Shown here piece after piece: positions 1 to 64,000 of a DNA stretch of 64,000 nt; the stretch's first letter is position 1, and every line of letters starts with the position of its first letter. The stretch is taken from assembly GCF_001238295.1 (NCBI RefSeq), contig NZ_LGXZ01000006.1, positions 62,001 through 126,000 on the forward strand. The letters run 5' to 3'. Under the pieces are notes generated by a model. That model made no database searches. It saw only the letters and a list, made by a program, of their open reading frames with translations, and was not told the origin of the DNA. The DNA comes from Ruegeria sp. 6PALISEP08. GTDB taxonomy: Bacteria; Pseudomonadota; Alphaproteobacteria; Rhodobacterales; Rhodobacteraceae. Both the position numbers and the translations under genes were made by a program.

Positions 1-116
1 ATTTGCCGGTGATCCCGATGTTCCACCCGGCCTATCTGTTGCGTCAGCCGCAGATGAAGCGGCAGGCCTGGGCGGATCTGCTGGAGTTGAAAGCGCGGCT
101 GCGAGGAGCATCATGA
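1..116 (+). CDS. Uracil-DNA glycosylase (family 4-like), C-terminal end only
   Basis: This is the 3' end of a gene that begins before the window. Reading from base 3 gives 37 residues ending at TGA 114-116. The peptide contains [11 protein letters not shown], the conserved HPAxLLR block found near the C-terminus of family 4/5 uracil-DNA glycosylases, which remove uracil from DNA in base-excision repair. The stop overlaps the ATG of the next gene (ATGA), so the two are probably translationally coupled. The identification rests on one motif in a short fragment. Confidence 0.72.
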
Positions 117-712
117 AGGTTCTGGCCTTTTCCGATTTGCACATGGCACGTAACCGGGCAGCCGATCTGGTTGCGGCCAGCACCGAGGCTGATCTGGTCA
201 TTGGCGCAGGCGATTATTGCAATATGCGGCAGGGTCTGGATGAAGCAATGCAGATGCTTTCGGGGATTGCAGCGCCGTTGGTCCTGATCCCCGGAAATGC
301 CGAAAGTGCAGAAGAACTGGGCGATGCCGTCCCGGAAGGTGTCCATGTCCTGCACGGGTCTGGTATGACCATCGACGGGTTACGCCTGTTTGGCCTGGGC
401 TATGGCGTGCCCCCCACGCCGTTTGGCGATTGGTCCTGTGACTTAACCGAAGGCGCGGCCGCCGAGATGCTCGATAGGTGTGACGCGGCCGATATCCTGA
501 TCGTGCATTCACCGCCCAAAGGCTATGGTGACCAGACATCGCAAGGCCTGTCGGTCGGATCGAAAGCTGTGCGAGATGCGATTGAACGTCTGCAGCCCGG
601 GTTCGCGTTTTTTGGTCATGTGCATGAAAGCTGGGGCTATCGCGGATCACTGGGCCAGACGTGCTTGGCCAATCTGGGCCCGACTCCAAGTTGGTTTGAG
701 GTGAATACGTGA
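113..712 (+). CDS. Metallophosphoesterase (calcineurin-like)
   Basis: This 199-residue cytoplasmic protein carries the metal-binding motifs of calcineurin-like phosphoesterases in order: SDLH at 7-10, GAGD at 31-34, GNAE at 61-64, a lone His at 132 (VHSPP) and GHVH at 168-171. These residues bind two metals and hydrolyse phosphomono- or diesters, but the substrate cannot be told from sequence. There is no signal peptide or membrane segment. It overlaps the upstream glycosylase gene by four bases (ATGA) and the downstream exporter gene by four bases (GTGA), so it sits inside a tightly coupled operon. A role linked to nucleotides or repair would be a guess from the neighbour only. Confidence 0.85.
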
Positions 713-1329
713 TCGAGCTCCAGACTTTGCTGGTCTTTGTTCCAGCTGCCTTGGCGCTGAGCCTGACGCCCGGCGCTGATATGATGTTCTGCTTAGGTCA
801 GGGTCTACGGTCGGGTGCCTGGCCCTCTGTCTCGGCAAGCGCCGGGGTGTCTGTGGGCTCTATGATTCATGTCCTGCTTGCGGGTCTTGGGCTAGGGGCT
901 GCGGTGTCTGCTCTGCCTTGGCTTTTTGAAGTGATCCGATGGCTGGGCGCAGCTTATCTGATGTATCTGGCTTGGGGTGCTGTCCGAAACGGCGCTTCGG
1001 CAGGGGAAGCACCTGCGCGATCGACACGATTAGCTTTTCGTGACGGGATGTTGGTCAACCTGACCAACCCCAAGGTCATTCTGTTCGTCCTGGCCTTTGT
1101 GCCACAATTCGTCGATCCGACTGTGGGTTCGGTCCTGCTGCAGTTCCTGATCTTTGGCCTGATCATCGCGTTTGGCGGGTTCTTGGTGAATGGGTTGGTT
1201 GGTATTTTTGCCGGGCGCGCTGGCAGAGTATTGATCGGCAACCCGCGCGCCTCACGTGTTATTGGTTGGATTACAGGTGGTATTTTTGCCGCGCTTGCAG
1301 TCCGGCTTGCCATTTTGGAAAGGGCCTGA
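709..1329 (+). CDS. LysE/RhtB family amino-acid exporter
   Basis: A 206-residue integral membrane protein with about six hydrophobic segments. The N-terminal LSLTPGADMMFCLGQG segment is the LysE/RhtB signature, and a second typical block is LTNPKVILFVLAFVPQFV in the middle. Members of the family export amino acids or related metabolites such as lysine, homoserine or threonine across the inner membrane; the substrate here is unknown. The GTG start at 709 overlaps the stop of the phosphoesterase gene as GTGA, which supports this start and co-translation. moaB follows after six bases on the same strand. Confidence 0.88.
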   Translation: MIELQTLLVFVPAALALSLTPGADMMFCLGQGLRSGAWPSVSASAGVSVGSMIHVLLAGLGLGAAVSALPWLFEVIRWLGAAYLMYLAWGAVRNGASAGEAPARSTRLAFRDGMLVNLTNPKVILFVLAFVPQFVDPTVGSVLLQFLIFGLIIAFGGFLVNGLVGIFAGRAGRVLIGNPRASRVIGWITGGIFAALAVRLAILERA

Positions 1330-1335
1330 CGCAAG

Positions 1336-1878
1336 ATGTCACGCATCGACGAAAGCAAAAAGTTTATCCCGGTCAAAATCGCCGTCCTGACCGTTTCGGA
1401 TACAAGGTCGATGGACGAGGATCGCTCGGGCCAGACACTGGTGGACCGGATCGAAAAGGCGGGCCATGTGGTGGCTGATCGCAAGATCATCCGGGACGAA
1501 CGCAATCAGATTGCCGATCAACTGCGCGCCTGGGTGGCGGATGATCAGATTGACGTCGTGATTTCGACCGGGGGCACAGGCTTGACAGGGCGCGACGTGA
1601 CCGTCGAAGCCCATCGGGATGTCTACGAGAAAGAGATCGACGCCTTTGGCACCGTCTTTACGATTGTCTCGATGGAAAAAATCGGCACCTCTGCGGTGCA
1701 ATCCCGTGCAACGGGGGGCGTTGCCGGTGGCACGTACCTGTTCGCATTGCCGGGCAGCCCGGGGGCCTGCAAGGATGCGTGGGACGGGATACTCGAAAAA
1801 CAGTTCGATTATCGCCATCGCCCCTGCAATTTTGTGGAAATAATGCCCAGATTGGACGAACATCTGCGACGGAAGTAG
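1336..1878 (+). CDS. moaB: Molybdenum cofactor biosynthesis protein B
   Basis: A 180-residue member of the MoaB/MogA molybdopterin-binding fold. It has the STGGTGLTGRD block (about 77-87) and the LPGSPGA loop (138-144) that bind molybdopterin. MoaB/MogA proteins adenylylate molybdopterin before metal insertion. This gene is physically separate from the other cofactor genes in the window (17402-21545) but belongs to the same pathway. The length is normal for the alphaproteobacterial MoaB type. It is preceded after six bases by the exporter gene and followed by a 106-base gap before the RND operon. Confidence 0.93.
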   Translation: MSRIDESKKFIPVKIAVLTVSDTRSMDEDRSGQTLVDRIEKAGHVVADRKIIRDERNQIADQLRAWVADDQIDVVISTGGTGLTGRDVTVEAHRDVYEKEIDAFGTVFTIVSMEKIGTSAVQSRATGGVAGGTYLFALPGSPGACKDAWDGILEKQFDYRHRPCNFVEIMPRLDEHLRRK

Positions 1879-1984
1879 ACTGGTCGTACGTTCAATTCCG
1901 TATAACTGCTTTGTGGCTTGGCATAATTCGTAATCCAGCTACATGTTGGGAACGGCAGCTTGGTGCAACCGGGGTAACTGACTG

Positions 1985-3433
1985 ATGCGATTTCTGCGGC
2001 AAAGTCTTGTCGGTGTTTTTCTGGCGTTTCTGACGCTGGCTTTGCTGTTTGTTGCCGCGCAGATCATTTTGGGCGCGGTGCAGGATGTTCTGACACGGGA
2101 AGATGCAACACCCCCTTCGCGCGAGAGGGTCTTTGCGGTTGCGGTGCGTCAGGCCGAAGCAGAAACCGTAACCCCCTATCTTGAGGCATTCGGAGAGGTC
2201 CAAAGCCGCCGCAGGCTGGAACTGCGCGCTGCGCTGGGCGGGCGCGTGATTGCCCTGGCCGAAGATTTTGAGGATGGCGGTTCGGTTTCGGCGGGTGAGG
2301 TATTGGTCGAACTGGACCCTGCGGATGCACAATCTGCTCTGGATCGGGTAAAATCCGATCTTTTGGATGCTCAATTTGAAGAGCGCGATGCCGAACGCTC
2401 TTTGCTGCTGGCGCAGGACGAGTTGAAATCGGCCGAAGCGCAGGCAGACCTGCGTGAACGGGCGCTGCAACGTCAGCGTGACCTGCAATCCCGGGGTGTC
2501 GGTGCCGCTGCCAGCGTGGAAGAGGCCGAATTGGCCGCGACTTCGGCTCAGCAGGCGGTTCTGGCCCGCCGTATCGCGCTGGCGCAGGCAGAATCTCGTG
2601 TTGATCAGGCCATGACATTGCAGGCCCGCGCGGTGATCGCATTGGAAGCCGCGGAACGCGACCTTGAGGATATGACAGTTCGGGCGGGTTTTAGCGGCAC
2701 TTTGACCGATGTGACTCTGGTGGAAGGGCGATTGGTATCAGCCAATGAAAAGCTGGCCGAACTGGTCGATCCCAACGCCCTTGAAGTCGCGTTCCGGGTC
2801 TCTACGGCACAGTTTGTCCGCCTGTTGGATGGAAACGACCGCCTGATTAACGGACCAGTTACGGTGTCGCTGGAAGTCACCGGCGCAGATTTGAGCGCGA
2901 CGGGTCAGATCAGCCGCGACAGCGGCTCTGCCGGAGAAGGACAGACCGGGCGTTTGATCTATGCCCGCCTGCAAGAGGCGTCAGGCTTCAAGCCCGGCGA
3001 TTTTGTGACCGTTTCGGTTCAGGAGCAGCCGGTCGCAAATGTCTATCGCCTGCCGTCTTCGGTTCTCGATGCATCTGACACTGTACTGGTGCTTGGCGCG
3101 GATGACCGGCTGGAAAGCCTGCCTGTGCAATTGATCCGCAGGCAAGGCGACGAGGTTCTGTTGCGGGGCGACGGGCTGGAAGGACGCGAAGTTGTCATTG
3201 GGCGCACGCCTCTTCTGGGTTCCGGCGTGCGGGTGCGGCCGTTGCGCGTTGACGCCGGGGTAGATCCGGACATGGTTGAGTTAAGCCCCTCGAAACGGGC
3301 CGCGCTTGTGGCGCAGGTCGAAGCCAGTGAATCCATGCCGCAGAACGAAAAATCACAGCTGCTGGGCCAATTGCAGGAAGCGCGTGTGCCTGCCTCGCTG
3401 GTGCGTCGCCTTGAAACCAAGGCTGGGGGCTGA
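1985..3433 (+). CDS. RND efflux periplasmic adaptor (HlyD/MFP family)
   Basis: This 482-residue protein has one N-terminal membrane anchor (about 8-30). A biotinyl/lipoyl-like beta segment follows, then a long Ala/Glu/Arg-rich coiled-coil hairpin (about 110-210), a second lipoyl half with TFxG-type residues (GFSGTLTDV), and beta-barrel segments. This is the order of membrane fusion proteins that link an inner-membrane RND pump to an outer-membrane channel. The C-terminal tail of about 60 residues, rich in Glu, Gln and Ser, is longer than in model adaptors. The permease gene starts five bases downstream. No outer-membrane channel gene lies next to them, so a shared TolC-type protein is likely. 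Confidence 0.9.
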   Translation: MRFLRQSLVGVFLAFLTLALLFVAAQIILGAVQDVLTREDATPPSRERVFAVAVRQAEAETVTPYLEAFGEVQSRRRLELRAALGGRVIALAEDFEDGGSVSAGEVLVELDPADAQSALDRVKSDLLDAQFEERDAERSLLLAQDELKSAEAQADLRERALQRQRDLQSRGVGAAASVEEAELAATSAQQAVLARRIALAQAESRVDQAMTLQARAVIALEAAERDLEDMTVRAGFSGTLTDVTLVEGRLVSANEKLAELVDPNALEVAFRVSTAQFVRLLDGNDRLINGPVTVSLEVTGADLSATGQISRDSGSAGEGQTGRLIYARLQEASGFKPGDFVTVSVQEQPVANVYRLPSSVLDASDTVLVLGADDRLESLPVQLIRRQGDEVLLRGDGLEGREVVIGRTPLLGSGVRVRPLRVDAGVDPDMVELSPSKRAALVAQVEASESMPQNEKSQLLGQLQEARVPASLVRRLETKAGG

Positions 3434-3438
3434 ACGCC

Positions 3439-6400
3439 ATGATGCGTGAAATACCCGGCGCAGCGAGTGGTATTCTCAGTTATTTCACGCGCCATCGGAC
3501 CGTTGCCAATCTACTGTTGCTGGTGATGCTAGTCCTAGGTGCTGCAGCAATCCCTAACATGCGGGCACAATTCTTTCCGGACGTTATTCTGGAACGTGTC
3601 GATGTAAGCGTCACGTGGGATGGTGCCGGGCCGGAGGACATGGATGCCGGTATTGTGCAATTGCTGGAACCTGCGCTGCTGGCTGTTGAAGGGGTGACCA
3701 GCACCGAGGCCAGCTCACATCCTGGATGGACCCGTGTCAGACTGGAGTTCGAGCCAAACTGGGACATGTCCCGCGCGGTTGAGGATGTCAGAACTGCCGT
3801 AGACGGTGTGTCGGACCTGCCGGAGGGATCCGAAGAGCCCGAGATCAAACGCGGTGCATGGCGGGATCGAGTAACGGATCTTGTCATCAGCGGTCCCTCT
3901 GATACCAACCAATTGGCGAAGATGACGGACGAGCTGATCAATCGCCTGTTCACTGCCGGTGTAACTCGCACGACAATCCGGGGCATCGCGGCGCCGCGGA
4001 TCGTTGTCGAAGTCACCACGGCGCAGTTGATCGCCAACGACATTTCAATGGCAGATATAGCAACAGCGATTGGAGCCGAGGTAAACACTGATCCTGCCGG
4101 AGCAGTGGAGGGCGCGGGCGCGCGTATCCGGGCTGGGACTGAAAAACGCACACCCGAGCAAATCGAAGGAATTGCACTGCGGACAAATGCCGACGGATCG
4201 AAACTCAAGGTCGGGGACGTAGCAACTATCCGGGTCGAAGGGGTAACGCGGTACCGCAGTTACTTTGTGGCCGACGACCCGGCCATGTCCATCAGGGTAG
4301 ACCGGTCAAATCTGGGCGATGCGATAGAGATTCAGCGTACGGTCGAAGACGTTGCGCGTGAGATGCAGGCCAGCTTGCCTAAAGGTGTGAAAATCGATCT
4401 GATCCGTACCCGAGCACAGGCCATTACTGATCGATTGAACATCCTTGTGGATAACGGCTTGATGGGCCTTGGCCTTGTTGTCTGCCTGTTGTTTCTGTTC
4501 CTCAATGCACGCATCGCCTTTTGGGTTGCGGCGGGTATCCCGGTGGCGATGTCGGCGGCCATTGCGCTGATGTATCTGGGAGGGCTGTCGCTGAACATGG
4601 TTTCGCTGTTTGGCCTGATCATTACCCTTGGTATCGTGGTGGATGACGCCATTGTGGTGGGCGAACATGCCGATTTCCGTGCCCGGCGTCTGGGCGAAGC
4701 GCCTGTGGTGGCTGCTGAACGTGCGGCCCGGCGCATGGCGATGCCCGTTCTGGCAGCGACCGTGACAACCGTGATCGCGTTTTTTGGCCTGACCCTGGTG
4801 GGCGGTCGGTTCGGAGAGATGATCCGCGATATTCCTTTTACGGTCATTGCCGTTCTGATCGCGTCGCTAGTCGAATGCTTCCTGATCCTGCCCAATCACA
4901 TGGCGCACGCCATTGCGCATTCGGCCAAGGAACACTGGTATGACTTGCCAAATCGTGTCGTCAATCGCGGTTTCCGTTGGGTTCGGGACCACCTGTTCCG
5001 CCCTCTTATCGCTTGGGTGATTTGGGCGCGCTATGTGGTTGTGGCAATGATGATCGTTGTGTTGGCCAGCCAAGTCGCGCTGTTCATTCGCGGTGATGTG
5101 AACTGGCGTTTTTTCAATGCACCCGAACGTAGTTCGGTGAGCGGCGGCTTTATCATGCGCGAAGGCTCGACCCGTTCAGATACGCTTGAAATGATGCGCA
5201 TGGTGCAGGAAGCGGCCAACGAGCTGGGCCAGATCTATGAAGAGCGTCATGGCCGCAATCCGATTGACTACGTCCTCGCCGAGGTTGGCGGGAACGCAGG
5301 CCGACAGCTGGCCGCCGCGGATGGTAAGGATGGAACTTTGTTGGGGGGGATCTCGATCGAGTTGATCGATGCTGATCTGCGTCCTTATTCAAGTTTTGAG
5401 TTTGTGGGCGAGTTGCAGGAATTTGCGCCACGCCATCCCAAACTCGAAGTGATCAGCTTTCGGGGGTGGCGCTCCGGGCCTGGGGGCGATGCCATCGATG
5501 TGCAGTTTTACGGCTCTGACGTGAATGTTTTGAAGGCCGCGTCAGAAGACATGCAAACCGAGCTTTCGAAGTTCTCTGAAGTCTCGGCGCTCGAGGACAC
5601 TCTGGCCTATGACAAGGAAGAATTTCTTCTGGACCTGACCGCACAGGGACAAGCGCTGGGCTTTCGGATTGAAACATTGGGGCGGGCCCTACGCAATCGG
5701 TTGAACGGTATCGAGGCGGCAACATTCCCCGATGGGCCGCGCAGTGCCGAGATTCGTGTGGAACTGCCCGAAGGTGAACTAACGGCAGATTTCCTTGAAC
5801 GCACGCTCATGCGCTCGCCCGATGGGGTCTATGTGCCACTGGCCGACATCGTTTCGGTCGAGCGTAAGTCGGGATTTTCGACCGTTCGGCGTGAGAACGG
5901 TCTGAGGGTGGTTTCGGTCATGGGCGATATTTCCGAGGATGACCCGGCGCGTGCGGCTGAAATCGAACGTGTGATGCAAGACGAGATTCTGCCCAACATC
6001 GCTGCGGAACGCCAGGTCGAGTGGCGCATGTCCGGTCTGAGTGAGCAGGAGAACGAGTTCCTGGCCGAGGCACGCACCGGGCTGATCCTGTGTCTGACCG
6101 GAATCTACCTTGTGCTGGCCTGGGTGTTTGCAAGCTGGTCGAGGCCGTTGGTGGTCATGGCAATAATCCCCTTTGGCCTGGTGGGGGCGATCTGGGGCCA
6201 TTACATCTGGGATGTGCCGCTCAGTATGTTCACGGTGGTTGGATTGCTGGGCATGACCGGGATCATTATCAACGACTCGATTGTTCTGGTGACCACAATA
6301 GATGGGTATCAGCAGGACCGTGGGTTGGTTCCTTCGATTGTCGAGGGCACGGCTGACAGGCTACGGCCCGTGATGTTGACCACGCTGACCACGGTTCTTG

Positions 6401-6840
6401 GGCTTGCGCCGCTGCTGTATGAGGGCTCGCAACAGGCACAGTTCCTTAAGCCGACCGTGATCACTCTGGTCTATGGGCTAGGATTTGGGATGTTGTTGGT
6501 CCTGATCCTCGTGCCTGCTCTGCTAGCGATCCTCAATGATTTTGCGCGTCCAATGACTGCCATGCGCCGTGCCGCGCGCGCGCCGGACCGAGTGGTTCGG
6601 GCGGCATTGATGGGCACTGTTGCCACCTTGGCGATTTGGTTTGGTTTGACGATGATCTGGCCCGCTGTCACCGGCGTGCCGATTGAGGCGTTGCAGGGTC
6701 TCTACCCCGGCGCGGACGGTATTGCGGCTTTGCAAATGGGGTTGGGCGCATTCCTGGCCGGAGCCTTACCGATTGTGGCGCTGAGCGTTTTGGTGTCTGG
6801 TTTGCTTTATGTCCGGATCGCCCGGTCAGCAGGTGCCTAA
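3439..6840 (+). CDS. RND efflux permease (AcrB/HAE-type) with C-terminal extension
   Basis: This is a proton-driven inner-membrane pump of 1133 residues. It shows the N-terminal FTRHRTVANLLLL helix, the duplicated large periplasmic loops, and the VVDDAIVVGEH segment near residue 402 with the paired aspartates used for proton relay. The second half repeats the topology (IINDSIVL near 950). The canonical core ends near residue 1031. About 100 further residues contain two extra hydrophobic segments (about 1054-1074 and 1107-1129), which most RND pumps lack. It is co-transcribed with the adaptor upstream and ends four bases into the convergent NUDIX gene. The exported compounds cannot be predicted. 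Confidence 0.92.
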   Translation: MMREIPGAASGILSYFTRHRTVANLLLLVMLVLGAAAIPNMRAQFFPDVILERVDVSVTWDGAGPEDMDAGIVQLLEPALLAVEGVTSTEASSHPGWTRVRLEFEPNWDMSRAVEDVRTAVDGVSDLPEGSEEPEIKRGAWRDRVTDLVISGPSDTNQLAKMTDELINRLFTAGVTRTTIRGIAAPRIVVEVTTAQLIANDISMADIATAIGAEVNTDPAGAVEGAGARIRAGTEKRTPEQIEGIALRTNADGSKLKVGDVATIRVEGVTRYRSYFVADDPAMSIRVDRSNLGDAIEIQRTVEDVAREMQASLPKGVKIDLIRTRAQAITDRLNILVDNGLMGLGLVVCLLFLFLNARIAFWVAAGIPVAMSAAIALMYLGGLSLNMVSLFGLIITLGIVVDDAIVVGEHADFRARRLGEAPVVAAERAARRMAMPVLAATVTTVIAFFGLTLVGGRFGEMIRDIPFTVIAVLIASLVECFLILPNHMAHAIAHSAKEHWYDLPNRVVNRGFRWVRDHLFRPLIAWVIWARYVVVAMMIVVLASQVALFIRGDVNWRFFNAPERSSVSGGFIMREGSTRSDTLEMMRMVQEAANELGQIYEERHGRNPIDYVLAEVGGNAGRQLAAADGKDGTLLGGISIELIDADLRPYSSFEFVGELQEFAPRHPKLEVISFRGWRSGPGGDAIDVQFYGSDVNVLKAASEDMQTELSKFSEVSALEDTLAYDKEEFLLDLTAQGQALGFRIETLGRALRNRLNGIEAATFPDGPRSAEIRVELPEGELTADFLERTLMRSPDGVYVPLADIVSVERKSGFSTVRRENGLRVVSVMGDISEDDPARAAEIERVMQDEILPNIAAERQVEWRMSGLSEQENEFLAEARTGLILCLTGIYLVLAWVFASWSRPLVVMAIIPFGLVGAIWGHYIWDVPLSMFTVVGLLGMTGIIINDSIVLVTTIDGYQQDRGLVPSIVEGTADRLRPVMLTTLTTVLGLAPLLYEGSQQAQFLKPTVITLVYGLGFGMLLVLILVPALLAILNDFARPMTAMRRAARAPDRVVRAALMGTVATLAIWFGLTMIWPAVTGVPIEALQGLYPGADGIAALQMGLGAFLAGALPIVALSVLVSGLLYVRIARSAGA

Positions 6841-7256
6841 CCCGCGCGTACGGCGTATTCCATCAGATCGACAACCCGAGCGCTCATCGGCAGGTCGCCT
6901 TTGCGTATCTGATCGATCGGAAACCAACGCGCATCCAGCGCGTCGTCACCCGCCTTGGGCGTGCCAGAACGGTACTGACAGGCGACACCAACCAGCAGGT
7001 AATGGGACAGGACCTGACCCTTTGGATCGTGTCGCAGCAGATCCAAATTCTTCAGATAATGCGACGGTTCTGCGATCACCGAGGTTTCCTCGAACAATTC
7101 GCGATGTGCGGCCTCCAGAACGGTCTCACCCCATTCCACATGGCCACCCGGAAAACCCCACAGCCCAGCATCCGGCTGTTTGCTGCGCTGCACAAGCAGC
7201 ACCTGATCCTGATGCAGAACAACCGCCAAGGCACCGATCTTTGGAGTTCGGGTCAC
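6837..7256 (-). CDS. NUDIX hydrolase
   Basis: A protein of 139 residues if translation starts at the GTG at 7256, just after the TGA of the upstream gene at 7261-7263. An open frame extends further upstream but would lie inside the DsbD-like gene. The NUDIX box runs from G38 to V60 (GHVEWGET, then REL.EE), with the usual Gly near its end replaced by Ser (EETSV). Such enzymes hydrolyse nucleoside diphosphates linked to another moiety, using Mg2+ held by the REx2EE glutamates. The N-terminal RTPKIGALAVVL strand and the FPGGHVEWGE loop resemble ADP-ribose- or NADH-type NUDIX proteins, but specificity is not assignable. The 3' end overlaps the RND permease gene tail to tail. Confidence 0.88.
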   Translation of the reverse strand: MTRTPKIGALAVVLHQDQVLLVQRSKQPDAGLWGFPGGHVEWGETVLEAAHRELFEETSVIAEPSHYLKNLDLLRHDPKGQVLSHYLLVGVACQYRSGTPKAGDDALDARWFPIDQIRKGDLPMSARVVDLMEYAVRAG

Positions 7257-7260
7257 AATC

Positions 7261-8067
7261 TCAACCCGCGGTGCAGCCCAGAATATCGACCGCGTGATTG
7301 GCGCCCAGAACGGTGATCCGGATCTCGGACCGGTCCAGCGCAAAAGGCGCGCCGGACGCGTTGACGATTTCGGCCTGTGCCACAAGCGTATCCCCCTCGC
7401 GTTGCGAGACCGGCTGCGACGCCCAGAGAACCGGGTTTCCAGGTTCGATCACGGCGACCTCGCGCCCCCCGGCGGAGGGCATCGTCACCCTAGCCTCGAT
7501 CTGTATTCCGTCCTGTGTCGGAGTCAGATTACAGGTGGCTTTGCTCACGCGGGCTTCCTGCGCGGAATAGGGACGTTGCGCCAAAGCTGCGGCAATTGCG
7601 GGATTGCGCCCGGCATCACCGTCCAGCGTGTGGTCAAAATCCAGACGTTCTGGGATACAAACATCCTTGCAGACGCCCAGATCCATCTCACCTTGCAGGC
7701 GGACGGGTTTGGCGGGGTTGCGTGGTGTGATCTCGATCGGCAAAACCAACTGGTTTTCATAGCCGATAGACTGCAGGCCATTCTGGTCAAAAATCTCGGG
7801 CGCGGGCCAAGTGATGTCCACATGCCCAACGTTTTGAGAGTGTTTCCAGTCGAACTGGGGTGGGATGCCCGCATCACCGGGCGCGCGCCAATAGGTTTTC
7901 CAGCCGTCTTTCAGGGTCAATTTCAGGGCGCTCAGGTAGGTCCCGTTTGCGGTTCGACCGCCATCCAGAACATCCAGCTGCACCACGCCATCCAAACCCT
8001 GCGCGGCAACCGAAGTGGACAGAGACAGGCACGCGAGTGCAGCAACAGCGGCGGATTTCATGGGCAT
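7261..8067 (-). CDS. DsbD N-terminal-domain-like periplasmic protein
   Basis: A 268-residue exported protein. Three in-frame ATGs lie close together; the one at 8067 is favoured because GAGG sits seven bases upstream. A signal peptide occupies about the first 22 residues (AAVAALACLSLSTSVAAQ). The rest resembles the immunoglobulin-like N-terminal domain of DsbD (DWKTYWRAPGDAGIPP-type block, then GVCKDVC with C133 and C137). DsbD uses such a domain to pass electrons to periplasmic thiol proteins. The membrane and thioredoxin domains of DsbD are absent, so it must pair with a partner encoded elsewhere. The NUDIX gene follows closely. Confidence 0.82.
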   Translation of the reverse strand: MPMKSAAVAALACLSLSTSVAAQGLDGVVQLDVLDGGRTANGTYLSALKLTLKDGWKTYWRAPGDAGIPPQFDWKHSQNVGHVDITWPAPEIFDQNGLQSIGYENQLVLPIEITPRNPAKPVRLQGEMDLGVCKDVCIPERLDFDHTLDGDAGRNPAIAAALAQRPYSAQEARVSKATCNLTPTQDGIQIEARVTMPSAGGREVAVIEPGNPVLWASQPVSQREGDTLVAQAEIVNASGAPFALDRSEIRITVLGANHAVDILGCTAG

Positions 8068-8218
8068 CTTCATACCTCATACATGCGCGGGCTGAGGGCG
8101 GATTCCAAGTCACGATCCGGTCACTGCAATGAAATCTGTCGAAATACCCGTTGTTCTCTTGCAAACACAGGGGTGGCGGGGCCATTGTTGACATAGGTTG
8201 AGAAAGAGATGACGGCCC

Positions 8219-8773
8219 ATGGATCTGACCGGAAAACTGTTGATTGCGATGCCCGGCATGGGTGATCCGCGATTCGACCATTCGGTTGTCTACATGTGCA
8301 GCCATGGCGATGACGGTGCCATGGGGCTGATCGTCAACAAACCCTCAGATCTGCGAATCAAGACCCTGCTGGGCCAGTTGAACATCGCATGCCGCATTCC
8401 GGTTGTTGGCGAACGCCTGGTTCATTTTGGCGGGCCCGTCGAAATGTCGCGCGGCTTTGTCCTGCACAGCGCCGATTACGAGGCCAACCTGCATTCGATG
8501 CAGATCTCTGAAGAGTTCAGCATGACCGCTACGCTGGATGTTCTGGAAGACCTTGCCTCGGGAACCGGGCCGCTGAATTCGATGCTCGCGCTGGGCTATG
8601 CCGGCTGGGGTCCGGGCCAGCTTGAAGATGAAATTGCCATGAATGGCTGGCTGACCACTGAAGCAACTTCAAAGCTGGTCTTTGACGTGACCGATGATGA
8701 GAAATGGGAAGCCGCGCTGGCCACTTTGGGCGTGGACCCTTTGACTTTGTCCGCCAGCGCTGGCCGCGCCTGA
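8219..8773 (+). CDS. YqgE/AlgH family protein
   Basis: A 184-residue protein matching the conserved YqgE/AlgH family end to end: LTGKLLIAMPGMGDPRFDHSVVYM at the N-terminus, GAMGLIVNKP, the FGGPVE block and the C-terminal GYAGWGPGQLE.E segment. The family is widespread and structurally known, but its molecular role is unresolved; AlgH was first named as a regulator of alginate genes. The gene diverges from the DsbD-like gene across 151 bases and its stop abuts the convergent sua5 stop (8774-8776). No signal peptide is seen. Confidence 0.93.
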   Translation: MDLTGKLLIAMPGMGDPRFDHSVVYMCSHGDDGAMGLIVNKPSDLRIKTLLGQLNIACRIPVVGERLVHFGGPVEMSRGFVLHSADYEANLHSMQISEEFSMTATLDVLEDLASGTGPLNSMLALGYAGWGPGQLEDEIAMNGWLTTEATSKLVFDVTDDEKWEAALATLGVDPLTLSASAGRA

Positions 8774-9724
8774 TCAGCTGTCGCGTGGCGCGGCGGCGCG
8801 GCGCAGTCGGTCGTTGATGGCCGCACCAAGCCCGGTCTCGGGGACCGGAGAAACCGCAATCGGCCGCCCGGATTTGTTCAGCTCATGCAGGGATGCAAAT
8901 AGGTTTGCGGCGGCCTCGGTCAGGTTGCCGTTCATGGACAGGTTCAGATCACAGTCCCCCGGACCAAAGCCCAGCAAGACCTCGTCACCCTGACGCGACC
9001 TGGCATTCAGGCGGACCGGGGCGTCCGGCGCGTAGTGCGATTGAAGTTGTCCCGGGGCGGTCAGCAGATCACCTGATTGATGCATGTGCAGATGCGCCCC
9101 CAGTTCCTGTTCGATCTGTTCCAGCGCGATACCGCCGGGGCGCAGCAGGGTGGGCTCTCCGGCCAGTCCGACGATGGTGGATTCCAGCCCGACGCCGCAA
9201 GGCCCGGCATCCAGTACAGCGGCGATTTTGCCGCCCAGGCCCGACCACACGTGGTCTGCTGTCGTGGGGCTGATTTGACCCGAAGGATTTGCCGAAGGCG
9301 CAGCGACCGGCCCATCGAACGCAGTCAACAATGCACGGGCGGTGGGATGTGCGGGCACGCGAACCGCCAGCGTGTTCAACCCGGCCGTCACAAGCGAGGA
9401 AATCCCGTGCCCCTCGCGCAGCGGCAGAACCAGAGTCAGCGGGCCTGGCCAGAAGGCTTGCGCCAGTTGTTCGGCCTGATCAGACCATTGCACAAACCTC
9501 TGCGCCGCACTGACCGAGGCGACATGGGCGATCAGCGGGTTGAAGCTGGGTCGCCCCTTGGCCTCGTAAATCGACGCGACCGCCTGCCCATTGCGGGCAT
9601 CGCCGCCCAGGCCATAGACCGTTTCGGTTGGCAGGGCGACCAGAAGGCCCTGGCGCAGCAAGTCCGCTGCCCGTGCTATACCGTCGGGATCCGCCGTCAA
9701 TTCCTGAGTGCCGGATGAGATCAT
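8774..9724 (-). CDS. L-threonylcarbamoyladenylate synthase, Sua5 type
   Basis: With the ATG at 9724 the protein has 316 residues, a typical length for the long Sua5 form. The frame is open 32 codons further upstream but that part is not conserved-looking. The YrdC-like domain shows LPTETVYGLGGDA (31-43) and KGRPSFNPLI (56-65), which bind ATP, bicarbonate and threonine. After a linker, a C-terminal Sua5 domain begins near residue 205. The enzyme makes threonylcarbamoyl-AMP, the first step of t6A modification at position 37 of ANN-decoding tRNAs. It diverges from the acyl-CoA dehydrogenase gene across 138 bases. Confidence 0.93.
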   Translation of the reverse strand: MISSGTQELTADPDGIARAADLLRQGLLVALPTETVYGLGGDARNGQAVASIYEAKGRPSFNPLIAHVASVSAAQRFVQWSDQAEQLAQAFWPGPLTLVLPLREGHGISSLVTAGLNTLAVRVPAHPTARALLTAFDGPVAAPSANPSGQISPTTADHVWSGLGGKIAAVLDAGPCGVGLESTIVGLAGEPTLLRPGGIALEQIEQELGAHLHMHQSGDLLTAPGQLQSHYAPDAPVRLNARSRQGDEVLLGFGPGDCDLNLSMNGNLTEAAANLFASLHELNKSGRPIAVSPVPETGLGAAINDRLRRAAAPRDS

Positions 9725-9862
9725 AATTGATGACGCCGCGTTTTGGTTGCTTGAAACATCTGGAATAGTACGTAGTCGGTACAAGCCCATACGCTTAGCG
9801 GTGCTTGCGCTTGATTCCAAGCCCGCCGATGTATTCTGATCCGTTAGACCCCGAGAGAAGCC

Positions 9863-11566
9863 ATGCCCTATCGCGCCCCAATCTCAGATTATCAATTTCT
9901 GCTGGACCATGTGGTCGGGTTTGACCAGGTCGCCGCCACTGAAACTTTCTCAGATGCCAGCGCGGATGTCGTCAGTGCTATTCTGTCTGAGGCGGGCAAG
10001 ATGTGTGAAGAGATTCTGGCACCGTTGCAACGTGCCGGTGATCTGGAACCTGCACGGCTTGAGAATGGCGTATTGCGCAGTTCTCCGGGCTATGGTGATG
10101 GCTGGAAGGCGATTGCTGAAGGCGGCTGGGTCGGGATCAGTGCTGATCCTGAGTATGGCGGAATGGGCCTGCCAATGACCATCACCACCGCCGTGAATGA
10201 GATGATGAGCGCCTCATGCCTGTCGCTGCAACTGGCGCCACTGATGGCGCAAGGCCAGATCGAAGCGTTGGAGCATCACGCCAGCGATGAATTGAAGGCG
10301 CTGTATTTGCCGAAGATGATATCTGGTGAATGGTCGGCCACCATGAACCTGACCGAGGCACAGGCCGGTTCGGATGTGGGTGCCCTGACCTCAAAGGCCC
10401 AGCCAAATGGCGATGGGACATTTTCGGTGTCCGGGCAGAAGATTTTCATATCCTGGGGTGACAACGACTTTGCCGAAAATGTCTGCCATCTGGTTTTGGC
10501 ACGCTTGCCGGATGGGGTGCCGGGTACCAAAGGGATTTCGTTGTTCCTGGTGCCGAAATACATCCCTGATGCGGATGGCAATCCCGGCGTGGCCAATGAC
10601 CTGAAAGTGGTTTCGGTTGAACACAAGATGGGTCTGCACGGCTCACCTACCTGCGTGATGCAATTTGACGGGGCCAAAGGTTGGCTCGTGGGCCCTGAAC
10701 ACGGTGGTATGGCCGCCATGTTCACCATGATGAACAACGCCCGTTTGGGTGTGGGGGGGCAGGGCGTCGGCGTTGCCGAAGGCGCCTATCAGCACGCGTT
10801 GGCCTATGCGCTGGACCGCAAGCAGGGCCGGACGCCCTCGGGTACCATCATCGATCATGCAGATGTGCGCCGCATGATCATGGATATGCGCGCGGATATC
10901 TTCGCGGCGCGTGCGATTTTGTTGGCCAACGCAACCGCAATTGACATGGCGAAAGCCACAGGTGATGCCGATTGGGCCGCGCGGGCGGCGTTGTTGACGC
11001 CAATCGGCAAGTCCTTTGGCGCCCGCACCGGGATACGCGTGGCTGAAACCGGGGTGCAGGTGCATGGCGGCATGGGGTTCGTCGAAGAAACCGGTGCAGC
11101 CCAGTATTCCCGTGATGTTCGTGTGACAGCGATTTACGAAGGAACCGATGGCATTCAGGCCATGGATCTTGTTGCACGCAAAATGATGGACGGGGGTGAG
11201 GCCGCATCGAACCTTCTGGACGAGATCGAAGATCAGGCCGAGCGCGCCCGGGCCACGATGCCCGATTTGGCCGGTCCGGTCTGGGAGGCCACGGAAACCG
11301 TGCGCGAAGCGACCGAGTGGCTTGTGGCGCAGAAAGACATGAACGACCGATTTGCAGGTGCAACCGCCTATTTGCAGGCGTTTGCGCGGGTACTGGGCGG
11401 GCATTACCACCTGACCGCAGCTCTGGCCGATCCGGATGGACCACGGGCCAAGTTGGCGCGATACTACATCAATGCCTTGTTGCCCGAACATTCGGGCCTT
11501 CTGGCGCGGGCGCAAAGCGGGGCGGATGACCTGTTTGCGCTCAGCCCGGATGAGTTGGTAGCCTGA
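9863..11566 (+). CDS. Acyl-CoA dehydrogenase (long, DmdC-like subfamily)
   Basis: A 567-residue FAD enzyme of the long acyl-CoA dehydrogenase group. The FAD/substrate loop MNLTEAQAGSDVGAL lies near 160-174. The central domain contains HKMGLHGSPTC, and VQVHGGMGFVEETG precedes YEGTDGIQAMDL, whose Glu426 matches the catalytic base of the DmdC branch. An extra C-terminal domain (about 450-567) is characteristic of these enzymes. DmdC oxidises 3-methylmercaptopropionyl-CoA in DMSP demethylation, but close paralogs act on other acyl-CoAs and no other dmd gene is present, so the substrate is left open. ETF-quinone oxidoreductase at 24900 would accept the electrons. The next gene starts on the last base of its stop. 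Confidence 0.9.
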   Translation: MPYRAPISDYQFLLDHVVGFDQVAATETFSDASADVVSAILSEAGKMCEEILAPLQRAGDLEPARLENGVLRSSPGYGDGWKAIAEGGWVGISADPEYGGMGLPMTITTAVNEMMSASCLSLQLAPLMAQGQIEALEHHASDELKALYLPKMISGEWSATMNLTEAQAGSDVGALTSKAQPNGDGTFSVSGQKIFISWGDNDFAENVCHLVLARLPDGVPGTKGISLFLVPKYIPDADGNPGVANDLKVVSVEHKMGLHGSPTCVMQFDGAKGWLVGPEHGGMAAMFTMMNNARLGVGGQGVGVAEGAYQHALAYALDRKQGRTPSGTIIDHADVRRMIMDMRADIFAARAILLANATAIDMAKATGDADWAARAALLTPIGKSFGARTGIRVAETGVQVHGGMGFVEETGAAQYSRDVRVTAIYEGTDGIQAMDLVARKMMDGGEAASNLLDEIEDQAERARATMPDLAGPVWEATETVREATEWLVAQKDMNDRFAGATAYLQAFARVLGGHYHLTAALADPDGPRAKLARYYINALLPEHSGLLARAQSGADDLFALSPDELVA

Positions 11567-12612
11567 TGGACGGGGGTCGCGTTTTGGGAATCAGATATCC
11601 GTGGGCCGAGCCGCCCGCGACAGGCGAAGCCATTCAGGTTGCCGAGGGCGTTCTGTGGATGCGCCTGCCCCTGCCGATGGCGCTGGATCACGTCAATATT
11701 TATGCTCTGGACGATGGCGACGGGTGGACGGTTATCGACACCGGGCTGTCCTCGAACAAGACGCGGCGCATCTGGCAAACCTTGATGGATGGACCCTTGG
11801 CGGGCAAACCGATCAAGCGGGTGGTTGTGACTCACCACCATCCTGATCACGTCGGCAATGCCGGGTGGTTTCAGTCAGATCACGGGGCTGAACTGGTGAC
11901 CAGCCGTATCTCGTGGCTGTTTGCACGGATGTTGACGCTGGACGTTCAAGAAACATGGCCGCAAGAGACCCTGGATTTCTATCGCAGCACCGGCATGGCA
12001 CCCGAGGTTCTGAATGCGCGGATGAAGGATCGCCCGTTCAACTTTGCGGATACGGTCTATCCCATGCCTCTGGGCTTTACCCGGATACAGCAAGATGACG
12101 TGATCCGCATGGGCGGGCGCGACTGGGATGTGCATATGGGCAATGGTCACGCCCCGGAACATGCCACTTTCTGGAGCCGCGATGACAATCTGGTGTTGAG
12201 CGGAGACCAGATTCTCAGCTCGATCAGCCCTAATTTGGGGGTTTATGCGACAGAACCCATGGCCGACCCGGTTTCGGCCTGGATGGAGGCGTGCGAGCGA
12301 CTTCAGACACTGGCCCGGCCTGATCATCTGGTTCTGGGTGGGCACAAGCTGCCCTTTACCGGCCTGCCGCTGCGCATGAGGCAGCTGATCGAGAATCACC
12401 ACAGCGCGTTGGAGCGTTTGTTGGACCATCTGGTCGAGCCCAAAGCTGCCGCCGACTGTTTCCTGCCCCTGTTCAAACGCACGATCCGCGAGGGCGAATA
12501 TGGGCTCGCGCTGGTCGAGGCGGTTGCACATATGAACCATCTCTACCACATTGACGCTGTGACCCGGACGCAGCGCGCGGACGGAGCTTGGCTGTACCAG
12601 CGCAAAGGGTAG
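11566..12612 (+). CDS. MBL-fold metallo-hydrolase
   Basis: A 348-residue metallo-beta-lactamase-fold protein with the metal-binding THHHPDH at 89-95, a further GNGHAPEH near 193-200, and LGGHKLPF near 259. A C-terminal winged-helix-like tail of about 70 residues follows, as in LACTB2-like and related thioesterase/hydrolase branches. It overlaps the acyl-CoA dehydrogenase gene by one base (TGATG), so the two products are made together. A thioester or lactone hydrolase acting on the same pathway is a reasonable inference, but no substrate can be named. No export signal is present. Confidence 0.88.
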   Translation: MDGGRVLGIRYPWAEPPATGEAIQVAEGVLWMRLPLPMALDHVNIYALDDGDGWTVIDTGLSSNKTRRIWQTLMDGPLAGKPIKRVVVTHHHPDHVGNAGWFQSDHGAELVTSRISWLFARMLTLDVQETWPQETLDFYRSTGMAPEVLNARMKDRPFNFADTVYPMPLGFTRIQQDDVIRMGGRDWDVHMGNGHAPEHATFWSRDDNLVLSGDQILSSISPNLGVYATEPMADPVSAWMEACERLQTLARPDHLVLGGHKLPFTGLPLRMRQLIENHHSALERLLDHLVEPKAAADCFLPLFKRTIREGEYGLALVEAVAHMNHLYHIDAVTRTQRADGAWLYQRKG

Positions 12613-12618
12613 AAAAGA

Positions 12619-13071
12619 ATGCAGGACCAGATCGAAACCTCGGCCGAGGCCGCCGAAGCCGCAGCCTTGCCACGTTGCCACGAGGTTCACGCCGACCCAA
12701 AGGCCGAATCCGGCACCAAAACTCTGCCTGAGCCGCTGAACAAGCCGGTTGAAACCAAAAGCCCTGCACAATGGGCCTATGAACGTTTGATCATGTACAT
12801 CCAGAACTTTGAAAAGACGCTGGATGGCGATCACGAGGTCGCAATGGGCTTTACCGGTGGTGATGCCGGTGTGATGCGGATCGAAGGCATGGGTTTTTTT
12901 GACCCCGATATAATCACCTTCTATGGCTCGGACGGAACCGGGGCTCGTACGCAATTGGTGCAACATGTCACCCAGTTGAACGTGATGCTGCGCGCGTTGC
13001 CCAAATCGGTCGAAGACAAACCCGCCAACCGTATCGGATTCCGTTTGGCGGCTGATCTGGAAGACAGCTGA
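12619..13071 (+). CDS. DUF6173-like conserved protein
   Basis: A 150-residue soluble protein that starts six bases after the hydrolase gene. The first 50 residues are low-complexity (Glu, Ala, Pro, Lys). A compact domain follows, from SPAQWAYERLIMYIQNFEK to the end, with the repeated pattern EVAMGFTGGDAG and MGFFDPDIITFYG. This matches the Rhodobacterales family I recall as DUF6173, which has no known function. There are no membrane segments, cysteine clusters or catalytic motifs. Operon position suggests co-expression with the dehydrogenase and hydrolase. Confidence 0.7.
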   Translation: MQDQIETSAEAAEAAALPRCHEVHADPKAESGTKTLPEPLNKPVETKSPAQWAYERLIMYIQNFEKTLDGDHEVAMGFTGGDAGVMRIEGMGFFDPDIITFYGSDGTGARTQLVQHVTQLNVMLRALPKSVEDKPANRIGFRLAADLEDS

Positions 13072-13127
13072 CTTGCAATTCACGCTTGCGCGCCTTTGAA
13101 TGAATGCACCATTTCGGAGGCCACCGC

Positions 13128-14969
13128 GTGAGCAGATTTTTCCAAGAAGTTTCACAAGCCTATGCCGGGGCCTGGGCTCGGCGCAGGGTCTTTGTACCGA
13201 TCTATATTGCCGTGCGTCTGCTGCTGGTGGCGATGATCGCGCCGGGTGTCGCATTGGCGGTCAACCTGGCCGTTTCTCTGTCGGATCAAACGGCGCTGAC
13301 AGATCAGGACATTGCGATGTTCCTGCTGTCTCCGGCAGGCTTCATAGCAGGTATTGCGGTTCTCAGCCTGTTTTTGCTGGCTGAGGTCTTTGTGTTCTCG
13401 GTCATGGCCGGGTCCTTGCGCATGGGCGAACGCGACCCCTGGCGCGCGGGCAGTGCGGGGCTGACGCTGAACCTGTCCCGCTTTCCGGCGCTGTTCGGCT
13501 TTGCTGTGCGGTTTATTCTGCGCGTCTTGCTGCTTGCCCTGCCATTTGTGGCAGTTGCGGGGGTGATCGCGTGGTGGACGCTGACGGAATACGACATCAA
13601 CTATTACCTGACCTTCCACCCCCCTGCCTTTCAGGTGGCGGTCGTACTGATCGGATTGGTCGTTTTGGCCCTGGCCTGGGTTTTGATCCGGCGTCTATCC
13701 GGTTGGGCGCTGGCCCTGCATCTGGTTCTGTTTGAAGGTGCGTCGCCACGTGTGGCTTTCGCCAATAGTGAACAGAGGATGGAAGGTAAGCGTGGGCGAT
13801 TGAAGATCGAACTTGCCCTGTGGCTGGCGATGCGCCTTGTCGTCGCGGCTTTGATCGCGGGGGTGGTCAGCCTTTTGTTTGCACTGGTGCCGATGCAGGG
13901 GGACAGCAGCCTCAGGTTCGCGCTGATCCTCAGCCTGATAATCGCTGGGCTGTGGTCCCTGGCGGGGTTGGTTCTGGCGGCGACTGCGTTGGGCGCGCTG
14001 GCGGTTTTGCTGGATGGATTTTTCGATACAGAAGCCAAGGAAATTGCCCATCCTGAACCCCGCAAAATCCGCGCACCCGTGTTTGTAACCGTCGCAGCAG
14101 CTCTGGCTGCATTGGGTATCGGCATTTGGTTCGGTCAAGGTCTGCTGGAACGTGTGCAGGCTCCGGATCATGCCGAGGTCATCGGCCACCGAGGCGCTGC
14201 GGCCATAAGGCCTGAAAACACCATGGCTGCAGTTCTGAAAGCCATCGAGGATGGCGCGGATTGGGTCGAGATCGACGTGCAGGAAACGGCCGATGATGTA
14301 GTCATCGTGGCCCATGACAGCGATTTCATGAAGCTGGCCGGGGTGAACCTGAAAGTCTGGGATGCAACCATGGCGGATGTGGCCGGCATTGATATCGGCA
14401 GTTGGTTTGGCCCGGAATATGCCTCGGAACGCACACCGACCCTGCGCGAGGTGCTGGAAGCGGCCAAGGGCAAGTCCAAGGTCCTGATCGAACTGAAATA
14501 TTATGGTCACGATGTCGATCTGGAAAATCGGGTGATCAATCTGGTGGAAGAGCTTGGGATGCAGGACGACATTGCCACCATGTCGCTGAAATATCCGGCG
14601 GTGCAAAAGATGAAATCGCTGCGCCCCGACTGGCGGTCCGGCGTGTTGGCGGCCACCGCCGTTGGGGATTTGTCCGGGTTGGACGGTGAATTCGTCGCGG
14701 TCAATGCAGGGATGGTGACGCCAGGTTTGATTCGCAAGGTGCAGGACTCCGGCAAGGATATCTATGTCTGGACGGTGAATGATCCATTGCAGATGTCCAA
14801 AATGGCATCGATGGGTGTGGATGGTCTGATCACGGATCGCCCGGCCATGGCCAATGAGGTCTTGCGCGTGCGTGCTGAAATGGGGCCGGGTGAGCGGCTG
14901 TTGCTGTGGCTGGCCACGACGTTTGGATTGCAGGTCGATACCGAGGCAATGCGCGATGACAGCCCTTAG
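13128..14969 (+). CDS. Membrane-anchored glycerophosphodiester phosphodiesterase
   Basis: The GTG at 13128 is preferred over the in-frame ATG at 13104 because CGGAGG (13115-13120) lies seven bases before it. The protein then has 613 residues. Residues 1 to about 345 form a multi-helix membrane domain of the GDPD-associated type. From about 348 comes the GDPD TIM barrel, with EVIGHRGAAAIRPENT (catalytic His354-Arg355), the EID metal-binding motif near 386 and the second catalytic His in VAHDSDF. The enzyme splits glycerophosphodiesters into glycerol-3-phosphate and an alcohol. The PLA2-like gene overlaps its 3' end, suggesting joint phospholipid breakdown. Confidence 0.9.
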   Translation: MSRFFQEVSQAYAGAWARRRVFVPIYIAVRLLLVAMIAPGVALAVNLAVSLSDQTALTDQDIAMFLLSPAGFIAGIAVLSLFLLAEVFVFSVMAGSLRMGERDPWRAGSAGLTLNLSRFPALFGFAVRFILRVLLLALPFVAVAGVIAWWTLTEYDINYYLTFHPPAFQVAVVLIGLVVLALAWVLIRRLSGWALALHLVLFEGASPRVAFANSEQRMEGKRGRLKIELALWLAMRLVVAALIAGVVSLLFALVPMQGDSSLRFALILSLIIAGLWSLAGLVLAATALGALAVLLDGFFDTEAKEIAHPEPRKIRAPVFVTVAAALAALGIGIWFGQGLLERVQAPDHAEVIGHRGAAAIRPENTMAAVLKAIEDGADWVEIDVQETADDVVIVAHDSDFMKLAGVNLKVWDATMADVAGIDIGSWFGPEYASERTPTLREVLEAAKGKSKVLIELKYYGHDVDLENRVINLVEELGMQDDIATMSLKYPAVQKMKSLRPDWRSGVLAATAVGDLSGLDGEFVAVNAGMVTPGLIRKVQDSGKDIYVWTVNDPLQMSKMASMGVDGLITDRPAMANEVLRVRAEMGPGERLLLWLATTFGLQVDTEAMRDDSP

Positions 14970-15495
14970 ACTGACGTTGTTAGTGTCTTTGCTGCCGCTG
15001 CCTGCATTGTCTCAGGATCTGATGCGCAGTTTTGAGATGCCCTCTCATCGTGCCCTTATAAATCAAAGCGTTAGTGCCGAATTGACTGCGTTTGAAACAG
15101 ATGGATGTTCGGGCGGGTTGTCGACCAGTTGGCGTTGGGTGGCCAAACAATTCCCACAAGTCGGTGAGCTGTATGAAGAGCACCCGCCATGGGAATATTG
15201 TTGTGTGACCCATGACCAAGCCTACCACAACGCGGGTGATGCGGTGACGGCAGACGCAAGTTATGACGCCCGTTTAGCTGCGGATGATGCTCTGCACGCT
15301 TGCGTGGTGGAGCATGGAGACCGTTATGCCAAAGACTATGCCGACCGCTACGATATGACGCCCGAGCAGATTCGCACCGTACACGCGATCACGGCGGATG
15401 CGATGTATGGTGCGGTGCGATTTGGCGGTGGGCCATGCAGCGGCTTGCCCTGGCGTTGGGGGTTTGGATATCCGGGATGCTCGGTTCTCAGGTAA
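14956..15495 (+). CDS. Secreted phospholipase A2-like protein
   Basis: A 179-residue protein with a signal peptide (about 1-19, ending ALSQ). It overlaps the GDPD gene by 14 bases; the ATG at 14956 is chosen because the signal peptide begins there. TDGCSGG (48-54) resembles the calcium loop of bacterial and fungal group XIV phospholipases A2. YCCVTHDQAY (81-90) matches the CCxxHD catalytic motif, with His86 and Asp87. DDALHAC (110-116) is placed like the second Asp of the His-Asp pair. Six cysteines (51, 82, 83, 116, 161, 175) could form three disulfides. Phospholipase activity is inferred and no family assignment could be checked. Confidence 0.65.
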   Translation: MTALRLTLLVSLLPLPALSQDLMRSFEMPSHRALINQSVSAELTAFETDGCSGGLSTSWRWVAKQFPQVGELYEEHPPWEYCCVTHDQAYHNAGDAVTADASYDARLAADDALHACVVEHGDRYAKDYADRYDMTPEQIRTVHAITADAMYGAVRFGGGPCSGLPWRWGFGYPGCSVLR

Positions 15496-15584
15496 GCAAG
15501 CCCTGCGCGCGAATGACGTGGTGACAGGCGTCTGGTTTTCTATTATCCAACAGATCAAACACGCGAACTGGGATTCTGAGACTT

Positions 15585-15719
15585 ATGGCTGAACACAAGC
15601 ACGGCGAAATGGACATCACCGTCCAAACCAAAACTTTCAACGGTTTCATCAAAGCCACCACATGGTGCGTGGTTGCGATTGCCTTTCTGTGTCTGTTCCT
15701 GGCGGTCTTCGCCTCCTAA
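15585..15719 (+). CDS. aa3-type cytochrome c oxidase subunit IV
   Basis: A 44-residue protein too short for routine ORF calls. It reads MAEHKHGEMDITVQ at the N-terminus, then a KTFNGFIKATTW amphipathic stretch and one transmembrane helix (about 27-43). This is the pattern of the bacterial aa3-type cytochrome oxidase subunit IV family (Paracoccus CtaH-like), a single-helix accessory subunit. The catalytic subunit genes are not in this window. It sits alone between the PLA2-like gene and the lipoprotein gene, 90 bases after the former. Confidence 0.85.
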   Translation: MAEHKHGEMDITVQTKTFNGFIKATTWCVVAIAFLCLFLAVFAS

Positions 15720-15736
15720 GCATTTCGGGGGCTATC

Positions 15737-16369
15737 TTGCTCAGGATTCTGATTGCCTGCCTTTTGGTAGCAACCGTTGCCGGCTGTGCAGGTTCTAACC
15801 GTCCGCAAGCCGACCAGGCCGAGGTCGTCTCGAGATCTTATCGTGATCCCGGACCTTCCACGCTGACGCTCTACACAATGATCAACACGCGCACCGGATC
15901 CGGGGCACATACCTCGTTGATGATTTCGGGCAGTGAGCGGGTGATCTTTGACCCTGCCGGCTCGTTCAGGGCGGATGTTGTTCCGATGAAGGACGATGTG
16001 CTTTACGGCATAACTCCGGCGGTCGAGCGAGCCTATCGCAGCTCTCACGCGCGCGAGACGCATTACGCGCGCATCCAGACCATTCAGGTGACCCCACAGC
16101 AGGCTGAAATTGCCCTGCAGCTTGCTAAGCAATCCGGTCCGGTCGCCGGTGCGTTCTGTACCAACTCCACCTCGCAACTATTGAAGCAGGTGCCGGGATT
16201 CGAGCAAATTGATGTCACCTTTTACCCGGTAAACCTGTCGGATCAGTTCGCGCAGATTCCGGGCGTCGTGACCGAGGAGTATCGGGAAAGCGATGATGCG
16301 GATCTGCAAAAAGGTCTAGCCGCGAACAATGCGCGCCTTAACCAGTTGGACGGGGTCTCAACTCAGTAG
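15737..16369 (+). CDS. Lipoprotein, possible permuted papain-like (NlpC/P60-type) fold
   Basis: The open frame begins inside the oxidase subunit gene, but a TTG at 15737 with CGGGGG five bases upstream gives 210 residues. It also places a clean lipoprotein signal first (lipobox VAGC, Cys17). The mature part has GAHTSLMISGSERVIFDPAG with His58 on a predicted strand, and later GAFCTNSTSQLL with Cys141 at a helix start. That His-before-Cys order is seen in circularly permuted NlpC/P60-like proteins, so a peptidase or amidase fold is possible. This is a weak inference from pattern only. The gene is tail to tail with azlD. Confidence 0.6.
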   Translation: MLRILIACLLVATVAGCAGSNRPQADQAEVVSRSYRDPGPSTLTLYTMINTRTGSGAHTSLMISGSERVIFDPAGSFRADVVPMKDDVLYGITPAVERAYRSSHARETHYARIQTIQVTPQQAEIALQLAKQSGPVAGAFCTNSTSQLLKQVPGFEQIDVTFYPVNLSDQFAQIPGVVTEEYRESDDADLQKGLAANNARLNQLDGVSTQ

Positions 16370-16690
16370 ATACAGCAAACCGTAGAGGGTGGCGGCCCCG
16401 GAAAAGATGGCGGCCAACACGTTTTTGCTGATCACACCTACAACCAACGCAACTGCTGCCGCTGACATCCGGGGAAGGTCAGGCTGCCCCTCGGTCGCCG
16501 AGGGCCAGACAACCAATGGTGCGATCAATGCAGGCAGAATCGCAACTGCCGTGTACCGCAGGTGACGCAGCAGCCAGGTCGGCATCGGGCGGTCACCTAC
16601 AAGGCCGATAAAGACAAATCGCAAGGCATAGCTGCCTATGGCCAGGCCTATGATGATGGTCCAGATGGTGACAGGATCGGTCTGGGTCAT
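16358..16690 (-). CDS. azlD: AzlD family branched-chain amino-acid exporter small subunit
   Basis: A 110-residue protein with about four hydrophobic helices and the AzlD pattern: GSYALRFVFIGL near the start, RYTAVAILPALIAPLVV in the middle. The start ATG at 16690 overlaps the azlC stop (ATGA). A longer frame continues upstream but only reads azlC out of frame. AzlC and AzlD together export branched-chain amino acids or analogues, as in the BrnFE pair. The 3' end overlaps the convergent lipoprotein gene by 12 bases. Confidence 0.88.
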   Translation of the reverse strand: MTQTDPVTIWTIIIGLAIGSYALRFVFIGLVGDRPMPTWLLRHLRYTAVAILPALIAPLVVWPSATEGQPDLPRMSAAAVALVVGVISKNVLAAIFSGAATLYGLLYLLS

Positions 16691-17403
16691 CGTTGCAACT
16701 TTCTGCGCTCTAGGATCAGTTCCGCTTGTGCTCCGGCGATCATTCCCGCAGACCCTGCAATCAGCAGGCCCAGATTGAACGGGATTACGACGGTCAACAG
16801 CGACACTGCGATGGCCACCAGCGCCGCGACCACATGTGCAAAGGTCCGCATCATCGGCCCGATCATGGCCAGAAATGTGATTGGCAGGGCGAAATCCAGC
16901 GCCCAGCTTTCCGGAATCTGCGCGCCCAGTACTGCGCCTAGGTAGGTGGCAAGAATCCAGAGCGGTGTGATCGGCGTGACCGAACCCACGAAATAAGCCA
17001 TGCGTTGCGGCACCGACAGGTCTGGCTCTTTCTCGAACCGCACAATGGAGCAGGCATAAGACTGGTCCACGGTCAGATAGGCGGCAAAGGCACGCTGCCA
17101 CATCGGTGCCGCACCCAGATAAGGTGTCAGCGATGCGGAGTACATCGCCATACGTAAATTCACCGCCAGCGCTGAGATTATGATAATCGCCGTCGGCGTG
17201 TTGTCCTGCAGCAGTTGTAATGCCGCAAACTGTGCCGCTCCGGCAAAAACGGTCGAAGTAAAAGCCATTGTCTGAACAATGGTTAGCCCGGCTTCGGTCG
17301 CGAATACACCGAACAACAGGCCAAAGGGCACGGCGACGAAGATAAAGGGTGTCCCGTCGCGAAAACCTTTCCAGAAGTAAGACTTGGATGTGGCAGAGGC
17401 CAT
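16687..17403 (-). CDS. azlC: AzlC family branched-chain amino-acid exporter large subunit
   Basis: A 238-residue membrane protein with the AzlC signature block FRDGTPFIFVAVPFGLLFGV near the N-terminus and FAGAAQFAALQLL and LAVNLRMAMYSASLTP further on. It forms the large subunit of a two-component exporter with AzlD, whose gene overlaps its 3' end by four bases. The start codon at 17403 lies on the same CATG palindrome as the likely start of the divergent fdhD-mobA gene, so the two genes share 5' ends and their promoters must overlap the opposite coding regions. Confidence 0.9.
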   Translation of the reverse strand: MASATSKSYFWKGFRDGTPFIFVAVPFGLLFGVFATEAGLTIVQTMAFTSTVFAGAAQFAALQLLQDNTPTAIIIISALAVNLRMAMYSASLTPYLGAAPMWQRAFAAYLTVDQSYACSIVRFEKEPDLSVPQRMAYFVGSVTPITPLWILATYLGAVLGAQIPESWALDFALPITFLAMIGPMMRTFAHVVAALVAIAVSLLTVVIPFNLGLLIAGSAGMIAGAQAELILERRKLQR

Positions 17404-18991
17404 GGCTAAATCCTATGGTGATGCCCGCAGCAGTATCTGTCTTGGGAAGGGGTTGCAATTGGCCACGGAAATCGACCTGTCGGACTATCTTGTCGCCCCT
17501 GATCCGGGCTCGGACCGCCTTACCCGGGCGGTTGAAGGTGTGGACCAGAACGGCGAGGCCAGCCAGATTTCAGTGGTTGAAGAACGCCCGTTGACGATCT
17601 TCCTCAATTCTCAGGAAATCGTGACGGCGATGACCATCGGCGACTATCCTGAATATCTGGCTTTGGGCTTCCTGCGCAATCAGGGGATGCTGTTGGCGGA
17701 TGATGAGATTATCCGCGTGGACTATGACGACGATCTTGAAACCGTTGTTGTACGAACAGCGCGTGAGACATCGTATGAGGATAAGCTGAAGAAGAAGACC
17801 CGCACCAGTGGTTGCGCTGTCGGCACTGTCTTTGGCGACATGATGGAGGGTCTTGAGGACGTGCAGCTGCCGCAGGTGCAGGTGCGTACGTCGTGGCTGT
17901 ACGATCTTGCCTCCAAGATCAATCGTACCCCGTCGCTTTATCTTGAGGCTGGCGCAATCCACGGCACGGTCCTTTGCCGCGAAAATCGCCCGCTGGTCTA
18001 CATGGAGGACGTGGGCCGCCACAACGCTGTCGACAAGATCGCAGGCTGGATGCTGTCAGAAGGCGAGGTGGCCGAGGACAAGATCCTTTACACCACCGGT
18101 CGCCTGACATCCGAGATGGTGATCAAGACGGCAATGATGGGCATCCCGGTTCTGGCTTCCCGTTCTGGCTTCACCGCCTGGGGTGTCGAGATCGCGCGCG
18201 AGGTTGGGTTGACGCTGATCGGTCGGATGCGCGGGCAGCGCTTCGTCTGCCTGTCGGGCGAAGATCGCCTGCTGCGCGACGTAGACCCGTCAACCGTTGC
18301 GGTAGAAGACAAGAAACATCGCCGGAAGAGTGCCATGAATAACCTTCTCAAGAAACCGCTCGGTATCATCCTCGCAGGCGGGCAGGCCACCCGGATGGGC
18401 GGCGGTGACAAGGGCTTGCTGCAAATAGGTGGGCAGAACCTGCTGTCCCATGTCATCGACCGTCTGTCTCCGCAGGTGAGCAATCTGGCGTTGAATGCCA
18501 ATGGTGATCCAGAGCGCTTCAGCGACCTGAACCTGCCCATCCTACCCGACACGATCGAAGGTTTCGCCGGGCCTCTGGCCGGTGTGCTGGCCGGGCTGGA
18601 CTGGGCGGCAGCGCAGGGGGCGGACAGCATTGTGACTGCTGCCGCTGATACACCGTTCTTTCCGCGCGACTTGGTGGCGCGACTGCAAGAGGCCGCGGAA
18701 GGGCAGACGTATCCTCTGGTTTTGGCCACGACCCCACGCACGGGAGCTGAGGCGCTGAAATCCGGCGGGGGCAGGCGGGTCAACCGACACCCGACCTTCG
18801 GCCTCTGGCCCGTGGCGCTGCGCGACGATCTGCGTGCGGCGCTGACAGATGGGCTGCGCAAGGTGGTGCTGTGGACTGACAAACATGACGGGCGAGAGGC
18901 GTTGTTCGATGCCGACCCGTTTGACCCGTTCTTCAACGTCAACACGCCAGAAGATCTGGACCGCGCCCGAATGTTGTTGGAGCAGGCATGA
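17402..18991 (+). CDS. FdhD-MobA fusion: sulfurtransferase plus Mo-cofactor guanylyltransferase
   Basis: One uninterrupted frame of 529 residues (start ATG 17402; an earlier ATG at 17384 is also in frame). Residues 1 to about 305 are FdhD, with VVEERPLTIFLN, TAMTIGDYPEYLALG and SGCAVGTVFGD. Cys138 is present, but the second Cys of the E. coli CxxC is Gly here. FdhD passes sulfur to the molybdenum cofactor of formate dehydrogenase. From Met312, MobA begins: GIILAGGQATRMGGGDKG is its GTP-binding motif, and GRRVNRHPTFGLWP and FFNVNTPEDL follow. MobA makes the guanine dinucleotide cofactor. GGAAG before ATG 18335 could also allow a separate MobA. Confidence 0.85.
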   Translation: MAKSYGDARSSICLGKGLQLATEIDLSDYLVAPDPGSDRLTRAVEGVDQNGEASQISVVEERPLTIFLNSQEIVTAMTIGDYPEYLALGFLRNQGMLLADDEIIRVDYDDDLETVVVRTARETSYEDKLKKKTRTSGCAVGTVFGDMMEGLEDVQLPQVQVRTSWLYDLASKINRTPSLYLEAGAIHGTVLCRENRPLVYMEDVGRHNAVDKIAGWMLSEGEVAEDKILYTTGRLTSEMVIKTAMMGIPVLASRSGFTAWGVEIAREVGLTLIGRMRGQRFVCLSGEDRLLRDVDPSTVAVEDKKHRRKSAMNNLLKKPLGIILAGGQATRMGGGDKGLLQIGGQNLLSHVIDRLSPQVSNLALNANGDPERFSDLNLPILPDTIEGFAGPLAGVLAGLDWAAAQGADSIVTAAADTPFFPRDLVARLQEAAEGQTYPLVLATTPRTGAEALKSGGGRRVNRHPTFGLWPVALRDDLRAALTDGLRKVVLWTDKHDGREALFDADPFDPFFNVNTPEDLDRARMLLEQA

Positions 18992-19479
18992 GGGTCTTTG
19001 GCGTCACCGGGTGGAAGAATGCCGGCAAAACAGGGTTGATGGAACGATTGGTGGCCGAGATCACAGGCCGGGGCTTTACGGTCTCGACGGTTAAACATGC
19101 GCATCACAGCGTCGATGTGGATCAGCCCGGCACCGACAGTCACCGCCACCGCATGGCAGGGGCCAGCGAAGTTCTGCTTGCCTCAGGTCAGCGTATTGCC
19201 GTGATGCAGGAGCTGCGCGGTGCACCAGAGCCTGCATTGGATGAACTGCTGTCACGGCTTTCACCGGTCGACCTCGTGCTGATCGAAGGCTTCAAGCGTG
19301 AAAACCACCCCAAGATCGAAGCGTTTCGGGCCGAGGCGGGCCATACGCTAATGGCCCCCGAGAACACGACCATACGTGCTGTAGCCAGCGACACTCCGCT
19401 GGATTTGGACCGCGCGGTTATTGATCTGAATGACACCACAGAAATTGCGGACTTCATCCTGAAAGAAGTCGGTTTGTGA
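18988..19479 (+). CDS. mobB: Molybdopterin-guanine dinucleotide biosynthesis protein B
   Basis: A 163-residue P-loop GTPase of the MobB family. The Walker A motif is GWKNAGKTG at 8-16, followed by the conserved TVKHAHH.VD block (34-43), the GTDSHRHR.AGA segment and LVLIEGFKRE near 94-104. MobB assists MobA in forming or delivering molybdopterin guanine dinucleotide. The start overlaps the stop of the FdhD-MobA gene by four bases (ATGA) and its own stop overlaps the next start (GTGA), so the cofactor genes form one translationally coupled operon. Confidence 0.93.
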   Translation: MRVFGVTGWKNAGKTGLMERLVAEITGRGFTVSTVKHAHHSVDVDQPGTDSHRHRMAGASEVLLASGQRIAVMQELRGAPEPALDELLSRLSPVDLVLIEGFKRENHPKIEAFRAEAGHTLMAPENTTIRAVASDTPLDLDRAVIDLNDTTEIADFILKEVGL

Positions 19480-21545
19480 GCCTTTTCCAGACCTTTGCGA
19501 TGGTGGATTGGTCTGGCGGAAACGACACCGGGCCGACCCCGCGCAAAGATGCGATCTGGGCCTGTATTGTGCGCGAAGGGTGCTTGTTGGAACCCGAATA
19601 CCTGCGAAACAGGTTGGTTGCTGAACAGTGGCTTGAGGCCCTGATCCGCACCGAGCTTGATGCAGGCCGCCGCCTGTTTCTGGGGTTCGATTTCCCGTTT
19701 GGCTATCCGGCCGGATTTGCCCGCGCGATGACGGGTGCGGACGATCCCCTGGCTTTGTGGGACTGGTTCGAACGGCATATTGAGGATACGCCTAAGGCAA
19801 ACAACCGTTTTGATCTGGCAGGTCAGATCAACCTGAATTTCGGAGGCAACGGCCCGTTTTGGATGAACGGTCTGCGTCGTGACATCGACGGTCTGCCACG
19901 CAGGAAAACCGACTATACCAACCCCTTCCCGGACCGCCGTGTCGTGGAAACCCTGGCAAAGGGCAGCTTTACCTGCTGGCAGATGGCAGGCGCGGGGGCT
20001 GTTGGTGGACAAGTGATGATGGGGCTACCGGTTCTAAATCGGCTGCGTCATCGCTTTGCCGGGCAAGTCGCGGTCTGGCCGTTCCAGCCGCAGGGAACAC
20101 CCGTCGCCTTTGTAGAGATTTGGCCATCTCTGACCCTCGGAGCGCCGCCAGCAGGGCGGATCAAAGATGCCTGGCAGGTCGAACAGGTCACCTTGACTCT
20201 GTCACGTCTGTCAGAGCAGGAGTTGAAAGCGCAAATGAAAGTCTCAGCGGCAGAGGAAGGTTGGATATTGGGTGTAGCTCAGGACAAGCCGAACATAGCC
20301 CCACCCCCGTTGCGCAACGATTGCTTTGCGCTGCCCGCTGGGGTCGAGTGGACACCTGTGGATGAGGCATTGACCTTTCTGCGCGACAGATTGCACCCGA
20401 TCACATCTGTTGAAACGCTTGCACTGACCAAGGTGAGTGGGCGCATTCTGGCCGAGGATGTGATCGCCCAGCGTTCGAACCCGCCCCAGCCCAACACTGC
20501 GGTGGACGGGTTCGGGTTCGCAGGCCCCGTCCCAGTTGGCACGCAGGTCATGCCTCTGGTTGACGGGCGCGCGGCGGCGGGGATTCCATTTGAGGGTCAC
20601 GTGCCCGAAGGTCGGGCTTTGCGTGTCCTGACGGGCGCGGCGCTGCCTGATGGGGTGGACACGGTTATTCTGGAAGAGGATGTCACGGTCAAAGATGGCC
20701 ATATTGCCTTCCATGGCCCGCTGAAAAAGGGGACCAACACACGGCGCGCGGGCGAAGATGTTGCGGCCGGTGATATGGCTTTGCCCGTCGGGCGTCGGTT
20801 GACACCTGCCGATCTTGCGTTGATGTCCGCTGTGGGAATCGCCGAGGTAAATGTGCGCAAGCCACTGCGCGTGGCGGTGGTTTCAACCGGTGATGAGCTG
20901 GTCGAACCCGGAGACATTGCCGGTCCAGGGCAGATTTTCGACGCCAACCGCCCGATGTTGCTTTCATTGATCGAGCGGATTGGGTTCGTGCCCGTTGATG
21001 TGGGGCGTGTTTCGGATGATCGGGATGCGTTGCGGGACCGGTTGGACCAGGCCGCAGGTCAGGCCGACGTGATTCTGACCAGCGGAGGTGCGTCTGCGGG
21101 CGACGAAGATCACGTGTCCGCCCTGTTGCGTGAAGCGGGGGCGATGCAGCACTGGCGGATTGCGTTAAAGCCGGGACGTCCGTTGGCCTTGGGTTTGTGG
21201 TCAGGCGTGCCGGTGTTTGGCCTGCCGGGCAACCCGGTGGCTGCCATGGTCTGCACGCTGATCTTTGCACGCCCCGCGCTGGGCCTGATGTCGGGCGAAG
21301 GTTGGGTGGATCCGCAAGGGTTCGAGGTGCCTGCCGCTTTTGAGAAACGCAAGAAACCCGGCCGCCGTGAATACCTGCGTGCAAGGGTGCGGAATGGGCG
21401 GGCCGAGGTGTTCCATTCGGAAGGATCGGGCCGGATCAGTGGGCTCAGCTGGGCCGAAGGATTGGTCGAAATCGAAGATGGCGCGCGGCACATTAAGCCG
21501 GGCGACCCAGTACATTTCATACCGTATGGGAGCTTTGGTGTTTGA
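19476..21545 (+). CDS. Fusion of an uncharacterised N-terminal domain with MoeA molybdotransferase
   Basis: A 689-residue protein. Residues 1 to about 270 form a domain with MVDWSGGNDTGP at 9-20 and LGFDFPFGYPAG at 69-80; acidic residues at strand ends suggest a DUF429-like/RNase H-type fold, which is inference. From about 280 it is MoeA: NTAVDGFGFAG with the conserved Asp344, VVSTGDELVEPG near 468, TSGGASAGDEDHV near 535, LKPGRPLALG and GLPGNPVA near 583. MoeA inserts molybdate into adenylylated molybdopterin. A normal MoeA is about 400 residues, so the N-terminal part is a true addition. The GTG start overlaps the mobB stop (GTGA). Confidence 0.87.
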   Translation: MSLFQTFAMVDWSGGNDTGPTPRKDAIWACIVREGCLLEPEYLRNRLVAEQWLEALIRTELDAGRRLFLGFDFPFGYPAGFARAMTGADDPLALWDWFERHIEDTPKANNRFDLAGQINLNFGGNGPFWMNGLRRDIDGLPRRKTDYTNPFPDRRVVETLAKGSFTCWQMAGAGAVGGQVMMGLPVLNRLRHRFAGQVAVWPFQPQGTPVAFVEIWPSLTLGAPPAGRIKDAWQVEQVTLTLSRLSEQELKAQMKVSAAEEGWILGVAQDKPNIAPPPLRNDCFALPAGVEWTPVDEALTFLRDRLHPITSVETLALTKVSGRILAEDVIAQRSNPPQPNTAVDGFGFAGPVPVGTQVMPLVDGRAAAGIPFEGHVPEGRALRVLTGAALPDGVDTVILEEDVTVKDGHIAFHGPLKKGTNTRRAGEDVAAGDMALPVGRRLTPADLALMSAVGIAEVNVRKPLRVAVVSTGDELVEPGDIAGPGQIFDANRPMLLSLIERIGFVPVDVGRVSDDRDALRDRLDQAAGQADVILTSGGASAGDEDHVSALLREAGAMQHWRIALKPGRPLALGLWSGVPVFGLPGNPVAAMVCTLIFARPALGLMSGEGWVDPQGFEVPAAFEKRKKPGRREYLRARVRNGRAEVFHSEGSGRISGLSWAEGLVEIEDGARHIKPGDPVHFIPYGSFGV

Positions 21546-22135
21546 CCATCGCAATTTCACCCGGATTTTCTGACCAAGAGCGCGCTCAGGCAGCAGCGCT
21601 GTTCTGGCAGGCGTTCCGGGCCAAGCTGAACAAGGTCATGGGCCCTGATGAAAAGGGCCTGGCCTTTTTTGAAACAGCATTGAACCCGGACTTTGCGCTG
21701 GTTGCACGGGATGACACGGGCCGGATGCTGGGTCTGGCAGGGTTCAAGACGCGCGATGGCGGTTTGGCCGGAGGCAGCATGTCAGACCTGGCACGGGTCT
21801 ATGGCTGGTTCGGGGCCATTTGGCGCGCCCTTATTCTGAGCGTGCTGGAGCGTGAGTTGAAACCGGGTGTGTTCCAGATGGATGGCATCTTTGTCGCTGC
21901 CGAAGCGCGTGGCAAAGGCGTGGGAACAGCCCTGCTGCGCGCCATCAAACAAGAGGCTCGTAGCCGAGGAATGTCAGAGGTTCAACTGGATGTGATTGAC
22001 ACTAACCCCCGAGCCCGCGCCTTGTATGAGCGTGAAGGGTTTCGGCCTGTTGGTGAAGAAAAAACCGGGCCGTTAAAGCACCTGTTTGGGTTCAGTAGCG
22101 CGACCAAGATGTCTTGGCGGGTCGTAACTTTTTAG
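21542..22135 (+). CDS. GNAT family N-acetyltransferase
   Basis: A 197-residue protein with the acetyl-CoA binding motif EARGKGVGTALLRAIKQEA (about 121-139) and the C-terminal VIDTNPRARALYEREGF block typical of the GNAT fold. The TTG start at 21542 overlaps the stop of the moeA fusion (TTGA), indicating coupled translation with the cofactor operon. The acetylated substrate is unknown, and nothing in the sequence ties it to molybdenum metabolism apart from position. It ends four bases inside the convergent membrane-protein gene. Confidence 0.86.
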   Translation: MTIAISPGFSDQERAQAAALFWQAFRAKLNKVMGPDEKGLAFFETALNPDFALVARDDTGRMLGLAGFKTRDGGLAGGSMSDLARVYGWFGAIWRALILSVLERELKPGVFQMDGIFVAAEARGKGVGTALLRAIKQEARSRGMSEVQLDVIDTNPRARALYEREGFRPVGEEKTGPLKHLFGFSSATKMSWRVVTF

Positions 22136-23127
22136 TCGAAGGTCCCAGCTACCCGGCCCAGCAACATGAACGCGCGCGCCGTGCGGGTTTCGCCCAGTGC
22201 GCTCAGTTCCGCATCGCTTGCGGTGGGCTCGAACTCGGCCATCATCTTGTCGAAACGGCGTAGGAAATGATGGGCCGCGTCGCGGAAGATCGGATCCTGT
22301 TTCATCCGGGTTGCTGTCAGCGCCAGTGAAGACCTGTCGCGGACACCCCCCAACGCAGCAACGGCGCGGCCGCGTGTGCCTTGGGCGAATTGACGCCAGA
22401 TTTCTGGCCGAGCCATATCGGGGCGCAGGTCATCCATATAGATGCCTTCTTGGCTGAGCAGGGTCAGAACATCCTGCGAAGCTTGGACAATCTGCGCCGT
22501 CTTGCGGTCTTTCAGCGCCACGCGCAGCGCATTGAACCCTTCGGTGTCATCCTGTGTTTCCGGAAAGTTCAGCGCACGGATGAAAACTGAGGCGCTGAGC
22601 GGCGGCGCAATCTCCTCCGCAGGCGTTCCCAGTTCGAGCGAGGTTTGGTCGCCTGGAGCGGAGGATTGCACCGAGGCGGTCGTCGGAGCGGCGCGCTTGG
22701 TTGAGAATGTCGCCAGTGCGTTCTCCGTTTTCCGGGTGGCCGCTGCGATTTCGTCCAGCTTTTTTGCCACGGCAGGCTCATAGGTGCTGGACGCACGCTG
22801 CTGCTGCGCAACGTAAGCCTGCCGAATGGCATCAATCGCCGTTTGCAGCCGTTCGCTTTCTTCGCGCATCACCCGGCTGGCACGCATTGCCGTTGCCGCG
22901 ACCCAGATCATGGCCACGGGCATGAACACCGCCAGAAAGGTGACAATGAAGCCGCCGCTTTGACCCTGTTCCGGAAGCACCAGAAAGACAACCGACACCA
23001 CCAACCAGATCAGACTGAGCACCAACGCGGCGATCTCAATTTCAGTGACAGCCGATGCCTTTGGGCGATCATAGATGCCCAGCGAGGTCGGTCTTTCTGT
23101 TTCCGGGTCAGGTTTGGGTCCCGACAT
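22132..23127 (-). CDS. Conserved Rhodobacterales membrane protein of unknown function
   Basis: A 331-residue protein with a short cytoplasmic N-terminus, two adjacent hydrophobic helices (about 30-54 and 60-82) and a long Arg/Glu/Ala-rich predicted coiled coil (about 82-150). A soluble C-terminal domain starts near 185 (SVFIRALNFPETQDDTEGFNAL). The layout suggests an inner-membrane-anchored cytoplasmic protein. I do not recognise an enzyme motif. greA lies 14 bases upstream on the same strand, so they may be co-transcribed. The family appears in Rhodobacteraceae genomes as a hypothetical. Confidence 0.75.
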   Translation of the reverse strand: MSGPKPDPETERPTSLGIYDRPKASAVTEIEIAALVLSLIWLVVSVVFLVLPEQGQSGGFIVTFLAVFMPVAMIWVAATAMRASRVMREESERLQTAIDAIRQAYVAQQQRASSTYEPAVAKKLDEIAAATRKTENALATFSTKRAAPTTASVQSSAPGDQTSLELGTPAEEIAPPLSASVFIRALNFPETQDDTEGFNALRVALKDRKTAQIVQASQDVLTLLSQEGIYMDDLRPDMARPEIWRQFAQGTRGRAVAALGGVRDRSSLALTATRMKQDPIFRDAAHHFLRRFDKMMAEFEPTASDAELSALGETRTARAFMLLGRVAGTFD

Positions 23128-23141
23128 AACATGCGCTCCGG

Positions 23142-23612
23142 TCAGGCGTACTCGATACTAAGAATTTCATAAGACCGCACGCCACCGGGCGTGCGTACTT
23201 CTACACTGTCCCCCTCGTCCTTGCCGATCAGGGCGCGGGCGATGGGAGATTTGATGTTCAGCAGGCCGTTTTCGATATTGGCCTCGTATTCACCAACAAT
23301 CTGCCACGTCTTTTCTTCATCGGTGTCTTCGTCGACCAATGTAACTTTTGCGCCAAACTTGACTGCGCCGGTCAACTTGGCCGGGTCAATGACATCGGCA
23401 AGTGAAAGGATACCTTCCAGTTCCTTGATGCGCCCTTCAATGAAACCCTGCTTTTCGCGAGCCGAATGATATTCAGCGTTTTCCTTCAGGTCGCCCAGTT
23501 CGCGCGCCGATGCAATCGCCTCGATGATCGCCGGGCGTTCAACGGATTTGAGGTTCTTCAGCTCAGCCGCGAGCGCGGCATTGCCCGCAGGCGTCATTGG
23601 GATCTTTTCCAT
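23142..23612 (-). CDS. greA: Transcription elongation factor GreA
   Basis: The ATG at 23612 ([10 protein letters not shown]) gives 156 residues, the usual GreA length; the frame also has an ATG five codons earlier that lacks homology. The N-terminal coiled-coil domain contains [20 protein letters not shown], whose acidic tip enters the RNA polymerase secondary channel and stimulates cleavage of backtracked transcripts. The C-terminal FKBP-like domain ends with [26 protein letters not shown]-rich inverted repeat at 23641-23668 lies just upstream of the start. Confidence 0.95.
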
Positions 23613-23640
23613 ACTCTCTACGTCCACGCATAAATTGAGT

Positions 23641-23668
23641 CGCCCCGCCGCACAGAAGCGTCGGGGCG
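23641..23668 (-). other. GC-rich hairpin in the greA leader
   Basis: A perfect 7-base inverted repeat (CGCCCCG at 23641-23647 and CGGGGCG at 23661/62-23668, about 14-base loop) lies about 30 bases before the greA start codon. Without a long T tract it is not a strong terminator. It could be the 3' end signal of the upstream VOC gene or a leader structure that modulates greA. Confidence 0.4.
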
Positions 23669-23843
23669 AATGTTAGGTTGACGAATACCTGACCCAAATG
23701 CCACGTGAATTGCAAGAGGTGACAGCGTCAGCAGCGATCAATTCGCGACTTCGCGCCGTTTTGATTTGGGATGCGGCCTGTGGCGATGATCGGGATGCCG
23801 CGACCTGCGCCAGCGCTGAGACGGGGTGCTGAGCCACAACATC

Positions 23844-24224
23844 TCAATCATATTGTACAACTTCAAACTCGATACCGTTGTCATCCCTGAAATAGAACCG
23901 ACGTCCTGGTTCGTAGTCGGCATGATTGTGGGGCTCGAATCCTGCTTTGCGCACTTTGGCTTCGGTGGCATCGATGTCTTCGACCAACACCCCCACGTGG
24001 TTCAGCCCGCCGATCACATCATAGCTGCTTTCGTCTGACGGTCTTGGCTCATCAGGTTTGTACAGTGCCAGATATGTATGAGCGGAACCGACGTGAACAG
24101 TGTATCCGCCTGAAATTGCCGGGCCTTCCCAGCGGGTTTTCCAATCAAAGACCTTTTGCATCCAGGCAGCCGAAGCCTGCGGGTCGCGGACAGTGAAATT
24201 GGTATGTTCAAGCGTTGCCATCAT
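23844..24224 (-). CDS. VOC (glyoxalase/bleomycin resistance) family protein
   Basis: A 126-residue protein of the vicinal oxygen chelate superfamily: LEHTNFTVRDPQASAAWMQKVF at the N-terminus, GGLNHVGVLVEDID at the second module, and a C-terminal FYFRDDNGIEFEVVQYD. The two beta-alpha-beta-beta-beta modules and the final Glu are typical metal-ligand positions. The ATG at 24224 follows AGGAG at a five-base spacing. Its promoter at 24257-24287 has a 19-base spacer overlapping a palindrome, so it is a predicted direct target of the divergent soxR. Function could be detoxification of a redox-cycling compound or aldehyde adduct. Confidence 0.85.
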   Translation of the reverse strand: MMATLEHTNFTVRDPQASAAWMQKVFDWKTRWEGPAISGGYTVHVGSAHTYLALYKPDEPRPSDESSYDVIGGLNHVGVLVEDIDATEAKVRKAGFEPHNHADYEPGRRFYFRDDNGIEFEVVQYD

Positions 24225-24256
24225 GGGATCTCCTGTTTTTTGGCTTGTCACGACTC

Positions 24257-24287
24257 ATCGTAATTTCTAAACCTAACTTTAGGTCAA
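24257..24287 (-). promoter_or_regulatory. SoxR-type promoter/operator of the VOC gene
   Basis: On the minus strand a -35 TTGACC (24287-24282) and a -10 TACGAT (24262-24257) are separated by 19 bases, the long spacing that MerR-family regulators correct by DNA untwisting. The spacer holds a palindrome, ACCTAA-CT-TTAGGT (24271-24284). soxR starts on the other side at 24308, so the same operator may also limit soxR expression. Confidence 0.75.
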
Positions 24288-24307
24288 GGTAATATTTTGA
24301 GGCTTTG

Positions 24308-24763
24308 ATGGCTGTTTCAGAGGGGCTTGCAATTGGCGCATTGGCCCGGCGCACCGGGCTGGCGGTGTCGGCCATCCGGTACTATGAAGCGCAGGGTCTG
24401 ATCTCGCCCTGGCGCAACGCGGGTGGGCAGCGGCGTTATCAGCGGGCAGACATCCGGCGGCTGAGCTTTGTGATGATTGCGCAGCAGTTTGGCTTGACCT
24501 TGCCGGAAATCCGTGAGGTCTTGTCGGGCCTGCCGGGAAGTCGCACGCCAACGCCGCAGGACTGGAAGGCCATTAGTGTGCAATTGCGCGCCCATCTGGA
24601 TCAGCGAATCGATACTCTGATGCGGTTACGCGACAATCTGGATGGCTGCATCGGGTGCGGGTGCCTGAGCTTGCCGAAATGTGCGCTCTACAACCCAGAT
24701 GACAGGGCAAAATCGCATGGTAGCGGTCCCAGATACCTGATGGGGGATGCGCCAGAGGCCTGA
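24308..24763 (+). CDS. soxR: Redox-sensitive MerR-family activator SoxR
   Basis: A 151-residue regulator from the ATG at 24308 (a TTG three bases earlier is also in frame). The MerR helix-turn-helix lies at about 5-40 (GALARRTGLAVSAIRYYE). After a dimerisation helix come Cys114, 117, 119 and 125 (CIGCGC...C) with the CX2CXCX5C spacing that holds the [2Fe-2S] cluster of SoxR. Oxidation of the cluster by superoxide or redox-cycling compounds activates target promoters. There is no soxS nearby, as expected outside enterics, where SoxR acts directly. The VOC gene is the evident local target. Confidence 0.93.
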   Translation: MAVSEGLAIGALARRTGLAVSAIRYYEAQGLISPWRNAGGQRRYQRADIRRLSFVMIAQQFGLTLPEIREVLSGLPGSRTPTPQDWKAISVQLRAHLDQRIDTLMRLRDNLDGCIGCGCLSLPKCALYNPDDRAKSHGSGPRYLMGDAPEA

Positions 24764-24899
24764 TGTGTCGAATAGCGCCCTTGTTACGCCGTGTTTCGAT
24801 TGACCAAAGTCTTTCCGAGCATGTAATCAGCCGTGAAACAAAATTGCGCAGATCAGGCGGTGACAGCGCCAAATCGGAAAGTTAGCTAGGGAGCCCGCG

Positions 24900-26546
24900 A
24901 TGGCCGAGATTGAACGCGAAGCGATGGAATACGATGTGGTGATCGTGGGTGCAGGCCCCGCGGGCCTGTCTGCGGCCATTCGTCTGAAACAGCTGGATGC
25001 CGACCTGAACGTCGTGGTGCTGGAAAAGGGCTCGGAAGTTGGCGCGCACATCCTTTCGGGTGCGGTTCTTGATCCCTGCGGTCTGGATGCACTTATCCCG
25101 GACTGGAAAGAAAAAGGCGCACCGCTGAACGTGCCAGTTGAGGAAGACAACTTCTATATGCTGGGTGAAGCGGGCAAGATTCGCATCCCCAATTTCCCGA
25201 TGCCGCCACTGATGAACAACCACGGCAACTATATCGTCTCGATGGGCAATGTCTGCCGCTGGATGGCCGAGCAAGCCGAAGAGTTGGGCGTCGAAATCTT
25301 CCCGGGCATGGCGTGCTCGGAAATGGTTTATGGCGACAATGGCGAAGTCAAAGGCGTGGTTGCCGGTGTCTTTGGTCTGGAAGCTGACGGCTCTTACGGC
25401 CCCAACACCGAGCCGGGCATGGAGTTGCACGGCAAATACGTCTTCCTGTCGGAAGGTGTGCGCGGTTCGCTGTCCAAAGAAGTCATTGCGAAGTATGACC
25501 TGTCTGCCGGTAAGGAGCCGCAGAAGTACGGCGTCGGAATGAAAGAGATCTGGGAGATCGACCCTGCCAAGCACAAGGAAGGCCGCGTCACGCACACCAT
25601 GGGCTGGCCGCTGGGCAGCAATGCAGGTGGCGGGTCGTTCATCTATCACCTTGAAAACAATCAGGTGTATGTCGGTTTTGTGGTTCACCTGAACTACAAG
25701 AACCCGCACCTGTACCCCTACATGGAATTCCAGCGCTTCAAGCATCACCCGATGGTGGCCGAACTGCTGAAAGGCGGCAAGCGTGTCTCATATGGTGCCC
25801 GTGCGATCACCGAAGGCGGCTTTCAGTCGATGCCGAAACTGGTTGCTCCAGGTGTGGCGCTGCTGGGCTGCTCAGCCGGCATGGTCAACGTGCCGCGCAT
25901 CAAGGGCAACCATAACGCAATGCTATCCGGTAAAGCCGCAGCCGAGGCCGCGTTCGATGCGATCAAGGCCGATCGTTCGGGTGACGAACTGACCGCCTAT
26001 GAAGCCGACGTGCGCGAAGGCGCGATTGGCAGCGACCTGAAGAAGGTACGCAACGTCAAGCCACTGTGGTCAAAATACGGCCTGACCGCCTCACTGGTGT
26101 TGGGCGGCATGGACATGTGGACCAACACGCTGGGCTTCTCGGTGTTGGGTACGCTGGGCCATGGCAAGAACGACGCAGAGTCGACCGAGGATGCAAGCAA
26201 GCACCAGCCGATCGACTATCCGAAACCTGATGGTGTGCTGTCCTTCGACCGCCTGACCAACGTGTCTTTCGCGGCGACCAATCATGAGGAAAGCCAGCCC
26301 TGCCACCTGAAGCTGGCCGACCCCGAGATCCCGGTCAAAGTGAACCTGCCCAAGTTCGATGAACCGGCGCAGCGCTACTGTCCGGCGGGCGTATACGAGA
26401 TGGTGGAGGATGAAAGCGGTCCGCGATTCGTCATTAACTTCCAGAACTGCGTGCACTGCAAAACCTGCGACATCAAGGATCCCAGCCAGAATATCACGTG
26501 GACAACGCCGCAGGGTGGGGACGGTCCGAACTACCCTAATATGTAA
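24900..26546 (+). CDS. Electron transfer flavoprotein-ubiquinone oxidoreductase
   Basis: A 548-residue membrane-associated FAD/[4Fe-4S] enzyme. The FAD dinucleotide motif is VGAGPAGLSAAIRLK (16-30). The middle contains GCSAGMVNVPRIKGNHNAM. The C-terminus carries YCPAGVYE and NCVHCKTCDIKDP, the four cysteines that hold the [4Fe-4S] cluster. It passes electrons from reduced ETF, produced by acyl-CoA and other dehydrogenases, to ubiquinone. The acyl-CoA dehydrogenase at 9863 would feed it through ETF. The etfAB genes are not in the window. Length and order match the single-subunit ETF-QO family throughout. Confidence 0.95.
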   Translation: MAEIEREAMEYDVVIVGAGPAGLSAAIRLKQLDADLNVVVLEKGSEVGAHILSGAVLDPCGLDALIPDWKEKGAPLNVPVEEDNFYMLGEAGKIRIPNFPMPPLMNNHGNYIVSMGNVCRWMAEQAEELGVEIFPGMACSEMVYGDNGEVKGVVAGVFGLEADGSYGPNTEPGMELHGKYVFLSEGVRGSLSKEVIAKYDLSAGKEPQKYGVGMKEIWEIDPAKHKEGRVTHTMGWPLGSNAGGGSFIYHLENNQVYVGFVVHLNYKNPHLYPYMEFQRFKHHPMVAELLKGGKRVSYGARAITEGGFQSMPKLVAPGVALLGCSAGMVNVPRIKGNHNAMLSGKAAAEAAFDAIKADRSGDELTAYEADVREGAIGSDLKKVRNVKPLWSKYGLTASLVLGGMDMWTNTLGFSVLGTLGHGKNDAESTEDASKHQPIDYPKPDGVLSFDRLTNVSFAATNHEESQPCHLKLADPEIPVKVNLPKFDEPAQRYCPAGVYEMVEDESGPRFVINFQNCVHCKTCDIKDPSQNITWTTPQGGDGPNYPNM

Positions 26547-26650
26547 GCGAAAAAGCGGGCACTGGCAGGGTCGTGAAGGCTCTGCCATTGCCTCTTGCCA
26601 GCCAAAGCCCTAGCTTGAATGTCAGTCAACGATAGCAAGGCAGGATTTCG

Positions 26651-28363
26651 GTGGTTTCCCTCGTTCGTCGCGCGGCTTTGTCCGTGCTGCTCATGTCGTC
26701 GGTCGCAGTACCGGCTTACTCAGACTCGGGCGCAGGGTCATATTTGGCCGGGCGACAGGCAATCTACGAAAGTGATTATGCCGCAGCCGAGCGGTATTAT
26801 GCCCAAGCACTGAAGTTCGATTCCCAAAATCCCCTTTTGTTGGAAAGCGTTGTTGTGGCGCGCCTGGCATTGGGCGAGATCGAACGCGCATTGCCGGTCG
26901 CCCAACAAATCGAAGCAGCCAACCTGCCCAGCCAGGGCGCACGCATGGTGATTGCGGCCAATCTGATTGCAGAAGGCAAATACGACGTCCTTCTGGCCCG
27001 CGACCCTGAAACACAGGGTGTCGGGCCATTGGTGGACGGGTTGATGATCGCTTGGGCCAACTTGGCGCAGGGTGAGATGACAAAGGCGATGGAGCAGTTT
27101 GATGCCGTTGCCACGCAAGAGGGCCTGAGGGAATTTGCGTTGTATCACAAGGCTATGGCTCTGGCCTCGATCGGCGATTTTGAAGGTGCCGAGGCGGTCT
27201 TTGCAGCCAATGACGGCGCGATTGCACGCTTTACGCGTCGGGCGGCTTTGGCACGAACCGAGGTCCTGTCGCAACTGGATCAGAACGAAGACGCAATTCA
27301 GTTCCTAGAAGATGTCTTCGTCGCAGGCAGCGATCCGACCATCGAAAACTATACCAGCCAGTTGGAGGCGGGTGAAACGTTGCCCTTTACCCATATCCGT
27401 TCTGCTCAGGATGGTATGGCCGAGATTTTCTTTTCCGTTGGTGTCGCGCTGAACGCTGAGGCGTCGCCGGACTATGTTCTTCTTTACACACGATTGGCCA
27501 GTTTTCTGCGCCCAGGTCACGTGGATGCCATTCTGCTGAGCGCAGACCTACTCGACCAGCTGGAGCAATACGACCTGGCGGTTGCGGCCTATCGTACGGT
27601 TCCGGCGGACAGCAACGATCACCACGCGGCAGAGCTGGGTCGGGCCGAGGTTCTGGACCGCTCGGGTAAAACCGATGCTGCCGTTGAGGTGCTGCAAAAC
27701 CTGGCAACGCAAGATCCTGACCTTCCGGGTGTGCATGTGGCATTGGCCGATCTGCAACGGCGTCAGGAAAACTATCAGGCGGCAGTGACGTCTTATGACA
27801 CGGCAATCGCGCTGACAGACAATGCGGCAGGGGGCAACTGGTTCTTGCACTATGCCCGCGGCATCAGCCACGAGCGGCTGAAACAGTGGGACGAGGCCGA
27901 AGCAGATTTCCGCCGTGCTCTTGAGCTGAACCCGGATCAGCCGCAAGTTCTGAATTATCTGGGCTATTCCCTTGTCGAGCGCAAAGAGAAACTGGACGAG
28001 GCGCTGGACATGATTCAACGCGCCGCCGCGGCCCGTCCGGACAGCGGTTACATTGTCGACAGCCTGGGCTGGGTCCTATTCCGTCTGGGTCGCTATGACG
28101 AAGCTGTTGAGCAGATGGAGCGTGCCGTAGAGCTGATGCCGGTCGATCCGGTGGTGAATGACCATCTGGGCGATGTCTATTGGGCAGTGGGCCGGGCGCG
28201 TGAGGCCGAATTCCAGTGGAAACGGGCGCTGTCTTTTATCGACCCGGAAGATACCGATAGTGAGGCCGACCCGGATCGTATTAGGCGCAAGATCGAGGTG
28301 GGGCTGGATGCCGTGCTGGCCGAAGAGGGTGCCGAACCTTTGAAAGTCGCTAATGGAAATTGA
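26651..28363 (+). CDS. Exported TPR-repeat protein
   Basis: A 570-residue protein starting at GTG 26651, with a signal peptide (about 1-24, ending AYSDS). It then consists almost wholly of tetratricopeptide-like helical pairs. The clearest are near the C-terminus: AEADFRRALELNPDQPQVLNYLGY, MIQRAAAARPDSGYIVDSLGWV and AVEQMERAVELMPVDPVVNDHLGD. Such proteins act as periplasmic or outer-membrane-associated scaffolds, for example in cell-envelope or peptidoglycan complexes. ispE begins 11 bases before its stop, so the two are translationally coupled, a common arrangement in alphaproteobacteria. Confidence 0.88.
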   Translation: MVSLVRRAALSVLLMSSVAVPAYSDSGAGSYLAGRQAIYESDYAAAERYYAQALKFDSQNPLLLESVVVARLALGEIERALPVAQQIEAANLPSQGARMVIAANLIAEGKYDVLLARDPETQGVGPLVDGLMIAWANLAQGEMTKAMEQFDAVATQEGLREFALYHKAMALASIGDFEGAEAVFAANDGAIARFTRRAALARTEVLSQLDQNEDAIQFLEDVFVAGSDPTIENYTSQLEAGETLPFTHIRSAQDGMAEIFFSVGVALNAEASPDYVLLYTRLASFLRPGHVDAILLSADLLDQLEQYDLAVAAYRTVPADSNDHHAAELGRAEVLDRSGKTDAAVEVLQNLATQDPDLPGVHVALADLQRRQENYQAAVTSYDTAIALTDNAAGGNWFLHYARGISHERLKQWDEAEADFRRALELNPDQPQVLNYLGYSLVERKEKLDEALDMIQRAAAARPDSGYIVDSLGWVLFRLGRYDEAVEQMERAVELMPVDPVVNDHLGDVYWAVGRAREAEFQWKRALSFIDPEDTDSEADPDRIRRKIEVGLDAVLAEEGAEPLKVANGN

Positions 28364-29174
28364 GGCGTTTGCGCCCGCCAAGATCAACCTGACCCTACAT
28401 GTGACCGGTCGCCGGGACGACGGCTATCATTTGTTGGATTCGCTGGTGGTCTTTGCAGACATGGGCGATCAGCTGACGTTTGAACCCGGACCTGCATTGT
28501 CCATGGATGTGCGCGGAGAGTTTGCCAATGGGGTTCCCACGGACGACCGCAATCTGGTGTGGAAAGCAGCCGAGGGCATTGGTTGGACCGGGCATATCGA
28601 GCTTAGCAAATCTTTGCCTCACGGGGCGGGTATCGGGGGCGGTTCGTCGGATGCCGCTACCACACTTCGGACTTTGGCGGAGCAAGGTTTTGATGTTCCA
28701 CCGAATTTGCCGTTGTCATTGGGGGCAGATGTGCCCGTCTGTCAGGCGGGCCGAGCGATCAGGATGCAGGGCATTGGTGACCGATTGGTTGATGTGAACC
28801 TTCCGCACCTGCCGGCCCTATTGGTCAATCCGAACATACCAGTGCCGACAGGCGCCGTTTTCAACGCGCTGGCGTCCAGAGACAATCCACCGATGCCAGA
28901 GTGTATCCCTGAATTCGAAAGTGCTTACGATTGCGCCCAGTGGCTGCGCGAACAGCGAAACGATCTGGAGCAGCCTGCCATGGCAGTTGCGCCCGAGATC
29001 GAGCAGGTTCTGGATGAGTTGAGCACGACCAATCGCGCCCTTGTGGCGCGCATGTCGGGGTCGGGGTCAACCTGCTTTGCGCTTTACCCGACGATGAAAG
29101 ACGCACATTTCGCAGCCTATGAGATCGGCGCAGCCCATTCTGGTTGGTGGTGCCGCGCCACTCAGCTTAATTGA
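28353..29174 (+). CDS. ispE: 4-diphosphocytidyl-2-C-methyl-D-erythritol kinase
   Basis: A 273-residue GHMP kinase. The N-terminal FAPAKINLTLHV, the ATP-binding LPHGAGIGGGSSDAA (about 87-101) and the C-terminal ARMSGSGSTCFALY are hallmarks of IspE. It phosphorylates CDP-methylerythritol in the MEP isoprenoid pathway. The convergent downstream gene encodes a polyprenyl diphosphate synthase that uses the products of this pathway, although it is on the other strand. The start overlaps the TPR gene by 11 bases, and the 3' end overlaps the synthase gene by eight bases. Confidence 0.96.
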   Translation: MEIEAFAPAKINLTLHVTGRRDDGYHLLDSLVVFADMGDQLTFEPGPALSMDVRGEFANGVPTDDRNLVWKAAEGIGWTGHIELSKSLPHGAGIGGGSSDAATTLRTLAEQGFDVPPNLPLSLGADVPVCQAGRAIRMQGIGDRLVDVNLPHLPALLVNPNIPVPTGAVFNALASRDNPPMPECIPEFESAYDCAQWLREQRNDLEQPAMAVAPEIEQVLDELSTTNRALVARMSGSGSTCFALYPTMKDAHFAAYEIGAAHSGWWCRATQLN

Positions 29175-30165
29175 GGCGCGAGACCACGTAATCGGCCAGG
29201 TCATGCAGCAGGCTGCGAATCTCGTGATCAGGCAACAGGTCCAATGCGGCTTTGGCTTTTTTGACCCAACCCAAAGCGTCTTTCCGGGTTTCCTCAAGCG
29301 TGGCGTATTTTTCCATCAGCCGCAGCGCATGATCCAGATCGCCGTCCTGCTGACGACCCTTTTCAATGGTACGCTCCCAGAAGGTGCGCTCTTCGGGTGT
29401 GGCTTGAGCCACGGCTTTGATCACTGGAAGGGTCAGCTTGCGTTCGCGGAAATCATCGCCCACGTTCTTACCGGTTGCCTTGCTGTCGCCCTGATAGTCT
29501 AGCAGGTCGTCCGCTATCTGGAAAGCGATGCCCAATGAGTCACCGTAGTCGAACAGGGCTTTGACCTGTTCTTCCGACGCGCCAGCGATCACGCCGCCGA
29601 CCTCGGTCGCAGCAGAGAACAACGCGGCTGTCTTGCCGCGTACGACCTGCAAATAAACGCTTTCATCCGTGCGCAGATCAGTTGCCGCCGTCATCTGCAA
29701 CACTTCGCCTTCTGCAATGGTGGCCGAGGCGTTGGCCAGAATGTCCAATACCCGAAGTGAGCCGGTTTCGACCATCAGTTGGAAGCTACGCGAAAACAGG
29801 TAATCGCCGACCAGAACGCTGGATTTGTTATCCCACAGCAGATTTGCGGTTGGACGACCGCGTCGTTTATCGCTTTCGTCCACCACGTCGTCATGCAGCA
29901 GGGTCGCGGTGTGAATAAATTCAACAGTAGCGGCAAGGCGCACATGGTGGTCGCCAGCATAGCCGAACAGATGCGCGGCGGCCAATGTCAGCATTGGACG
30001 CAGACGCTTTCCACCCGCTTCAACAAGATGCTGAGTCACCTCGGGGATACGCGGCGCGTGGTCCGACGCCATCCGTGTGCGGATCAGGCCATTCACGGCC
30101 TCCATCTCACCCGCCAACAGTTCAGCGAGGCGCTCATGCGGTTTTGAGATCATGTCGACGGTCAT
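29167..30165 (-). CDS. ispB: Polyprenyl (octa/decaprenyl) diphosphate synthase
   Basis: A 332-residue trans-prenyltransferase. The first aspartate-rich motif is DDVVD (92-96) preceded by IHTATLLH, and the second is DDLLD (219-223). GGKRLRP (51-57) binds isopentenyl diphosphate. Long-chain synthases of this type make the ubiquinone side chain, which is C50 in most Rhodobacterales; the exact chain length cannot be read reliably here. The ATG at 30165 follows AGGAG. The gene diverges from the DUF2007 gene across 56 bases and is tail to tail with ispE. Confidence 0.93.
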   Translation of the reverse strand: MTVDMISKPHERLAELLAGEMEAVNGLIRTRMASDHAPRIPEVTQHLVEAGGKRLRPMLTLAAAHLFGYAGDHHVRLAATVEFIHTATLLHDDVVDESDKRRGRPTANLLWDNKSSVLVGDYLFSRSFQLMVETGSLRVLDILANASATIAEGEVLQMTAATDLRTDESVYLQVVRGKTAALFSAATEVGGVIAGASEEQVKALFDYGDSLGIAFQIADDLLDYQGDSKATGKNVGDDFRERKLTLPVIKAVAQATPEERTFWERTIEKGRQQDGDLDHALRLMEKYATLEETRKDALGWVKKAKAALDLLPDHEIRSLLHDLADYVVSRLN

Positions 30166-30221
30166 CACACTCCTGATACAAGGCTCGACTTCCGCCTCGC
30201 CTTGCCCTTACATCCATCCCC

Positions 30222-30437
30222 ATGAAAGAACTACTGCGCAGTACCGATCCAACAATCCTGGCCTTTGCATCCGCTCTCCTTGAGGGCGAGGATATAGACT
30301 GCTTTCAGATGGACGTAAATATGAGCATCCTCGAAGGTGGTATCGGAATCTTCCCCCGGCGCCTCATGGTTCGGGCCGAAGACCTGACCCGGGCCGAGCG
30401 TGTAATGCGCGATAATGAGATTCCGCTGGGCCGATGA
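30222..30437 (+). CDS. DUF2007 family small protein
   Basis: A 71-residue soluble protein with the DUF2007 pattern: a beta-alpha-beta fold starting MKELLRSTDPTILAFASALLEG, a central DCFQMDVNMS, and VRAEDLTRAERVMRD at the end. Family members resemble the PII-like/ACT-type folds and are called putative signal transducers, without proven function. Its stop overlaps the start of the methyltransferase gene by four bases (ATGA), so both are made together. Confidence 0.85.
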   Translation: MKELLRSTDPTILAFASALLEGEDIDCFQMDVNMSILEGGIGIFPRRLMVRAEDLTRAERVMRDNEIPLGR

Positions 30438-31198
30438 CCCGCTTTGATGACAAAGAATTGACCTGCAACGATTTCCTGGGTGGCCAGATTCGCTTGTTGC
30501 AACCCGTGTCGGGGTATCGCGCCGGGGTAGACCCGGTTTTGCTGGCCGCGTCTGTTCCTGCTAAGGCCGGGCAGTCCGTATTGGAACTGGGATGTGGTGC
30601 CGGAGCGGCCATTCTGTGTCTGTCGGCACGGGTTCCCGGCCTTCATTTGACAGGTATCGAATTGCAACAGGCTTATGCCGATCTGGCGCGCCGGAACGCG
30701 GAGATCAACAGTGTGGAACTGGATTTGATTGAGGCAGACCTATCCGCTTTGCCTGCCGAGATCCGGCAGCGACAGTTCGATCACGTCATTGCCAATCCCC
30801 CCTATTACCGCGCCGGAGCGCATAGTCGCGCCCGCGACGCTGGCCGAAGCATTGCTTTGGGGGAAGACACCCCCTTGCATGACTGGATTTCTGTCGCGGC
30901 CAAACGTCTGGCCCCGCAAGGGTATCTGCATATGGTCCAGAAGGCAGATCGCCTGCCGGACATGATAGTGGCCTGTGCGGGCAAACTGGGCTCGGTTGAA
31001 GTGTTGCCGCTCTGCGCACGCGCGGGTCGAGAGGCCGAACTGGTCATATTGCGGGCTCGCAAGGGGGGGCGTGCGGCATTTCGCCTCCATGCGCCATTGA
31101 TTTTGCATGCGGGCGAGCGCCACGAAACAGATGGCGAAAGCTATACCGAGCAGGTTTCCGCAGTTCTACGGCAGGCCGCCCCGTTGCCCCGGTTCTGA
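30434..31198 (+). CDS. tRNA1(Val) adenine-N6 methyltransferase-like enzyme
   Basis: A 254-residue class I SAM-dependent methyltransferase. It shows the SAM-binding VLELGCGAGAAILCLSAR motif, the acidic IEL loop and the catalytic NPPYY tetrad, which marks N6-adenine or N5-glutamine methyltransferases. The N-terminal GGQIRLLQPVSGYRAGVDPVLLAASV segment matches the TrmN6/YfiC group that modifies A37 of tRNA-Val. Alphaproteobacterial homologs are little tested, so substrate specificity is inferred. It is coupled with the DUF2007 gene upstream. Confidence 0.85.
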   Translation: MTRFDDKELTCNDFLGGQIRLLQPVSGYRAGVDPVLLAASVPAKAGQSVLELGCGAGAAILCLSARVPGLHLTGIELQQAYADLARRNAEINSVELDLIEADLSALPAEIRQRQFDHVIANPPYYRAGAHSRARDAGRSIALGEDTPLHDWISVAAKRLAPQGYLHMVQKADRLPDMIVACAGKLGSVEVLPLCARAGREAELVILRARKGGRAAFRLHAPLILHAGERHETDGESYTEQVSAVLRQAAPLPRF

Positions 31199-31291
31199 CG
31201 TCCATCGGCAATGACCAGCCTATTTTGTCGGATTTATTACAGATTCCGTGCTTGTGCAGCGTGACAGGGTGGAAACGATGTGGTCAACTTC

Positions 31292-31314
31292 TTACGTGAC
31301 ATACAGACACGTAA
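31292..31314. promoter_or_regulatory. Inverted repeat TTACGTG-N9-CACGTAA upstream of ydcH
   Basis: A perfect 7-base inverted repeat (31292-31298 and 31308-31314) with a nine-base spacer lies 15 bases before the YdcH start and directly before its ribosome-binding site. The half-site spacing of 16 bases fits a dimeric regulator, or the repeat could form a hairpin in the leader. No regulator is assigned. Confidence 0.45.
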
Positions 31315-31329
31315 ACAAGGAGGATCGCA

Positions 31330-31494
31330 ATGAGCGTGAGCGCACATCTGACGGAACTGAAGAAAAAGCACGAATCTCTCGGTCTCGAAGTGGAACAAGC
31401 CCAACGCTCGCCGGGCATTGATGATCTCCATATAGCTCAGTTAAAGAAACAGAAGCTCAAACTCAAAGAAGAGATCGAACGCCTGTCCGCTTAA
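31330..31494 (+). CDS. YdcH family (DUF465) small protein
   Basis: A 54-residue, highly charged protein preceded by a strong ribosome-binding site (AAGGAGG ending eight bases before the ATG). The sequence is a helical hairpin: HLTELKKKHESLGLEVEQA, a turn with SPGIDDL, then AQLKKQKLKLKEEIERL. This is the DUF465/YdcH pattern, common in alphaproteobacteria and of unknown function. It has its own upstream region with an inverted repeat. Its stop overlaps the convergent exporter stop by three to four bases. Confidence 0.88.
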   Translation: MSVSAHLTELKKKHESLGLEVEQAQRSPGIDDLHIAQLKKQKLKLKEEIERLSA

Positions 31495-32357
31495 GCTTTC
31501 AGGCTGGCGCGGGCCGCGATCAAGGCCCCGCCAGTGATCAGAAAGGCCGCAATCGCCAGACCCCAGGACGGGGCGGTGATTCCGGCGACCACCAAAGCAA
31601 GGGTCGACAATAACGGAGCCGCATAAGATGAGGTTCCGAGGATTTGAATGTCGCCTTGCTTGACCCCAATATCCCAAACATAAAACGCCGCTCCGACAGG
31701 CCCCAGGCCAAGCGCCAGAACCGAGACCCAGCCAAGGGTTGTGTCTGGAAATACCGTGTCTTCCAAAGCCAGATGTAGCAGGCCAGACGCCAGCGCGGCT
31801 GCAAGGCAAAAAACCGCGACCGAACTGGTTGGTGTATCACCCAGTTTGCGCGACAGGACGGAATAGCCCGACCATGTCAGCGCGCAGAGCAGGGCCAATG
31901 CGTATCCGGGCAAGTGTTGTGCCTGAAAACCTGCCCCGCCGCCGCCTGCGATGATCACAGCAGCCCCTGCAAAGCCAAGACAGGCCCCGATCAGATGCCC
32001 GATGCGCAGATGTTCACCCGGAAGCAGTCCCGACATAAGCACGATGAGCAGAGGCCAGAGATAGGCGATCAACCCAGCCTCGGCCGCGGGGGCCATGCGC
32101 AGGGCTGAAAAATACAGCGCGTGATAGCCAAACAGACCCAAAGTACCAAACAGGTAAGTGGTCCAGGGAACCTTTTTCAAACCACTCAACCCGCCGGTTG
32201 CCGTCGCCCAGATCAGACCCAAAGCGCCGCCGATCGTAAAGCATATTGTGTTCAGCAGAAGAGGCGGTGTGGGCGCAGACCCTACAGTGAACAACGCCAG
32301 TAAGGACCACAGTAAAACGGCCACAAAACCGATAGCCGTTGCACGCATTTTGGTCAT
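31491..32357 (-). CDS. EamA/DMT family exporter (YddG-like)
   Basis: A 288-residue membrane protein with ten predicted helices arranged as two EamA repeats, for example ALRMAPAAEAGLIAYLWPLLIVLMSG in the first and GPVGAAFYVWDIGVKQGDI in the second. The YLWPLLIVL segment is typical of the YddG-type branch that exports aromatic amino acids, but specificity is uncertain. The start overlaps the stop of the LysR gene by four bases, so regulator and exporter form one transcript and the regulator may respond to the exported compound. Confidence 0.87.
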   Translation of the reverse strand: MTKMRATAIGFVAVLLWSLLALFTVGSAPTPPLLLNTICFTIGGALGLIWATATGGLSGLKKVPWTTYLFGTLGLFGYHALYFSALRMAPAAEAGLIAYLWPLLIVLMSGLLPGEHLRIGHLIGACLGFAGAAVIIAGGGGAGFQAQHLPGYALALLCALTWSGYSVLSRKLGDTPTSSVAVFCLAAALASGLLHLALEDTVFPDTTLGWVSVLALGLGPVGAAFYVWDIGVKQGDIQILGTSSYAAPLLSTLALVVAGITAPSWGLAIAAFLITGGALIAARASLKA

Positions 32358-33301
32358 AGGGGGAAAACCTCTTCAATCGGTATGATTTTGAACTCATCCG
32401 ATATATGCGCGGTTTTTTCAATTTCAGTCAGGAACCAATCGCGAAAAGCTGCGATCTGAGGTTTTTTCTCGGCCCCCGGAAGGCACAAGAACCGGAACCG
32501 ACCTTTGGTTTCCAAGGCTGTTTTGAACGGCGCAACCAATCGGCCTTCGGTCAGATCCTTGAGAATCATGGCGCGCCGCCCAAGTGCCACGCCAACACCG
32601 GCGACGGCAGCATCGATCGCGTGATCGGCATTGGAAAAATGCGCTCCATGGGTTGGGGTGAAATCGATGCCCACGGCGCGAAACCAGGCGGGCCAGTCGC
32701 AGGGTGGGGTCAGAAAGCTGATCGACTCGTCATGGATCAAAGGGGCTTTTTGCAGGCTATCCGGAGTGGGGAATTGTTCCGCCAATTCCAGGGTCATGAC
32801 AGGGGTCAGCCATTCCTTACGCACAGGAACAGAGTACAACCCTTCGTCTGCCGCGTTGCCGAAACGGATGGCGACATCCACGTCGTCCCGCTCAAGGTCC
32901 ATGTTGCGCAGCGTAGCCGAGAATTTCAGATCGATTTCAGGATGCGCGCGGGCGAACTCGTACAGCCGTGGGGCCAGCCATTTGGCCGTCAGCGCGGGAC
33001 CTGCGGTAACGGTCAGGCTGTTGTTGTCTTCCTGCCTTCGCACTGCGCGCCATGCGGATTGCAATATTGCAAAGCCTTCAGACGCACCAGGAGCAAGAGC
33101 GCGACCTGCCTCGGTCAGTTCAACGGCGCGGTTCAAACGGCGAAACAGCGGTCGCCCCAGATGTTCCTCAAGCGATTTGATCTGAAAGGACAGGGCGGCT
33201 GGTGTTACATGCAATTCCTCTGCCGCCTTCGCGAAAGACATGTGCCGGGCCGCGGCGTCAAACGCACGGAGCGCGGTCAGCGGTGGAAGATAGTCACTCA
33301 T
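32354..33301 (-). CDS. LysR family regulator (GcvA-like)
   Basis: The ATG at 33301 (MSDYLPPLTALRAFDAAARH) gives 315 residues and matches GcvA-like regulators from the first residues; the open frame runs 21 codons further but has no homology. The winged HTH includes SFAKAAEELHVTPAALSFQIKSLE. The C-terminal domain carries VTAGPALTAKWLAPRL and the DVAIRFG motif of the effector-binding fold. It is followed directly by the EamA exporter gene and diverges from the 36-residue ORF, so the 111-base gap may hold its operator. Confidence 0.9.
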   Translation of the reverse strand: MSDYLPPLTALRAFDAAARHMSFAKAAEELHVTPAALSFQIKSLEEHLGRPLFRRLNRAVELTEAGRALAPGASEGFAILQSAWRAVRRQEDNNSLTVTAGPALTAKWLAPRLYEFARAHPEIDLKFSATLRNMDLERDDVDVAIRFGNAADEGLYSVPVRKEWLTPVMTLELAEQFPTPDSLQKAPLIHDESISFLTPPCDWPAWFRAVGIDFTPTHGAHFSNADHAIDAAVAGVGVALGRRAMILKDLTEGRLVAPFKTALETKGRFRFLCLPGAEKKPQIAAFRDWFLTEIEKTAHISDEFKIIPIEEVFPL

Positions 33302-33412
33302 AGTGAAGTAAATCTTAACTGAAGACCCAAGAAAGCTCGTTTGTCGGCTTATAATTAGAAGCACATATTCGCATCAGGTCAAGCAAATCTAATTTGAAAC
33401 AAGGAGACGGCC

Positions 33413-33523
33413 ATGATCGAGATGACGACAAATCCCGCCGCCCAGATGGCGATTCTGCGCGCCCATCAAGAGCGCAGCCAGGTGGTCTGGCAGTTTTGGG
33501 GATGGATTTTCGGTTCCCGCTGA
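33413..33523 (+). CDS. 36-residue conserved-looking micro-protein
   Basis: A short frame with a strong ribosome-binding site (AAGGAG ending seven bases before ATG 33413) and a good terminator 32 bases after its stop. The product begins MIEMTTNPAAQMAILRAHQERSQ and ends with the Trp-rich VVWQFWGWIFGSR. The last dozen residues could lie in a membrane. It is divergent from the lysR gene and might be a regulated small protein. The complete signal set (RBS, frame, terminator) is the evidence; no function is known to me. Confidence 0.6.
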   Translation: MIEMTTNPAAQMAILRAHQERSQVVWQFWGWIFGSR

Positions 33524-33555
33524 TCGCTGCGCGCGCGATCTTACGGGATAAGAAA

Positions 33556-33588
33556 GGGCCGGTCCAAATGGACCGGCCCGTTTTTTTT
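33556..33588 (+). terminator. Rho-independent terminator after the 36-residue ORF
   Basis: A perfect 10-base stem (GGGCCGGTCC at 33556-33565, GGACCGGCCC at 33570-33579) with loop AAAT, followed by G and eight Ts (33581-33588). It lies between the stop of the plus-strand ORF and the convergent phaB stop. The T tract serves the plus strand; on the minus strand the hairpin may weakly end phaB transcripts. Confidence 0.9.
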
Positions 33589-33600
33589 CTGATATACGGA

Positions 33601-34323
33601 TCAGACGAAGAACTGCGCACCGTTGGCCGAGATGGTCGAGCCGTTGATGAACTGCGAATCATCAGAGGCCAGGAACGCGACACAACGCGCGATTTCTTCA
33701 GGCTCACCCAAACGGCCAGCCGGGATTTGACCAATGATGGCCTCGCGAACCTTTTCTGGCACCGCCATGACCATTTCGGTTGCGATGTAGCCGGGGCAGA
33801 TCGCGTTGGCGGTGATGCCTGCACGCGCGCCTTCCTGCGCCAGAGACTTCACAATACCCAGATCACCTGCTTTGGTCGCGGCATAGTTTACTTGCGCGAA
33901 CTGGCCTTTCTGACCGTTGATCGAGCTGATGACGATCACGCGGCCGAACTTGCGCTCGCGCATGCCGGGCCAAACAGGGTGGACGGTGTTGAACACGCCG
34001 GTCAGATTGGTGTCGATCACGTCTTTCCACTGATCGGGCGTCATTTTGTGGAACGGTGCATCGCGGGTGATGCCTGCGTTGGCGACAACGATATCGATGG
34101 GGCCAACTTCGGCCTCCACTTTCTCGATGCCTGCTTTGGATTCGTCATAATCGGCGACGTTCCACTTGTAGGTCTTGATACCGGTCTCTTCGGTGAACTT
34201 CGCGGCGGCTTCGTCATTCCCTGCATAGGTGGCCGCAACATTGTACCCTTCGGCCTTGAGCGCCTTGGAAATTGCTGCGCCGATGCCGCGGGAACCGCCG
34301 GTAACGAGTGCTGTACGTGCCAT
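33601..34323 (-). CDS. phaB: Acetoacetyl-CoA reductase
   Basis: A 240-residue short-chain dehydrogenase with the NADP-binding TGGSRGIGAA (8-17), NAG motif (VVANAGITRD), catalytic Ser in ISSINGQKGQ and the YAATKAG Tyr-Lys pair. GITRDAPFHKM and CPGYIATEMVMAVPE are specific to PhaB. It reduces acetoacetyl-CoA to (R)-3-hydroxybutyryl-CoA for polyhydroxyalkanoate synthesis. phaA lies upstream on the same strand but a terminator separates them, so phaB may have its own promoter in the 187-base gap. No PHA synthase gene is in the window. Confidence 0.95.
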   Translation of the reverse strand: MARTALVTGGSRGIGAAISKALKAEGYNVAATYAGNDEAAAKFTEETGIKTYKWNVADYDESKAGIEKVEAEVGPIDIVVANAGITRDAPFHKMTPDQWKDVIDTNLTGVFNTVHPVWPGMRERKFGRVIVISSINGQKGQFAQVNYAATKAGDLGIVKSLAQEGARAGITANAICPGYIATEMVMAVPEKVREAIIGQIPAGRLGEPEEIARCVAFLASDDSQFINGSTISANGAQFFV

Positions 34324-34461
34324 TTATGACTCCTCCAATTTCAGTTGTCTTGGTAATGCTGTTACTTTGAGAGGTGATCTTGCGCAATATTGTTTCGTCA
34401 TTATTCTTCGGATTCCGAATGGCAATATCGTCGCATCAAAGGGGCAATACCCCAATGTAAC

Positions 34462-34486
34462 AAAAAAGGGCGTCCAACGGACGCCC
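34462..34486 (-). terminator. Terminator between phaA and phaB
   Basis: On the minus strand, an 8-base stem GGGCGTCC / GGACGCCC (34486-34468, 3-base loop) is followed by six Ts (34467-34462). It lies 24 bases downstream of the phaA stop and upstream of phaB, so transcription from phaA is at least partly stopped before phaB. Confidence 0.85.
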
Positions 34487-34510
34487 TTTTCTATTTGGTT
34501 TGTGGAACAC

Positions 34511-35686
34511 TTAGTCGCGCTCCACACACAGGGCGACACCCATGCCGCCACCGATGCACAAGGTCGCCAGACCTTTCTTCGCGTTGCGGCGCTTCATTTC
34601 GAACAGAAGCGTGTTCAGAACGCGGCAGCCCGAGGCGCCGATCGGGTGGCCAATTGCAATCGCGCCGCCGTTGACGTTCACGATTGAAGGGTCCCAACCC
34701 ATGTCCTTGTTTACAGCGCAGGCTTGCGCGGCAAAGGCTTCGTTGGCTTCGACCAGATCCAGATCGTCAACAGACCAGCCTGCCTTTTCCAGCGCCTTGC
34801 GCGAGGCATAGATCGGGCCTACGCCCATGATCGACGGGTCCAGACCTGCGGTTGCATAAGACGCGATGCGGGCCAGGGGCTCGATCCCGCGCTTTTCCGC
34901 GTTTTCAGCGGACATCAGCAGGGTCGCGGCGGCACCGTCATTCAAGCCCGACGCGTTGGCGGCGGTCACCGAACCGTCTTTGGCGAAAGCCGGACGCAGC
35001 TTTGCCATGGCTTCCATTGTTGCGCCGTGGCGGATGTACTCGTCCTTGTCCATCACGATGTCACCCTTGCGGGTCTTGATGGTGAAGGGCACGATCTCAT
35101 CCGCGAAATTGCCTGCTTTTTGAGCGGCTTCGGCCTTGTTCTGCGAGGCAACAGCGAATTCATCCTGCATGTCGCGGCTGATCTGCCATTTCTCGGCAAC
35201 ATTCTCGGCAGTCTGGCCCATGTGGTAGCCGTTGAAAGCATCCCACAAACCGTCGCGGATCATTGTGTCGATATACTTCATATCGCCCATCTTGTGGCCA
35301 GCGCGCAAAGCTGCGGCGTGGGGCGACAGAGTCATGTTTTCCTGACCACCGGCAGCGACGATCTCGGCATCGCCCAGCTGAATGTGCTGTGCGCCAAGGG
35401 CCACGGCGCGCAGGCCCGAACCACAAACCTGGTTGATCCCCCAGGCCGCGCTTTCCTGCGGCAGGCCGGCGTTGATATGGGCCTGACGGGCAGGGTTCTG
35501 GCCTTGGGCGGCTGTTAGAACCTGCCCCAAAATGGTTTCGCTGACTTCGCCTTTCTCCACTCCGGCGCGTTCGACAACTGCCTCCAGGACGGCAGCGCCC
35601 AGATCATGTGCAGGGGTGTTCGCAAACGAACCACCAAAGCTGCCGACACCTGTGCGTGCGGCGGATGCGATTACTACGTTGGTCAT
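34511..35686 (-). CDS. phaA: Acetyl-CoA C-acetyltransferase (beta-ketothiolase)
   Basis: A 391-residue biosynthetic thiolase. The acyl-accepting Cys88 lies in [11 protein letters not shown], the GHPIGASG segment holds the catalytic His near 347, and the second Cys is in [11 protein letters not shown] near the C-terminus. Length and motifs match PhaA/PhbA. It condenses two acetyl-CoA to acetoacetyl-CoA, the substrate of the phaB product. A TGC-rich palindrome about 120 bases upstream could bind PhaR. The start ATG at 35686 is preceded by AAGGA at a suitable distance. Confidence 0.96.
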
Positions 35687-35805
35687 ATGATCAGTCCTTT
35701 ACCGTCATGGGCCAGCGGAATGTCTGACGGCGCAGGCCGAGAGGAGCCCTCTCGAAACAAGAGCGCCCCGTGATCCCCCGCTCAAGTACCCATGCAATAG
35801 CGTAA

Positions 35806-35821
35806 TGCTGCACATGCAGCA
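35806..35821. promoter_or_regulatory. Candidate PhaR operator upstream of phaA
   Basis: The palindrome TGCTGC-ACAT-GCAGCA contains CTGC and GCAG half-sites. PhaR of Paracoccus and Rhodobacter binds TGC-rich CTGC-N3-GCAG-type sites near PHA genes; here the spacer is four bases. The site is about 120 bases before the phaA start codon. It is the only such palindrome noticed near these genes, so the assignment is tentative. Confidence 0.45.
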
Positions 35822-35866
35822 ACGGTCAGCTTGTCTCAGCGTTAAATGAGGAAAACACTTTCCCGA

Positions 35867-36723
35867 TTAAACAGGGTTAAGTACCTGACTTTGATATTTT
35901 TCCTGCTTCCAGGGGGCCGAGACGCTGGGCGCGCCACACAGGTAGCCTTGCAGGCAATCCACACCAACGGACATCAGGAACGCCGCATCCTCTTGAGTTT
36001 CGACCGATTCGGCAGTGACCAGAATCTCAAACTCCCGTGCCACTGCGAGCAAGGCGCGCACCAGTGTCTGATTGTCGGGATTGTTACTAATGCCCCGAAC
36101 AAATTGACCGTCGATCTTGGCGGCATCGAAAAAAACTTACGAAAGTGACGGAAACTGAAATTGCTGGCACCAAAATCGTCAAGTGCAAAGGCGATACCGC
36201 GATCCTGTAGGCGATCCATAAAGTCGATGACCAATTCGGGCACCTGCATCGCCGAGCTTTCAGATATTTCAAGGATCAGCCGCTCACCCAATGCGGAGTC
36301 CCGCTTGAGGAACCGATCAAGAATAGCCGAACATTTCGAATATCCGATCGATCGCGCCGACATATTGATCGACAGACGAACCTCAGGGTTCCGCACCAGA
36401 GTTCGCAGCCCAAACTCCAGCGCAACACAATCCAGGTCCCGGCCAATGGGGGTATTCTCAACCTGTGGCATGAACTCGTGCGCAGGGATGACCCGCCCCG
36501 TTTCATCGAGGACGCGAATGAACCCTTCGTAAAACGCATTACCATTCGGAGGATGTGTTTGCACGACGGGCTGAAAAGCCAGCTTGCACTGTTTGTGTTT
36601 CACCGCATCGGTTGCCATCTGAACAACCGAATGATCACGGGTCGACACCGCGGCGTTCAGCGGGTTTTCCGATCCATCGGGCAGATTAGCGAGTTTCTTG
36701 TTTCCCATAGCGCCGATTCCCAT
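35867..36723 (-). pseudogene. EAL-domain c-di-GMP phosphodiesterase gene with one frameshift
   Basis: Two overlapping minus-strand frames together encode a full EAL domain. The upstream frame (36723 down) contains YEGFIRVLDE at the EAL motif position, NMSARSIG and FALDDFGASN. The downstream frame, ending at 35867, contains AESVETQEDAAFL and VDCLQGYLCGAP. They join at a run of seven Ts (minus strand, 36129-36135): eight would restore RKFFFDAAKIDGQFVRG with the conserved catalytic Lys. The EAL motif reads EGF. All other catalytic positions are intact, so the frameshift is recent, a sequencing error, or translated by slippage. A start at 36708 is equally possible. Confidence 0.82.
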
Positions 36724-36819
36724 GTGCCCGTGGCAGTTGGTTTGTCCAGGGCAGGTGTTTCGACACAGTTTCGGGGTAAACAGATGAATCTGCGGTTAAG
36801 GTGCCAGCAGTTTCAGGAA

Positions 36820-37008
36820 TTATCGAGAGGTGTTCCAAGCGCGGGCAAGGGACGATGCTGCACTCAACACAGCTCCTATGGCGCCTGACAACATCAGGGC
36901 AAAGCCCAACACGATCCACACAGGTGCTGCGCCATTCAATGCTGCAAACATCGCGAGCAAAAGGCCGGATAACCCGAAATAGGTAGAAATCACTGCCAAA
37001 CGGTTCAT
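36820..37008 (-). CDS. Small two-helix membrane protein, unknown
   Basis: A 62-residue protein from the ATG at 37008 (GAGGG upstream). It contains two hydrophobic helices (about 5-25 and 30-52) separated by NGAAPVW and ends with a basic ARAWNTSR tail. The open frame continues 22 codons upstream without support. I do not recognise the family. It lies between the EAL gene and the hydroxylase gene on the same strand. Size and composition suggest a membrane-embedded accessory protein. Confidence 0.6.
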   Translation of the reverse strand: MNRLAVISTYFGLSGLLLAMFAALNGAAPVWIVLGFALMLSGAIGAVLSAASSLARAWNTSR

Positions 37009-37101
37009 GTCGACCCTCGTGCACTCTTCGACTACAGTTGAGTGTCGATATGGCCCGTAAAGCCTAATTTTCAAGGGGTATTACGGGTGCTGCAGCCAGT
37101 A

Positions 37102-38073
37102 TCAAACACGTTCTGCCTGTCCGCTGGGCAGTTTAGTGTCGAAATGCTCAAACCCGGGCGTTCCGCGATCTTCTGGATGGCGGGCCAGATGTTTGGCCTT
37201 GATCTGTTCCGAGCTTTCGCGGCTGCCATCGTGACTGTATCCCGGCGGAGCAAAGCAATAAGCCAACCGTTGACGCAGTGTCAGACCGGGTTGGATCGCA
37301 TCACGCCAGATGCCGACCCATTCGTGAAAGGCCACGCGCAGCGGGTTGAAGGTACCGATATTGTGAACCAGCCCGAAATCGACGCGGTCGTTTTCCTGTT
37401 CTGGCACAAAAGTACCGAACATCTTGTCCCAGATGATGAAGACACCCGCGTAATTGCAATCCAGATACCGTGCATTCCGGCCGTGATGGGCGCGGTGATG
37501 GCTGGGTGTGTTCATAACGGCCTCGAACCAGCGGGGCATCTTTCCGATGGCTTCGGTGTGGATCCAGAACTGATAGATCAGGTTCAATCCGCCGACGAAC
37601 AGAACCATGGCTGGATGGAATCCGATCAGGATCAATGGCGCGCGCACAACCATCATGAGCGTAAAGGTATAAGTCCAGGGCTGCCGCAGAGCGGTTGTCA
37701 GGTTGTAATGCTGCGAGCTGTGGTGGTTGACATGGTTGGCCCAAACCCAGCGGATGCGATGGCCAAAACGATGCACCCAGTAATAGCGGAAATCGTCCAG
37801 CGCAAAGCACAGGATGATCACTGGAATCGAAGTGCCCAAATCAAGCGGCGTAATCTGCCACAGCCACATGAAAAAGCCATAGGCGATAAAGCCCAGCAAA
37901 AATCCGGACGCAATATTGCCCGCGCCCATGATCAGCGAGGTCACTGCATCACGCGTCTCGTACCGCCCGCCTTTGCCCTTGACAGCGATCCACAAGAACT
38001 CTGCCAAAATCGCAGCCACAAAAAAGGGAACCGCCCATTGAACGGCATCGGGGAAACTGATCTGGTCGGTCAT
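37102..38073 (-). CDS. Sterol desaturase / fatty-acid hydroxylase family protein
   Basis: A 323-residue integral membrane di-iron enzyme. It has the His-box set of the family: HRFGH, HVNHHSSQH, and HHRAHHG with an additional HTEAIG between. Four or more hydrophobic segments surround them. Members hydroxylate or desaturate sterols, carotenoids, fatty acids or alkylglycerols at the membrane. The NHHSSQHYNLTTALRQ segment resembles bacterial alkylglycerol-monooxygenase-like or C-5 desaturase-like proteins; the substrate is not known. Its start overlaps the stop of the upstream membrane-protein gene (ATGA). Confidence 0.88.
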   Translation of the reverse strand: MTDQISFPDAVQWAVPFFVAAILAEFLWIAVKGKGGRYETRDAVTSLIMGAGNIASGFLLGFIAYGFFMWLWQITPLDLGTSIPVIILCFALDDFRYYWVHRFGHRIRWVWANHVNHHSSQHYNLTTALRQPWTYTFTLMMVVRAPLILIGFHPAMVLFVGGLNLIYQFWIHTEAIGKMPRWFEAVMNTPSHHRAHHGRNARYLDCNYAGVFIIWDKMFGTFVPEQENDRVDFGLVHNIGTFNPLRVAFHEWVGIWRDAIQPGLTLRQRLAYCFAPPGYSHDGSRESSEQIKAKHLARHPEDRGTPGFEHFDTKLPSGQAERV

Positions 38074-38456
38074 TCGGGCTCCATCAGGTGGCGCCAGTGC
38101 GCGCGCTCTATTTCGTCCAGGCGGATGAGGGTGCCTGGGGTGCCGAAGTCATGAAACTGGATCTCAAAACCTTCGGGGTGCTCGATCCAGTCGAAATCCA
38201 GCAGATGACGGGCCACGGTATCGGCGCCAAACGACCACAGCAGCCCTGCGCCGGTTTCTGTGCGCACCAGCGCAGCGTGACGGTCATTCGAGACCGTGAC
38301 ATCAATGATGGTGTCGTCCGGTGCGTGTCGCAACCATTGATCGCGTGCGGTTTCGGGTGTCAGCACGAAAGGTTCCGACCGACCCGTCAGATGTAAAAGC
38401 AGTGTGATCCCGGCGATTCCTCCGACCACCAGAACCAAAAGAATTTCCAAGGGCAT
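38070..38456 (-). CDS. Membrane-anchored hypothetical protein
   Basis: A 128-residue protein with one N-terminal hydrophobic helix (LEILLVLVVGGIAGITLLLHL, about 3-23) and a soluble domain of about 100 residues containing DTIIDVTVSNDRHAALVRTE and LLDFDWIEHPEGFEIQFHDF. I recognise no motif with known activity. It overlaps the hydroxylase gene by four bases, so it may be co-translated with it and act at the membrane. The predicted orientation puts the soluble part on one side only. Confidence 0.7.
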   Translation of the reverse strand: MPLEILLVLVVGGIAGITLLLHLTGRSEPFVLTPETARDQWLRHAPDDTIIDVTVSNDRHAALVRTETGAGLLWSFGADTVARHLLDFDWIEHPEGFEIQFHDFGTPGTLIRLDEIERAHWRHLMEPE

Positions 38457-38515
38457 CCCATCCTCCTGCGGATACCCTGCAAAGACGTGTTGAGGCTGTC
38501 AAAGGTGGCGTTGCG

Positions 38516-38845
38516 TCAGGTACGTTCCAGACTTTCAAGGATTTCATATTGGACAACGCGCTGAACGAAGGGCACCAGCCCATCAGGGCCCGAAGCCCGA
38601 TCCTTGAGGTGGATGCAGATATCCGGACGGCGGGCAGCAATGATGCCTACCATTTCGCCGCGGACCGTGTCGTCCAGACCCGCCCCCAAAATGGCGCAGG
38701 CAATCCGAGGCTCAGCATCCAACTGCTTTCGGACTTCGTCCGGGTCGTGCGCACCCAGCCATTGAATCGGCAGGTGATCCAGTTGCCGTGCTACATCCCC
38801 AATCACATTTGGCAACCGTCCGATCAGCAGTACGACAGGTTTCAT
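38516..38845 (-). CDS. Hypothetical protein, receiver-like fold
   Basis: A 109-residue soluble protein whose ATG at 38845 follows a near-consensus AAAGGAGG site. Alternating strands and helices (KPVVLLIGRLPNVIGDVARQL, then IACAILGAGLDDTVRGEMVGII and DICIHLKDRA) resemble a flavodoxin-like or response-regulator receiver fold. The usual phosphoacceptor Asp is not evident, so a signalling role is uncertain. It lies on the same strand as the upstream small secreted protein gene and 59 bases before the membrane-protein gene. Confidence 0.62.
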   Translation of the reverse strand: MKPVVLLIGRLPNVIGDVARQLDHLPIQWLGAHDPDEVRKQLDAEPRIACAILGAGLDDTVRGEMVGIIAARRPDICIHLKDRASGPDGLVPFVQRVVQYEILESLERT

Positions 38846-38876
38846 CGTTGCCTCCTTTCCATTGGGCATACAAAAC

Positions 38877-38892
38877 CGGCCCGTTTCGGGCT
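38877..38892 (-). terminator. Possible weak terminator hairpin
   Basis: On the minus strand GCCCG-AAA-CGGGC is followed by CGGTTTTG. The stem is only five perfect base pairs and the T run is short, so this is a tentative end signal for the small secreted protein gene (38930-39292). Confidence 0.35.
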
Positions 38893-38929
38893 TGTTCCAC
38901 TATAGCACATTTGGAAGCGGGCTTCGTGA

Positions 38930-39292
38930 CTAGTTCGAAATCGTCATGGCTGTGGCCTTACCTGCGCCCTTCTCGCGGGTGAAGGTTACCTGATTGCCGT
39001 CGATCGAGACTTTCTGGCAATCTTCAGGAAGTTGATTTTTGCCTATGACGACGTTTCTGCAAAAGTATCTTTTGTTCCAAACCCAGGCACCGACGACTTT
39101 TCCGTTTTTTCCTGTGTCACCCGTGATCTTCCCGTCTGCAGAAACAATTAGCCATGTACTACCGCTCACAAGCTTCTTGCCTACAATGGTTTCCATGAAT
39201 TGTTGTTTCTTCTTAATGTCTTTGGCATCAGCCACAGACGTTAGCCCGGTGACAAGACATGCAGCAACAGCCAGATTGAAAATGAGTTTCAT
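38930..39292 (-). CDS. Small secreted protein, unknown
   Basis: A 120-residue protein with a signal peptide (about 1-23, cleaved after ADA). The mature part is Lys/Gly-rich with the pattern LVSGSTWLIVSADGKITGDTG, WVWNKRYFCRNVVIG and QKVSIDGNQVTFTREKGAGKA. Two cysteines (in YFCRN and EDCQK) may form a disulfide. The repeated strand pattern suggests a small beta-barrel like some periplasmic inhibitor or lipocalin-like proteins. The base composition is lower in GC than its neighbours, hinting at later acquisition. No function is known. Confidence 0.65.
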   Translation of the reverse strand: MKLIFNLAVAACLVTGLTSVADAKDIKKKQQFMETIVGKKLVSGSTWLIVSADGKITGDTGKNGKVVGAWVWNKRYFCRNVVIGKNQLPEDCQKVSIDGNQVTFTREKGAGKATAMTISN

Positions 39293-39356
39293 AAACTACC
39301 CTCCCACGCTTTAAGCGCGAGAGGGTACCATAATTCTGCAAATTTTTCTAATCGTG

Positions 39357-39923
39357 TTAACTTTCTGCGCCAACAAGCGTCGAGATGATCGCCTTGGCGC
39401 TGTCAGAATTCCATTCGGCATCGCCGATCAGGCGGGCGATTTCCTGACCTTCAGGGTTCAGGATGACCGTGATCGGTAGCGCAATCACCCCGAACTCACG
39501 CGCGGCAGCCGAGCTGGGGTCCTGATGGCGGGGCAGGTTGGCAATGCCATTCTCTTCAAAGAATTTTTTGATACCGGCAGGTGAGTTGCGACCCGTGGCC
39601 AATGTCAGGACCTGAAACTTGTCGCCGCCGAATTCTTCCTGAAGCTCAGCAATCTGAGGCATTTCCTTGCGGCAAGGTGCACACCACGTGGCCCAGAAAT
39701 TCAGCAGCACATATTTGCCCTCATAATCTGCAAGCGTGCCAACACCGCCATCGTCTTCCAGCTGGAATTCGATCGATTTGGCGGGTTTGGGTTCCTTGTG
39801 CAGGATCAAGCGCTTCAGGCTGTCTTCCCGCAGCGGGGCGAGTGTCTCGGCATCGGTCGCTAATGCGGCGTTTGCACCCAGCGCAAGGGCCATATAAAGG
39901 GGGATCAGACGAAATAGGCGCAT
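39357..39923 (-). CDS. TlpA-family thiol-disulfide oxidoreductase
   Basis: With the ATG at 39923 the protein has 188 residues: an N-terminal signal/anchor ([19 protein letters not shown]), then a thioredoxin fold with [14 protein letters not shown], the WCxxC redox site, and a cis-proline in ALPITVILN. TlpA-like proteins reduce disulfides in the periplasm, often for cytochrome c or oxidase copper sites. The gene diverges from argH across a short gap, an order often seen in Rhodobacterales. The frame extends further upstream but would run into argH. Confidence 0.9.
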
Positions 39924-39944
39924 ATCAACTCCGGGTTTTCTTAC

Positions 39945-41333
39945 ATGACCGATCAATCTTCGAACCAGATGTGGGGCGGCCGCTTTGCCGCCGGTCCAGA
40001 CGCGATCATGGAGGCAATCAATGCCTCGATCGGGTTCGATCAGCGGATGGCAGCCCAGGACATCGCAGGCTCGCGCGCCCATGCCGCCATGCTGGCTGCC
40101 ACAGGCGTTATAAGTGATAGTGATGCGCAGGCTATTCGGGAAGGGCTGCTCACCGTTTTGTCAGAAATCCAGAACGGAGAGTTTCAGTTCTCAACCGCGC
40201 TGGAAGACATCCACATGAATGTCGAGGCGCGGCTGAAAGAAGTGATTGGTGAGCCCGCAGGTCGTCTGCACACGGGTCGGTCGCGCAACGACCAAGTAGC
40301 GACCGATTTCAAACTCTGGGTCCGTGATCAGCTGGACGCGGCAGAATCCGGCCTTCTGGCTCTGATCCGCGCGCTTTTGGCGCAGGCTCAGGCGGGGGCC
40401 GATTGGGTGATGCCCGGCTTTACCCACCTGCAAACAGCACAGCCAGTGACATGGGGCCACCACATGATGGCCTATGTCGAGATGTTTGGCCGCGACCTGT
40501 CGCGCGTCCGCGATGCGCGCACGCGCATGAACGAATCCCCGCTGGGCGCTGCGGCCCTGGCCGGAACGTCATTTCCCATCGACCGCGACATGACGGCTGA
40601 GGCGCTGGGATTTGACCGCCCTGCTGCAAACTCGCTGGATGCTGTCAGCGATCGCGACTTTGCGTTGGAATTCTTGTCGACCGCCTCGATCTGCGCCGTC
40701 CATCTATCGCGGTTTGCCGAAGAGCTGGTGATCTGGTCCTCGGCCCAGTTCCGGTTTGTGACGCTGTCTGATCGCTTTTCGACCGGCTCATCCATCATGC
40801 CGCAGAAGAAAAACCCCGACGCGGCAGAGCTGATCCGCGCCAAGGTGGGGCGTATCTATGGGGCCAACACAGCGCTGATGATGGTGATGAAGGGGCTGCC
40901 GCTGGCCTATTCCAAGGATATGCAGGAAGACAAAGAACAGGTCTTTGACGCTGCCGACAACTGGATGCTGGCGCTGGCCGCGATGGAAGGCATGGTCAAG
41001 GACATGACCGCCAATCAGGACAGTCTGGCTGCGGCTGCGGGGTCTGGTTTCTCGACCGCGACCGATCTGGCCGACTGGCTGGTGCGGGTTTTGGGCCTGC
41101 CTTTCCGCGATGCCCATCACGTGACCGGATCGCTGGTGGCGATGGCCGAAAGCAAAGGCTGCGACCTGCCAGATCTGACGCTTGAGGATATGCAATCGGT
41201 TCACGCAGAAATCACCGACGACGTCTATTCTGTTCTTACCGTGCAAAATTCGGTAAACTCGCGCCAGTCTTACGGCGGTACGGCCCCAGATCAGGTGCGT
41301 GCCCAGGTCGAACGATGGAAGGCGATGATGTGA
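39945..41333 (+). CDS. argH: Argininosuccinate lyase
   Basis: A 462-residue enzyme of the fumarase/aspartase superfamily. It has the [18 protein letters not shown] start, [13 protein letters not shown], the catalytic-loop signature [12 protein letters not shown] near 279-290 and the [12 protein letters not shown] segment. It converts argininosuccinate to arginine and fumarate, the last step of arginine synthesis. A tiny lipoprotein gene starts on the last base of its stop. The tlpA-type gene is on the other strand, 21 bases away. Confidence 0.97.
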
Positions 41334-41530
41334 TGTCTGCGCTGCGTGCAATCCTGATTATTGTTACTGGCCTCACGCTGGCCGGTTGCGGGGCTGACGG
41401 CGAACCAGTTCAACCCACAGCGCCACAACCCACAGTCAGTGCAACCATCGGGGTTGGCTCAAGCGGTGCCTATGTCGGCGGAGGAGTAGGCCTGAGCCGT
41501 GGGCCGCTTGGAATTTATCTTGGTTTCTGA
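41333..41530 (+). CDS. Small lipoprotein (first of a pair)
   Basis: A 65-residue protein that begins on the last base of the argH stop (TGATG). The signal ends in the lipobox LAGC (Cys19 by count), and a Pro/Gln/Thr-rich linker follows. A Gly/Ser-rich tail ends with YVGGGVGLSRGPLGIYLGF. It is probably anchored in the outer membrane. The alternation of Gly and hydrophobic residues in the tail is beta-strand-like. A second mini-lipoprotein with a similar tail follows, then lysA. Function unknown. Confidence 0.75.
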   Translation: MSALRAILIIVTGLTLAGCGADGEPVQPTAPQPTVSATIGVGSSGAYVGGGVGLSRGPLGIYLGF

Positions 41531-41617
41531 CCAGTCTTGGTATTGCGGACCCACCCGGGAAACGCCACGTTGCGCCAGAGTGCCAACGCACGTTACATCA
41601 AAAGAAAAGATGCTGAA

Positions 41618-41773
41618 ATGAGAACAATAGGACTGGTACTGGTGCTTTCGGTGCTAGCAGCGTGTGAACCGTCTTCATCGAGACGACCAGAGCCTGCGGT
41701 CGAACCTAGGCAGTCCGGCAGTGGCATATCGATCTCGGGCTATGGCCGGGTTGGAGTATCGACCCGAAATTAA
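41618..41773 (+). CDS. Small lipoprotein (second of a pair)
   Basis: A 51-residue protein with a lipoprotein signal (MRTIGLVLVLSVLAAC, Cys16), a short Ser/Arg/Glu/Pro linker and a tail SGSGISISGYGRVGVSTRN. Size, lipobox and the Gly/Ser beta-like tail resemble the preceding gene, suggesting an old duplication. It lies 88 bases after the first lipoprotein and 61 bases before lysA. No obvious Shine-Dalgarno is present apart from an AAAAGA stretch, so expression is less certain. Confidence 0.65.
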   Translation: MRTIGLVLVLSVLAACEPSSSRRPEPAVEPRQSGSGISISGYGRVGVSTRN

Positions 41774-41834
41774 CCGGGCCGAGGGATTCGGAATCCATTG
41801 ATTTTAAGCTGTCTTCTGGTCTAAGCGCGCAGGC

Positions 41835-43100
41835 ATGGATCATTTTCTTTACCGCGACGGCGCGCTTTTCGCCGAAGATGTCCCTGTCTCCGAAATCGCT
41901 GCCGCGGTCGGAACGCCGTTCTATGTCTATTCCACGGCGACTTTGCTGCGGCATTTCCAGTTGTTCGATGATGCGCTCGAAGGTACGGACCACCTTGTCT
42001 GTTACGCGATGAAGGCAGCCAGCAATCAGGCGATCCTGAAAACGCTGGCGCAGGCGGGCGCGGGAATGGATGTGGTCTCGGGCGGGGAGTATCTGCGGGC
42101 CAAGGCGGCAGGTGTTCCGGGTAACAAGATCGTTTTCTCGGGCGTGGGCAAAACAGCCGATGAGATTCGCACCGCGCTGACTGGTGGCATCCGCCAGTTC
42201 AACGTCGAATCCGAGCCAGAGATGGACGTGATCAACGCCGTTGCACTGGAACTGGGCGTTGTCGCGCCGATCACTGTTCGGGTGAACCCGGATGTGGACG
42301 CCAAGACCCACGCTAAGATCGCAACCGGCAAGTCCGAAAACAAGTTCGGCATCCCGATTGCCCGTGCCTCAGAGGTTTATGCCCACGCCGCCAGCCTGCC
42401 GGGGTTGGAGGTGATCGGCATTGACGTCCATATCGGCTCGCAACTGACCGAGCTTGAACCGTTCGAACTGGCCTATACCAAGGTTGCAGAGCTGACGGAA
42501 CAATTGCGCACCGAAGGTCACAATATTCGCCGCCTTGATCTGGGGGGTGGGTTGGGCATCCCCTACACGCGCTCGAATGACGCGCCGCCGCTACCGGTGG
42601 AATACGGCGCCCTGATCAAGAAAACACTCGGTCATCTGGGCTGCGAGATCGAGATCGAGCCGGGTCGCCTTATCGCAGGCAATGCCGGGTTGATGGTCAG
42701 CAAGGTGATTTATGTGAAGTCGGGGGAAGGTCGCGAATTCCTGATCCTCGACGGAGCCATGAACGACCTGATCCGCCCTGCGATGTATGAGGCACACCAC
42801 GACATCGTTGCGGTGCAGGAACCGGCTGCCGGGGTCGAACAGCAACCTTATGACATCGTGGGTCCGGTGTGCGAATCGGGGGATACTTTCGCCAAGCAAC
42901 GTAATATGCCACCATTGAAGTCGGGCGACCTGATCGCCTTCCGCAGCGCGGGTGCGTATGGCGCGGTTATGGCCAGTGAATACAACACGCGCCCTCTGAT
43001 CCCCGAAGTTCTGGTCAATGGTGATCAATTTGCAGTCATTCGTGAACGCCCAAGCTTTGACGAAATCATAAACCGCGATACCATACCATCGTGGCTTTGA
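41835..43100 (+). CDS. lysA: Diaminopimelate decarboxylase
   Basis: A 421-residue PLP enzyme of fold type III. Lys60 in VCYAMKAASNQAIL binds PLP. The GIDVHIGSQLTELEPF and DLGGGLGIPY motifs and the C-terminal GPVCESGDTFAKQR with the catalytic Cys confirm LysA. It converts meso-diaminopimelate to lysine. The gene is 36 bases upstream of the TIGR02302 gene on the same strand, and the small lipoproteins precede it, so argH to TIGR02302 may be one transcript. Confidence 0.97.
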   Translation: MDHFLYRDGALFAEDVPVSEIAAAVGTPFYVYSTATLLRHFQLFDDALEGTDHLVCYAMKAASNQAILKTLAQAGAGMDVVSGGEYLRAKAAGVPGNKIVFSGVGKTADEIRTALTGGIRQFNVESEPEMDVINAVALELGVVAPITVRVNPDVDAKTHAKIATGKSENKFGIPIARASEVYAHAASLPGLEVIGIDVHIGSQLTELEPFELAYTKVAELTEQLRTEGHNIRRLDLGGGLGIPYTRSNDAPPLPVEYGALIKKTLGHLGCEIEIEPGRLIAGNAGLMVSKVIYVKSGEGREFLILDGAMNDLIRPAMYEAHHDIVAVQEPAAGVEQQPYDIVGPVCESGDTFAKQRNMPPLKSGDLIAFRSAGAYGAVMASEYNTRPLIPEVLVNGDQFAVIRERPSFDEIINRDTIPSWL

Positions 43101-43136
43101 CGCGATAATCGCGCGGGCCCAACCCGGAGGCCCGCC

Positions 43137-45683
43137 TTGACCAACAGATCGAACCTGCCCATTCCACGCCTGTCCCTGTGGTTGACTCACATGGGCATGG
43201 TGGCTGAACAGGTATTGCGGGCGTTTTGGCCACTGTTCTCGATCCTTATGGTCCTGCTGGCGGCGTTGATGCTGGGGCTGCAAGACCAACTGGCTGTTGA
43301 GGTCGTTTGGGGCGCGGGTGCACTTTCGTTTATTTCAATTGTCGTTGCGGGTGTTTTGGGGCTGAGAAAACTCAACCTGCCCTCTCGCGCAGATGCGCTC
43401 ATGCGGTTGGATGAGACATTGCCCGGCCGTCCGATCCAGGCCCTTCTGGATGATCAGGCGATTGGTTCAACAGATCGGGATTCGGTTGCGTTGTGGCAGG
43501 CCCATAAAGCCCGGATGGCACAACGCGCTGCGGCGGCTGAACCAGCCAAGCCTGATCTTAGGCTGGCCTCGCGTGATCCTTACGCGCTGCGCTATGCGGC
43601 GTTATTGGCTTTTGTCGTGGCGATTCTGTTTGGCTCTTTGTGGCGTGTGGGATCGGTGGCCGATATGGCACCGGGAAGCGCGGATGCAGGGCAAGGCCCG
43701 ACCTGGGAAGGATGGGTTGAGCCCCCAAGATATACGGGCCTGCCAACGCTGTATCTTGCTGATCAAGCCGATACAGAGCTGTCAGTCCCGAAAGGCAGCC
43801 GCATTACATTGCGGATGTATGGTGAGGTCGGCGCGCATAGCCTAACCGAAAACAGCTCGGTCATAGGCACCGAGGCCGCAACCGATCCCGAACAGGAATT
43901 TGTAGCCGAGCGTTCTGGCCAGATGCGTATCGAAGGTCCCGCTGGCCGCGAATGGGCCGTGCAAGTCATCGACGATGCAACACCGAAGATCGCAGTTGCG
44001 GGATCCGCCGAGGCAGAGGCAGGCGGTCAAATGAAGCTGCCCTTTGTCGCCAGCGACGATTATGGCATCGTTTCGGGCTCGGCCCGGATCGAATTGGATC
44101 TGGTATCGGTTGATCGCCGTCATGGTCTGACGATCAAACCCGAACCACGACAGGTGATCGAGGTCGAATTGCCGATGCCGATCACCGGCGACCGCGCGGA
44201 TTTCAGCGAAGACCTGATCGAGGATTTTTCGCAGCACCCTTGGGCCCATCTGCCGGTGAAGATTACTTTGATGGCCGTGGATGCGGCTGATCAGCAATCG
44301 GCGTCAGAACCATACATGACGGCCCTTCCGGCCCGTCGGTTCTTTGATCCGCTGGCGGCGGCGGTGATTGAACAGCGGCGGGACCTGCTTTGGTCTCGGT
44401 CCAACGCGCCGCGTGTGGCCCAGCTGTTGCGGGCGGTCTCTCACTTGCCAGAGGATATGTTTCGGTCGGATACTGCCTACCTGCGCTTGCGTGTGGCCTT
44501 GCGGCGGCTGGAAACTTTCCAGACTTACGGTGCGTTGAACGCTGAGCAGCAGGATGAGATCGCACAGGCCTTGTGGGACCTTGCTGTGTTGATCGAAGAC
44601 GGCACACTGGCGGACGCCCTGGAACGGATGCGTCGTGCGCAGGAGCGTTTGACCGAAGCGATGCAGAACGGGGCCAGCGACGAAGAAATCGCTGAGCTTA
44701 TGCAAGAGCTGCGCGAAGCCACGCAAGACTACCTGCAGCAATTGCAGCGTCTTGCCCAGCAAAACGGTCAGGAAGGTGAAAATCAGCCCGGACAGAGCGG
44801 CGAGTCCCTTCAGATGACGCAGGATGACCTGCAGCGCATGATGGACCGCATTCAGGAACTGATGGAACAGGGCCGCATGGCCGAGGCGCAACAGGCGCTG
44901 GAAGAGTTCCAGCAGATGATGGAAAACATGCGCGTGACTCAAGGACAGGGGCAAGGGCAACAGTCCGAGGGTCAGCAGGCGATGGAAGGTCTGGCTGAAA
45001 CTCTGCGCGAGCAACAAGGGCTGAGCGATCAGGCCTTCCGCGACTTGCAGGAACAGTTTAACCCGGGGGCTCAATCTGGCGAAAGTCAGGGTAATGAAGG
45101 CCGCAATGGCGGGCTGGGCCGAGGGCAAAGCCACGAAGGTCAGGGTGGTCAGGGCCAAGGCTCGGATCAAACCGGAGAGGGTCAGCAAGGGCAAGGAACA
45201 CTGGCAGACCGTCAGCAGGCCCTGCGCAACGAACTGAGCCGCCAACAGCAAAACCTGCCCGGCGCAGGAACGCCTGAAGGAGACGCCGCTCGGGATTCGC
45301 TTGGCCGGGCCGGGCGCGCCATGGACGAGGCGGAGCAAGCCCTGCGTGGTGATGATCTGGCCGAAGCCATCGACCGTCAGTCCGAGGCCATGGAAGCGCT
45401 GCGCGAAGGACTGCGCTCACTGGGCGAGGCTATGGCCCAGAACCAGCAGAACCAGCCGGGTCAGGGCACGCAGGAAGGTGAGGCGCAAGCCAACAATCGC
45501 GATCCTCTGGGTCGAAACCCCGGGGCCGGTGGCTCGATTTCAACTGACGAGAACCTGCTACAGGGTGAAGACGTCTATCGCCGGGCGCGCGAGTTGCTGG
45601 ATGAAATCCGCCGCCGGACCGGAGAAAAGGACCGCCCCGAGATCGAGCTGGAATACCTCAAGCGTCTGTTGGAGCGGTTCTGA
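43137..45683 (+). CDS. TIGR02302 family (DUF4175) membrane protein
   Basis: An 848-residue protein from a TTG start at 43137. Two hydrophobic helices lie near 30-80 and a third near 152-172. A large soluble region of beta-rich character follows (about 190-400), with WVEPPRYTGLPTLYL and SDDYGIVSGSARI. The C-terminal 350 residues are helical and extremely Gln/Gly/Glu-rich. This layout matches the alphaproteobacterial TIGR02302 family, whose function is unknown. The Gln-rich part suggests protein-protein interaction in the envelope. Stop is four bases from the convergent zinc-ribbon gene stop. Confidence 0.88.
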   Translation: MTNRSNLPIPRLSLWLTHMGMVAEQVLRAFWPLFSILMVLLAALMLGLQDQLAVEVVWGAGALSFISIVVAGVLGLRKLNLPSRADALMRLDETLPGRPIQALLDDQAIGSTDRDSVALWQAHKARMAQRAAAAEPAKPDLRLASRDPYALRYAALLAFVVAILFGSLWRVGSVADMAPGSADAGQGPTWEGWVEPPRYTGLPTLYLADQADTELSVPKGSRITLRMYGEVGAHSLTENSSVIGTEAATDPEQEFVAERSGQMRIEGPAGREWAVQVIDDATPKIAVAGSAEAEAGGQMKLPFVASDDYGIVSGSARIELDLVSVDRRHGLTIKPEPRQVIEVELPMPITGDRADFSEDLIEDFSQHPWAHLPVKITLMAVDAADQQSASEPYMTALPARRFFDPLAAAVIEQRRDLLWSRSNAPRVAQLLRAVSHLPEDMFRSDTAYLRLRVALRRLETFQTYGALNAEQQDEIAQALWDLAVLIEDGTLADALERMRRAQERLTEAMQNGASDEEIAELMQELREATQDYLQQLQRLAQQNGQEGENQPGQSGESLQMTQDDLQRMMDRIQELMEQGRMAEAQQALEEFQQMMENMRVTQGQGQGQQSEGQQAMEGLAETLREQQGLSDQAFRDLQEQFNPGAQSGESQGNEGRNGGLGRGQSHEGQGGQGQGSDQTGEGQQGQGTLADRQQALRNELSRQQQNLPGAGTPEGDAARDSLGRAGRAMDEAEQALRGDDLAEAIDRQSEAMEALREGLRSLGEAMAQNQQNQPGQGTQEGEAQANNRDPLGRNPGAGGSISTDENLLQGEDVYRRARELLDEIRRRTGEKDRPEIELEYLKRLLERF

Positions 45684-45686
45684 ACC

Positions 45687-46397
45687 TCAGTTCTGAGCTC
45701 CGGCCTGAGCTTCAAGCCAAATCCGCGCCTGATCCACCAGAGACACATACGAGCTGAGCAGCGGGTCGGCCTGTGGTACGGCCTCGCTGATCTGTTGTGC
45801 ATTGCCGTAGATCAGATACAGAACCACGCCGATGATCAGCATCAGCGCAAAACCGCGCAGGAACCCGCCTGATTTGCGGGGCGGCGTGGAATCTTCGGCT
45901 TCGGTCGCGCGCATACTGGAATTGATCGCCTCGACATCCGGCAGCGCGTCTTTTTGCCCGGCATCAACTGCGGTTTCCGAGGCTTCGGGTCGCTTGGGTT
46001 CGACCTTGGGTTCTGGCGGTTGGTCCAACCCCAGATCAGGCTGGCTTTCCAGATTGCCGCCTTCCTGCGCACGCAACTCCGACTCTCGCGCAGCTTCTTC
46101 TTTTAGAATGTTGGCGACGGCAGGATCGACATTACCTGTGGCAGCAGCGGTGTCCGTAACCTCGGCGGTGGCCTCTTCCACAATCTCAGGTTCTTCTGTC
46201 GGCTGATCCGCTTCTTCGACCTTTTCCTGTGCTGGCGGTTTGGCGTCTTCAACCGGCGCGGCAGCCGGTTCTTCCGGGTGCTTGGGCTGAAACCAGGTCT
46301 GATCGCAGTTCGAGCACTGCACGTCGCGACCTTCTTCTGGGATAACCTCGTCAGGTACTTCGTACTGCGCACCGCAATTCGGACATGTAAGACGCAT
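45687..46397 (-). CDS. Zinc-ribbon (MJ0042-type) membrane protein
   Basis: A 236-residue protein. The first 40 residues form a CxxC...CxxC zinc ribbon (Cys5, 8, 28, 31: CPNC and CSNC). A long acidic, low-complexity region follows (about 45-170, Glu/Ala/Pro-rich). One hydrophobic helix (about 177-197, FALMLIIGVVLYLIYG) comes near the end. MJ0042-type fingers of this kind occur in alphaproteobacterial proteins of unknown function, often next to ftsE. Here ftsE is divergent, across about 170 bases. Confidence 0.85.
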   Translation of the reverse strand: MRLTCPNCGAQYEVPDEVIPEEGRDVQCSNCDQTWFQPKHPEEPAAAPVEDAKPPAQEKVEEADQPTEEPEIVEEATAEVTDTAAATGNVDPAVANILKEEAARESELRAQEGGNLESQPDLGLDQPPEPKVEPKRPEASETAVDAGQKDALPDVEAINSSMRATEAEDSTPPRKSGGFLRGFALMLIIGVVLYLIYGNAQQISEAVPQADPLLSSYVSLVDQARIWLEAQAGAQN

Positions 46398-46566
46398 ACT
46401 GCCTCCTCGGCCGGCCGAAGGGCCGATAATAGTTTTTTCAAGGATGATATTCCGTTAAGACCCGTCAGCAAAGGGCGTTTTCGGTTTCATCGGTCAAGTG
46501 TCACCAATTGGACTCGGTAGAGCCATTGAATCCGCCACCCTGCTCGGGCAAGAAGAGCGGCAAATA

Positions 46567-47256
46567 ATGGGGGCACGTGTGATCGAGCTGGAAAATGTCA
46601 GCTACACCTACGGTGGCGGCGAGTTGCTGAGCGATGTTTCGGTTCAATTGCAACCGGGGTCGTTTCACTTTCTGACCGGACCGTCAGGGGCAGGTAAAAC
46701 AACGCTGCTCAAGCTATGCTATGGGGCCTTGCTGCCAACTTCGGGGCGACTGAGTGTGTTTGATCAGGACATTTCGTCCCTTGATCGGGATCAGTTGGCC
46801 GTGCTGCGCCGACGTGTTGGTGTGGTGCATCAGGATTGTCAGTTTCTGGACCACATGACGCTAGCGGAAAACGTCGCCTTGCCATTGATGGTTTCTGGGC
46901 GTTCGGAAGCGTCAGAACAGGACAATCTGACCGAACTGCTCAGCTGGGTGGGTCTTGGCGCGCGGCTTGAAGCGCATCCGCCTGAATTGTCCGGCGGCGA
47001 GCGTCAACGCGCCGCCTTGGCCCGTGCCGTCATCCTGTCGCCGGATGTCGTGTTGGCGGACGAGCCCACCGGCAATGTCGATTGGGAGATGTCCCAGCGC
47101 CTGCTGCGCCTGTTGGTCGAACTGAACCGCATGGGCAAGACGGTATTGATCGCAACCCACGACATGAGCCTTATCCGTGCAGCCAAAAGTCAGGTTCAGG
47201 CGCGCGTGTTGCGGATATCTCAGCGCAAGCTGCAATTGGCGGGGGCTGACCTATGA
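46567..47256 (+). CDS. ftsE: Cell-division ABC transporter ATP-binding protein FtsE
   Basis: A 229-residue ABC ATPase. It carries Walker A GPSGAGKT (38-45), the signature LSGGERQRAALARA and Walker B VVLADEPTGNVD. The INSIDE-type HDMSLIR near the end is also FtsE-like. The ATG at 46567 (MGARVIELENV) is preferred over upstream starts that lack homology; a GTG four codons later is possible. FtsE and FtsX regulate peptidoglycan hydrolases at the division site. Its stop overlaps the ftsX start by four bases. Confidence 0.9.
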   Translation: MGARVIELENVSYTYGGGELLSDVSVQLQPGSFHFLTGPSGAGKTTLLKLCYGALLPTSGRLSVFDQDISSLDRDQLAVLRRRVGVVHQDCQFLDHMTLAENVALPLMVSGRSEASEQDNLTELLSWVGLGARLEAHPPELSGGERQRAALARAVILSPDVVLADEPTGNVDWEMSQRLLRLLVELNRMGKTVLIATHDMSLIRAAKSQVQARVLRISQRKLQLAGADL

Positions 47257-48152
47257 CCGGCCCTGAAGTGAACACTTTGTTGCGTGGAGATACGCGGGCG
47301 AACCGCGTTGTTCCCCCAACCGGATACACCGCTCATCTGACCTTGTTTGTGGCCGGAGCCATGGCATTTCTGGCGGTGTTTGCACTGGCGCTGGCGCTTG
47401 CGTCCGGTCGGATTGCCGACCGCTGGGCCTCGGAACTGGCGGGGGCCGCAACCCTGCGGATCAATGCTCCGGCAGAGCAGCTCGCCGCACAGACCGAAGC
47501 CGCCTTGTCGGTGCTCAGCCAGACGCCCGGCGTGGCGTCGGCGCGCGCCTTAAGCGCCGCGGAACAAGCCGCGTTGCTGTCGCCCTGGTTCGGACCAGAC
47601 CTGCCCCTGGAGACTTTACCTATCCCGCAGCTCATCGAAATCACCGAAGGTGAGCCGGGAATGGATGTGATGGGCTTGCGCTTGCGTCTGGGTGCCGAAG
47701 TGCCGGGCGCGGTGCTGGATGATCACACGCGATGGCGCGAACCTCTTGTCGAAGCAGCAATGTCGCTACGGCGCTTGGGGTGGATCTCGATCCTGCTGAT
47801 CGGGGGGGCGACGGCGGCAATGATTACGCTCGCGGCAAACGCATCTCTGGCGGCAAATGCGCAGATCATCGAAGTGTTACGTCTGGTCGGCGCGCGCGAC
47901 GGGTTTATAGCTGGGGCTTTTGTCCGGCGATTTACTTATCGCGCCTTTTTCGGGGCATTGGTTGGGACCTTGCTGGGGATGACGGGCGTTTTGCTATTGC
48001 CCGAAGCATCAGATGCCGGCGGGTTTCTGACCGGGGTTGGCTTTCAGGGCACGGATTGGTTGCTGCCGGTTCTCATCCCGATCCTGGGCGCGGCTGTTGC
48101 CTTTTTCGCCACCTGGGCTGCGGCCCGTCGCAAGTTGAAGGAGCTTTCCTGA
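47253..48152 (+). CDS. ftsX: Cell-division ABC transporter permease FtsX
   Basis: A 299-residue membrane protein with one N-terminal helix (about 30-52), an extracytoplasmic loop (about 55-165) and three further helices (172-197, 221-251, 265-290). It shows AMSLRRLGWISILLIGGATAAMITL and VLRLVGARDGFI, as in FtsX. With FtsE it forms the non-transporting ABC complex that activates septal hydrolases. The start overlaps the ftsE stop (ATGA), and its stop overlaps the plsC start by one base. Confidence 0.9.
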   Translation: MTGPEVNTLLRGDTRANRVVPPTGYTAHLTLFVAGAMAFLAVFALALALASGRIADRWASELAGAATLRINAPAEQLAAQTEAALSVLSQTPGVASARALSAAEQAALLSPWFGPDLPLETLPIPQLIEITEGEPGMDVMGLRLRLGAEVPGAVLDDHTRWREPLVEAAMSLRRLGWISILLIGGATAAMITLAANASLAANAQIIEVLRLVGARDGFIAGAFVRRFTYRAFFGALVGTLLGMTGVLLLPEASDAGGFLTGVGFQGTDWLLPVLIPILGAAVAFFATWAAARRKLKELS

Positions 48153-48889
48153 TGATGGCTATTCAATGGGTCCGTTCGTTGATCTTCATGATCGTGATCT
48201 ACGCCTGGATGCTGATCCTTGGCATCGTCTTCCTGCCTTATGCACTGTTTTCCAAGCGTGGCGCCGCACTGGCCTGCCGGACCTACGCACGCAACACCAT
48301 GTGGCTGGCAGGTTGGATGGTTGGCATCCGCTGTGAAGTTCGCGGAAAACCACCGATAAACGAAGTGGTCATCGCGGCGAAACACCAATCGTTTCTCGAT
48401 ATCATCATGATCTTCAGCGCCATTCCGCATGGCAAATTCATCATGAAGCGAGAGCTTCTGTGGACCCCGGTAATCGGATTGTATGCCCGGCGTCTTGGCT
48501 GCATTCCGGTCAATCGCGGCAAGCGTGGCGCGGCTGTGGCCAAGATGGTCAAGGATGTTTCGAAAGAGTTCTCGGAACCCGGGCAGCTTGTGATCTACCC
48601 ACAGGGGACACGTGTGGCACCGGGTGCAACGAAACCTTACAAGGTTGGGACTGCCGTTTTGTACGAAGGTCTTGGGTTTCCTTGCGTTCCGGTTGCGACA
48701 AATGCCGGGGTTTTCTGGCCCCGAACGGGTGTACTGCGCAAACCCGGCCTTGCGATCGTGGATTTTCTTGAGCCAATCGAACCCGGCGTTGAGCGCGACG
48801 ATTTTCTTGGTCGATTGGAAGACGTGATCGAAACACGCTCGAATGAGCTGATGCGCCAAGTGGGGTTTGATCCAGATGGAGTACATTGA
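48152..48889 (+). CDS. plsC: 1-acyl-sn-glycerol-3-phosphate acyltransferase
   Basis: A 245-residue membrane enzyme with an N-terminal helix (about 8-30). The catalytic HX4D is HQSFLD (78-83), and the YPQGTR block (149-154) replaces the more usual EGTR. It acylates lysophosphatidic acid to phosphatidic acid in phospholipid synthesis. The ATG at 48152 is supported by AAGGAG eight bases upstream, and its first base is the last of the ftsX stop. The longer open frame upstream only reads ftsX in another frame. Confidence 0.93.
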   Translation: MMAIQWVRSLIFMIVIYAWMLILGIVFLPYALFSKRGAALACRTYARNTMWLAGWMVGIRCEVRGKPPINEVVIAAKHQSFLDIIMIFSAIPHGKFIMKRELLWTPVIGLYARRLGCIPVNRGKRGAAVAKMVKDVSKEFSEPGQLVIYPQGTRVAPGATKPYKVGTAVLYEGLGFPCVPVATNAGVFWPRTGVLRKPGLAIVDFLEPIEPGVERDDFLGRLEDVIETRSNELMRQVGFDPDGVH

Positions 48890-49481
48890 CGACGTAACAG
48901 CGCTGGAAGCACTGTATGGCGCGCCCGGCGCACCATCCTTGCGAAAGGTCGTGCATCGACTGACGCCGCTCTATCGCCAGTGGATTATGGCATCGCGTCT
49001 TTGTGTGCTGAGTACTGTCGGTCCGGAAGGTGTGGATGGCAGCCCCCGAGGCGACGACGGCCCGGTTGTGCTGGAACTGGATGAGCGGAGGCTGATTGTG
49101 CCGGATTGGCGTGGCAACAACCGGCTGGATTCGCTGCGGAATATCGTGCGAGACCCGCGTGTTGCGCTGATGTTTTTTGTTCCTGGTTCCAATAATGTCG
49201 TCCGAGTGAATGGGATGGGCCGGGTAACGGCGGATGATGGTTTGAGGCGACAATTCGAGAAGGGCGGCAAGCGCCCCGCGACGGTCATTGTTGTTGAGAT
49301 CGCCGAGATTTATAGCCAATGCGCGCGTGCTCTGATGCGTGCAGGTATCTGGACCAGCGAGGATGAAAGTGGCGCCCTGCCAACGATTGGGCAACTTTTG
49401 TCCGAGGCGTCAGAAGGCGAAGAAGGCGGCGCGCAGTATGATAGTGAATGGGCTGCGCGCGCCGCCAAAACGATGTGGTAG
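48876..49481 (+). CDS. Pyridoxamine 5'-phosphate oxidase-like (split-barrel) protein
   Basis: A 201-residue protein of the flavin/F420-binding split-barrel superfamily. The core block WIMASRLCVLSTVGPEGVDGSPRGDD and the FVPGSNNVVRVNG segment are typical of the MSMEG_1061-type PPOX branch. These bind FMN, F420 or haem and their substrates are mostly unknown. The ATG at 48876 lies 14 bases inside plsC, so translation is coupled. A TTG nine bases earlier is also in frame. No export signal is seen. Confidence 0.85.
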   Translation: MEYIDDVTALEALYGAPGAPSLRKVVHRLTPLYRQWIMASRLCVLSTVGPEGVDGSPRGDDGPVVLELDERRLIVPDWRGNNRLDSLRNIVRDPRVALMFFVPGSNNVVRVNGMGRVTADDGLRRQFEKGGKRPATVIVVEIAEIYSQCARALMRAGIWTSEDESGALPTIGQLLSEASEGEEGGAQYDSEWAARAAKTMW

Positions 49482-49502
49482 GCGAAACATGCTGCTGCGG
49501 TT

Positions 49503-50096
49503 TCAAACCGCGGCTGCTCCGATTCTGGAAACCTTTTCGATCCAGCGGTCTACGCTTCTCGGTTTGGGATAACTCGCGCCTGCGAAATAGGTGAAACGGG
49601 TTGGTTTGAAGCCGACAAATCCAAGGATCTGATCCCGAACCTGTCGGATAAGAGCTTGCCGATAGATCAGCCGCATAAACCAGCCCGGTGTGTCTGACGT
49701 CAGGATGACGCGTGCAGTCCGCCCTGTCAGCATGGGGGCAGGGAACCCGATCTTTGTAGTATTGCGCGTGTCGAAAGTTCGGCCAGGGATGAACGTTCGG
49801 TCGATCAGTCCCTTGAGTTTTGCCGGAAGGCCGCCCCACCACATCGGGGTGGTCAGAACCAGGTGATCACTCCACTCAAAGTCTTGCAACACTTGTTCCA
49901 GAACCGGCTCAAGCGGCTTGAAGTCGTGATAATTGCCCTGACCAAAATCAAAATCGAACTGCAGATCGCTCAGATGAACCATTCGGACGTCGTGCCCGTT
50001 TCTTAGGGCGGCGTCTCGATATGTTTCGGCAAAGGTGCGGGACAGACTGCTGTCTGCCGGGTGTCCGTCAAGGATGAGGATTTTCTTGGGTTGCAT
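49503..50096 (-). CDS. Flavodoxin-fold NAD(P)H-dependent oxidoreductase
   Basis: A 197-residue protein from the ATG at 50096 (preceded by AGGAG). The FMN/NADPH-binding pattern is KKILILDGHPADSSLSRTF at the N-terminus, then TTPMWWGGLPAKLKGLIDRTF, the quinone-reductase-type loop. It resembles KefF/NQO1-like quinone reductases. The 20 upstream codons of the open frame lie over the operators. It diverges from the tetR gene, and three TetR-type operators sit between them, so it is the likely regulated gene. The substrate may be a quinone or a related electrophile. Confidence 0.9.
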   Translation of the reverse strand: MQPKKILILDGHPADSSLSRTFAETYRDAALRNGHDVRMVHLSDLQFDFDFGQGNYHDFKPLEPVLEQVLQDFEWSDHLVLTTPMWWGGLPAKLKGLIDRTFIPGRTFDTRNTTKIGFPAPMLTGRTARVILTSDTPGWFMRLIYRQALIRQVRDQILGFVGFKPTRFTYFAGASYPKPRSVDRWIEKVSRIGAAAV

Positions 50097-50113
50097 CGTG
50101 ATTCTCCTAAAAA

Positions 50114-50177
50114 TGACCGTGGTCAATTTGTAGGATGAAAAAATGACCACGGTCAATATTAAATTTGACCACGGTCA
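50114..50177. promoter_or_regulatory. Three near-identical TetR-type operators
   Basis: Three palindromes of the form TGACC-NN-GGTCA lie between the divergent oxidoreductase and tetR genes: 50114-50125 (NN = GT), 50144-50155 (AC) and 50166-50177 (AC). Centre-to-centre spacings are 30 and 22 bases, about three and two helical turns, suggesting cooperative binding. The half-site repeats and position indicate autoregulation and control of the oxidoreductase. Confidence 0.85.
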
Positions 50178-50198
50178 AAAACTGTGCGATTGAGCGGT

Positions 50199-50777
50199 AT
50201 GCAAAAGGCGATTCAGAATCGTACAATCAAAACCCGCGCCAAGCTTCTCTCGGCTGCTGAGGCGGTTATCCAAAGTGATGGCTACCAAGCTTTGCGAGTG
50301 GAAGAAGTGGTAAAGGCGGCGGGCGTCGCCAAGGGCACTTTCTTTGCGCATTTCAACGACAAGGATGCGCTTATGGAAATCCTGATCGGTGAAAGATTGA
50401 ATGCGTGTCTGGATCAGGCCGAAGCCGGAACACCGCCCAAAACCGTTCCTGAGATCATCGCGGCACTTGAACCGGCGCACAGCTTCATGACGTCCGAGCG
50501 ATACGTATTCGATCTGTTGATCAGGTATTCCGGCGCGACTGCTGTCGCAGACATAGGCCCGATTGCCTATTGCTTTGAGCGATACTTCCGTGTCGTGATG
50601 CTGTGGCTTGAAGCTGCGGACATGCGCAAGGACGTGTCATCCGAGCTTTTGGCCGAAGGTGTGCAGGCCTTTGCAATTCAGGCCATGTCGTTGAGGTTTT
50701 GCGCGTTGCATTCAGCAACGACATTCACCGACAGGCTCGAGACTTATCTGGATGCGTGGCTGACCCCGACAGGCTGA
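50199..50777 (+). CDS. TetR family transcriptional regulator
   Basis: A 192-residue regulator from the ATG at 50199; a GTG at 50184 would add five residues and overlap the spacing after the last operator. The N-terminal HTH is ALRVEEVVKAAGVAKGTFFAHFNDKDAL. The C-terminal ligand domain is helical with no known signature. It probably represses the divergent NAD(P)H oxidoreductase through the three operators and relieves repression on binding a quinone-like or electrophilic ligand. Its stop lies 23 bases from the convergent lpd stop. Confidence 0.9.
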   Translation: MQKAIQNRTIKTRAKLLSAAEAVIQSDGYQALRVEEVVKAAGVAKGTFFAHFNDKDALMEILIGERLNACLDQAEAGTPPKTVPEIIAALEPAHSFMTSERYVFDLLIRYSGATAVADIGPIAYCFERYFRVVMLWLEAADMRKDVSSELLAEGVQAFAIQAMSLRFCALHSATTFTDRLETYLDAWLTPTG

Positions 50778-50799
50778 TGGGCTGCCGGGGTCAAAACTC

Positions 50800-52188
50800 T
50801 TAGCTGTGAATCGGGCCGTCCCCGCAAGCCAACGCAGCCTCACGAACGGCTTCGGAATAGGTCGGGTGCGCGTGGCAGGTCAGGGCCAGATCTTCAGCCG
50901 AAGCACCGAATTCCATCGCAACGCAAACCTCGTGGATCAGATCACCAGCGGCCGGGCCGATGATATGTGCACCCAGAATGCGGTCGGTTTCCTTGTCGGC
51001 GAGGATTTTGACGAACCCATCAGAGGCAAAGTTCGCCTTGGCGCGCCCATTTCCCATGAACATGAACTTGCCAACCTTATAGGCGCGGCCCTGTTCCTTG
51101 AGTGTCGCTTCGGTTTCACCCACATTGGCAACCTCGGGCCAAGTATAGATCACTCCCGGAATGACGCCGTAGTTTACATGGCCATGCTTACCTGCAACCT
51201 GTTCGGCTGCGGCCATGCCCTCGTCTTCGGCTTTGTGCGCCAGCATCGGACCTTCGGTTACGTCGCCAATGGCATAGATGCCCGGCACGTTGGTTTGCCA
51301 GTCGGCACCCACCTTGATCTGGCCGCGTGGGGTCATCTCAACGCCCAAAGCGTCCAGCCCCAACCCGTCGGAATAAGGCTTGCGTCCGGTGGCGACCAGC
51401 ACGGTATCGGCGTCGATCACATGCTCGCTGTCATCCTTGAGCAGCTTGTACGTCACCTTGGCCTTGGTCTTGGTGGCTTCGGTCTTTTGCACCGCCGCGC
51501 CCATGACAAAGTTCAGGCCCTGCTTCTTCAGGATGCGCTGGAACGTTTTCTGTACCTCGGGGTCCATGCCTGGCGTGATTTCCTTGAGGAACTCGATCAC
51601 CGTGACCTCGGCACCGAGCCGCTGATAGACCGAGCCAAGTTCCAGCCCGATCACGCCCGCGCCGATCACAACCATTTTCTTCGGGATCTTGCCCAGAGAC
51701 AACGCGCCGGTCGAGGTCACGACAACCTTTTCATCTACGTCTACACCCGGCAGCGAAGATGGCTCGGAACCCGAAGCAATGATGATATTCTTGGTGGCGT
51801 GGACCTCGTCACCCACTTTGACCTGACCAGCGGCAGGGATCGAACCCCAGCCTTTCAGCCAGTCGATCTTGTTCTTTTTGAACAGGAATTCGATGCCCTT
51901 GGTGTTGCCGTCGATCACCTCGTCCTTATAGGCCTGCATCTGTTTCCAATCGACCGACGGGCTTTTGCCCTTTAGGCCCATCTTGGCAAAGTTATGCTCG
52001 GCCTCGTGCAACTGATGGCTGGCGTGCAGCAGCGCCTTTGACGGGATGCAGCCCACGTTCAGACAAGTGCCACCAAGCGTCTCGCGCCCCTCGACTACAG
52101 CGGTTTTCAGCCCCAGCTGCGCGCAACGGATGGCGCAGACATAGCCGCCGGGACCGGCGCCGATTACAATAACGTCATAGTTTGCCAT
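50800..52188 (-). CDS. lpd: Dihydrolipoyl dehydrogenase (E3)
   Basis: A 462-residue flavoprotein disulfide reductase. The FAD motif is [13 protein letters not shown] (8-20), the redox-active disulfide is GGTCLNVGC (Cys42, Cys47), and the catalytic His-Glu pair is in CHAHPTYSE near 438-446. It reoxidises the lipoyl groups of the 2-oxoglutarate dehydrogenase complex encoded just upstream. AAGGAG lies before the ATG at 52188. It is the last gene of the suc block in transcription order, after the MAPEG gene. Confidence 0.97.
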
Positions 52189-52257
52189 GGAAGATCTCCT
52201 TGAGAATTCGGGCTGCTGCAGGGCGGGAACCTCTGAACAGGATATGGACTGGTGGTC

Positions 52258-52668
52258 TCACAACAACACCACCAAAAGCATGAGGGTGGTGGCGAAAAAC
52301 CCGACGAACCAAACGACGCTGCGCCAGGGTTTCCAACCAAAATAGTACGCAGGAACATACAGCACGCGCGCGACCAGATAGGCCCAAGCGCAGGTGGCCG
52401 TCAGCGCGCTGTCTTTGCCTGACACGGTGACGACAACACAAGCGACCGCAAACAGGATCAGCCCTTCGAAATGGTTGTTGAGGGCCCGGTATAGGCGGGC
52501 GGTCCCATCCGAGAGCTGATCCTCCAAAGATCCACCCAACCTGGCTCTGTCACGGGGTGACATGGTTTTGCCCGGGCCCAACTCCAGGTTTGCAGGGACG
52601 GCCATAAGAACAAACTGCAAAACCTGTAGAAGGGCTGCCAAAGTCAGTGCTGTCAGTTCTGCGTTCAT
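52258..52668 (-). CDS. MAPEG family membrane protein
   Basis: A 136-residue protein with four hydrophobic helices and the MAPEG-type block RLYRALNNHFEGLILFAVACVVV, followed by ARVLYVPAYYFGWKPWRSVVWFVGF. The start at 52668 (MNAELTAL) is chosen because the first helix follows at once. MAPEG proteins include glutathione-dependent membrane enzymes, but the bacterial members of this short type have no known role. It sits between the ABM-like gene and lpd on the same strand, within the suc block. Confidence 0.85.
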   Translation of the reverse strand: MNAELTALTLAALLQVLQFVLMAVPANLELGPGKTMSPRDRARLGGSLEDQLSDGTARLYRALNNHFEGLILFAVACVVVTVSGKDSALTATCAWAYLVARVLYVPAYYFGWKPWRSVVWFVGFFATTLMLLVVLL

Positions 52669-52752
52669 TACAAGACGCCGCATTGGAGTTTGATGTGTAT
52701 GACGGCAGGGCGCAGAAGCAGATGTGTAACCGCTTGCGCTCTGCCATCGCGT

Positions 52753-53022
52753 TTAGACAGGTGTCAGAACCTTGGTCTGAATATGCGCCACACCTCCACG
52801 TTCGTGGTGCATGGCCAATTCTTCAGATTCGATAAAGTTCTGTGCGCGGTCCAGATCGGTGATTTCGAACAACGCCACCGCGTGATCCTTTTGCTCCGGA
52901 TCTTGCCAGATGTGAAGGTCGCGGATACCCGCGGCCTTGCGCATTGGTTTGTCCTCGCGGAACACTTTCAACCACACGTCGAAATCGGCCACATCGGCCT
53001 GCCAGAGTACATGTGTTGCCAT
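52753..53022 (-). CDS. Small ferredoxin-like-fold (ABM-type) protein inside the suc block
   Basis: An 89-residue protein whose start lies two bases after the sucB stop. The pattern THVLWQADVADFDVWLKVFRED, then IRDLHIWQDPEQKDHAVALFEITDLDRAQNFIES, is that of dimeric alpha-beta barrel proteins such as antibiotic-biosynthesis monooxygenase-like or cyclase-like enzymes. Catalytic residues cannot be inferred. The tight junction with sucB makes co-expression with 2-oxoglutarate dehydrogenase certain at the RNA level. The MAPEG gene follows after 84 bases. Confidence 0.75.
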   Translation of the reverse strand: MATHVLWQADVADFDVWLKVFREDKPMRKAAGIRDLHIWQDPEQKDHAVALFEITDLDRAQNFIESEELAMHHERGGVAHIQTKVLTPV

Positions 53023-53024
53023 GA

Positions 53025-54524
53025 TTACAGATCCATCAGCAGGCGGCGCGGATCTTCCAGCGCCTCTTTAACGCGAACAAGGAAGGTCACGGCGCCTTTG
53101 CCGTCAACAATCCGGTGATCATAGGACAGGGCCAGATACATCATCGGGCGGATCTTGATCTCACCATTGATGACCATCGGACGGTCCTGGATCTTGTGCA
53201 TCCCCAGAATGCCCGACTGCGGTGGGTTCAGGATCGGCGACGACATCAGCGAGCCATAGACACCTCCGTTCGAGATTGTGAACGTACCGCCCTGCATCTC
53301 GGCCATCGAAAGCTTGCCGTCACGGGCGCGCTTGCCCTTTTCGGCGATGGCTTTTTCGATCGCAGCAAAGGACATTGAGTCCGCATCGCGGATCACCGGA
53401 ACCACCAGACCCTGAGGCGTGCCAGCAGCAACGCCCATATGGACGAAGTTTTTGTACACGATGTCGGTGCCGTCGATCTCGGCGTTGACCTCGGGAACTT
53501 CTTTCAGCGCATGGCAGCAGGCTTTGGTGAAGAAGGACATGAAGCCCAGACGCGCGCCGTGCTTCTTTTCGAACTGGTCTTTGTACTGGTTGCGCAGCGC
53601 CATCACCTCGGTCATGTCCACCTCGTTGTAGGTGGTCAGGATCGCAGCTGTGTTCTGCGCATCCTTCAGACGCTTGGCGATGGTTTGACGCAGACGGGTC
53701 ATGCGCACGCGTTCTTCGCGTGCTTCATCTTCAGCTGCAACAGGTGCGCGTGGCGCTTGGGCAACGGGCGCAGCCGCTGCAGGTGCCGGGGCCGCAGCCG
53801 TCGCCACGGCTTTTGCAACGTCTTCCTTCATGACGCGGCCATTGCGACCTGTGCCGGTGACTTGATCGGCGGACAACCCGGCCTCTGCCATCGCTTTTTC
53901 GGCGGATGGAGCGTTTGCCACGTCCTTGCCGGTGCTTGCTGCAGCCGGAGCCGCCGCCGGAGCGGGTGCGGGCGCAGCACCTGCGGCAGCGCCCGAGATT
54001 ACAGCCAGCTTAGCAGTTGCATCCACAGTGGCACCTTCCGGCGCGACGATTTCGGCCAGAACGCCCGAAGCCGGGGCCGGTACTTCAACCGACACCTTGT
54101 CGGTTTCCAGCTCACACAACATCTCGTCCTGTGCGACGCTGTCGCCGACTTGTTTGAACCAGGTCGAGACGGTGGCTTCAGTGACAGATTCACCGAGTGT
54201 AGGCACCATCACATCAACCGACCCGCCAGTCGCAGGGGGCGAAGCTGCCGGAGCTGCCGCCGCCGCTGGGGCGGGGGCCGCGCCCTCGCCAGCCGTAATG
54301 GTGGCCAGCAGAGCATCGGCACCAACGGTATCGCCCTCGGCGGCTACAATCTCACCCATCACACCAGCAGAGGGAGAGGGCACTTCGACCGTGACCTTGT
54401 CAGTCTCCAGCTCACACAGCATCTCGTCCACGGCGACCGCATCACCGGGTTTTTTGAACCATGTTGCGACAGTGGCTTCGGTGACAGACTCGCCAAGCGT
54501 GGGAACACGAACTTCAATCGTCAT
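53025..54524 (-). CDS. sucB: 2-oxoglutarate dehydrogenase E2 (dihydrolipoyl succinyltransferase), two lipoyl domains
   Basis: A 499-residue E2. Two lipoyl domains lie at about 1-78 and 104-178; each has ELETDKV with lipoyl-lysines Lys43 and Lys143 exactly 100 residues apart. Ala/Pro-rich linkers follow each. The peripheral subunit-binding domain (about 205-245, [26 protein letters not shown]) binds E3. The catalytic domain ends with the HRIVDGKGA active site. E. coli SucB has one lipoyl domain, so this is a double form. The gene follows sucA by three bases. Confidence 0.95.
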
Positions 54525-54527
54525 CGC

Positions 54528-57485
54528 TTACTTTCCTTCGATGCTCAGCGCTTCGTTAACCAGCGCTTCTTGTTGGGCTTTGTGTTGGCTGGCCAGACCC
54601 GTCGCGGGCGAGGCCGATGTTGCGCGACCAGCATAAGCCGGACGAGTGTGTTTTGCTCCGATGCGGGACAGAACCCATTCGATATTGGGTTCGATAAAGG
54701 TCCACGCACCCTGGTTCTTGGGCTCTTCCTGACACCAGACCATTTCGGCATTCTTGAACCGTTCGAGCTCGTTGATCAGCGAGTGGGCCGGGAAGGGATA
54801 GAACTGTTCGATCCGCATCAGGTAGACGTCGTCGATTCCACGTGCATCGCGTTCCTCCAGCAGGTCAAAATAGACTTTCCCGGAACACATCACGACGCGT
54901 TTGATCTTCTCGTCTGCCACCAGCTTGGTGTCAGAGTTACCTTTCTGCGCATCATCCCAAAGCACCCGGTGGAAGCTGGACCCGGTGGTGAAATCCTCCG
55001 CCGTGCTGACTGCCAGTTTGTGGCGCAGCAGCGATTTTGGTGTCACCAGGATCAGCGGCTTGCGGAAGGTGCGGTGCAGCTGCCGGCGCAGGATATGGAA
55101 ATAGTTCGCAGGCGTTGTACAGTTCGCCACGATCCAGTTGTCTTGACCGCACATCTGTAGGAACCGCTCCAGTCGCGCCGACGAGTGTTCAGGGCCTTGC
55201 CCTTCGAACCCGTGCGGCAGCAGGTTTACCAGACCTGACATCCGCAGCCATTTTGACTCACCCGAGCTGATGAACTGGTCGAACATGATCTGCGCTCCGT
55301 TGGCGAAATCGCCAAATTGCGCCTCCCACAGAACCAGCGCGTTGGGTTCGGCCAGCGAGTAGCCGTATTCAAATCCAAGAACCGCGTACTCTGACAGCAT
55401 CGAGTCGATTACTTCGTAATGCGACTGACCCGCACGAATGTTGTTCAGCGGGTAATACCGTTCTTCGGTTTCCTGGTGGATGAACCCCGAATGGCGTTGG
55501 CTGAAGGTGCCGCGCGTGGCGTCCTGCCCGGCCAGACGTACCGGGTACCCCTCGGTCAGCAACGACCCAAAGGCCAGAGCCTCGCCGGTGGCCCAGTCAA
55601 AGCCCGTACCGGTTTCAAACATCTGCTTTTTGTGCTCAAGCAGACGACCGACTGTCTTGTGCATGGCAAATCCGCCTGGTGCGCGGGTCAGCGCACCGCC
55701 AATTTCGGCCAGAGTGTCCGGCGTGATCGCGGTCTCGCCGCGCATGTATTCGTCTTTGTTCTTGTCCAGATGCGACCAGCGCCCATCCAGCCAGTCGGCC
55801 TTGTTGGGCTTATAGTCTTTTCCGGCCTCGAATTCGTCGTTCAGATGCGCCTGGAAGGCGGCCTTCATGTCTTCGATCTCACCCTCGGGGATCAGGCCGT
55901 CCTTGACGAGGCGCTCGGTGTACAGAGACAGCGTGGTTTTGTGCGTCTTGATCTTCTTGTACATGATCGGGTTGGTGAACATGGGCTCGTCGCCCTCGTT
56001 GTGACCAAACCGGCGGTAGCAGAAGATATCCAGAACCACGTCCTTGTGGAATTTCTGACGGAACTCGGTCGCCACTTTGGCGGCGTGGACCACGGCCTCT
56101 GGGTCATCACCGTTCACGTGGAAGATCGGCGCTTCAACCATCAGCGCGATATCCGTCGGATAAGGGCTGGAGCGCGAGAAATGCGGCGCGGTGGTGAACC
56201 CGATCTGGTTGTTCACAACGATATGCATGGTCCCGCCGGTGCGATGCCCGCGCAGACCGCTCAGGCCAAAGCCTTCGGCCACAACACCCTGACCGGCAAA
56301 CGCCGCGTCCCCATGCAGCAGAATGGCCATTGCCTTGGTGCGATCAGTATCACCAAGCTGATCCTGCTTGGCGCGAACTTTGCCTAGAACCACCGGGTTC
56401 ACCGCCTCAAGGTGTGAGGGGTTGGCGGTCAGCGACAGGTGCACAGAGTTGCCGTCGAATTCGCGGTCGCTGGAGGCCCCGAGGTGGTATTTCACGTCAC
56501 CCGAGCCATCCACTTCGTCCGGCTTGAAGCTACCACCCTGAAATTCATTAAAAATGGCGCGATACGGCTTGCGCATCACGTTGGCCAGTATGTTCAGACG
56601 ACCCCGGTGCGGCATCCCGATCACGATGTCGCTAAGGCCAAGCGCGCCACCGCGCTTGATGATCTGTTCCATCGCGGGGATCAGAGCTTCACCGCCGTCC
56701 AGACCAAAGCGCTTGGTGCCCATGTATTTGACATGCAGGAATTTCTCGAAGCCTTCGGCCTCGACCATCTTGTTCAGGATCGCCTTGCGGCCTTCTTTGG
56801 TGAAGGCGATTTCCTTGCCATAGCCCTCGATCCGCTCTTTCAGCCACGCCGCCTCTTCGGGGTTCGAGATATGCATGTATTGCAGCGCGAAGGTGCCACA
56901 ATACGTCCGCTTCACGATCTCGACGATCTGCCGCATCGAGGCGACCTGAAGCCCCAAGACGTTGTCGATAAAGATCGGGCGATCCATGTCGGTGTCGGTG
57001 AAGCCATAAGTCTTGGGGTCGAGCTCAGGGTGATTAGTTGCCGCGCGCATGCCAAGCGGGTCCAGATCAGCGGCCAGATGCCCCCGAATACGATAGGCCC
57101 GGATCAGCATCAGCGCCCGCAGACTGTCCAGTACCGCGCGCTTGATCTGGTCATCGCTGACCTCGACACCCTTGTCGGTGGCCTTGTCCTTGATCTTCTT
57201 GCCCGCCGCTTTGGCATCAATCTCGGCCCATTCCCCGGTCAGGGCACCAGTCAGATCGTCGGCAGGCACCGGGGGCCAGTCGGTGCGCGCCCAGGACGGC
57301 CCCTCGGCTTCGCGTTGCACATCCGGCGCGGCGTCGCCCATGGCCCTGAAGAACTCGACCCAGGCAGCGTCTACTGCACCGGGGTTCTTGGTGTATTGGG
57401 CATAAAGTTGCTCCAGGTATTCGGCATTATGCCCCTGCATGAAGCTTGAGGCATGAAAGGCAGAGTTGGGCGAGTGTTCGGTCAT
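54528..57485 (-). CDS. sucA: 2-oxoglutarate dehydrogenase E1
   Basis: A 985-residue ThDP enzyme from the ATG at 57485 (MTEHSPNSAFHASSFMQGHN); the frame runs further upstream but without homology. The ThDP/Mg motif GDAAFAGQGV..., then VVNNQIGFTT, and HRGRLNIL are characteristic. The N-terminus contains YLEQLYAQYTKNPGAVDAAW, the segment that binds E2 in this family. It decarboxylates 2-oxoglutarate and succinylates the E2 lipoyl group. Its start overlaps the upstream DUF805 gene by four bases, and sucB follows three bases after its stop. Confidence 0.97.
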   Translation of the reverse strand: MTEHSPNSAFHASSFMQGHNAEYLEQLYAQYTKNPGAVDAAWVEFFRAMGDAAPDVQREAEGPSWARTDWPPVPADDLTGALTGEWAEIDAKAAGKKIKDKATDKGVEVSDDQIKRAVLDSLRALMLIRAYRIRGHLAADLDPLGMRAATNHPELDPKTYGFTDTDMDRPIFIDNVLGLQVASMRQIVEIVKRTYCGTFALQYMHISNPEEAAWLKERIEGYGKEIAFTKEGRKAILNKMVEAEGFEKFLHVKYMGTKRFGLDGGEALIPAMEQIIKRGGALGLSDIVIGMPHRGRLNILANVMRKPYRAIFNEFQGGSFKPDEVDGSGDVKYHLGASSDREFDGNSVHLSLTANPSHLEAVNPVVLGKVRAKQDQLGDTDRTKAMAILLHGDAAFAGQGVVAEGFGLSGLRGHRTGGTMHIVVNNQIGFTTAPHFSRSSPYPTDIALMVEAPIFHVNGDDPEAVVHAAKVATEFRQKFHKDVVLDIFCYRRFGHNEGDEPMFTNPIMYKKIKTHKTTLSLYTERLVKDGLIPEGEIEDMKAAFQAHLNDEFEAGKDYKPNKADWLDGRWSHLDKNKDEYMRGETAITPDTLAEIGGALTRAPGGFAMHKTVGRLLEHKKQMFETGTGFDWATGEALAFGSLLTEGYPVRLAGQDATRGTFSQRHSGFIHQETEERYYPLNNIRAGQSHYEVIDSMLSEYAVLGFEYGYSLAEPNALVLWEAQFGDFANGAQIMFDQFISSGESKWLRMSGLVNLLPHGFEGQGPEHSSARLERFLQMCGQDNWIVANCTTPANYFHILRRQLHRTFRKPLILVTPKSLLRHKLAVSTAEDFTTGSSFHRVLWDDAQKGNSDTKLVADEKIKRVVMCSGKVYFDLLEERDARGIDDVYLMRIEQFYPFPAHSLINELERFKNAEMVWCQEEPKNQGAWTFIEPNIEWVLSRIGAKHTRPAYAGRATSASPATGLASQHKAQQEALVNEALSIEGK

Positions 57486-58021
57486 TGGGCTACCTCTGTT
57501 GGGTTGGGACCGTATTGATTGGCACCTGGTTGGCTGGGGCGGGTCAGCCACCACAGAACCAGAAGGGGCGACACAAACAGAACGATAAGTGTCGGAATGA
57601 CGATCAGCAATGTTGCGCGGGTAAACAATATGTCGAGCGTTCCGCCATGGAACTGGCTGGCAAGGCCGATGCCGAAGATCAGAACGGCAAAGGCCCCAAC
57701 AATCAGCAGGATCGGCAGCAGAGCATACAGCCCACTGCGCCCTGTATCGTGCATACGCCGGAACGCGACCGCCAGATGCGGGAAGAACACGATCAGACCG
57801 ACGATGCTCTGCACCGGTTGGCGGGACGTAGCGGTGATGGATTTGACCTCGTCGCTTTCTGTGATCGCGACCTGAGTGAAGAACTGCCAGTCGATGATCC
57901 CTGCGATGAAGCTCCAGATCACGATGAAAAGAAAAAAGAACCAGTATTCGGGGCGCGAGGCACGGCCCGAGAAGGTGAAGAACTTGGAGAAACAGGTGCG
58001 GATGGCGTCAGAGAAGGTCAT
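57482..58021 (-). CDS. DUF805 family membrane protein (first of tandem pair)
   Basis: A 179-residue protein. The typical N-terminal FTFSGRASRPEYWFFFLF motif marks DUF805, followed by four hydrophobic helices and the internal AVAFRRMHDTGRSGLYALL, another DUF805 hallmark. The tail is Pro/Asn-rich. Function is unknown. It overlaps sucA (ATGA-type) at its 3' end and the second DUF805 gene at its 5' end, so all three are translationally coupled. Confidence 0.88.
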   Translation of the reverse strand: MTFSDAIRTCFSKFFTFSGRASRPEYWFFFLFIVIWSFIAGIIDWQFFTQVAITESDEVKSITATSRQPVQSIVGLIVFFPHLAVAFRRMHDTGRSGLYALLPILLIVGAFAVLIFGIGLASQFHGGTLDILFTRATLLIVIPTLIVLFVSPLLVLWWLTRPSQPGANQYGPNPTEVAQ

Positions 58022-58515
58022 GCGGGCACATCTCCACATGGCACGCCAAATCGATTAATCTTGGGCTCAGACGCAACAAGCATCATTCCTACGATGTTTG
58101 CTGTTACCATCACACTCGCTACGAGTGCCGCCAGAAAAACTGGCCCTAGGGTCAGGAATGCTAAGATCAGCCACAAAATCGGCCCACCTATCAGCAAACT
58201 AAACCCCAAGAAGACCTGATATCCGAGCCAGACGAGGATAATCAATAGGAAAGGATACACGGCCTGGTGACCCTCCTCGCCAGCATCCTGTAGCCGTTGG
58301 CTTATAGCAGAGAGCAAAGGGAGAGAGGCCGCCATCACCAAAAGCAACTGCCCAACTCCCCAGCTCAAGGAAACGCTCCATTCAAGGCTCATTGCTACAG
58401 CTGCAGGCAGCATAGCGGCCACTGGCGCGAACCACCAAAACTCGGCGCGGGGAGCCCTGCCCGAGAAGACGAGCGCTTTTAGAAAACCAAACGATATGGC
58501 TTGTTTAGGTCCCAT
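58018..58515 (-). CDS. DUF805-like membrane protein (second of tandem pair)
   Basis: A 165-residue protein from the ATG at 58515 (CAGGA seven bases upstream); another ATG nine bases earlier lies too close to that site. ALVFSGRAPRAEFWWFAPV matches the DUF805 N-terminal motif, and ISQRLQDAGEEGHQAVYPFLL is the divergent equivalent of RRMHDTGRSG. Four to five hydrophobic segments are present. It is a diverged duplicate of its downstream neighbour and overlaps it by four bases. Several palindromes lie upstream. Confidence 0.82.
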   Translation of the reverse strand: MGPKQAISFGFLKALVFSGRAPRAEFWWFAPVAAMLPAAVAMSLEWSVSLSWGVGQLLLVMAASLPLLSAISQRLQDAGEEGHQAVYPFLLIILVWLGYQVFLGFSLLIGGPILWLILAFLTLGPVFLAALVASVMVTANIVGMMLVASEPKINRFGVPCGDVPA

Positions 58516-58547
58516 CAAGGCCATCCTGCCCAGCGACACTGCCAGGC

Positions 58548-58621
58548 AGCGCCCGACCGCTCCCATGGGCGGGCGCTTCGCACCCACCCGCGGACGGGTG
58601 CTGCCCTCAGCACATATGTGC
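58548..58621. repeat. Palindrome cluster between sucD and DUF805 genes
   Basis: Three elements in 74 bases: AGCGCCCG/CGGGCGCT arms (58548-58555, 58570-58577), CACCCG-CGGA-CGGGTG (58585-58600) and the 12-base perfect palindrome GCACATATGTGC (58610-58621). No T tract follows on either strand, so this is more like a structured intergenic (REP-like) element than a simple terminator. Confidence 0.7.
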
Positions 58622-58637
58622 AAGGGACAGTCACAGT

Positions 58638-59519
58638 TTACCCAATCGCTTCCAGCACAGCCTCACCCAGCTGCGCCGGGCTTTCGGCCACGACGATACC
58701 GGCTGAGCGCATGGCTTCGATCTTGTCCTCGGCACCGCCCTTGCCACCGGCGACGATGGCGCCCGCGTGGCCCATGCGGCGGCCCGGAGGGGCTGTGCGG
58801 CCTGCGATGAAACCCGCCGTGGGCTTCTTGCGGCCCTTCTTGGCCTCATCGGCCAGGAACTGTGCGGCTTCTTCCTCGGCTGACCCACCGATCTCACCGA
58901 TCATGATGATCGAGTGGGTCTCGTCATCGGCCAGGAACCATTCCAGCACGTCGATATGCTCGGTGCCTTTGATCGGGTCGCCGCCGATGCCCACGCAGGT
59001 GGACTGGCCCAGACCCACGTCGGTGGTCTGCTTGACCGCCTCATAGGTCAGGGTGCCCGAACGCGACACAACGCCGACCGAGCCACGCTTGTGGATGTGG
59101 CCGGGCATGATGCCGATTTTGCAGGCGTCGGGAGTGATGACACCGGGGCAGTTGGGGCCGATCAGGCGCGAGCTTGAGCCTTCCAGTGCGCGCTTCACCT
59201 TCATCATGTCCAGAACCGGGATGCCTTCGGTGATGCAGACGATCACCTCCATCTCGGCATCGATCGCTTCGAGAATCGAGTCCGCTGCAAAGGGCGGTGG
59301 CACATAGATCACCGACGCGTTCGCTTCGGTCACATGCTTGGCCTCGTGGACCGAGTCGAACACGGGCAGGTCGAGATGGGTCATCCCGCCTTTGCCGGGG
59401 GTCACACCGCCGACCATCTTGGTGCCATAGGCGATGGCTTGTTCGCTGTGGAATGTGCCCTGCGAGCCGGTAAAGCCCAGACAGATCACTTTGGTATTTT
59501 CGTCGATGAGGACTGCCAT
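58638..59519 (-). CDS. sucD: Succinyl-CoA synthetase alpha subunit
   Basis: A 293-residue protein with the CoA-binding Rossmann fold ([17 protein letters not shown]), the [16 protein letters not shown] segment, [23 protein letters not shown] and the phospho-His region [17 protein letters not shown] near 247. It forms the alpha half of the ADP- or GDP-linked succinyl-CoA synthetase with SucC. Unusually, sucC is not directly adjacent: an unknown 133-residue gene and palindromes lie between. GGAG precedes the ATG at 59519. Confidence 0.97.
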
Positions 59520-59531
59520 TTTAGGAGTCTC

Positions 59532-59933
59532 CTATTTCAGTTTCTCTGCGGCGACAGAAAAGAAGCCCGTCGCCTTATCGAATTCTTGAACGCGCCAACC
59601 ATGGTTTGCGCGCTGCGCGGGCAACCAAGGATCAGCAGCGCCATATCCTTGTCCGGGAAAACCATTGACTACGATCACGTCTACCCAACCATCGAACTCC
59701 GAAACGGCACGATCAAGGTGGTTCGTGCGCTTTTTGTGTCCGGGTAGGTTTCCCCAATCAGTCGAGCTAGGCGTCCCCCGTGTCCAAAGATCAAGACGCG
59801 GAGGTACTGGGGTCCATTGAACTTCGGATTTCCAGAGTGTGATGCAAACTCCATCATCTTTCTCGGCACTCCAATCCTGACGTGGATTTGGAACTTCGTA
59901 CCCAAGTGAATTGAAGGCTTCTACATATTGCAT
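59532..59933 (-). CDS. Hypothetical protein inserted between sucC and sucD
   Basis: A 133-residue soluble protein from the ATG at 59933 (a GTG one codon earlier is in frame). It begins [25 protein letters not shown] and contains [15 protein letters not shown], a Trp-rich middle and [22 protein letters not shown] recall no characterised family. GC content is lower than in sucC and sucD. sucC and sucD are usually adjacent and overlapping, so this looks like an insertion into the operon. The gene stops 12 bases before the sucD start. Confidence 0.62.
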
Positions 59934-59943
59934 CACATACCCC

Positions 59944-60006
59944 CGGGCTCCGCCCGTTCGTGCCTCAAACGCTCCGCTGGAGCGTTTGCCGGGGCAAAAG
60001 CCCCGG
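59944..60006. repeat. Triple hairpin between sucC and the inserted gene
   Basis: Three consecutive perfect inverted repeats: CGGGC-TCC-GCCCG (59944-59956), CAAACGCTCC-GCT-GGAGCGTTTG (59966-59988) and CCGGGGC-AAAA-GCCCCGG (59989-60006). They lie just after the sucC stop on the minus strand. There is no T tract, so they are more likely RNA-stabilising or REP-type elements. Confidence 0.75.
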
Positions 60007-60014
60007 ATTGGCCC

Positions 60015-61208
60015 TCACCCCTTAACCGCCTTCACGATCTTCTCGGCACCGTCTTTCAGGTTGTCCGCCGCGATCACGTCCAGGCCAGAAGTGTTGATGA
60101 TCTCCTTGCCTTTCTCGACATTGGTGCCTTCCAGACGCACGACCAGCGGAACTTGCAGGCCAACTTCTTTCACCGCAGCGACAACGCCCTCAGCAATCAC
60201 ATCGCAGCGCATGATGCCGCCGAAGATGTTGACCAGAATGCCTTTGACCTGCGGGTCTGACGTGATGATCTTGAACGCTTCGGTCACTTTCTCTTTGGTC
60301 GCACCACCACCCACGTCGAGGAAGTTGGCAGGTTCGGCCCCGTACAGCTTGATGATGTCCATCGTCGCCATCGCCAGACCGGCACCGTTGACCATACAGC
60401 CGATCTCACCATCCAACGCGATGTAGTTCAGGTCGTACTTGGAGGCTTCCAGTTCCTTGGGGTCTTCCTCGGTCGTGTCGCGCAGCTCGGCGATATCCGG
60501 GTGTCGGTAGACCGCGTTGCCGTCAAAGCCAACCTTGGCATCCAGCACTTTCAGGTCGCCCTTATCCGAGACGATCAGCGGGTTGATCTCCAGCATCTCC
60601 ATATCCTTCTCGACGAAGGCGTTATAGAGCTGGTTCATCAGTTTTACGCATTGCTTGACCTGCGCGCCTTGCAGACCCAGCGAGAAGGCGATGCGGCGGC
60701 CATGGTAGGGCTGATAGCCGGTGGCCGGATCGACCGAGAAGGACAGGATTTTTTCGGGCGTGGCAGCGGCTACTTCTTCAATGTCCATGCCGCCTTCGGT
60801 CGAGCAGACGAAAGAGATGCGGCTGGTCTGACGATCTACCAGCAGGGCGAGATACAGCTCGCGCTCGATGCCGGAGCCGGCCTCGATATAGATGCGGTTG
60901 ACCTGCTTGCCTGCGGGGCCGGTCTGATGTGTGACCAGCGTACGGCCCAGCATCTTCTTGGCTTCCTCGGCCGCTTCTTCAACCGACTTGGTCAGACGGA
61001 CACCGCCTTTTTCACCTGCATCGGCCTCTTTAAAGGAACCCTTGCCGCGTCCGCCTGCGTGGATCTGAGCCTTGACCACCCAAAGGGGGCCGTCCAGTTC
61101 ACCGGCTGCGGTTTTGGCTTCCTCGGCGCGCAGCACGGCGCGACCATCGGAGACCGGAGCGCCATAGCTGCGTAGAAGAGCCTTGGCCTGATATTCGTGA
61201 ATGTTCAT
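60015..61208 (-). CDS. sucC: Succinyl-CoA synthetase beta subunit
   Basis: A 397-residue ATP-grasp protein: [16 protein letters not shown] at the N-terminus, [20 protein letters not shown] (nucleotide-binding), the EINPLIV motif, [18 protein letters not shown] and [18 protein letters not shown] in the ligase domain. It couples succinyl-CoA cleavage to nucleoside triphosphate formation with SucD. Two palindromic operators lie about 110 to 140 bases upstream. The Shine-Dalgarno (GGGA) before ATG 61208 is weak. Confidence 0.97.
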
Positions 61209-61316
61209 CGAAATTGTCCCGTCTGACTGCGTTTAACCGTTATAGGGGTGTCTAGCGGTCAAATTTAAAGGGTTTTTTGACGTGCATGAGGTTTTTAGCG
61301 AAGATTTTTGCTATTT

Positions 61317-61346
61317 GTGATCACGGGTTTTTGGGGTGTGATCACA
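61317..61346. promoter_or_regulatory. Paired palindromic operators upstream of sucC
   Basis: Two copies of the palindrome GTGATCAC at 61317-61324 and 61338-61345 (the second extends to TGTGATCACA, 61337-61346). Their centres are 21 bases apart, two helical turns. Flanking bases (TTTGTGATCAC... GTGATCACAAA) also mirror each other. They lie 109 to 138 bases upstream of the sucC start and could bind a dimeric regulator of the TCA operon. I could not identify the regulator. Confidence 0.7.
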
Positions 61347-61460
61347 AAATTTGCCGCTTTACTCGTTGATTCGAAAAACTTGTGCAGGTACTGGAAATCA
61401 CATTCAAAAAAAGGATTTGCGACGTTTGCGCCAACATTGGCGACCCGGATTAGCCTGGAT

Positions 61461-61491
61461 CAAAAGAAAACCGGCCCAAAAAAATGGGCCG
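61461..61491 (-). terminator. Terminator after mdh
   Basis: On the minus strand CCGGCCCA and TGGGCCGG (61491-61470) form an eight-base stem with a loop of six Ts, followed by the tract TTTTCTTTT (61469-61461). It lies 27 bases beyond the mdh stop at 61519, indicating that mdh forms its own transcript and sucC starts a new one. Confidence 0.9.
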
Positions 61492-61518
61492 GCCTTATCT
61501 GTGAGTCTATGGTTTGAC

Positions 61519-62526
<1,008 letters not shown>

Positions 62527-62642
62527 TTAAAACGTCAATAGGCAAGGGTTCAGCGACGTGGCATACAACCGCATACCGTTTGCAGGCCCTGCTTTGATTG
62601 CGCTAAACGGCCTTTGAGACAAGCCAAAACCGGGACCGTCAC

Positions 62643-63398
62643 ATGTTCGAATTGAACCTGATGTTTTTTGCCGTGGCGATCCCGGCAGTGATCTTTGCCG
62701 GTATCTCAAAGGGTGGTTTCGGTTCTGGCGTGGCCTTTGCCTCTTCGTCGATTCTGGCCTTGATCCTGACGCCTGGGCAGGCTTTGGCCTTGATGCTGCC
62801 GATTCTGATGGTGATCGACGTGGCCACACTGGGTCCGTATTGGAAACGGTGGAACTGGCCGGATTCACGCCTGCTGATTTTGGGTGCCTTGCCGGGTGTC
62901 GCGCTGGGCGCATGGCTTTTTCGGGCAACGGATGACGATCTGCTGCGATTGCTGATCGGGGGCATTTCGGTCGGGTTTGTTATCTGGCACATTGCGCAGA
63001 CCAGAGGCTGGGTACGTGGATTCGTCAATCGCCTGCCACCTTCGGCTGGGCTGTTTGCCGGATTGGTCGCTGGTTTCACCAGTTTTGTCAGCCACGCCGG
63101 AGGACCGCCCGCCGCTGTATATCTGTTATCGCAACGGCTGTCGAAGACCGAGTTTCAAGCCAGCACCGTGCTGGTCTTCTGGGTCATCAATATCGCGAAA
63201 TTTATACCCTACGCGTTTTTGGGCATGTTCACTTGGCATACAGCATTGGCGGATTTGTTGCTGACACCCTTTGCCATCCTTGGGGCATGGCTTGGCGTTC
63301 GGGCGCATTTCATGATGTCCGAGCGCCTTTTCTTTGGAATTGCCTATGTGTTGCTGACGTTGACGGGCAGCAAGCTGATCTGGGACGCGCTCACATGA
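62643..63398 (+). CDS. TauE/SafE family sulfite/organic-anion exporter
   Basis: A 251-residue membrane protein with seven to eight hydrophobic helices. The family pattern is MFFAVAIPAVIFAGISKGGFGSGVAF, the second half repeat is LFAGLVAGFTSFVSHAGGPPAAVYLL, and the C-terminus is hydrophobic. TauE/SafE proteins export sulfite, sulfoacetate or similar anions in sulfonate users. No sulfonate genes are in the window, so the substrate is open. The gene diverges from mdh across 161 bases, and its stop abuts that of the following minus-strand gene. Confidence 0.87.
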   Translation: MFELNLMFFAVAIPAVIFAGISKGGFGSGVAFASSSILALILTPGQALALMLPILMVIDVATLGPYWKRWNWPDSRLLILGALPGVALGAWLFRATDDDLLRLLIGGISVGFVIWHIAQTRGWVRGFVNRLPPSAGLFAGLVAGFTSFVSHAGGPPAAVYLLSQRLSKTEFQASTVLVFWVINIAKFIPYAFLGMFTWHTALADLLLTPFAILGAWLGVRAHFMMSERLFFGIAYVLLTLTGSKLIWDALT

Positions 63399-63704
63399 TC
63401 AGGCATTTGGAGGCAGGGCATCGGCCACGTCCTCATACGCCTGACCAGAAGCCACCAGGCAGGTGATCCCGTTGGGCAAAGTCACGGTGATTGTCCAACT
63501 GCCGCTTTCGCCCGAGGCAAAAAGCTCCATCACAGCGCCTTGTCGGGCTAGCCCAAGGCCCCGGCGTGTTTCGCCATAGGCTTCATGCAACCGCGTCAAC
63601 ACGTCCTCTCGCGGTCCGCAATTCTGACCCTGAGCCTGAACCTGTTGTGCTGCCAGAACCATGATCCCAAGGCCCATCGTCATCTTAAGCAGTGTCTTTT
63701 CCAT
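63399..63704 (-). CDS. Small secreted protein, Rhodobacterales type
   Basis: A 101-residue protein from the ATG at 63704 (MEKTLLKMTMGLGIMVLAAQQVQAQ), with a clear signal peptide to about residue 25. The mature part contains NCGPREDVLTRLHEAYGETRRGLGLARQGAVMELFASGESGSWTITVTLPNG and a second Cys in ITCLVASG; the two cysteines may pair. The same pattern is common in Rhodobacterales genomes as a hypothetical periplasmic protein. Role unknown. Confidence 0.75.
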   Translation of the reverse strand: MEKTLLKMTMGLGIMVLAAQQVQAQGQNCGPREDVLTRLHEAYGETRRGLGLARQGAVMELFASGESGSWTITVTLPNGITCLVASGQAYEDVADALPPNA

Positions 63705-63874
63705 CCCGTACCCTTTTCGATTCCACGTTCTGGTCAGGGTGGGGCGGAGGCGACGAATTTCAGTTAAGGCAAAGCACGTTGCGTCGCTTTCGCTGCGCTG
63801 CGGCGTTTTTCTTCTTGAACTTTCCGACAAAAAATGCCCCATTTCGCGCAACTTTATTTCAAAGGGAGTGGTCC

Positions 63875-64000
63875 ATGGATCCTCGTCAGCGCCCCTACCG
63901 TTCGGTTCTCTATATCCCGGGTTCGAAAGACCGGGCCTTGGACAAAGCCCGCACTTTGCCTGTGGATGCGATCATCTTCGATCTGGAGGATGCAGTCGCA
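63875..64000 (+). CDS. CoA ester lyase (malyl-CoA lyase/thioesterase family), N-terminus only
   Basis: The first 42 residues of a gene that continues past the window: MDPRQRPYRSVLYIPGSKDR and VDAIIFDLEDAVA. This matches the HpcH/HpaI aldolase superfamily, citrate lyase beta/CoA ester lyase branch (SVLYIPG and the DLEDAV metal-binding motif). AAAGGGAG precedes the ATG. In Rhodobacter a gene of this type (Mcl2, (3S)-malyl-CoA thioesterase) lies next to mdh and the suc genes, so that is the likely ortholog, but the rest of the gene is needed to separate Mcl1 from Mcl2. Confidence 0.82.
   Translation, partial: MDPRQRPYRSVLYIPGSKDRALDKARTLPVDAIIFDLEDAVA

Follow-up and report, generated by a model that had tools for sequence, protein, structure and literature searches.

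The analysed stretch, hereafter the window, comprises 64,000 nucleotides of the marine bacterium Ruegeria sp. 6PALISEP08 (contig NZ_LGXZ01000006.1, positions 62,001–126,000), and carries a molybdenum-cofactor locus in which fdhD runs directly into mobA within a single open reading frame, both genes acting in the completion and delivery of the cofactor. The features of the locus, numbered from the first base of the window, are the following:

16687–17403, − strand: azlC, divergent, its start codon sharing bases with ATG 17402
17402–18991, + strand: fused fdhD–mobA frame, 529 codons plus stop, uninterrupted
17453–17455, + strand: TTG, codon 18 of the frame, the likely real start of fdhD, conserved in all 54 genus loci
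17576–18271, + strand: FdhD-NarQ domain, residues 59–290, including Cys138 (Pfam, E 4.9e-74)
18308–18346, + strand: linker, residues 303–315, with pLDDT under 50
18324–18328, + strand: GGAAG, weak Shine-Dalgarno-like site of mobA, six bases before ATG 18335
18334–18335, + strand: site of the base missing relative to other Ruegeria (DNA alignments)
18335–18337, + strand: ATG, ancestral mobA start by homology with separate mobA genes, now codon 312
18340–18342, + strand: TAA, the stop codon that once ended fdhD, no longer in frame (junction alignment)
18362–18868, + strand: MobA-like NTP transferase domain, residues 321–489 (Pfam, E 2.4e-34)
18988–19479, + strand: mobB (profile matches), overlapping the fusion by 4 nt
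19476–21545, + strand: gene of the same operon for an unnamed domain fused to MoeA (profile matches), overlapping mobB by 4 nt

A preliminary description of this DNA had placed FdhD and MobA in one frame without an intervening stop, which was borne out by the 529-codon open frame and by the Pfam and NCBIfam matches. The Pfam FdhD-NarQ model scored 249.5 bits against a cut-off of 27.2 and was covered from position 1 to 236 out of 237, and the MobA half passed the NCBIfam model TIGR02665 (molyb_mobA) with 192.5 bits (cut-off 151.85). The FdhD half missed both of its NCBIfam cut-offs, the one of TIGR00129 nearly reached (137.1 vs. 140.9 bits) and that of NF001943 at 157.3 vs. 269 bits. A single match to the whole fusion protein and a single FdhD were found in the genome, which comprises 4.46 Mb on 42 contigs. 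The broad NTP-transferase family matched at 10 places, the second best of which had MocA as its top model, below the cut-off of that model, and lay far under the cut-off for MobA. The fused frame is the sole FdhD and the sole MobA copy found in this genome. Further along the operon, the unnamed domain fused to MoeA matched the “unknown domain” part of PRK14495. This second fusion was considered as another novelty and dismissed, since 38 of the 83 loci examined have the two parts in a single frame; in the others they are separate or were not found.

The 5′-end of the frame overlaps the divergent azlC gene, the bases CATG at 17401–17404 being common to the azlC ATG on the minus strand and to ATG 17402 on the plus strand. 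Translation of fdhD probably starts at TTG 17453 rather than at ATG 17402, because the TTG is found at this position in every one of the 54 genus loci and the frame of one relative (L133) is interrupted by a stop at codon 3, upstream of it. In the 14 loci inspected, a stretch resembling GGAAGGGG precedes the TTG. This reading is countered by the ATG at codon 1, which is conserved in 53 of 54 genus loci, but the first codons of fdhD presumably look conserved because they hold the azlC start and Shine-Dalgarno site.

The join between the two halves was aligned at 14 loci. In two of the relatives (L003 and L007) it reads GCC AAT GAG TGA, with the ATG of mobA inside, and in others GCC AAT GGC TGA or similar, while the join of the window, GCC-ATGAATAA, is one base short. 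The relatives in which the genes overlap by 8 nt have the one extra base exactly before the mobA ATG, and extended DNA alignments with G038 and with G039 showed the same one-base gap at 18335; the alignment with G011 is broken at the join by a spacer and is therefore silent on the gap. The absence of one base at the overlap brings the frames of fdhD and mobA into register, and thus the fusion results. The other overlapping pairs in Ruegeria share the operon order, the join sequence and the mobA start codon with the window, but in them the extra base keeps the frames apart and the stop in place, whereas the window has a single frame. Both a GGAAG about six bases before ATG 18335 and a possible internal MobA start at this codon had been proposed earlier. 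The former is indeed present at 18324–18328 and the latter gained support from homology, as the start codon of the separate mobA genes of relatives is this same codon, which makes it the ancestral mobA start. The Shine-Dalgarno-like site has a score of −4.6 kcal/mol, equal to that at L003 and L007, and free MobA is probably still made from ATG 18335, since the ancestral start sits behind this unchanged, weak site.

All 54 Ruegeria genomes examined had a match. When the DNA was read locus by locus, fdhD and mobA were fused only in the genome of the window and split in the other 53. In 14 of these 53, mobA lies directly behind fdhD, as judged from the distance between the matched parts, and in the remaining 39 the genes are not side by side (80–300 nt apart in three, 300–700 nt in 16 and more than 700 nt in 20). 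The ATG of mobA overlaps the fdhD stop in 13 of the 14 side-by-side pairs, in nine of them by the same 8 nt, and stop and start lie within 10 nt in all 14. By geometry, these pairs would count as translationally coupled, co-located starts and stops being a mark of coupling in the available part of PMC3711429, from which the limit of 10 nt was taken. Long frames (573–1007 aa) seen in four split relatives (G016, G019, G027, and G032) were rejected as fusions, because the DNA shows a separating stop in each. The spacers between the two genes were also considered as something special and set aside: in the example scanned, the spacer holds a Mem_trans (PF03547) transporter gene (L010:2557–3507). 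ORFs with a similar start occur in most of the 20 long spacers, and the shorter ones contain short ORFs, some of them membrane-like. The count of fused against split homologs, suggested in the preliminary description as a check, stood at one to 53 in the genus, which speaks against a conserved fusion. Its suggestion of a recent loss of a stop is well supported, as the missing base falls precisely on the overlap and only one genus genome in 54 is fused.

Searches beyond the genus gave a similar picture. In a family sample of 394 genomes (393 genera), 251 matched at E 1e-100 or better; nine hits among the matches listed span both halves, of which one is the window itself and each of the other eight contains one stop or more. 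Nineteen of the 385 genomes of a class sample matched at 1e-125, and the 10 hits outside the own genome that span both halves all have a stop. At 1e-85, 40 of 398 genomes of a phylum sample matched, the own genome being the only one with a hit across both halves. No further uninterrupted fusion was therefore present among the listed strong matches in these 394, 385, and 398 genomes, samples that overlap and in which at most three candidate places were scored per genome, so that fusions under these limits would escape. In the phylum sample, G127 gave a second hit whose single open frame covers residues 271–526; it was left out of the fusions, because FdhD is encoded in another frame there. Among plasmid records, 166 matched, 17 of them over 80% of the query, and by annotation the 15 best showed no fusion (nine had FdhD and MobA as two genes, one FdhD only and five were unannotated). 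The searches at genus, family, class, and phylum level thus lend no support to a conserved FdhD–MobA fusion. One other fusion was encountered in a set of 80 named loci (the best 80 of 536, some belonging to genomes also in the genus set), namely in Roseobacter sp. H9 (L033:4974–6482). As in the window, FdhD is followed by MobA in a single uninterrupted frame, but the join differs and the FdhD tail is shortened. Judged by sequence, this fusion arose independently.

A single missing base in a public assembly may also be an error of sequencing or assembly, in which case the cell would have normal, overlapping fdhD and mobA genes and the base would be absent only from the record. In favour of an error, both the stop that once ended fdhD and the start of mobA are intact, and a second one-base loss elsewhere in the window disrupts an EAL gene. 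Moreover, among the 80 named loci one fdhD (L041, about 1922–2876) and one mobA (L098, about 5825–6449) are each split over two frames, so breaks of this kind do occur in public records. In the available part of PMC3711429, singleton frame transitions are treated as indels or sequencing errors. On the other side, the gap at the join falls within just two consecutive As, so that a homopolymer error is less probable there. A comparison with G038 over 185.7 kb flagged 15 of the 165 matched ORFs of the relative, and only one clear break of a real gene, that of the EAL gene, was read among them; the first 24 kb of the window differ from G038 by four gaps not divisible by three, of which only the gap at the join alters a conserved gene. 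The reverse comparison flagged 22 of 168 ORFs, the fusion among them. Judged by position and reading, most of the flagged ORFs appear to be shadow ORFs, and a full check showed that a 572-aa ORF (own contig 151037–152733), which had seemed to be broken, is a shadow ORF too. On the G038 side, frame changes were flagged at own ORFs 157308–158357 and 50362–50814.

The EAL-domain gene (35974–36723, − strand) is one base short near 36131–36139 in comparison with G038, G039, and G011. Seven As in a row now stand at this site, the final third of the domain has lost its frame, and the product in the relatives compared has 282 aa. Two one-base changes in about 186 kb fit rare real mutations and rare errors alike, the nearest relatives compared, all of other species, being at dS 0.5 or more. 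Taking these points together, we consider an error in the record rather unlikely, though it has to be reckoned with, and assume that the base is missing in the cell as well.

We therefore regard it as probable that the fusion is a recent one-base loss at the overlapping fdhD–mobA join and a quirk of this single genome. The ancestor would have had separate fdhD and mobA genes in one molybdenum-cofactor operon, with the mobA ATG within the last 8 nt of fdhD but in the other frame. Loss of the base just before this ATG would have put the fdhD stop out of frame, so that fdhD now reads in phase into mobA and the ribosome would make the fusion protein. The internal ATG 18335 would provide some free MobA, and both products would then be present in the cell, the free one serving the other bis-MGD enzymes of the genome.

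Several observations suggest that both halves still work. Compared with seven relatives chosen from the 53, dN/dS was 0.042–0.059 for FdhD and 0.060–0.112 for MobA, and these low values indicate that both halves were under purifying selection, although with the nearest relatives at such dS they cannot date the deletion. Cys138 aligns with the first loop cysteine of the solved structure 4PDE, which we take to be the essential one, and is invariant in 24 alignment rows; the second loop cysteine is not kept. In the MobA half, the LAGG...RMGG.DKG and NVNTPEDL motifs align with those of the solved MobA 1FR9. The FdhD half would hand sulfur to bis-MGD via Cys138, and the MobA half would add GMP, the two being connected through some 13 flexible residues. 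The AlphaFold2 model of the fusion had a mean pLDDT of 81.5 and a pTM of 0.54, thus it predicts two confidently folded domains whose relative placement is undefined; the Cys138 loop (residues 132–142), like the linker, has pLDDT values under 50. No sign of a channel between the domains was seen in this model, in which the linker is unmodelled. As for the enzymes to be served, genes for a formate dehydrogenase alpha subunit (677.7 bits against a cut-off of 666.25) and for NapA are present in the genome. Since NapA needs bis-MGD, and hence MobA without FdhD, MobA is needed in this genome beyond the enzyme served by FdhD.

The alternative to a recent accident is a selected bifunctional enzyme, in which FdhD would receive bis-MGD from the site of MobA by way of the tether, to the benefit of formate dehydrogenase maturation. 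The formate dehydrogenase of the genome agrees with it, and so does the separate fusion of Roseobacter sp. H9, which leaves room for a recurrent advantage and in this respect counts against the recent-loss reading. Support may also come from GSU0780 of Geobacter sulfurreducens, named FdhD/mobA-2 in the available parts of PMC8691401 and PMC7894505 and FdhD only in that of PMC2725144. The double name suggests FdhD and MobA in one product, a likeness by name alone in a distant organism, and the available parts of the two former papers do not report detection of GSU0780 in their proteomes under the conditions described. In Methylorubrum extorquens, where the two proteins are separate, an FdhD/MobA two-hybrid signal above background is given in the accessible part of PMC13197769, together with a likely essential mobA. 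Against a selected enzyme stand the single fused genome in 54 of the genus and the absence of a further uninterrupted fusion among the strong matches listed for the family, class, and phylum samples; in addition, the mobA start site is unchanged and the old fdhD stop persists, the model leaves the domain arrangement undefined, and NapA calls for MobA without FdhD. No sign of selection for the fusion was found, and we hold a selected enzyme to be highly unlikely.

Channelling of the cofactor, which the preliminary description had offered as a possible benefit, received no direct support, the linker being unmodelled and the domain placement undefined; by analogy with the two-hybrid signal in M. 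extorquens (PMC13197769, as far as available) it is conceivable. That a real, selected fusion channels bis-MGD from MobA to FdhD while nitrate reductase and the remaining bis-MGD enzymes are supplied with free MobA from the internal start is likewise highly unlikely, but, if true, one gene would be both a dedicated formate dehydrogenase maturase and a general cofactor enzyme.

The fusion has parallels among known ones. The MobA–MobB, MobB–MoeA, and MoaC–MobA models and, according to the accessible part of PMC8887013, a NifU–FdhD fusion in Pelomyxa likewise unite neighbouring steps in a single polypeptide, with different partners. The three former are curated families, hence recurrent, whereas the fusion of the window is not. 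Among the papers listed in a literature search, no study of an FdhD–MobA fusion was found. As read from the sequence, the event is an ordinary operon fusion that reveals no new system. It shows in clean form how a one-base change can turn overlapping genes of an operon into a two-domain protein, the former stop and the former start both being recognisable still. The locus may also be used as a natural experiment on the effect that tying MobA to FdhD has, if any, on formate dehydrogenase maturation.
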